IMG/VR virus record: IMGVR_UViG_3300027973_000265 | Location: 1-20,061 of that record | Strand: one strand, 5' to 3' | DNA: 20,061 bases | DNA from: a virus | In this document: positions 1 through 20,061 of the stretch, piece after piece | How the letters are laid out: every line of letters starts with the position of its first letter | How positions within the stretch are numbered: position 1 is the stretch's first letter | Made by a program: the position numbers and the translations under genes | The notes under the pieces: generated by a model | Seen by the model: the letters and a program-made list of their open reading frames with translations, nothing else | What the model was told of the DNA's origin: nothing | The model's database searches: none

Positions 1-1791
1 GGTGGTGGCGGTGGTAATGGAGATGGTTACGGAGCCGCTGGTGGTGCTGGCGGTTCTGGCGTAGTCATCATTTCATACACAAGCGCAACACAATTATTTG
101 GTGGTGGAACTGTTACCCAATCAGGCGGTAACTTCATTCACACATTCACATCTTCTGGCGCACTTAGCCCTTTGTCATCTGTAACAGCAAGTTACTTGGT
201 AGTGGCTGGTGGTGCGGGTGGTAGTAAAAACGGGGCTGGTGGAAATGATGCTGGTGGTGCTGGAGGCGGTGCTGGTGGATTGTTATCTGGCTCTGGTTTA
301 ACTCTAGATGCAAACTCAATCTACACAGTAACAGTAGGCTCTGGCGGTGCTGGCTCAACTAGCGCAAGTTCTGCTGGTGGAAGCGGTACAAACTCATTAT
401 TTAGCGGATTTGCAACTACTGCCGTTGGTGGTGGTGGTGGTGGTGCTAATGGCTCAAATGGCGTATCAGGAGGCTCTGGCGGTGGTGCTGGTTCATTTGG
501 TTCTGGCTCTGAAGTTGGCGGCACAGGCACATCTGGGCAAGGTAATGCTGGTGGTGGCTCTAATGGAAGCCGTGCTGGTGGGGGCGGTGGCGGTGCTAGT
601 GGCGTAGGTGGAAATGGTGCTGGTCTAAATGGAGGCAATGGCGGTACTGGCACAGCGTCATCGATTAGTGGTTCGTCAGTAACTTACGCTGGTGGTGGCG
701 GTGGTGGAACAAGAAGTGATGGAACTGCTGGCACAGCATCAGGCGGTGGCGGTGCTGGTGCAAAAAATACAACTGGAACTGCTGGCACAGCAAACACGGG
801 CGGTGGCGGTGGCGGTGGTGGCACAACAGGATTTGACGGAGGCAATGGTGGTTCTGGCGTTGTAATCATCTCTTACGCTGGCTCACAAGTATTTACTGGT
901 GGAACAGTCACAACTTCTGGTGGCAACACTATTCACACATTTACTTCTAGCGGGTCTTTGACTGGTGGTTATGCACAGTATTTAGTAGTTGCTGGAGGTG
1001 CTGGTGGTGGCTCAAGATTTGGTGGAGGCGGGGGTGCTGGCGGTCTTTTAACTGGCACTACTAACTTAGTAAAAGGAACGCAATACACAATCACAGTCGG
1101 TGCTGGTGGAACGGCTGGCCCAGCAACGGGTGGCTCTGGTACTAGTGGTGCTGGTGATGGTGGCAATGGCGGTAACTCTGTTTTTGGTTCTTTTACTTCT
1201 ACGGGTGGCGGTGGAGGCGGTGCGGGAGATTCACGCAACGGCATAGCGGGTGGTTCTGGTGGTGGTGGCGCAGGGCGATTTGCCACAAGCGGAGGTTCTG
1301 CCACATCTGGTCAGGGTAATGCTGGTGGCGGTTCATCTGGTACTGGTTCAGCGTACTATGGTGGTGGTGGTGGTGGCGCATCTGCGGCTGGAACGGCTGG
1401 TTCTAATAGTGTTGCCCCAGGTGGCAATGGTTCGGCATCAAGCATCTCTGGGTCTAGCGTTACCTACGCTGGTGGCGGTGGTGGCGGTAATTACGGAGGC
1501 ACTTCATTTCCAAATCGTTCTGCTGGTGGCACAGGCGGTGGCGGTCAAGGTGGTTCATCATCTAATTACACAGGCGATGCTGGCACAGTTAACACAGGAG
1601 GCGGTGGTGGTGGCGGTGTTAATGATGCGGCTGGTTCTAATGGGGCTGGCGGTGCTGGTGGCTCTGGCGTAGTTATCTTGTCTATACCAACAATCAACTA
1701 CACAGGCACAACCACAGGCTCACCAACTGTCACAACCAATGGTTCATATACAGTTCTGACTTTCACAAGTTCAGGCACATACACGGCATAA
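1..1791 (+). CDS. Modular glycine-rich tail adhesin / fibre-tip protein (5' truncated)
   Basis: The frame is open from the first base, so the start lies upstream of the window. The TTG at 172 is only an internal codon. At least 596 residues are present, dominated by Gly, Ser, Ala and Thr, with many runs of five to eight glycines. The protein is built of repeats about 262-270 residues long. Each begins with YLVVAGGAGG (nt 193 and 979), passes through SSISGSSVTYAGGGGGG, and ends with a beta-rich GSGVVI...HTFTSSG segment; the end of an earlier copy fills nt 1-192. Poly-glycine layers of this kind are known in phage receptor-binding tips (the glycine-rich sandwich of T4-type gp38 adhesins), and the glycine-rich domain family is common in phage tail proteins. 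The role as a host-recognition tip is inferred from composition and from the lysis genes that follow. No catalytic motif was seen. Confidence 0.75.
   Translation, partial: GGGGGNGDGYGAAGGAGGSGVVIISYTSATQLFGGGTVTQSGGNFIHTFTSSGALSPLSSVTASYLVVAGGAGGSKNGAGGNDAGGAGGGAGGLLSGSGLTLDANSIYTVTVGSGGAGSTSASSAGGSGTNSLFSGFATTAVGGGGGGANGSNGVSGGSGGGAGSFGSGSEVGGTGTSGQGNAGGGSNGSRAGGGGGGASGVGGNGAGLNGGNGGTGTASSISGSSVTYAGGGGGGTRSDGTAGTASGGGGAGAKNTTGTAGTANTGGGGGGGGTTGFDGGNGGSGVVIISYAGSQVFTGGTVTTSGGNTIHTFTSSGSLTGGYAQYLVVAGGAGGGSRFGGGGGAGGLLTGTTNLVKGTQYTITVGAGGTAGPATGGSGTSGAGDGGNGGNSVFGSFTSTGGGGGGAGDSRNGIAGGSGGGGAGRFATSGGSATSGQGNAGGGSSGTGSAYYGGGGGGASAAGTAGSNSVAPGGNGSASSISGSSVTYAGGGGGGNYGGTSFPNRSAGGTGGGGQGGSSSNYTGDAGTVNTGGGGGGGVNDAAGSNGAGGAGGSGVVILSIPTINYTGTTTGSPTVTTNGSYTVLTFTSSGTYTA
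193..1788 (+). repeat. Two tandem in-frame protein modules in the adhesin gene
   Basis: Module A runs from about 193 to 978 and module B from about 979 to 1788. They share, in the same order, YLVVAGGAGG, a LLxGxxxL...YTxTVGxGG strand, GQGNAGGGS, ASSISGSSVTYAGGGGGG and a GSGVVI closing segment. The end of a third, earlier copy occupies nt 1-192. The last copy ends differently (GVVILSIPTINYTG) and closes the protein. The copies are diverged at DNA level but remain similar enough to recombine. Confidence 0.7.
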
Positions 1792-1801
1792 GGAGAAACA
1801 A

Positions 1802-2146
1802 ATGTCACACTTTGCAAAAGTAGAAAACGGGATAGTCACTCAGGTAATCGTTGCCGAACAAGATGTCATTGATAGTGGCATCTTTGGTCATGGATGGGTT
1901 CAGACCTCATACAACACGCATGGCGGTGTTCATGCTAATGGCAATACACCTTTGCGTAAAAACTACGCTGGTGTAGGCTATACCTATGACAGCACTAGAG
2001 ATGCGTTCATACCTCCACAGCCATATCCATCATGGACTATGAGTGAGGAGACTTGTCTGTGGTCTGCGCCTACACCAATGCCTACTGATGGCAAGCGTTA
2101 TTCTTGGGATGAGCCTACATTGGCGTGGGTTGAAGTAAGTGCTTGA
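1802..2146 (+). CDS. Conserved small phage protein downstream of tail adhesin
   Basis: This is a 114-residue protein starting at ATG, with AGGAGA at 1791-1796 as ribosome binding site. The N-terminus MSHFAKVENGIVTQVIVAEQ and the aromatic, proline-rich C-terminal half (PPQPYPSWTM, WDEPTLAWVEV) resemble a small protein seen in many aquatic phages, usually left without a function. It has no signal peptide, membrane segment or catalytic motif. It lies ten bases after the adhesin gene and overlaps the next gene by eight bases, so it should be expressed with the tail and lysis genes. A tail accessory or chaperone role is possible from position alone. Confidence 0.7.
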   Translation: MSHFAKVENGIVTQVIVAEQDVIDSGIFGHGWVQTSYNTHGGVHANGNTPLRKNYAGVGYTYDSTRDAFIPPQPYPSWTMSEETCLWSAPTPMPTDGKRYSWDEPTLAWVEVSA

Positions 2147-2336
2147 GGATACTGACACACGCTTGGCAATTCACGAAGTTCTGTGCGCTGAAAGATACAA
2201 GCGTATAGACGAGTCTTTGTCTACGGGCGAGAAGCGCATGACCAAAATAGAGTATTTGCTTTATGCGGTTATTGCTTGCGTGTTGCTCGGCCCTGGCGTA
2301 GCTGCCGAGTTTGTCAAGAAACTAATCGGAGTGTGA
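2139..2336 (+). CDS. Small one-helix membrane protein, holin- or XhlA-like
   Basis: This is a 65-residue protein with a GTG start at 2139, overlapping the previous gene by eight bases. Residues 1-37 are charged and helical (RLAIHEVLCAERYKRIDESL). Residues 38-57 form one hydrophobic segment (IEYLLYAVIACVLLGPGVAA), followed by a basic C-terminus. An amphipathic N-terminal helix plus one C-terminal membrane helix is the layout of XhlA-type holin accessory proteins. Position at the head of the lysis block supports a lysis role. No family signature is strong enough to be sure, and the ribosome binding site is weak, so it probably relies on coupling. Confidence 0.6.
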   Translation: MLEDTDTRLAIHEVLCAERYKRIDESLSTGEKRMTKIEYLLYAVIACVLLGPGVAAEFVKKLIGV

Positions 2337-2337
2337 C

Positions 2338-3045
2338 ATTGACCCTTTTTCGTTGTTACTTTTGGCTCAATCTGCTTGTAGTGCAATTTCTAAGGGTTGC
2401 TCGATGTTGCACGAAGGTCGCTTGCGCTTGGAGGGTGCAAAGTCCACCATCCAAGGAGTCCAAGCAGACATTAAAGCAATTAAGGGGTTGTGGGATTGGT
2501 TTATTGGTTTGTTTAGCAAGCCTGCCGAAACCAAGCCTTTGGAGAAAACGAAAGCCGCAAAGCCCAAAAAAGACCAATCCTATGAAACGATGGAATTGCA
2601 AGTTATTCACGATGTTGGTATCCAACTTGGCAATTTCTTTGAAATACAAGCACAGTTAAAAAACTATTACGCATCGCTAGAAGCAGAATCAAAGGAACGC
2701 TACGACCCAACCCAAAACACTTCTAAAAAAGCGATTGAAAGGGCATTAGTCGAGTTGCAGATGGAAAACCTTGATGCCCAGATTCGTGAGCAAATGACTG
2801 TGTATGCGCCAGCAGAACTGAAGGCAATATATACAAGATTTTTAAAGATGTATGCCAGAATTCAGCAAGAGCAAGAATGGGCTAGAAGTGAAGAAGTTAG
2901 AAAGTTGCGTCAACAGCGTTGGAAGCAAGAGCAAGAAGAAATTTGGTTTATTGAAGTAACAACTGGAGTGGTTGCTGTGGTATTCATATCATTACTTTTT
3001 GGGTGGCTAATGTGGCAACTGCGCGTCTTATCGGGTGGGTTTTAA
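2338..3045 (+). CDS. Coiled-coil protein with C-terminal membrane anchor, probable ATT start
   Basis: The first in-frame TTG is at 2353, but a better start is the ATT at 2338. It begins one base after the previous stop and has GGAG at 2328-2331, six bases upstream. It restores an N-terminus reading (I/M)DPFSLLLLAQ, which resembles the MDP(F/I) start of similar phage proteins as I recall them. The product is about 235 residues. It has a mildly hydrophobic N-terminal helix, a Lys/Pro linker around residues 60-80, long charged helices rich in Glu, Gln and Arg, and one membrane segment near the C-terminus (TTGVVAVVFISLLFGWLMW). It sits inside the lysis block. A structural or lysis-accessory membrane role is likely; the exact function is unknown. 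Confidence 0.65.
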   Translation: MDPFSLLLLAQSACSAISKGCSMLHEGRLRLEGAKSTIQGVQADIKAIKGLWDWFIGLFSKPAETKPLEKTKAAKPKKDQSYETMELQVIHDVGIQLGNFFEIQAQLKNYYASLEAESKERYDPTQNTSKKAIERALVELQMENLDAQIREQMTVYAPAELKAIYTRFLKMYARIQQEQEWARSEEVRKLRQQRWKQEQEEIWFIEVTTGVVAVVFISLLFGWLMWQLRVLSGGF

Positions 3046-3179
3046 GCGCGGTGGCGTTATGCCTGATCGTTGCTACAACCTCCATTGCCTACATTGAAAC
3101 GCTGTATATGAAAGCCCAACTCAAGCAAGAAATCAGGGAATTACGCAAACTTAAACGAGAACTCAAGGAAAGTAAATGA
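3012..3179 (+). CDS. 55-residue membrane protein, i-spanin-like layout
   Basis: A GTG at 3012 opens a 55-residue frame that overlaps the end of the previous gene. It stops at TGA 3177-3179, overlapping the holin ATG at 3176. A hydrophobic helix at about residues 5-28 (LIGWVLSAVALCLIVATTSI) is followed by a strongly charged helix (KQEIRELRKLKRELKESK). An N-terminal anchor with a periplasmic coiled coil is the inner-membrane spanin layout, although 55 residues is short for that family. Tight packing between two lysis genes and the TGA/ATG overlap support it as real. A GTG at 3003 is an alternative start. I cannot name a family. Confidence 0.6.
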   Translation: MATARLIGWVLSAVALCLIVATTSIAYIETLYMKAQLKQEIRELRKLKRELKESK

Positions 3180-3628
3180 ATGAACTATTCGGTCTTCTCA
3201 AGGGTATCGCACCCACATTGGCAACTGCTGTGGCTGGCCCTTTGGGTGGTGCTGCTGTTACCGCTTTGGCTAGTAAATTTGGTGTTTCTGATTCCATTGA
3301 TGCTGTTGCAAAGGCTATTGCGGGTGACCCACAAGCTGCTCAAAAACTTGCTGAAATGGAACTTGAATATTACAAAATAGAGCAAAACAACCTCACAGAC
3401 CGCCTCAAAGCAGATATGGCATCTGACTCTTGGTTGTCCAAGAACATACGCCCAGCGACCCTTATATTCCTTTTGTTGGCATATAGCGGTTTTGCAGTAG
3501 CCTCAATCTTTGGTTGGGAGACCAGAGGGGCTTATGTTGAACTTTTGGGGCAATGGGGGATGTTAGTTATGTCGTTTTACTTTGGCGGTAGAACAATGGA
3601 AAAAATAGCAGATAAGGTGAAAAAATGA
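3176..3628 (+). CDS. Holin, three-helix gene-transfer-agent type
   Basis: This is a 150-residue protein. The first 33 residues are a Gly/Ala-rich hydrophobic segment (IAPTLATAVAGPLGGAAVTA). A helical soluble stretch follows, and then the family-typical SWLSKNIRPATL at residues 85-96, which leads directly into a membrane helix (about 94-112) and a last one (about 120-138). The sequence matches my memory of the GTA_holin_3TM family. Such proteins make lesions in the inner membrane that release endolysin and time lysis. The ATG overlaps the preceding TGA and has GGAA about six bases upstream. The gene ends four bases into the endolysin gene, giving a coupled holin-endolysin pair. Confidence 0.8.
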   Translation: MNELFGLLKGIAPTLATAVAGPLGGAAVTALASKFGVSDSIDAVAKAIAGDPQAAQKLAEMELEYYKIEQNNLTDRLKADMASDSWLSKNIRPATLIFLLLAYSGFAVASIFGWETRGAYVELLGQWGMLVMSFYFGGRTMEKIADKVKK

Positions 3629-4053
3629 ATTTAAGCGATCATTTCACACTTGAAGAGTTAACACACACCGACCATCGGGAACTAGAGAACATACCAAATG
3701 AACAAGAACTTGCAAACCTTAAAAGATTGGCTGAATTCCTTGAAAAAGTCAAAACTGTGCTTGGCGGTAAACCAATCATGGTTAACTCTGCGTTCCGCAG
3801 TAAAGCGGTTAATGACGCGGTAGGCTCAAAAGATACCTCTCAGCATAGGGTAGGGTGCGCTGCCGATCTGAGAGTGCCTAGCATGACTCCTGACGAAGTG
3901 GTGAAGGCTATTATTGCGTCTGGGATAGGATACGACCAAGTGATCAGGGAGTTTGACCGATGGACGCATATATCAATTCCCAACAAGTTGTTTGACTCTC
4001 CCCGTAAACAAGCCCTCATTATTGACAAACAAGGCACTAGGGTCTACGCTTAA
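3625..4053 (+). CDS. Endolysin, peptidase M15 family (VanY/M15_3-like)
   Basis: This is a 142-residue single-domain protein. It shows the M15-type zinc site: SQHRVGCAADL gives His74 and Asp81, and WTHIS gives His115. The upstream SAFRS (55-59) corresponds to the family's conserved S-x-x-R-S substrate-pocket segment. Peptidases of this kind cut peptide cross-links in peptidoglycan and are frequent phage endolysins. The length fits the short M15_3 type without a separate cell-wall binding domain. No signal peptide is seen, so export should depend on the holin. The start overlaps the holin stop (ATGA). The stop overlaps the stop of an opposing leftward gene, leaving no room for a terminator between them. 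Confidence 0.88.
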   Translation: MNLSDHFTLEELTHTDHRELENIPNEQELANLKRLAEFLEKVKTVLGGKPIMVNSAFRSKAVNDAVGSKDTSQHRVGCAADLRVPSMTPDEVVKAIIASGIGYDQVIREFDRWTHISIPNKLFDSPRKQALIIDKQGTRVYA

Positions 4054-4154
4054 TCTTTATCTACGCTGACCCACAAGACTGCGATCAGGATGCCTGCCCC
4101 AATAGCTGCGCCAATAAGTAGCACAACAAAAATTGTCAGAATACTACTAAGCAT
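4050..4154 (-). CDS. 34-residue single-helix membrane peptide at end of leftward operon
   Basis: On the minus strand an ATG at 4154 opens 34 codons to TAA at 4050-4052. The peptide is almost entirely one hydrophobic helix (ILTIFVVLLIGAAIGAGILI) followed by VLWVSVDKD. AAGGAG lies five bases upstream of the ATG, one of the better ribosome binding sites in the window. It overlaps the end of the preceding leftward gene by eight bases and meets the endolysin stop tail to tail, sharing three bases. The strong Shine-Dalgarno, clean membrane segment and operon-like overlap argue for a real gene. Function is unknown; single-helix phage peptides are sometimes lysis or superinfection modulators. Confidence 0.65.
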   Translation of the reverse strand: MLSSILTIFVVLLIGAAIGAGILIAVLWVSVDKD

Positions 4155-4773
4155 CTCGACTCCTTATATCGTAAAACCAATTATCTGAAGCAACCCACTT
4201 GCGTGACCCGTCCACCGAGTAGGTCTGGGTGGCAACATTAAAGTCTGGGGTTAGTGTTCCTGACACTAGACTTTGGTCGTACCAGATGCACCGATTGTTG
4301 GGTTGGCAAGCAAACTGTCCGTTGTCGAGTTTAATGAAATTAAAGGATTTGTGTTCCTCTGCGGTCTCAGAAAAACCCGTATCAATATCGGTCTGGTCAG
4401 CACAAAAGTCCACAGTAAACATATAAGTTCCAAAGTGCCATTGGCGGTCTTTACCAAACACCTTGACACTTAGATTCCTGAGTAAGACCTTTTCAATTAT
4501 GGTGAACCGATACCCCAGACAATCCCACAACTGAAGAGCGTCAATAGGTAAGTCCCCACCATCTTTCCAACAGTAGGCATGGATGGGCAGCTTGTCATAC
4601 AAAGCCCCATAACGGGGTAAGAGAGATTCAATCCTAAAGACTTGCCCTCGGATGGCTTTGAGAGACACCCAGATGCAGGGTTCTAACTCTCCATGACCTT
4701 TGTGGTGGTCATACAGGAATTCTTTGCGTATAAAGCATTTTAAAGGTGGCAAAGAGCCTACTAGATAACTCAT
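4147..4773 (-). CDS. Conserved phage protein of unknown function in leftward operon
   Basis: This is a 208-residue soluble protein, relatively rich in Cys, Trp, Tyr and His. It starts MSYLVGSLPPLKCFIRKEFL and continues with the segment HHKGHGELEPC, the stretch LQLWDCLGYRFTIIEK, FGKDRQWHFGTYMFTVDFC and a C-terminal LDNGQFACQPNNRC. I recall very similar proteins in other aquatic phages but no assigned function. There is no membrane segment or known nuclease or ATPase motif. The HHxxHxE segment near the N-terminus could bind a metal, but this is untested. The ATG overlaps the upstream stop as ATGA, so translation is coupled to the rest of the recombination operon. Confidence 0.75.
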   Translation of the reverse strand: MSYLVGSLPPLKCFIRKEFLYDHHKGHGELEPCIWVSLKAIRGQVFRIESLLPRYGALYDKLPIHAYCWKDGGDLPIDALQLWDCLGYRFTIIEKVLLRNLSVKVFGKDRQWHFGTYMFTVDFCADQTDIDTGFSETAEEHKSFNFIKLDNGQFACQPNNRCIWYDQSLVSGTLTPDFNVATQTYSVDGSRKWVASDNWFYDIRSRDA

Positions 4774-4970
4774 GTGTTCTTTTGCCTTAGTCTGGTTTCT
4801 ATGGTCTCAATCAAAGCTGCCAAGGGCATTGGGTCATGCAAGAACTTTCTTTGTTCCTCATTTGTCAGCCCCACCCAAGGCTTTTTGTAGTCTTGAATAT
4901 CGTCATCTTCAGCAGCATTGCGTCTGATCTCACGCGAGATTCGTTCAAATTCCTCATCTTCTGGGGTCAT
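4770..4970 (-). CDS. Small acidic hypothetical protein
   Basis: This is a 66-residue, highly charged, helical protein (EDEEFERISREIRRNAAEDDD, then KKPWVGLTNEEQRKFLHD). The fragment WVGLTNEEQ is a pattern often seen in small phage proteins of unknown role. It overlaps both neighbours by four bases (ATGA at each end), which supports it as a real member of the operon. No domain is recognised. Confidence 0.7.
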   Translation of the reverse strand: MTPEDEEFERISREIRRNAAEDDDIQDYKKPWVGLTNEEQRKFLHDPMPLAALIETIETRLRQKNT

Positions 4971-5194
4971 TTTTGCCTCGTAAAAAGATCAAGTGCCACT
5001 TTTCTCCAAAGGTTCTTAGCCTCTCGGTGTTGGGCGCACATGGGACAGTTTTGAATGGTTTGTAAGATTTCTTGTTTAACAATAAAGTTTCTTACATCTT
5101 CTCTAAGCTGCTGATGCTCGGGTAAATCAAAGATTTCTTTGGCAATGCTCTCTGGGTTCACAGCAATTCCCTCTGGATTGGGGTTATCTTCCAT
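4967..5194 (-). CDS. Small hypothetical protein with a CPMC motif
   Basis: This is a 75-residue charged helical protein. A CPMC pair near residue 50, followed by AQH, could hold one half of a metal site, but no second Cys/His pair is present, so a complete zinc finger cannot be claimed. GGAA sits seven bases before the ATG at 5194. It overlaps the upstream winged-helix gene by 37 bases in another frame and the downstream gene by four bases, consistent with dense phage packing. Function is unknown. Confidence 0.65.
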   Translation of the reverse strand: MEDNPNPEGIAVNPESIAKEIFDLPEHQQLREDVRNFIVKQEILQTIQNCPMCAQHREAKNLWRKVALDLFTRQK

Positions 5195-5472
5195 TCGCGT
5201 TCCATGCGGTTAGATTTTGACTTAACCACATTCCCCGTCAAGCAGATTTCCCCCTCTCTCTCCAACTCATGCAACCGCCTAGCGACTTGCATGGATTCCA
5301 AACCAGTATGGTGAGCAATACCATCCTTGCCTAGACTCCCGTGGTCTCTGAGGCATTGGATGATCTTGGTGGCGTGGGCTTTAGCGAGGTCTTTGGCAGA
5401 CCCCGCAGCCACCCAACTTGTCATTGGGTCGCTATTTCTTACTCTTGGGTGATCAAAAGTCGATAGATTCAT
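5158..5472 (-). CDS. Winged-helix DNA-binding protein, small
   Basis: This is a 104-residue protein. Residues about 25-80 read as a winged helix: a helix ending HATKIIQCLRDHG, a turn, GKDGIAHHTGLESMQVARRL as the recognition pair, and a wing (EREGEICLTGNVVKS). The N-terminal part (RNSDPMTSWVAA) is like the start of many small phage proteins annotated as winged-helix. Its position after the annealing protein, exonuclease and SSB-like gene suggests an early regulatory or accessory recombination role. No effector or catalytic domain is present. AAAGG lies about nine bases before the ATG. Confidence 0.7.
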   Translation of the reverse strand: MNLSTFDHPRVRNSDPMTSWVAAGSAKDLAKAHATKIIQCLRDHGSLGKDGIAHHTGLESMQVARRLHELEREGEICLTGNVVKSKSNRMEREWKITPIQRELL

Positions 5473-5677
5473 CGAAGTCTGCCTTTGGCTTTGGTGCGTT
5501 CATATATGCCCAACCAGACCATCCACCCTCAACAATGGGCATACAGTCAAATTTAATCATTGGGCCGTTCTTGGTCTCGATAACCGAGCCTATGCGCTGA
5601 TAGCGGTTTTTCTCTTGTCCGTCTTTATTGGTGTATTTGCCAGTAATGACAGAAATTTCGTATTGGGTTTTAGACAT
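5453..5677 (-). CDS. Small protein with SSB-like acidic C-terminal tip
   Basis: This is a 74-residue protein. The first 55 residues look like a compact beta-barrel (QYEISVITGKY, RYQRIGSVIETKNGPMIKFD). They are followed by GGWSGWAYMNAPKPK and a final ADFDESIDF. Bacterial single-stranded DNA-binding proteins end in an acidic tail closing with Phe (DFDDDIPF type) that recruits partner enzymes; this tail has the same character. The gene lies directly after the exonuclease and annealing protein, where an SSB-like partner would fit. The barrel is shorter than a classical SSB (about 110 residues), so the SSB role is an inference. It overlaps the exonuclease stop by eight bases. Confidence 0.55.
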   Translation of the reverse strand: MSKTQYEISVITGKYTNKDGQEKNRYQRIGSVIETKNGPMIKFDCMPIVEGGWSGWAYMNAPKPKADFDESIDF

Positions 5678-6290
5678 TTTTCACTTTCAGATTAGTTAAC
5701 TTATTCACTTTGTCATCCAACTCCGCTAAGAACTGGATAACCTCTTTCTCCAACATTGCTACATACTCAGAGTCAAACTCAACCCTTTTGACAAACAATT
5801 GAAGTTCTTGGGGTAGACGAGGGTCAAACGACACAAACTCACACCATTGGCGTTCACAGCACCGCATCTGCCATTGCATTTGGGTGATGTATTTGCCTGG
5901 CACAGTCTGGGTCAACAGCGTGTCGATGTGGGTGGCGGTGTTGGGACACTTGATTTCCAACATTCCAAACAGCCCCACCAACCCGTCAGGACTCGCGCCA
6001 GACATCTCAATTGTTGGATGGGGTACAAACCCCACTTCTTCAACCATTACATCCGCATGAGCCTCAAAAGCCGATCTAGCCAAAGGCTCAGTCTCAGTTC
6101 CCCAAGCCATAGCTGCATTGGTAAACGATTCACCTTGTTGACCAGTAAGGCGTTCACAGATCAATTGCGCCATGTAGTTGTCCCGACTAGCGGAATAGCC
6201 TGATTTGGTCTTGGCGATCACATCTGCCACCCGTGAGGCGGTTACTTTGCCCAGACGGGCTGAAAACCATTCTTCTGTACGCTGTTCCAT
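5670..6290 (-). CDS. YqaJ-family viral recombinase / lambda-type exonuclease
   Basis: This is a 206-residue protein with the PD-(D/E)XK exonuclease pattern of the YqaJ / lambda Exo family. It has RTEEWFSARLGKVTAS at the N-terminus, GTETEP (64-69), the catalytic Asp102 in GASPDGLVG, Glu112 and Lys114 in LEIKCP, and the Gln-rich QMQWQM (137-142). Such enzymes digest one strand from a double-strand end to leave a 3' tail that a partner annealing protein pairs with its target. That partner is encoded immediately upstream and joined by a TAATG overlap, giving a classic two-component recombination system. Length and motif spacing look intact. Confidence 0.9.
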   Translation of the reverse strand: MEQRTEEWFSARLGKVTASRVADVIAKTKSGYSASRDNYMAQLICERLTGQQGESFTNAAMAWGTETEPLARSAFEAHADVMVEEVGFVPHPTIEMSGASPDGLVGLFGMLEIKCPNTATHIDTLLTQTVPGKYITQMQWQMRCCERQWCEFVSFDPRLPQELQLFVKRVEFDSEYVAMLEKEVIQFLAELDDKVNKLTNLKVKNV

Positions 6291-6892
6291 TATTTACTCT
6301 CCACTTTATCGTAAGCATCAACCCAATTTTTTAAATCTTCTGATATTTGGCGTTTCATCAAATCTTTAGCCGCAGTTATGTTTTTTTGCCATTCCACATC
6401 AGCGTTAGCCGCTTTGTATGCCAATTTAAAAGCAGACTGCAATTCTTCCAATGTTTTAGATTCTTGAATGGTTGTGAGATGGTCTTGCATTAAGTTGTAA
6501 TTAGCCTTAGTCTCCTTTGGCTTAGTAGCTGCGTTGCCATCATCATCCTCGGGGGCTTGCCCTGTGGCTGCCATAAGCGAGGCTCTGCGGATGTAGGTCA
6601 AGCACGACATGAACCCTTGGGGGTCGTGTTTAGGCGAGGGAAAAAACAGTTTTCCGCAGTCGAGCCGTTCACCTGATTCATGTAGAAAACTGGTCTCACA
6701 GATAACCCCGTCTGGGTGCTCTGTGGTTGTTTGGAATAGGAATATCCCATTGTCGTTTAAAGCCCCTATAACCGAATCAACGCAAGATGCTAGGTCAACA
6801 TACTTGGAACGGAAATGAGGGTTTGTAGCGTTCTTTAAAGCGGGTGCAAAGGCTTTCTGTGCCTTAACCAAAGCAGTAGCAATGTTTTTCAT
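6290..6892 (-). CDS. erf: ERF-family single-strand annealing protein
   Basis: This is a 200-residue protein. Its N-terminal 120 residues match the ERF family: IATALVKAQKAFAPALKN, the conserved NPHFRSKYVDLASCVDSVIG, GIFLFQTTTEHPDG, a HESGERLDCG strand and GFMSCLTYIRRASLMAATG. These proteins form rings on single-stranded DNA and catalyse annealing. The less conserved C-terminal part after EDDDGN is charged and helical. AGGAAA lies five bases before the ATG. It is the upstream partner of the YqaJ exonuclease in the same leftward operon. Confidence 0.88.
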   Translation of the reverse strand: MKNIATALVKAQKAFAPALKNATNPHFRSKYVDLASCVDSVIGALNDNGIFLFQTTTEHPDGVICETSFLHESGERLDCGKLFFPSPKHDPQGFMSCLTYIRRASLMAATGQAPEDDDGNAATKPKETKANYNLMQDHLTTIQESKTLEELQSAFKLAYKAANADVEWQKNITAAKDLMKRQISEDLKNWVDAYDKVESK

Positions 6893-6893
6893 G

Positions 6894-7034
6894 TTAGTTT
6901 CCTAAAATAAGTAGGGCAAAGATAAGACCAGAGACAAAGCCAGACAACCAAAAGATCGTCTGATCTACCAAGGTAGGTTTGTCGGATGTGAACGGGCCTT
7001 GGATGGCGTGTTGGATGTATTTAGAGTGTTTCAT
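6894..7034 (-). CDS. Small single-helix membrane protein
   Basis: From the ATG at 7034 this gives 46 residues ending in one hydrophobic segment (TIFWLSGFVSGLIFALLILGN). An in-frame ATG at 7049 would add five residues, and a TTG at 7085 would add 17; both lack a ribosome binding site, so the shorter start is chosen without certainty. It overlaps the end of the upstream gene and stops just before the annealing protein. Function is unknown. Confidence 0.55.
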   Translation of the reverse strand: MKHSKYIQHAIQGPFTSDKPTLVDQTIFWLSGFVSGLIFALLILGN

Positions 7035-7287
7035 AGTGTTTGCTTTCATAACGGGCAAGTGCGTAATCGAGTTTGTCGTTGTCAATTTGCTCTTGGATGG
7101 CTTTGGCGTAACCGCGCTCTAGGGATTGAATTACTGTGTCACGCAGTAAATCGGTGATTAGTGCGTCACCGATGTAGACAAACCAAAGATTGGTAGTGTT
7201 TGGTTCAAAATAACATTCGAGGTCAACGCCTTGCGCGTCTGGGTGTTCGCACACCATGCAATCAAATTCGCTGTGTTCTGCTTTCAT
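7021..7287 (-). CDS. First gene of the leftward operon, unknown function
   Basis: The frame is open to a TTG at 7344, but the ATG at 7287 has GGAG (complement of 7293-7296) five bases upstream and is chosen, giving 88 residues. The N-terminus carries CMVCEHP and later a single Cys in LECYFEPNTTNLWFVYIGD; the C-terminus is charged and helical. Being first after the divergent control region, it should be the earliest leftward product. No family is recognised. Confidence 0.6.
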   Translation of the reverse strand: MKAEHSEFDCMVCEHPDAQGVDLECYFEPNTTNLWFVYIGDALITDLLRDTVIQSLERGYAKAIQEQIDNDKLDYALARYESKHYETL

Positions 7288-7336
7288 ACTATCTCCAAAA
7301 GACCCTATGCGATGTGCTGTGGGCATGGCGTAACTA

Positions 7337-7396
7337 TAAGCCAACTTAACTGTTATTTTCTAGGGATAAACCCTAATACGGAATAAGTTTACTTAT
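7337..7396. promoter_or_regulatory. Divergent control region with two TAAG-N4-CTTA sites and a third palindrome
   Basis: Between the leftward operon and the cro-like gene lie two copies of TAAG-N4-CTTA, at 7337-7348 and 7384-7395, with centres 47 bases apart. The second is the core of a perfect 14-base palindrome, ATAAGTTTACTTAT (7383-7396). Between them is TAGGG-ATAAA-CCCTA (7361-7375), a second kind of inverted repeat. The location and repeated half-site are what operators of a Cro-like regulator should look like. I found no convincing -35/-10 pair for either direction here. TAGAAT at 7398-7403 could be a -10 giving an almost leaderless cro-like mRNA. Confidence 0.5.
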
Positions 7397-7410
7397 GTAG
7401 AATATCGGGC

Positions 7411-7563
7411 ATGACAAAAGAACATCTTATCCGTCTGGCAGGCTCACAGCGTGATCTTGCCGACATATTGGGCATCAGCCAAGCTGCGGTTTCGCAATGG
7501 AAGACTGTTCCCAAGGCAAGGATGTGGCAGTTGTTGGTTCTTAAACCTGAGTGGTTTAAGTAG
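7411..7563 (+). CDS. Cro-like helix-turn-helix regulator (50 residues)
   Basis: The ATG at 7411 opens 50 codons to TAG at 7561-7563. Residues 12-31 (SQRDLADILGISQAAVSQWK) are a textbook helix-turn-helix of the Cro/YdaS type: Gln-x-x-Leu-Ala, Gly-Ile-Ser turn, Ala-Val-Ser-x-Trp recognition helix. The length is close to lambda-family Cro proteins. It is transcribed away from the leftward recombination operon, with palindromes in between, so it should repress early promoters. There is no ribosome binding site before the ATG, consistent with a short or absent leader. The opposing open frame at 7389-7601 is a shadow. No CI partner lies in the window, so lysogeny cannot be judged. Confidence 0.8.
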   Translation: MTKEHLIRLAGSQRDLADILGISQAAVSQWKTVPKARMWQLLVLKPEWFK

Positions 7564-7571
7564 CCTATAAT
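7540..7571 (+). promoter_or_regulatory. Perfect inverted repeat followed by TATAAT box
   Basis: CTTAAACC (7540-7547), a five-base spacer, and its exact complement GGTTTAAG (7553-7560) form a 21-base palindrome that also encodes the last residues of the Cro-like protein. Five bases later comes TATAAT (7566-7571). The -35 region expected 17 bases upstream (7543-7548, AAACCT) falls inside the palindrome and is a poor match, so the promoter may need an activator, or the palindrome may be its operator. No T-run follows the repeat, so it is not a rho-independent terminator. Confidence 0.5.
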
Positions 7572-7676
7572 GGTTTGAAACACGGCTAGATACGAAGTCA
7601 TGAGCGTATCGAAAAGCGAGCCTTCCCGCCTGCCGAGGTTTCTCTTGTTAGTGAAGGACAGACAGAAGGAAAAGAT
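7572..7676 (+). promoter_or_regulatory. Structured leader of the replication operon
   Basis: About 100 bases separate the TATAAT box from the replication gene. They contain a hairpin, GATACG (7589-7594) with CGTATC (7605-7610) around a ten-base loop that holds an ATG. CCTTCC at 7621 and GAAGG at 7653 could make a longer-range stem. The loop ATG (7600) opens a 31-codon frame (MSVSKSEPSRLPRFLLLVKD...) that ends at 7695 inside the replication gene. This could be an upstream control ORF or an RNA element; neither is proven. Confidence 0.35.
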
Positions 7677-8390
7677 ATGCCTACTCGGTATTTAAAGCCT
7701 GGTGTTCGTGACAGCGAGGCTATTGACAATTTATCCCCCCAAGCAGAAAACATCTTTTATCGACTACTGGTGACAGTTGACGATTTTGGTCGTTTTGACG
7801 CTAGGCCTGCCATGATCAAGGCTCAATGCTTTCCAATAAAAGAAAGCGTTTCCATAAACAAATGCAAAGAACTACTTGAGGAATTGAGTAGGGCTAACCT
7901 TATTTTGCTTTATGAGGCCGAAGGCAAGCCATATTTACAAATGTGCAAATGGGACAACATTCCCCGAGCAAAGGAAAGCAAATATCCTGCACATGAAGGC
8001 ACTTGCATACAGTTGTATACAGATGTACCTTTAACCGAAACAGAAACAGAAACTAAAACAAAGACTAAAACAGAAACAACGCCAGAAGGCGTATCACAAG
8101 AAGTTTGGGATTCTTTTGTTAAACAAAGGAAAGCCAAGAAAGCTCAAGTAACCGCCTTGGTAATCAAAGGAATACAGAAAGAGGCAGATAAGGCAGGCTG
8201 GACTCTTGAGATGGCTTTAAACGAGGTTGTAGTGCGTAATTGGCAGTCTTTTAAAGCCGATTGGGTCAAGGACAAAGTTTCTAATGCTGAACGCTTGTCA
8301 AACTCAATGTCAGTCTTGACTAACGGATTAACTACCCCTAAAAAACAATTTTGGCAAACTGAGGAGGTGAAAAATGAGCGACTTCTGTGA
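7677..8390 (+). CDS. Replication initiation protein, replisome-organiser-like
   Basis: This is a 237-residue protein. Residues 1-105 resemble the N-terminal winged helix of phage replisome organisers (SEAIDNLSPQAENIFYRLLV, DDFGRFDARPAMIKAQCFP, LQMCKWDNIPRAKESKYP). A threonine/glutamate/lysine linker (TETETETKTKTKTET, about 120-134) leads to a second domain (VSQEVWDSFVKQRKAKKAQ ... WTLEMALNEVVVRNWQSF) that is common at the C-terminus of phage O-like proteins. It probably binds the origin and loads replication proteins together with the lambda P-like product of the next gene. AGAAGGA lies about seven bases before the ATG. Confidence 0.75.
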   Translation: MPTRYLKPGVRDSEAIDNLSPQAENIFYRLLVTVDDFGRFDARPAMIKAQCFPIKESVSINKCKELLEELSRANLILLYEAEGKPYLQMCKWDNIPRAKESKYPAHEGTCIQLYTDVPLTETETETKTKTKTETTPEGVSQEVWDSFVKQRKAKKAQVTALVIKGIQKEADKAGWTLEMALNEVVVRNWQSFKADWVKDKVSNAERLSNSMSVLTNGLTTPKKQFWQTEEVKNERLL

Positions 8391-8754
8391 AAAATCTCAA
8401 GGCTTTGATTACATTTTTGGTCGCATGAATGCGATATATGGAAACGATTTTGCCCGTAAGTGGGATGGAATAGACGCAAATTTGATACGCCAGGAGTGGA
8501 TTGGAACGCTAGGTTCTTTCCTTACATATCGGCCATCAATGGACTATGCCTTGACTCACATTGACCCTGCCAGACCGCCATCTTCTTTGCAGTTTCGCAA
8601 CATTTGTCAACATGGCCCAACTATTCCTCTCAGAGAGCCACTTGTCCAAATTGAGCGAAAAGTCCCAGAATACAGCGACAAAGCCAAACGCGAGGCTTTG
8701 GCAAAACTTGCAGAATTAAGAAAACAAATGGTGGCCAACTATGACAAAAAATGA
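8374..8754 (+). CDS. Lambda P-like replication protein
   Basis: This is a 126-residue protein. Residues 13-80 carry the lambda P-family pattern: a helix with YGNDFARKWDGIDANLIRQE, then W...L.....SMDYALTHID, and the signature PPSSLQFRNIC, equivalent to the WPP(S/T)xxEFxxLC element of P. The C-terminal part is charged and helical. Lambda P brings the host DnaB helicase to the origin complex; pairing with the initiator gene just upstream matches the O-P arrangement. It is about half the length of lambda P, so the helicase-binding part may be reduced. GAGGAGGTGA at 8361-8370 is a very strong ribosome binding site, and the gene overlaps the upstream one by 17 bases. Confidence 0.75.
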   Translation: MSDFCEKSQGFDYIFGRMNAIYGNDFARKWDGIDANLIRQEWIGTLGSFLTYRPSMDYALTHIDPARPPSSLQFRNICQHGPTIPLREPLVQIERKVPEYSDKAKREALAKLAELRKQMVANYDKK

Positions 8755-8986
8755 AGCCAACAAGCTGCTTGACCGACTTAGAGAAGGTCACCCCATGCCC
8801 GTGGCTCTCACAACTCAAGCCTTATACGCCACAGGAGACATTTCTCGACTATCTGGTCAACCACTATGCGTTGATGGCCATGAACCCTGCGACCATCAAC
8901 CATGCCAGGCACATGACCAAACTTTTGACCAAAGATTTTCCTACTCTCAATACCTTAATTGTCCAACGACTGAAAGTGCTACATGA
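8741..8986 (+). CDS. Small hypothetical protein, frame 1 of an overlapping pair
   Basis: This is an 81-residue frame. The first 40 residues (MTKNEANKLLDRLREGHPMP...LYATGDIS) look like a small phage protein of a common type. The second half is rich in Cys and His (LCVDGHEPCDHQPCQAHD) and less protein-like. Its TGA overlaps the ATG of the next gene (ATGA at 8983), the junction style used elsewhere in this genome, and it overlaps the lambda P-like gene by 14 bases. The same DNA encodes another 81-residue frame (8751-8996), so either both are used or a frameshift joins the two halves. Confidence 0.55.
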   Translation: MTKNEANKLLDRLREGHPMPVALTTQALYATGDISRLSGQPLCVDGHEPCDHQPCQAHDQTFDQRFSYSQYLNCPTTESAT

Positions 8987-8996
8987 GCAAAGATGA
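8751..8996 (+). CDS. Overlapping alternative frame, hypothetical protein
   Basis: This 81-residue frame is shifted by one base relative to the pair member starting at 8741. Its C-terminal half (ETFLDYLVNHYALMAMNPAT, HMTKLLTKDFPTLNTLIVQR) is more convincingly a folded helical protein than the other frame over the same bases. Its start lacks a ribosome binding site. It may be the true C-terminus of a single protein begun at 8741 and split by an indel, or a separate overlapping gene. Confidence 0.4.
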   Translation: MKPTSCLTDLEKVTPCPWLSQLKPYTPQETFLDYLVNHYALMAMNPATINHARHMTKLLTKDFPTLNTLIVQRLKVLHEQR

Positions 8997-9144
8997 ATTG
9001 ATAGAAATGCTGAAAATAGCAAACTGTGACATAAACACCATTATTTTTGCTGTTAACGCTTGGGAGATGGGCGCAGAGTGGCAGAAAGAACAAACCGAGC
9101 AATCCATCACCATAACTATTGGTAAAACCATACACCGCGAATGA
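8983..9144 (+). CDS. Small hypothetical protein (53 residues)
   Basis: The ATG at 8983 overlaps the upstream TGA, and the TGA at 9142-9144 overlaps the RusA start, so the gene is locked in by ATGA junctions on both sides. The product is acidic and helical: SKDELIEMLKIANCDINTII, then NAWEMGAEWQKEQTEQ. The AWEMGAEWQ stretch resembles small phage proteins of unknown role. There is no membrane segment. Confidence 0.7.
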   Translation: MSKDELIEMLKIANCDINTIIFAVNAWEMGAEWQKEQTEQSITITIGKTIHRE

Positions 9145-9563
9145 CACTAATCGTAACTTTTGAGGTCGAGGGTGACCCAGTACCCAAAGGCAGACCAAGG
9201 TTTGCCAGACGGGGGCAGTTTGTCCAAACCTATACAGATGCCAAAACTATTGACTACGAAACCCAAGTAGCCATGAAAGCCCGACACGCAATAGGCGCAT
9301 CAGAGCCACTACAAGGGGCTTTAACTGTGTTTTTATACCTCCGCTATGCAGTACCACCCTCTTACTCTAAAAAGCGCAAGGAAGCCTGTTTACGTGGCGT
9401 GGAATATCCCAAAAAAATAGACCTAGATAATGTTTACAAAAGCATTACAGACGCTATGAACGGGATTGTCTATACGGATGACAGCCAGATCGTAGAGGCG
9501 CACATCACTAAGGTCTATGCTGAGACTGCTGGCGCAAACATCATGGTGCAAGAATGCGAGTAA
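9141..9563 (+). CDS. rusA: RusA-family Holliday junction resolvase
   Basis: This is a 140-residue protein with the RusA pattern: the N-terminal strand FEVEGDPVPKGRPRFARRG, then DLDNVYKSITDAMNGIVYTDDSQI, which supplies the acidic catalytic residues (Asp94, Asp96, Asp113/114) and the conserved Lys100. RusA enzymes are dimeric metal-dependent nucleases that cut four-way DNA junctions, resolving recombination or replication intermediates before packaging. Length is normal for the family. It is coupled to both neighbours by short overlaps and sits among the replication genes, the usual place in lambda-like phages. Confidence 0.9.
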   Translation: MTLIVTFEVEGDPVPKGRPRFARRGQFVQTYTDAKTIDYETQVAMKARHAIGASEPLQGALTVFLYLRYAVPPSYSKKRKEACLRGVEYPKKIDLDNVYKSITDAMNGIVYTDDSQIVEAHITKVYAETAGANIMVQECE

Positions 9564-10295
9564 TTTGTTGGTTTTCTTGTGGCGCAGCATCTGCGGTGGC
9601 TACCAAGTTGGCTATTGCTGAAAATGCAGGCAAATTGCCTTTAATAATTGCTTACACCGAGGTGGCAGAAGAACACCCAGACAACAAGCGATTCCTCAAA
9701 GAGTGCGAAAAGTGGTTTGGTCAAGAAATCCAAATACTGCGTAATGAAAAATACGAAGGCAGTATTTTCAATGTTTTTATGAAACAAAAGTATATAGTTG
9801 GCATTGCTGGCGCACCATGTACCAAGTTTCTTAAAAAGGAAGTCAGACAAAAATTTGAGCAGCTAACAGACCGCCAAGTGTTTGGTTATACAGCAGAAGA
9901 ACAACACCGATTAGACCGATTTATAGATGCCAACAACGATGTAGACATTTGCACACCTCTGATTGACAAGGGATTGTCTAAAGAAGATTGTCTGGCTATG
10001 CTTAAAAACGCCAACATTGAACTTCCAGAAATGTATAAATTGGGTTATCATAACAACAATTGCATTGGTTGCGTCAAGGGGGGGGGCGGGGTATTGGAAC
10101 AAAATCAGAGTAGATTTTCCCGACCATTTTGACCGCATGGCAAAACTAGAGCGTTTGATTGGCGCAAGCATTACCAAGTCCAAGGGTGAAAGGGTTTATT
10201 TAGATGAACTGCCTAAAGACGCAGGCGATTACCCTAAAGAACAAAACATTGAGTGTTCTATTTTTTGCCACATGGCTGAACAGGAATACAAGTGA
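9554..10295 (+). pseudogene. PAPS-reductase-family protein, split by a one-base shift at a G9 run
   Basis: Residues 1-176 read MRVICWFSCGAASAVATKLA ... YTEVAEEHPDN ... HNNNCIGCVKGG in one frame. That frame then runs into GGVLEQNQSRFSRPF and stops at 10132. The +1 frame continues the family sequence at once: GYWNKIRVDFPDHFDRM...IECSIFCHMAEQEYK, to 10295. The break is at G9 (10078-10086) followed by C and four Gs. Dropping one G gives a single 246-residue protein reading CVKGGAGYWNK. FSCGAASAV replaces the SGGxxS pyrophosphate-binding loop of adenine-nucleotide alpha hydrolases, as in many phage members. The substrate is unknown; sulfur transfer or a DNA-modification-related step is possible. 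The shift may be an assembly error, a phase-variable tract or a real mutation. Confidence 0.75.
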
Positions 10296-10696
10296 AGTTA
10301 GAACTAACCAAAGATAACGCCACCGCGTTGATGGCAAGTGTGTGGCCAAAAGTCAAAGAAACCCTAGCATCTGGCAAGCAATTGACCTTGGAAATCAAGA
10401 ACGCAAGTCGGTCATGCCCACAGAACTCCAAGTATCACGCCATGATTGAGGAGATAGCCCAACAAACCTCACACTTAGGCGCAAAGTGGGATGCCGAGGA
10501 TTGGAAACGAATGTTAGTTTGGCAATTCTGCAAAGACCAAAAACTAAACGAGGGCAAGATTGTGCCAAGCCTAGACGGGACAGGGATTGTGCAGCTTGGT
10601 CAGCAAACCCGTAAATTCACCAAAGAGCAAGCATCTGAGTTTGTGGAATGGTTACACGCATGGGGTGCAGAACACGGGGTGACCTTTGAACAATAA
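10292..10696 (+). CDS. ninB: NinB-family recombination protein
   Basis: This is a 134-residue protein with the NinB pattern: the central NASRSCPQNSKYHAMIEEIA, WDAEDWKRMLVWQFCKDQ, a variable loop with KIVPSLDGTGIVQLGQQTRK and a C-terminal FVEWLHAWGAEHGV. Lambda NinB (Orf) binds single-stranded DNA and helps the recombination proteins act. The gene starts with GTG overlapping the TGA of the PAPS-reductase-family second half (GTGA). That overlap indicates that the second half is normally translated and that the upstream shift is recent or artefactual. Length is close to lambda NinB (146). Confidence 0.88.
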   Translation: MKLELTKDNATALMASVWPKVKETLASGKQLTLEIKNASRSCPQNSKYHAMIEEIAQQTSHLGAKWDAEDWKRMLVWQFCKDQKLNEGKIVPSLDGTGIVQLGQQTRKFTKEQASEFVEWLHAWGAEHGVTFEQ

Positions 10697-10943
10697 ACCC
10701 ACCCTAGCAGAGCGCAAGCATTTAGCCCAGATCAAGGAAATGAACTGTGGGGTCTGTGATGCAAGTGGCCCAAGTGACGCACACCATATCGTCCAACATG
10801 AGCAATACCTTTGCATTCCCTTGTGCAAAGACTGCCACCAAGGGGCGTTTAACGGGATACACGGGCAACAAAGAATATGGAAGGTTTATAAAACAAATGA
10901 GATGACAGTATTGAACGAAACGATAAGAACCTTGCTAAAATAA
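10686..10943 (+). CDS. Ref/HNH-like nuclease, small
   Basis: This is an 85-residue protein with a TTG start that overlaps the ninB end by 11 bases, preceded by GGGGTGA. It carries CGVC (21-24), DAHHIVQ (His33-His34), a second pair CKDCH (47-51) and GIHG (57-60). This arrangement matches the C-terminal zinc/HNH domain of the Ref family (phage P1 recombination-enhancement function, a RecA-dependent nuclease), which often appears alone next to ninB. It lacks the N-terminal part of P1 Ref. It should bind zinc and cut DNA during recombination; activity is not proven from sequence. Confidence 0.7.
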   Translation: MNNKPTLAERKHLAQIKEMNCGVCDASGPSDAHHIVQHEQYLCIPLCKDCHQGAFNGIHGQQRIWKVYKTNEMTVLNETIRTLLK

Positions 10944-10960
10944 AGATGAGCAGTTGCCTT

Positions 10961-10986
10961 TGGGGGGTGCTCTCCCCCACCTTTTT
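10961..10986 (+). terminator. Rho-independent terminator after the replication block
   Basis: TGGGGG and CCCCCA form a six-pair stem around a seven-base loop (GTGCTCT), followed by CC and five Ts. It lies in the only sizeable gap between the replication and late blocks and ends about ten bases before the next start codon. Confidence 0.7.
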
Positions 10987-10995
10987 AGGATATAT

Positions 10996-11364
10996 ATGGC
11001 TTACGAAAACCAAAAAGATGTTGCAGACTTCATAAGCACATTACTCCACTCGGGAACTGTTACCCACTTCATGCACCTCTCAACCGATTCATTTGCTGTT
11101 CACATGGCATTGGGCGCGTATTACCCCGAGATCATTGAATTAACAGATTCGTTTGCTGAAGCCTACTCAGGGTGCTACGAAAAGATTAAAAACTTTCCAG
11201 AGAATTTCCATAATGCCAAAGAGCCTGTGAAATACATGGAAAGCATAAAAGAGTATGTCAAGAAAAATCGTCAAGCCATGCCAGAAGAGACAGAATTACA
11301 AAACATCATTGACGAGATAGCAGGGCTGATTGATTCGACTTTGTATAAACTGACACTCAAATGA
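10996..11364 (+). CDS. Dps/ferritin-like helical protein (DUF5856-type)
   Basis: The ATG at 10996 is chosen over the TTG at 10954, because the longer start would read through the terminator and TAGGAT sits six bases before the ATG. The product is 122 residues and almost all helical, resembling a DUF5856-type phage family as I recall it. His24, His36, Asp51 and Glu55 have spacings of 12, 15 and 4, the same as the E. coli Dps ferroxidase residues His51, His63, Asp78 and Glu82; the Asp67 equivalent is Gly40. A compact ferritin-like four-helix bundle is therefore likely. Iron or peroxide detoxification is an inference. It overlaps the next gene by four bases. Confidence 0.65.
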   Translation: MAYENQKDVADFISTLLHSGTVTHFMHLSTDSFAVHMALGAYYPEIIELTDSFAEAYSGCYEKIKNFPENFHNAKEPVKYMESIKEYVKKNRQAMPEETELQNIIDEIAGLIDSTLYKLTLK

Positions 11365-12038
11365 TCAGAATTTTTGCAGGCTACGACCCTCGGGAGGCGA
11401 TTGGGTATCATGTTTTTACCCAATCCTTGATCGAGCGCACCTCAGAGGCGGTAGCGATTACGCCCTTTTTTGGCAAGCAAAGAGACGGCTCGAACACCTT
11501 TATTTATCAGAGATTCCTAGTGCCTTACTTCACAGGGTTTAGAGGTAGGGCAATATTTATGGACGCAAGCGATATGCTGATGCTTGCTGATATAGCCGAA
11601 TTGGACAAGTTATTTGACCCCACCAAAGCGGTACAAGTAGTTAAGCACAATTACTTTACTAAGCACAAAAGGAAATACATCGGCACAGCGATGGAGTCCA
11701 AGAACGAGAACTATCCGAGAAAGAACTGGTCGAGCCTGATACTGTGGAACTGTGAGCATCCAGATAACAGGGTGTTAGACCCTGACTTTGTAGATGACCA
11801 CACAGGAAGTGAACTGCACAGATTCGAGTGGCTCAAAGACGATCAGATCGGTGAGTTACCAGAGGAATGGAATGTATTGGTGGGTGAAGATCAACACAAC
11901 GCCAAGATAGCGCATTACACTCTTGGAATACCAGAGTTTGAGCATTACAAGAATTGCGCGTATTCTCAGGAATGGCACAAAACCAAGTCAAGGATGCTTA
12001 ACGGGCTGATCAACATGAAGGAAAACGCTCATGCCTGA
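11361..12038 (+). CDS. Glycosyltransferase, GT-A type
   Basis: This is a 225-residue protein. The N-terminus IRIFAGYDPREAIGYHVFTQ is typical of phage and bacterial glycosyltransferases of the GT-A fold. The FMDASDM segment near residue 68 supplies the DxD-like metal and sugar-nucleotide site. Downstream NWSSLILWNCEH and GELPEEWNVL resemble the acceptor-side region of the same group. No membrane anchor is present, so it should act in the cytoplasm on a sugar nucleotide. The acceptor is not visible: virion protein, DNA base or host surface precursor are all possible. It is coupled by ATGA to the Dps-like gene and lies outside the packaging block. Confidence 0.75.
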   Translation: MIRIFAGYDPREAIGYHVFTQSLIERTSEAVAITPFFGKQRDGSNTFIYQRFLVPYFTGFRGRAIFMDASDMLMLADIAELDKLFDPTKAVQVVKHNYFTKHKRKYIGTAMESKNENYPRKNWSSLILWNCEHPDNRVLDPDFVDDHTGSELHRFEWLKDDQIGELPEEWNVLVGEDQHNAKIAHYTLGIPEFEHYKNCAYSQEWHKTKSRMLNGLINMKENAHA

Positions 12039-12396
12039 TTTAAATGATGAACAAATTTATAATCAATTGGCTAAAGCGTTGGCATCACCAGTTCAATTTG
12101 ACGCATCTGGCAACATTGTAAAAATACCGCAAGGCTTTGCTGGCGGTGGTCGAATTGGTGCAAATATTCCATTGGCAGAAAATGAAGCAATAAGGGCTGG
12201 TTTAAGTATGTCTGGGGTACACACGCCTAATTTCCAAGAATTAAAAGCACAAGGCATGGATTTGGCATATCAAAAAGGTGATGAAACTTATGGGATGCGC
12301 TACAACAGACCACCTCCTATCCCTATGACTGACCAACATGGAAGGTTACAAGCACCGCCCCCAACATGGTCGCTTAATTACGCTCGGAGGTTTTAA
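12031..12396 (+). CDS. Small conserved phage protein upstream of terminase
   Basis: This is a 121-residue protein. The N-terminal helix (DLNDEQIYNQLAKALASPVQ) is followed by GFAGGGRIGANIPLAENEAI, an amphipathic segment, and a C-terminus rich in Pro, Tyr and Arg ending LNYARRF. The Gly-Gly-Arg plus alternating-hydrophobic pattern is seen in small proteins of aquatic phages near structural genes. There is no enzyme motif. AAGGAAA precedes the start, which overlaps the glycosyltransferase end by eight bases. Confidence 0.65.
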   Translation: MPDLNDEQIYNQLAKALASPVQFDASGNIVKIPQGFAGGGRIGANIPLAENEAIRAGLSMSGVHTPNFQELKAQGMDLAYQKGDETYGMRYNRPPPIPMTDQHGRLQAPPPTWSLNYARRF

Positions 12397-12554
12397 TGCC
12401 TAGCACTTCTGCCAAACAAAAACGATTTATGCAAGCCGCAGCTCACAACCCTGAGTTTGCCAAGAAAGCCGATATTCCTGTTAAGGTTGCCAAAGAGTTT
12501 GTCAAGGCAGACAAGAAACAAGAGATGGCGAAAGCCCTAGCAAAACATGGCTGA
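12396..12554 (+). CDS. Small basic conserved phage protein (52 residues)
   Basis: The ATG at 12396 overlaps the preceding TAA (TAATG) and has CGGAGG at 12385-12390 as a strong ribosome binding site. The product is short, basic and helical, beginning PSTSAKQKRFMQAAAHNPEF and continuing with KKADIPVKVAKEFVKADKKQ. The start pattern (SxKQxRFMxAxAHNPxFAKK) is shared by a very common small phage protein found near terminase genes, whose function is unknown. It overlaps the next gene by eight bases. Confidence 0.75.
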   Translation: MPSTSAKQKRFMQAAAHNPEFAKKADIPVKVAKEFVKADKKQEMAKALAKHG

Positions 12555-12909
12555 TTACTCATTACTCGCAGAAGCCTTGTCTAACCAAGGATTAGCCCCG
12601 TATGGGACTCGGTTTGCCGAGGAACTGGGTACGCCTACCGCCAAGGGTAAAGGCTACTTTGGCGCGATCACAAATGCTGAAGGCAGACCCATGACAGAAC
12701 TATCAAGTGCCTATGAACAAGATGGCAAGTTAGTCCCACATCCTTTAGTAGTGCCAACCCTGACAAAAGAAGAAATTGATCTTTTGAAGATGGGCATACC
12801 TAATGAGCAGATATATCAAAAAGCCGAGGATTGGGCTAAGAGCCGATTAGGACAAGGGCAAAGCCCATTTGCAACACCGCAAGATGTGCGGTTTCCAGTA
12901 CCACAGTAA
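12547..12909 (+). CDS. Conserved phage protein, possible structural accessory
   Basis: This is a 120-residue soluble protein. The segment KGKGYFGAITNAEGRPMTEL, then VPHPLVVPTLTKEEIDLLKM and a closing KAEDWAKSRLGQGQSPFATP, is a recurrent element in phage proteins. It sometimes stands alone and sometimes forms part of larger virion proteins. No catalytic site is visible. It lies just before the small terminase gene, after a 12-base gap without a clear ribosome binding site for the next gene. Confidence 0.65.
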   Translation: MADYSLLAEALSNQGLAPYGTRFAEELGTPTAKGKGYFGAITNAEGRPMTELSSAYEQDGKLVPHPLVVPTLTKEEIDLLKMGIPNEQIYQKAEDWAKSRLGQGQSPFATPQDVRFPVPQ

Positions 12910-12921
12910 CACTAAATAGTT

Positions 12922-13236
12922 ATGTCAGAAACTAAAGTAGTTAAAAGTAGAAAGAAGGCAGGAGGGCGCACATCAGGAACGCCCAACAAGACCACACAAC
13001 AGGCAAGGGAGGCGATTGCTTTGTTTGTTGATGGTAATGCACACAGATTAGCAGAGTGGCTAGATAAGGTCGCAGATGGCATTCCTGACGAAGATATAAA
13101 ACCCAACCCTGCAAAAGCATTTGAGTTATTCCAAAGCGTAGTGGAATACCATGTGCCTAAACTTGCTAGGACAGAGATAACGGGCGCGGATGAAGGCCCA
13201 ATCGAAATGGTGGTCAAGTGGGAAGGCGTGAAGTAA
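12922..13236 (+). CDS. Terminase small subunit
   Basis: This is a 104-residue protein. It has a basic N-terminus (KSRKKAGGRTSGTPNKTTQQ), then a helical domain, PNPAKAFELFQSVVEYHVPK, and a C-terminal LARTEITGADEGPIEMVVKW. The KxGGRxxGTPNK start and the PKLARTEITG tail are typical of phage small terminases, which recognise the packaging site and stimulate the large subunit. It overlaps the large subunit gene by 19 bases, the usual arrangement. No ribosome binding site is obvious before the ATG. Confidence 0.8.
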   Translation: MSETKVVKSRKKAGGRTSGTPNKTTQQAREAIALFVDGNAHRLAEWLDKVADGIPDEDIKPNPAKAFELFQSVVEYHVPKLARTEITGADEGPIEMVVKWEGVK

Positions 13237-14537
13237 TCATTCCCTACTCTCCGAGAGAGGCGTTCATGCCCTTTCACCAAAGGACGGAGAGATGGTCATG
13301 TCTGGTGGCACACCGAAGGGCGGGTAAGACAGTAGCAGCTATCAATGACCTAATACGCAGAGCACTAACTGAGGGTGGGGTGAGAGCACAGTACGCCTAT
13401 ATAGCCCCTTTCAGAAGTCAAGCCAAGTCTGTGGCGTGGGATTACTTAAAGTTTTACGCCCAACCCGTAAGCAAAAGCACTAATGAAAGCGATCTGACTG
13501 TCGAACTGGTCAACGGGGCAAAGATCAGACTATTTGGCTCAGACAACGCAGATGCCATGCGCGGACTAGGATTTAACGGGGTATACCTAGACGAATATGG
13601 AGACTTCAAACCTAGCGTGTGGGGTAATGTCATAAGACCCACTTTGTCTAGCACCTTGGGTTGGGCTGTGTTTGGCGGTACTCCAAAGGGAAAGAATCAG
13701 TTTCACGACATTTACAGGGTTAGCCAAGCAACGCCAGATTGGTTTTTGCTACGCCTACCAGCCACAGTCTCTAAGATACTGCCTGCCTCAGAACTGAGGG
13801 CTGCCAAAGACCAATTGAGTCAAGACCAGTACGACCAAGAGTATGAGTGCTCGTTTGAGGCAGCTATCCTCGGGGCGTTCTACGGGGTGGAGATGCGCCA
13901 ACTAGACGCAGATGGCAGAATCCAAGACCTCAAGTTTGACCCAGATGCGCCAGTATTCACAGCGTGGGACTTAGGCTATCGAGATGACACCGCGATCTGG
14001 TGGTATCAGGTAGTCCGTGGTGAGATTCATGTGATGGACTATTACGCGGTCTCAGGCGCATCCATCGAGGAAATAGCCAATGTTGTGAACTCAAAGGGCT
14101 ATCGGTACACCAAGCACTTTCTACCCCATGACGCTAGAGCCAAGACCCTTGCATCGGGGGGCAAGTCAATCCTTGAACAACTTGCTAGTCACCTTGGAGG
14201 AATAGGAAAACTAGCCATAGTGCCAGAAATAGGTGTTCAAGACGGGATACAGGCGGTCAGGATGATTCTGCCCAAGTGCTACTTTGACCCGATCTGTGAT
14301 GAGGGGCTAGAGGCACTCAGACAGTACCAAAGAGAATATGATGAGGACAAGAAAACTTTTCGTCAAACTCCAAGGCATGACTGGTGTTCACACCCCGCAG
14401 ATGCGTTTAGAATGCTTGCAGTCGCGTATCGACAAGACAAGTCAAACGAACCCCAACCCAAAGGGAAGACTTTACAGACGATTACGCTAGACGAATTGTG
14501 GGATTTTGAAACTACACATAAAGAGGAACGCATATGA
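13218..14537 (+). CDS. terL: Terminase large subunit (packaging ATPase and nuclease)
   Basis: This is a 439-residue protein with a GTG start inside the small terminase gene. Residues 31-38 (AHRRAGKT) are the Walker A loop. GVYLDEYGDF (121-130) is Walker B with Asp125 and catalytic Glu126. FGGTPKG (152-158) is the coupling motif. The nuclease half has Asp251 in FTAWDLGYRDDTAIW, LPHDAR (302-307) and the closing HPADAFR (392-398) with Asp395. It drives DNA into the procapsid and cuts the concatemer. Length and motif order are complete. It overlaps the next gene by four bases. Confidence 0.93.
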   Translation: MGRREVIIPYSPREAFMPFHQRTERWSCLVAHRRAGKTVAAINDLIRRALTEGGVRAQYAYIAPFRSQAKSVAWDYLKFYAQPVSKSTNESDLTVELVNGAKIRLFGSDNADAMRGLGFNGVYLDEYGDFKPSVWGNVIRPTLSSTLGWAVFGGTPKGKNQFHDIYRVSQATPDWFLLRLPATVSKILPASELRAAKDQLSQDQYDQEYECSFEAAILGAFYGVEMRQLDADGRIQDLKFDPDAPVFTAWDLGYRDDTAIWWYQVVRGEIHVMDYYAVSGASIEEIANVVNSKGYRYTKHFLPHDARAKTLASGGKSILEQLASHLGGIGKLAIVPEIGVQDGIQAVRMILPKCYFDPICDEGLEALRQYQREYDEDKKTFRQTPRHDWCSHPADAFRMLAVAYRQDKSNEPQPKGKTLQTITLDELWDFETTHKEERI

Positions 14538-14806
14538 GTGCACCAGTAGCAGAAGTCGGTGGATACAAGAACATCACAGCAACGGGGGCGGTCTCGACAG
14601 GGGCTTGTCAACTTATCGGGTTCTATGTGAACAACACCACAGTCGGAACGCTAGTCTTACGAGATGGTGGCGCAAGTGGCACAGTAATGTCAGGCACGAT
14701 TACTCCAGCCATAGGGTTTCACCGATTCCCTGCCAATGTAGGAACAAGCCTCTACGCCACGATTGGCGGTAGCGCATTGGATGTGACATTCTTCTTCGCG
14801 GCTTAA
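14534..14806 (+). CDS. Small beta-rich virion-associated protein
   Basis: This is a 90-residue protein, glycine/threonine-rich with alternating hydrophobics (VAEVGGYKNITATGAVSTGA, LIGFYVNNTTVGTLVLRDGG, TSLYATIGGSALDVTFFFAA), predicting a single beta sandwich. Similar small genes lie between terminase and portal in aquatic phages as I recall them. A head decoration or stabilising role fits the fold and place but is not proven. GAGGA precedes the start. Confidence 0.65.
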   Translation: MSAPVAEVGGYKNITATGAVSTGACQLIGFYVNNTTVGTLVLRDGGASGTVMSGTITPAIGFHRFPANVGTSLYATIGGSALDVTFFFAA

Positions 14807-14807
14807 T

Positions 14808-17114
14808 ATGTACGAGAACGCCTACGATGATGGGGCTTATGAGGAAGATCAAGGCCCGTTCTGGCACGACCAACTAGACAAAGCAAGCAAGGTCTTTGAC
14901 AAGTGGGAAAAGCGCGGTAAAAAGGTAGTAAGACGCTACCGAGACGAGCGCGATGCCATTGAGATGCCAAGGATGAAGTTCAACATCCTTTGGTCAAACA
15001 TCTCTGTGCTCTTCCCTGCACTCTACGGACGCATGGCAAAGCCAGAGGTTTCCCGTAGGTTCATGGACTCTGACCCCGTAGGTCGATTAGCCTCCACCAT
15101 GCTAGAGCGCGTGGTCGAGTATGAAGTAACGCAGTTCAACGACTTTGACTCCGCAATGCGTGGAGTGGTGGAAGACCGCCTATTGCCTGGTCGTGGTACA
15201 GCATGGGTGCGCTATGAGCCAATCATTGTTGGACAAGAAGCCCCAGAGACCTCAGTTCCTAAGTTGGAACAAGACGAAGGCATCGAGATCACCAACACAG
15301 AGGAAATTGAGCGCGTTGATTCAGCGCACAGCCCTGTGGATTATGTCTATTGGACAGACTTTCTCCATTCACCCGCCCGAACATGGGATGAAGTGTGGTG
15401 GGTAAGCCGTTGGGTCTACATGACACCCGAAGAGGGCATCGAGCGTTTTGGTGATGTGTTCAAGAATGTGCCTTTGCACGACCAGAATGACGATATAGAC
15501 TCCAAAAACCCAATGACCGCGAAAGCGACCTATGGGAAGAAGGCTAAAGTTGCTGAGATATGGAACAAACGCACAAAGAAGGTCTGTTGGGTTGCCAAGG
15601 GATACCCCCAAGCACTTGATGAGCGCGATGACCCTCTAGAGTTAGAGCAGTTTTTCCCTTGTCCAAAGCCTTTATTGGCCACAACAACCAATGGGTCGAT
15701 GATTCCAGTACCAGACTACTGCGAATATGAAGACCAAGCCCAAGAATTAGACAACCTGACACAGCGCATTTACCTACTGGTGAAGGCTTGTAAGGCGGTC
15801 GGTGTGTTTAACGCTGAGTTCAAGGAACTTGGGCGGTTATTCACGGAGGGCGTAGACAACAAACTGTTCCCCGTGACTGCGTGGGCAGCCATGAGTGAGA
15901 AGGGTGGGCTAAAAGGCGCGATTGATATGCTCGATACGAGCGCAATTATCAAGACCTTACAGCAACTTTATCAATCCCGTGAGGTTGTCAAGCAGTCCAT
16001 TTACGAAATCTGTGGAATATCGGACATTTTGCGTGGTGCTACCAACGCATCCGAGACTTTAGGTGCTCAACAACTGAAAGCCAACTTTGGTAGTCTGAGA
16101 TTAAGGGCTACCCAAGGCGATGTGGCGAGGTTTGCTACCGATCTGTTCCGCATTAAGGCTCAGATCGTCTGTAAGTTCTACCCACCAGAGTTAATAGTTG
16201 AGATGTCTGGGGTGATGAACACGCCAGAGGGTCAAAATCCGCAATTGTTGCAAGCTGCGGTGCAGATGCTCTCAAACAGCACAATTCGTGACTTCCACAT
16301 CCAAGTCGAAGCAGACACATTAGCCCAGATTGACGAGCAAGCCGACAAACAGAACGCAAATGAGGCAGTTCAAGCAATTGGCTCGTTCTTAGGTCAGTCT
16401 CTACCTATGGTGTCACAAGCCCCTGAGATGTTGCCAATGATGAGCGAAATGCTATTGTTCTTGGTACGCAGATACAGAGCAGGCAGAGGGCTAGAAACCG
16501 CCATAGAGCAAGCAATGAAACAATTGCAAGCCAAAGCACAGCAAGCCCTATCCCAACCGCCTCAGAATCCTGAGATGATGAAGTTACAGGCTGAACAGCA
16601 AGCAGAACAGATGCGTATGCAAGCCTCTGCCCAGACCGAGCAGATGAAGATGCAGGCACAGGCTCAACTTGAGCAAGCCAAGGCTCAGTTAGAAATGCAG
16701 ATGCAACAAGCGAAAGCCCAAGCAGATATGCAGTTAGAGCAAATGAAAGAACAGTTTGCCCAACAAGTCGCTAACAATGAGTTACAAGTTAAGGCTCGGG
16801 AAATGCAAGGCAAAGAGGAATACGAGCGTTGGAAAGCCGAACTGGACGCTGCGACCAAGATCATGGTGGCTCGAATTGGTAGCAACCCTGGCGTGGACTT
16901 ACCCGTTATCGAGGCAGCTTCCGCACAGATCACCAATGAACTCGGTGGGACTATCGTTCAAGCGATGGACAAGATGGCACTCATGCACGACCAGATGGCT
17001 AACCTACACGGACAGACCATGCAAAACATTGGCGAGGCGATGCAGAAACTCAACGCGCCTAAGAAGGTTGTGAGGGGTGCTGATGGTCTAGTGATTGGAG
17101 TAGAAACAGCATGA
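14808..17114 (+). CDS. Portal protein, P22-like
   Basis: This is a 768-residue protein, near the 725 of P22 portal. The N-terminal half has RYRDERDAIEMPRMKFNILW, LFPALYGRMAKPEVSRRF, a DRLLPGRGTAWVRYEP strand and WVSRWVYMTPEEG, as expected of the P22-type portal core. ICGISDILRGATNASETLGA lies near residues 400-420. Residues about 565-685 form a long Gln/Met/Ala/Lys coiled coil (QAEQQAEQMRMQ, LEQAKAQLEMQMQQAKAQAD), like the barrel at the P22 portal's C-terminus. It forms the dodecameric ring through which DNA enters and leaves the head and nucleates scaffold and coat assembly. There is no clear ribosome binding site. It overlaps the next gene by four bases. Confidence 0.85.
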   Translation: MYENAYDDGAYEEDQGPFWHDQLDKASKVFDKWEKRGKKVVRRYRDERDAIEMPRMKFNILWSNISVLFPALYGRMAKPEVSRRFMDSDPVGRLASTMLERVVEYEVTQFNDFDSAMRGVVEDRLLPGRGTAWVRYEPIIVGQEAPETSVPKLEQDEGIEITNTEEIERVDSAHSPVDYVYWTDFLHSPARTWDEVWWVSRWVYMTPEEGIERFGDVFKNVPLHDQNDDIDSKNPMTAKATYGKKAKVAEIWNKRTKKVCWVAKGYPQALDERDDPLELEQFFPCPKPLLATTTNGSMIPVPDYCEYEDQAQELDNLTQRIYLLVKACKAVGVFNAEFKELGRLFTEGVDNKLFPVTAWAAMSEKGGLKGAIDMLDTSAIIKTLQQLYQSREVVKQSIYEICGISDILRGATNASETLGAQQLKANFGSLRLRATQGDVARFATDLFRIKAQIVCKFYPPELIVEMSGVMNTPEGQNPQLLQAAVQMLSNSTIRDFHIQVEADTLAQIDEQADKQNANEAVQAIGSFLGQSLPMVSQAPEMLPMMSEMLLFLVRRYRAGRGLETAIEQAMKQLQAKAQQALSQPPQNPEMMKLQAEQQAEQMRMQASAQTEQMKMQAQAQLEQAKAQLEMQMQQAKAQADMQLEQMKEQFAQQVANNELQVKAREMQGKEEYERWKAELDAATKIMVARIGSNPGVDLPVIEAASAQITNELGGTIVQAMDKMALMHDQMANLHGQTMQNIGEAMQKLNAPKKVVRGADGLVIGVETA

Positions 17115-18157
17115 GCCTAGTCCTTGCTGATCGGGTTAGACAGACCTCGACCTCCACAGGGACGGGAACGATCACTTTGGACGGGTCGGTAGAGGGTTAT
17201 CAGTCGTTTGCAGTCATTGGTAACAACAACACGACCTACTACACGATTGCAGGCGGTACGCAATGGGAAGTGGGAATTGGTCAGTATTACGGGGGAACTC
17301 TAAGTAGAGACACAATTCTTTCGTCATCTACTGGGTCTGCGGTTAATCTAAGCGCAGGCTCTAAGGATGTGTTTGTTTGTTACCCTGCGGGAAAATCGGT
17401 TAATGAGGACGCTAACAATCGGGTATTGATTCCTTATACAACGGGAACAACTAATGTTGGCTCTTTAAATGTAGGTAATGCCACAGCACACACAGACTCA
17501 GGCGTTATCGCTGGTTTTACTGCTAGTGAGCCGTTATATCTCTACACAAGTTTGCAAAACACAAGCACAGCAAACACCAGTTATGCAAGTTATGCGGTCA
17601 ACGATGGTTTGCATACTGCTTACGCAGAATTGGGAATAAATAACTCTACTTACAGTTACTCGGCTGCGGGATACCCTAATAATGGGTTTTCTACGCCATT
17701 GGCAAGTTTTGTTGAATCCTATGGTGGCCCTCTAGTCATAGGGTCTTGGGATAACCAAAAGATAAGCATGATCATCAATGGTGCTGTTAGCACTACGGAT
17801 GCAATGACGATCAACACCAATGGGTCGGTAGCGTTTAATGGTCAAGTTGGTACTGCTGGTCAGGTCTTACAAAGCAACGCCACAAGCGCACCGACTTGGG
17901 TAACACTTAGTAGTGGAACTGTTACAAGTGTTAGCGGTACGGGAACAGTAAGCGGTCTCACCCTATCTGGCACAGTCACAAGTTCTGGAAGTTTGACCCT
18001 TGGGGGCGCGATTACAGGCTTTGCTACAAGTGGCGCAAACACAAACATCACCTCAGTCGCATTAACCACAGGCACAGTATCAACAGCCCCTAGCGGTGGG
18101 ACTGATATTGTTAACAAGACCTACGCAGACGGATTAGCAGCCAAGTGGGGTGATTGA
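17111..18157 (+). CDS. Fibre-like tail protein between portal and scaffold genes
   Basis: This is a 348-residue protein rich in Ser, Thr, Gly and Asn. The N-terminal 95 residues (LVLADRVRQTSTSTGTGTIT ... WEVGIGQYYGGTLSRDTILS ... SKDVFVCYPAGKSV) resemble the virion-anchoring start found in many phage tail fibres. The middle holds beta-strand repeats, and the end is low-complexity (TVTSVSGTGTVSGLTLSGTV) closing with DIVNKTYADGLAAKWGD, as in fibre shafts. No chaperone domain is seen. The start overlaps the portal stop (ATGA). A fibre gene inside the head block is unusual, as most lie further downstream. Confidence 0.75.
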   Translation: MSLVLADRVRQTSTSTGTGTITLDGSVEGYQSFAVIGNNNTTYYTIAGGTQWEVGIGQYYGGTLSRDTILSSSTGSAVNLSAGSKDVFVCYPAGKSVNEDANNRVLIPYTTGTTNVGSLNVGNATAHTDSGVIAGFTASEPLYLYTSLQNTSTANTSYASYAVNDGLHTAYAELGINNSTYSYSAAGYPNNGFSTPLASFVESYGGPLVIGSWDNQKISMIINGAVSTTDAMTINTNGSVAFNGQVGTAGQVLQSNATSAPTWVTLSSGTVTSVSGTGTVSGLTLSGTVTSSGSLTLGGAITGFATSGANTNITSVALTTGTVSTAPSGGTDIVNKTYADGLAAKWGD

Positions 18158-18519
18158 TGTTTGGCATATCGGCATTCAGCGAAACGCCCTTTGCAAGCAT
18201 TCCAAGTGCAATAACGCCCGTACCAACCGAAGCCCCTATTGGTGGACACTTTGGTTTTGATGAGAAAAAGCGAGATGCTGAGTGGGCAAAAGACCGCAAA
18301 CTAGAGGCTCAGAGAAAACAAAAACTCAAAGAGGCTTTGTTTGGTCTACCGCCAGAAGTGAGGGAAGAAATTACATCTGCGCCCGAGCAAACCATCGATA
18401 TTGCGGTCAGAAAACAAATTGATTATGATTCGCTGATGGAAAAGGTCAAAACCTTAGAAAATAAGGTTAGACTTAAGCGAGATGAAGAAGACATTGCAAT
18501 GATATTGGAGATGATGTGA
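18157..18519 (+). CDS. Small hypothetical protein in head block
   Basis: The ATG at 18157 overlaps the preceding TGA (TGATG) and is preferred to the TTG at 18154, giving 120 residues. The N-terminus MFGISAFSETPFASIPSA is a recurrent phage start. The rest is charged and helical (KKRDAEWAKDRKLEAQRKQK, LMEKVKTLENKVRLKRDEED), probably a coiled coil. Its place between fibre and scaffold suggests an assembly accessory. No family function is known. Confidence 0.65.
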   Translation: MFGISAFSETPFASIPSAITPVPTEAPIGGHFGFDEKKRDAEWAKDRKLEAQRKQKLKEALFGLPPEVREEITSAPEQTIDIAVRKQIDYDSLMEKVKTLENKVRLKRDEEDIAMILEMM

Positions 18520-18938
18520 GACAAACTTGGGTATTTCCATCTGACGGGTCAGAGCCTTACGAAAAGCACCTCGGCCCACCTAATGAGCGATATTCTGTAA
18601 TGGGCGATATAGCCCCTTTCATGTCACCTGACGGGGTGATGATTGAGGGACGCGCCCAATGGCGTGAGCACCTAAAGCGCACAGACTCCATTGAGATGGG
18701 GCATTCTGATGTCAAATATGCTCAACAAGAGTGGAACAAAAAGAAGGCAGCTCACAACGAGCGTCTTCGTGGGCAAGTGGCAATGGTGCAAGAGTTTGAC
18801 CGACCAGGCGCACCCATAGCACCCATGAAAATGTCGAATTTAAATGTAGAGATGGCGAATCGGTTGCATAATCGACCCATGCCAGAGCGCAAAGAAATGA
18901 TTAAGTTGACTTTAGACCAAATGAAAAGGATGAGATAA
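18516..18938 (+). CDS. Conserved head-region protein, unknown function
   Basis: This is a 140-residue protein with GTG start overlapping the preceding TGA (GTGA). The N-terminal part (RQTWVFPSDGSEPYEKHLGP, then APFMSPDGVMIEGRAQWREH) resembles a small protein that in several phages precedes the scaffold. The second half is helical, basic and ends TLDQMKRMR. No catalytic motif or membrane segment is present. It ends directly at the scaffold start. Confidence 0.65.
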   Translation: MRQTWVFPSDGSEPYEKHLGPPNERYSVMGDIAPFMSPDGVMIEGRAQWREHLKRTDSIEMGHSDVKYAQQEWNKKKAAHNERLRGQVAMVQEFDRPGAPIAPMKMSNLNVEMANRLHNRPMPERKEMIKLTLDQMKRMR

Positions 18939-19979
18939 ATGGAAAACGAAGTTGTCGCACCCGACACGATTGACCCAACTCCCCCAGAACCCGAGATTAC
19001 AACCGAATCGGCAGAGCCGAAGGTTGAGACCAAAGCAGAGCCTCTCAGTCGAGCAGAGGTAATCCGCGAGGCACTTAAAAAAGACACCAAAGAGCCTAAA
19101 GAGGCTAGGGTAGAGAAAGCCCCCAAATTCCCTACACCTGACAGACAGGAAAAGCCTGCTGTTCAAGCCCCTGATATGCCAAAGTCTCTTAAGTTAGAGA
19201 TGAAAGCACATTGGGAGAAAGCCCCTCCTGAGTTACGCCAAGCGATAGCCCAGAGAGAGGCAGACTTTGAGCGTGGCATCAACAACTACAAAAGTCGGGA
19301 TGCCGAGGCAAAGGCGATTACAGACCTTTTCCAACCCTACGAGTGGATGCTGAGAAACGAGAACGCAACGCCTGCAACGGCTATTGCGCCACTTTTACAG
19401 ACCGCAGCCCTCCTACGAACTGGAACACCACAACAGAAGTCTCAGGCTGTGGCACAGATGATTCAGCAATTCCAAATACCGCTAGATCAGGTCGCATCCC
19501 ACTTTAACGGGCAACCACAGCCACAAGATAATCACTACAATCAACTTGCGCAACAAGTTCAACAACTGACTCAGCACATCACGCAGAGCCAGTATGAGGC
19601 GCAGAAACAGAATGAAAGCCGAGCACTCTCGGTAATCCAGCAGTTCGCGGCTGACCCTGCGAATGCACATTTCGAGGCAGTCCAAGACAGAATGCTGACG
19701 CTTCTCCAAGCACCGCACATTCTGGGGGACACGGGAAATATGTCCGAGCGCGAGAAATTGCAATTGGCGTATGACACGGCCATTCGGTTAGACCCTGCGA
19801 TTTCGCAACAGATGTTTGTTCAACAACAACAGAACTTGCAAGCCCAGAATCAAACCCAGAGAGCAAAAGCTGCGGCAGTTCAGATCAAAGGCGCACCAAG
19901 CGCGGGTTTGACTACCGCATTAAATCAAACTGACCGCAGGGCTGTAATTGCTAACGCATTACGAACTGCAAATTATTAA
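18939..19979 (+). CDS. Scaffolding protein
   Basis: This is a 346-residue, fully helical, highly charged protein. The first 75 residues are acidic and proline-rich (VAPDTIDPTPPEPEITTESA). A helical core follows (LKLEMKAHWEKAPPELRQAI, READFERGINNYKSRDAEAK), then Gln-rich helices (QLAQQVQQLTQHITQSQYEA) and a basic C-terminal helix (TDRRAVIANALRTANY). Composition, length and place between portal and coat match P22-type internal scaffolds, which shape the procapsid and leave before packaging. The basic C-terminal helix would bind the coat N-terminal region. No enzymatic motif is present. Confidence 0.75.
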   Translation: MENEVVAPDTIDPTPPEPEITTESAEPKVETKAEPLSRAEVIREALKKDTKEPKEARVEKAPKFPTPDRQEKPAVQAPDMPKSLKLEMKAHWEKAPPELRQAIAQREADFERGINNYKSRDAEAKAITDLFQPYEWMLRNENATPATAIAPLLQTAALLRTGTPQQKSQAVAQMIQQFQIPLDQVASHFNGQPQPQDNHYNQLAQQVQQLTQHITQSQYEAQKQNESRALSVIQQFAADPANAHFEAVQDRMLTLLQAPHILGDTGNMSEREKLQLAYDTAIRLDPAISQQMFVQQQQNLQAQNQTQRAKAAAVQIKGAPSAGLTTALNQTDRRAVIANALRTANY

Positions 19980-19990
19980 GGGGAATTCTT

Positions 19991-20061
19991 ATGGCATACG
20001 CCAATAGTAATTACTCAGACGTATTAGCAACCACCATTGAGTCGCGTTCTGGCATCGTTGC
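19991..20061 (+). CDS. Major coat protein, 3' truncated by window end
   Basis: The ATG at 19991 has AAGGGGA about seven bases upstream. Only 23 residues are visible (AYANSNYSDVLATTIESRSG and on). This start is typical of the P22-type coat protein group, whose members have similar openings ending TIESRSG. It directly follows the scaffold, as expected. The rest lies outside the window. Confidence 0.75.
   Translation, partial: MAYANSNYSDVLATTIESRSGIV

What the first reader, a model, noticed from the sequence alone, without database searches (positions are those of the whole stretch)
10996..11364. Phage protein with Dps-like ferroxidase residue spacing
His24, His36, Asp51 and Glu55 have the same spacing (12, 15, 4) as His51, His63, Asp78 and Glu82 of E. 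coli Dps, in an all-helical 122-residue protein. Only the Asp67 equivalent is missing (Gly40). A phage-encoded minimal Dps/ferritin could protect phage DNA from peroxide or sequester iron during infection, and could be an undescribed function for this family.
Basis: partly seen in the sequence, partly recalled or inferred. Interest (0 to 1): 0.62.

Follow-up and report, generated by a model that had tools for sequence, protein, structure and literature searches.

The report
Small Dps-like iron protein in phages
The gene makes a short phage protein that is a distant relative of Dps, the bacterial protein that oxidises iron and shields DNA; the family, which includes gene rI.-1 of phage T4, keeps Dps's iron-oxidising residues in every copy examined and turns up in purified virus particles, but no one has tested its chemistry.

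Summary
In detail: the 122-aa protein at 10996-11364 has H24, H36, D51 and E55 with E. coli Dps spacing. It belongs to DUF5856 (PF19174) / phrog_858, already labelled 'starvation-inducible transcriptional regulator'. In 62 representatives (down to 21% identity) eight columns are invariant, including all four residues. A confident model (pLDDT 93) is a four-helix bundle; its best 50 PDB matches are all Dps. Profile-profile comparison gives E = 1e-6 against Dps; shuffled and reversed profiles, bacterioferritin and ferritin score far lower. One correction: the partner of Dps His51 is H27, not H24. Most members lost three residues in the A-B turn, so H24 matches by coincidence; RB49-type members keep the Dps spacing. 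The missing Asp67 partner is Asp or Glu in T4-like members. The two half-sites lie far apart on one helix, so a Dps-like dimer is predicted. Published proteomics found DUF5856 members in virions of LIMEstone1, Sajous1 (there called ferritin-like by Phyre2) and ValerieMcCarty03/04. T4 rI.-1 is a member with a complete site. Likely role: a late-expressed, perhaps virion-carried, Dps-type iron oxidase/sequestrant. Activity, oligomer and DNA binding are untested.

The parts
10996..11364 (+). DUF5856 / phrog_858 Dps-like protein, 122 aa, 14.0 kDa, pI 5.0; predicted helices at residues 3-29, 33-60, 77-92, 99-120
11074..11076 (+). codon of His27, invariant, homologous to Dps His51
11101..11103 (+). 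codon of His36, invariant, homologous to Dps His63
11113..11115 (+). codon of Gly40, position of Dps Asp67; G/R/N in most homologues, E in RB49-type, D in T4 rI.-1
11122..11124 (+). codon of Tyr43, invariant in the 62-sequence set, role unknown (Phe in T4 rI.-1)
11146..11148 (+). codon of Asp51, invariant, homologous to Dps Asp78
11158..11160 (+). codon of Glu55, invariant, homologous to Dps Glu82
10936..10941 (+). TAAAAT, a -10-like hexamer; TACAAT or TAGAAT at about the same place in many relatives
   Evidence: seen by eye; the sigma-70 scan did not list it
10950..10958 (+). GCAGTTGCC, conserved 9-mer (GCAGTTGyC) between the -10-like hexamer and the hairpin
10961..10986 (+). terminator-like hairpin plus T-run just upstream of the ribosome-binding site; stem kept by compensatory changes
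11361..12038 (+). next gene, overlapping the stop by ATGA; present in the close relatives next to DUF5856; phrog_28018, unknown function

Best explanation
The gene encodes a shortened Dps-type member of the ferritin superfamily. Shown: homology to Dps, a confident four-helix-bundle model, and invariance of H27, H36, D51 and E55 at the Dps ferroxidase positions. Inferred: H27/H36 of one chain and D51/E55 of a two-fold partner form an inter-subunit iron site, perhaps helped by H24, where Fe(II) is oxidised by H2O2 or O2. The protein would lower free iron and peroxide near phage DNA. Because the gene opens the block leading to terminase and portal, and relatives occur in purified virions of three phages, it is probably made late and may be carried in or on the particle. 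Without the N-terminal tail it probably does not bind DNA the way E. coli Dps does.
For: Family: DUF5856 E=7e-23, phrog_858. Invariant columns H24 H27 H36 Y43 D51 E55 G59 L119 in 62 diverse sequences. In a joint alignment of 11 DUF5856 and 6 Dps proteins the only invariant columns besides Met1 are H27, H36, D51, E55. hhalign vs Dps: probability 91%, E=1.3e-6, 110 columns; a local repeat scored 36.4 vs 21.3 for the best of 100 column shuffles and 18.5 for the reversed profile. Single-sequence targets: E. coli Dps 28.2, Bfr 7.7, FtnA 9.4. PDB sequence searches are led or dominated by Dps proteins. Model pLDDT 93.3, pTM 0.86; all top 50 PDB fold matches are Dps, TM up to 0.79; a second member gives mostly Dps. 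The short Dps of phage Gilson also hits DUF5856 weakly. Virions: LIMEstone1 ORF078, Sajous1 gp217, ValerieMcCarty03 gp108.
Against: No member has a measured metal, activity or oligomer. Foldseek E-values are individually weak (0.04-0.3). The short BC helix at the Dps two-fold contact is missing in the model. Asp67's partner is absent in this protein and in most homologues. The tail that binds DNA in E. coli Dps is absent. Virion detection is in distant relatives (about 23-35% identity), and proteins can contaminate CsCl preparations. Kutterviruses plated normally on tonB and feoB mutants (PMC10892097). Modern T4 sublines carry a frameshift in rI.-1 (PMC8573959), so it is dispensable in the laboratory.
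Confidence: 0.6

Rival explanations
1. A ferritin-like virion component whose invariant His/Asp/Glu site binds a metal (for example zinc) only to hold the oligomer together, with no redox function.
For: Virion detection in three phages; loss of the Asp67 ligand and the BC helix; gene next to portal or terminase in several lineages.
Against: The invariant residues are the ferroxidase ones; T4 rI.-1 and RB49-type members keep an acidic residue at all the Dps ligand positions.
Confidence: 0.2
2. A lysis-inhibition accessory, as proposed for T4 rI.-1.
For: Plasmid over-expression of T4 rI.-1 slightly prolonged lysis inhibition (review PMC6832632); rI.-1 lies beside rI.
Against: The effect is small and by over-expression; no rI homologue was noticed in the window; RaK2 has the gene without rI, t or rIII (PMC3622015).
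Confidence: 0.07
3. A 'Ferrojan horse' device: iron carried on the tail so that the particle uses host iron receptors.
For: Proposed for Sajous1 after its ferritin-like gp217 was found in virions (PMC10892097).
Against: The same paper saw no dependence on TonB or FeoB; Dps-type proteins oxidise and store iron rather than display it.
Confidence: 0.05
4. A transcription regulator, as the PHROGs/RefSeq name says.
For: Name only.
Against: No DNA-binding domain; four-helix bundle with acidic pI 5.0; the name looks derived from Dps.
Confidence: 0.03

Closest known systems
Dps family (E. coli Dps, H. pylori NapA, B. subtilis MrgA, M. smegmatis Dps)
   Same: Four-helix bundle; H51/H63/D78/E82 equivalents H27/H36/D51/E55; profile similarity over 110 columns.
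   Different: 122 vs about 145-167 aa; no BC helix in the model; A-B turn three residues shorter; no N-terminal tail; Asp67 position Gly; extra invariant His24; no Pfam Ferritin match.
DUF5856 (PF19174) / phrog_858, including T4 rI.-1 (MobD.6), LIMEstone1 ORF078, Sajous1 gp217
   Same: Full membership by sequence; same invariant His/Asp/Glu residues.
   Different: T4 and RB49 members have an N-terminal extension and an acidic residue at the Asp67 position; the window protein has neither.
Classical phage-encoded Dps (Gratiaviridae, Lactobacillus phages, Streptomyces phages such as Gilson)
   Same: Phage-encoded, same ferroxidase residues; Gilson's is also short (132 aa).
   Different: They keep HW, AER and Dps spacing; Gilson's scores as Pfam Ferritin directly; they look like separate acquisitions (not tested by a tree).
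Ferritin and bacterioferritin
   Same: Same superfamily fold.
   Different: Their di-iron site lies within one bundle; no profile similarity found.

Membership tests
DUF5856 / phrog_858 | Score above the curated Pfam cut-off | tested here: met
   81.9 bits vs 34.6; phrog_858 E=9e-27
Dps | Four-helix ferritin-like bundle | tested here: met
   pLDDT 93.3 model; top 50 PDB matches all Dps, TM to 0.79, but E 0.04-0.3
Dps | Ferroxidase ligands His51, His63, Asp78, Glu82 | tested here: met
   H27, H36, D51, E55 aligned and invariant
Dps | Fifth ligand Asp67 | tested here: not met
   Gly40; D in T4 rI.-1, E in RB49-type; Gln in two of ten Dps compared
Dps | Short BC helix at the two-fold interface | tested here: not met
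   Residues 61-76 are loop in the model
Dps | Direct match to Pfam Ferritin (PF00210) or an NCBIfam Dps model above cut-off | tested here: not met
   No PF00210 match in the window; weak single-member hits only
Dps | Dodecamer with inter-subunit sites | not testable with these tools
   Only single chains could be modelled; the separation of the two half-sites on helix 33-60 implies an inter-subunit site
Dps | Fe(II) oxidation and mineral storage | not testable with these tools
   needs purified protein
Dps | DNA binding by a basic N-terminal tail (E. coli type; not universal in Dps) | tested here: not met
   Helix A starts at residue 3; pI 5.0
Ferritin / bacterioferritin | Profile similarity to FtnA or Bfr | tested here: not met
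   hhalign scores 9.4 and 7.7 vs 28.2 for Dps

The most novel reading that the evidence does not exclude
DUF5856, including T4 rI.-1, is a widespread minimal Dps family that tailed phages package in their particles as a portable iron oxidase and peroxide sink protecting the incoming genome; a common phage function unrecognised even in T4.
Probability: 0.3. Interest if true: 0.78.

Novelty: new variant of a known kind. Interest (0 to 1): 0.52.

Why it matters
More than a thousand sequenced phage records, T4 among them, carry this gene under 'hypothetical protein' or the misleading name 'transcriptional regulator'. Reading it as a compact Dps gives a direct, cheap test in T4: intact and naturally frameshifted rI.-1 sublines already exist. 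If members oxidise iron inside virions, this links phage particles to iron and peroxide chemistry and explains repeated 'unknown structural protein' findings in proteomics.

Tried and rejected
Single-sequence PDB search found nothing useful; profiles were needed. Genome contigs: A2 was too diverse to give a pattern; the A1 scan (close relatives only) found no cellular copy, which says nothing about distant ones. Pfam SesA, Mre11_C, P4Ha_N and the de novo bundle PDB hits rejected as generic helical matches. Transcription-regulator reading rejected for lack of a DNA-binding fold. The literature library holds no paper using the name DUF5856; Golec et al. 2010 is not held, so it was read through a review. 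The leader RNA matches no Rfam family. A dimer model could not be run with the tools. An early molecular-weight calculation read only the first line of the file and was redone.

Full report
WHAT IS THERE. The open reading frame at 10996-11364 gives the 122-aa protein described, with H24, H36, D51 and E55 at the stated positions and Gly40 where Dps has Asp67. It scores 81.9 bits to DUF5856 (PF19174; cut-off 34.6) and E = 9e-27 to phrog_858, 'starvation-inducible transcriptional regulator'. Relatives are common: 646 phage records by tblastn from this protein, 1398 from the RB49-type member, and 559 stretches of viral contigs from close-relative patterns alone.

CHANCE AND CONSERVATION. The four-residue spacing alone arises in 132 of 200,000 shuffles of the protein, and the window has no other instance in six frames. 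Conservation is the stronger evidence. In 62 representatives, down to 21% identity, only eight columns are invariant: H24, H27, H36, Y43, D51, E55, G59, L119. The protein has 24 His/Asp/Glu residues; five are invariant, and these five include all four named. All 290 homologues read from fetched loci have HxxH...H...D...E. T4 rI.-1 keeps the same set (H30, H33, H42, D57, E61), with Asp46 at the Asp67 position.

RELATION TO DPS. A profile of the family finds Helicobacter NapA and other Dps proteins in the PDB at E about 0.001-0.1; the remaining hits are mostly designed bundles or coiled coils. Profile-profile comparison with ten Dps sequences gives probability 91%, E = 1.3e-6, over 110 columns. 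A local repeat scored 36.4; the best of 100 column-shuffled profiles scored 21.3 and the reversed profile 18.5. Against single sequences, E. coli Dps scored 28.2, bacterioferritin 7.7 and ferritin A 9.4; other single Dps sequences ranged from 12 to 26. When 11 DUF5856 and 6 Dps proteins are aligned together, the only invariant columns besides Met1 are H27, H36, D51 and E55, which are Dps H51, H63, D78 and E82. The Streptomyces phage Gilson Dps (132 aa) matches Pfam Ferritin strongly and DUF5856 weakly, a possible bridge.

CORRECTION OF THE FIRST HISTIDINE. The alignments instead pair H27 with His51, with three residues missing in the A-B turn. In 288 of 290 homologues the H27-H36 distance is 9; in two RB49-type ones it is 12, the Dps value, counted from the second His. 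So the exact 12 from H24 is a coincidence produced by HxxH plus a 3-residue deletion. H24 is nevertheless invariant; Dps mostly has Lys, sometimes His, at that position. An extra ligand role for H24 is inference.

STRUCTURE. AlphaFold2 on the 62-sequence alignment gives pLDDT 93.3, pTM 0.86 and helices 3-29, 33-60, 77-92, 99-120. All 50 best PDB matches are Dps, with TM-score (query) up to 0.79 (2yw7), although individual E-values are 0.04-0.3. The RB49-type member (pLDDT 88.8) again gives mostly Dps, best E 0.006. The Dps BC helix is absent and there is no N-terminal tail. H36 and D51/E55 lie on one uninterrupted helix, 15 and 19 residues apart (about 22 and 28 A at 1.5 A per residue). They cannot form one site in a single chain, but in Dps the two halves come from two-fold-related subunits (established knowledge of Dps structures). 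Invariance of both halves therefore argues for a Dps-like dimer. The oligomer itself was not modelled.

VIRIONS. Three published proteomes contain DUF5856 members; family membership was checked here on the deposited genomes. LIMEstone1 ORF078 is a 'confirmed structural protein', 13.15 kDa, 3 unique peptides, 28% coverage (PMC3296691; annotation; DUF5856). Sajous1 gp217 had 10 spectra in CsCl-purified phage and a Phyre2 'Ferritin' model at 96.7 confidence (PMC10892097; it is DUF5856 and 91% identical to LIMEstone1 ORF078). ValerieMcCarty03/04 gp108/100 had 26/27 spectra (PMC13119998; DUF5856). Ackermannviridae and Straboviridae are thus both represented. For the window's own phage, packaging is inference.

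CONTEXT IN THE WINDOW. Upstream lie RusA, a PAPS-reductase-like gene, NinB and an HNH-like gene; downstream lie a phrog_28018 gene that overlaps the stop codon, then terminase and portal genes. The order DUF5856, phrog_28018 gene, terminase is widely shared among the 80 nearest relatives, with RusA and NinB upstream in many. Between the HNH-like gene and the start codon sits a conserved leader: a -10-like hexamer, GCAGTTGyC, and a terminator-like hairpin directly before the ribosome-binding site. The hairpin keeps pairing through compensatory changes: 91.8% of cells paired against 80.8% shuffled, 11 double-change cells against 4.0, 0 of 500 shuffles as high; the sequences are related, so the shuffle count is not a probability. 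It resembles a regulated start of a late operon, as in lambda's late promoter and its early terminator (comparison from memory, a lead only).

MECHANISM. Most likely a Dps-type protein that binds iron between subunits and oxidises it, lowering iron-driven peroxide damage to phage DNA, made with the late genes and possibly carried by the particle. Shown: homology, fold prediction, invariant site, virion presence in relatives. Inferred: oligomer, iron, oxidation, protection, packaging here. Against it: no biochemistry, missing BC helix, missing Asp67 partner in most members, dispensability of T4 rI.-1 (frameshift at Glu61 in laboratory sublines, PMC8573959).

WHAT IS KNOWN. Classical Dps genes in phages are published (PMC8008677, PMC6669764). 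phrog_858 carries a Dps-like name, and one member has been called ferritin-like. I found no paper among those held that identifies DUF5856 or T4 rI.-1 as Dps homologues with a conserved ferroxidase site. Hence: a new variant of a known kind, moderately interesting and directly testable.

Noticed in passing
window 10936-10990; same place in L006, L010, L016, L022, L045, L056, L101, L131, L139, L149, L150 and others: Conserved leader before the gene: -10-like hexamer (in many), GCAGTTGyC, then a terminator-like hairpin with compensatory changes ending just before the ribosome-binding site. No Rfam match. Possibly an antitermination or attenuation site opening the late operon.
   Followed up: partly
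L296 1320-1706 (T4 rI.-1, NP_049716.1): T4 rI.-1 / MobD.6 is a DUF5856 member with a complete Dps-like residue set; modern T4 sublines (Barr, Rao) carry a frameshift at Glu61, the Glu82 equivalent, relative to T4-Hancock (PMC8573959).
   Followed up: partly
BFVD matches of the model: Structural relatives appear among giant-virus predictions (Pithovirus LCPAC404, Fadolivirus) and crAss-like phages annotated DpsA or DNA-binding protein.
   Followed up: no
L083, L084, L088, L295, L087, L311: The gene's neighbourhood differs by phage type: directly after portal in L084 and L088, beside unknown structural genes in Ackermannviridae, next to rI in T4-like phages.
   Followed up: partly
window 11361-12038: The gene overlapping the stop (phrog_28018, unknown function) accompanies DUF5856 in the close relatives; sequence looks glycosyltransferase-like by eye, no Pfam hit.
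   Followed up: no
L305 268-663 (Streptomyces phage Gilson gp20): A 132-aa phage Dps that matches Pfam Ferritin and weakly DUF5856: possible evolutionary link.
   Followed up: no
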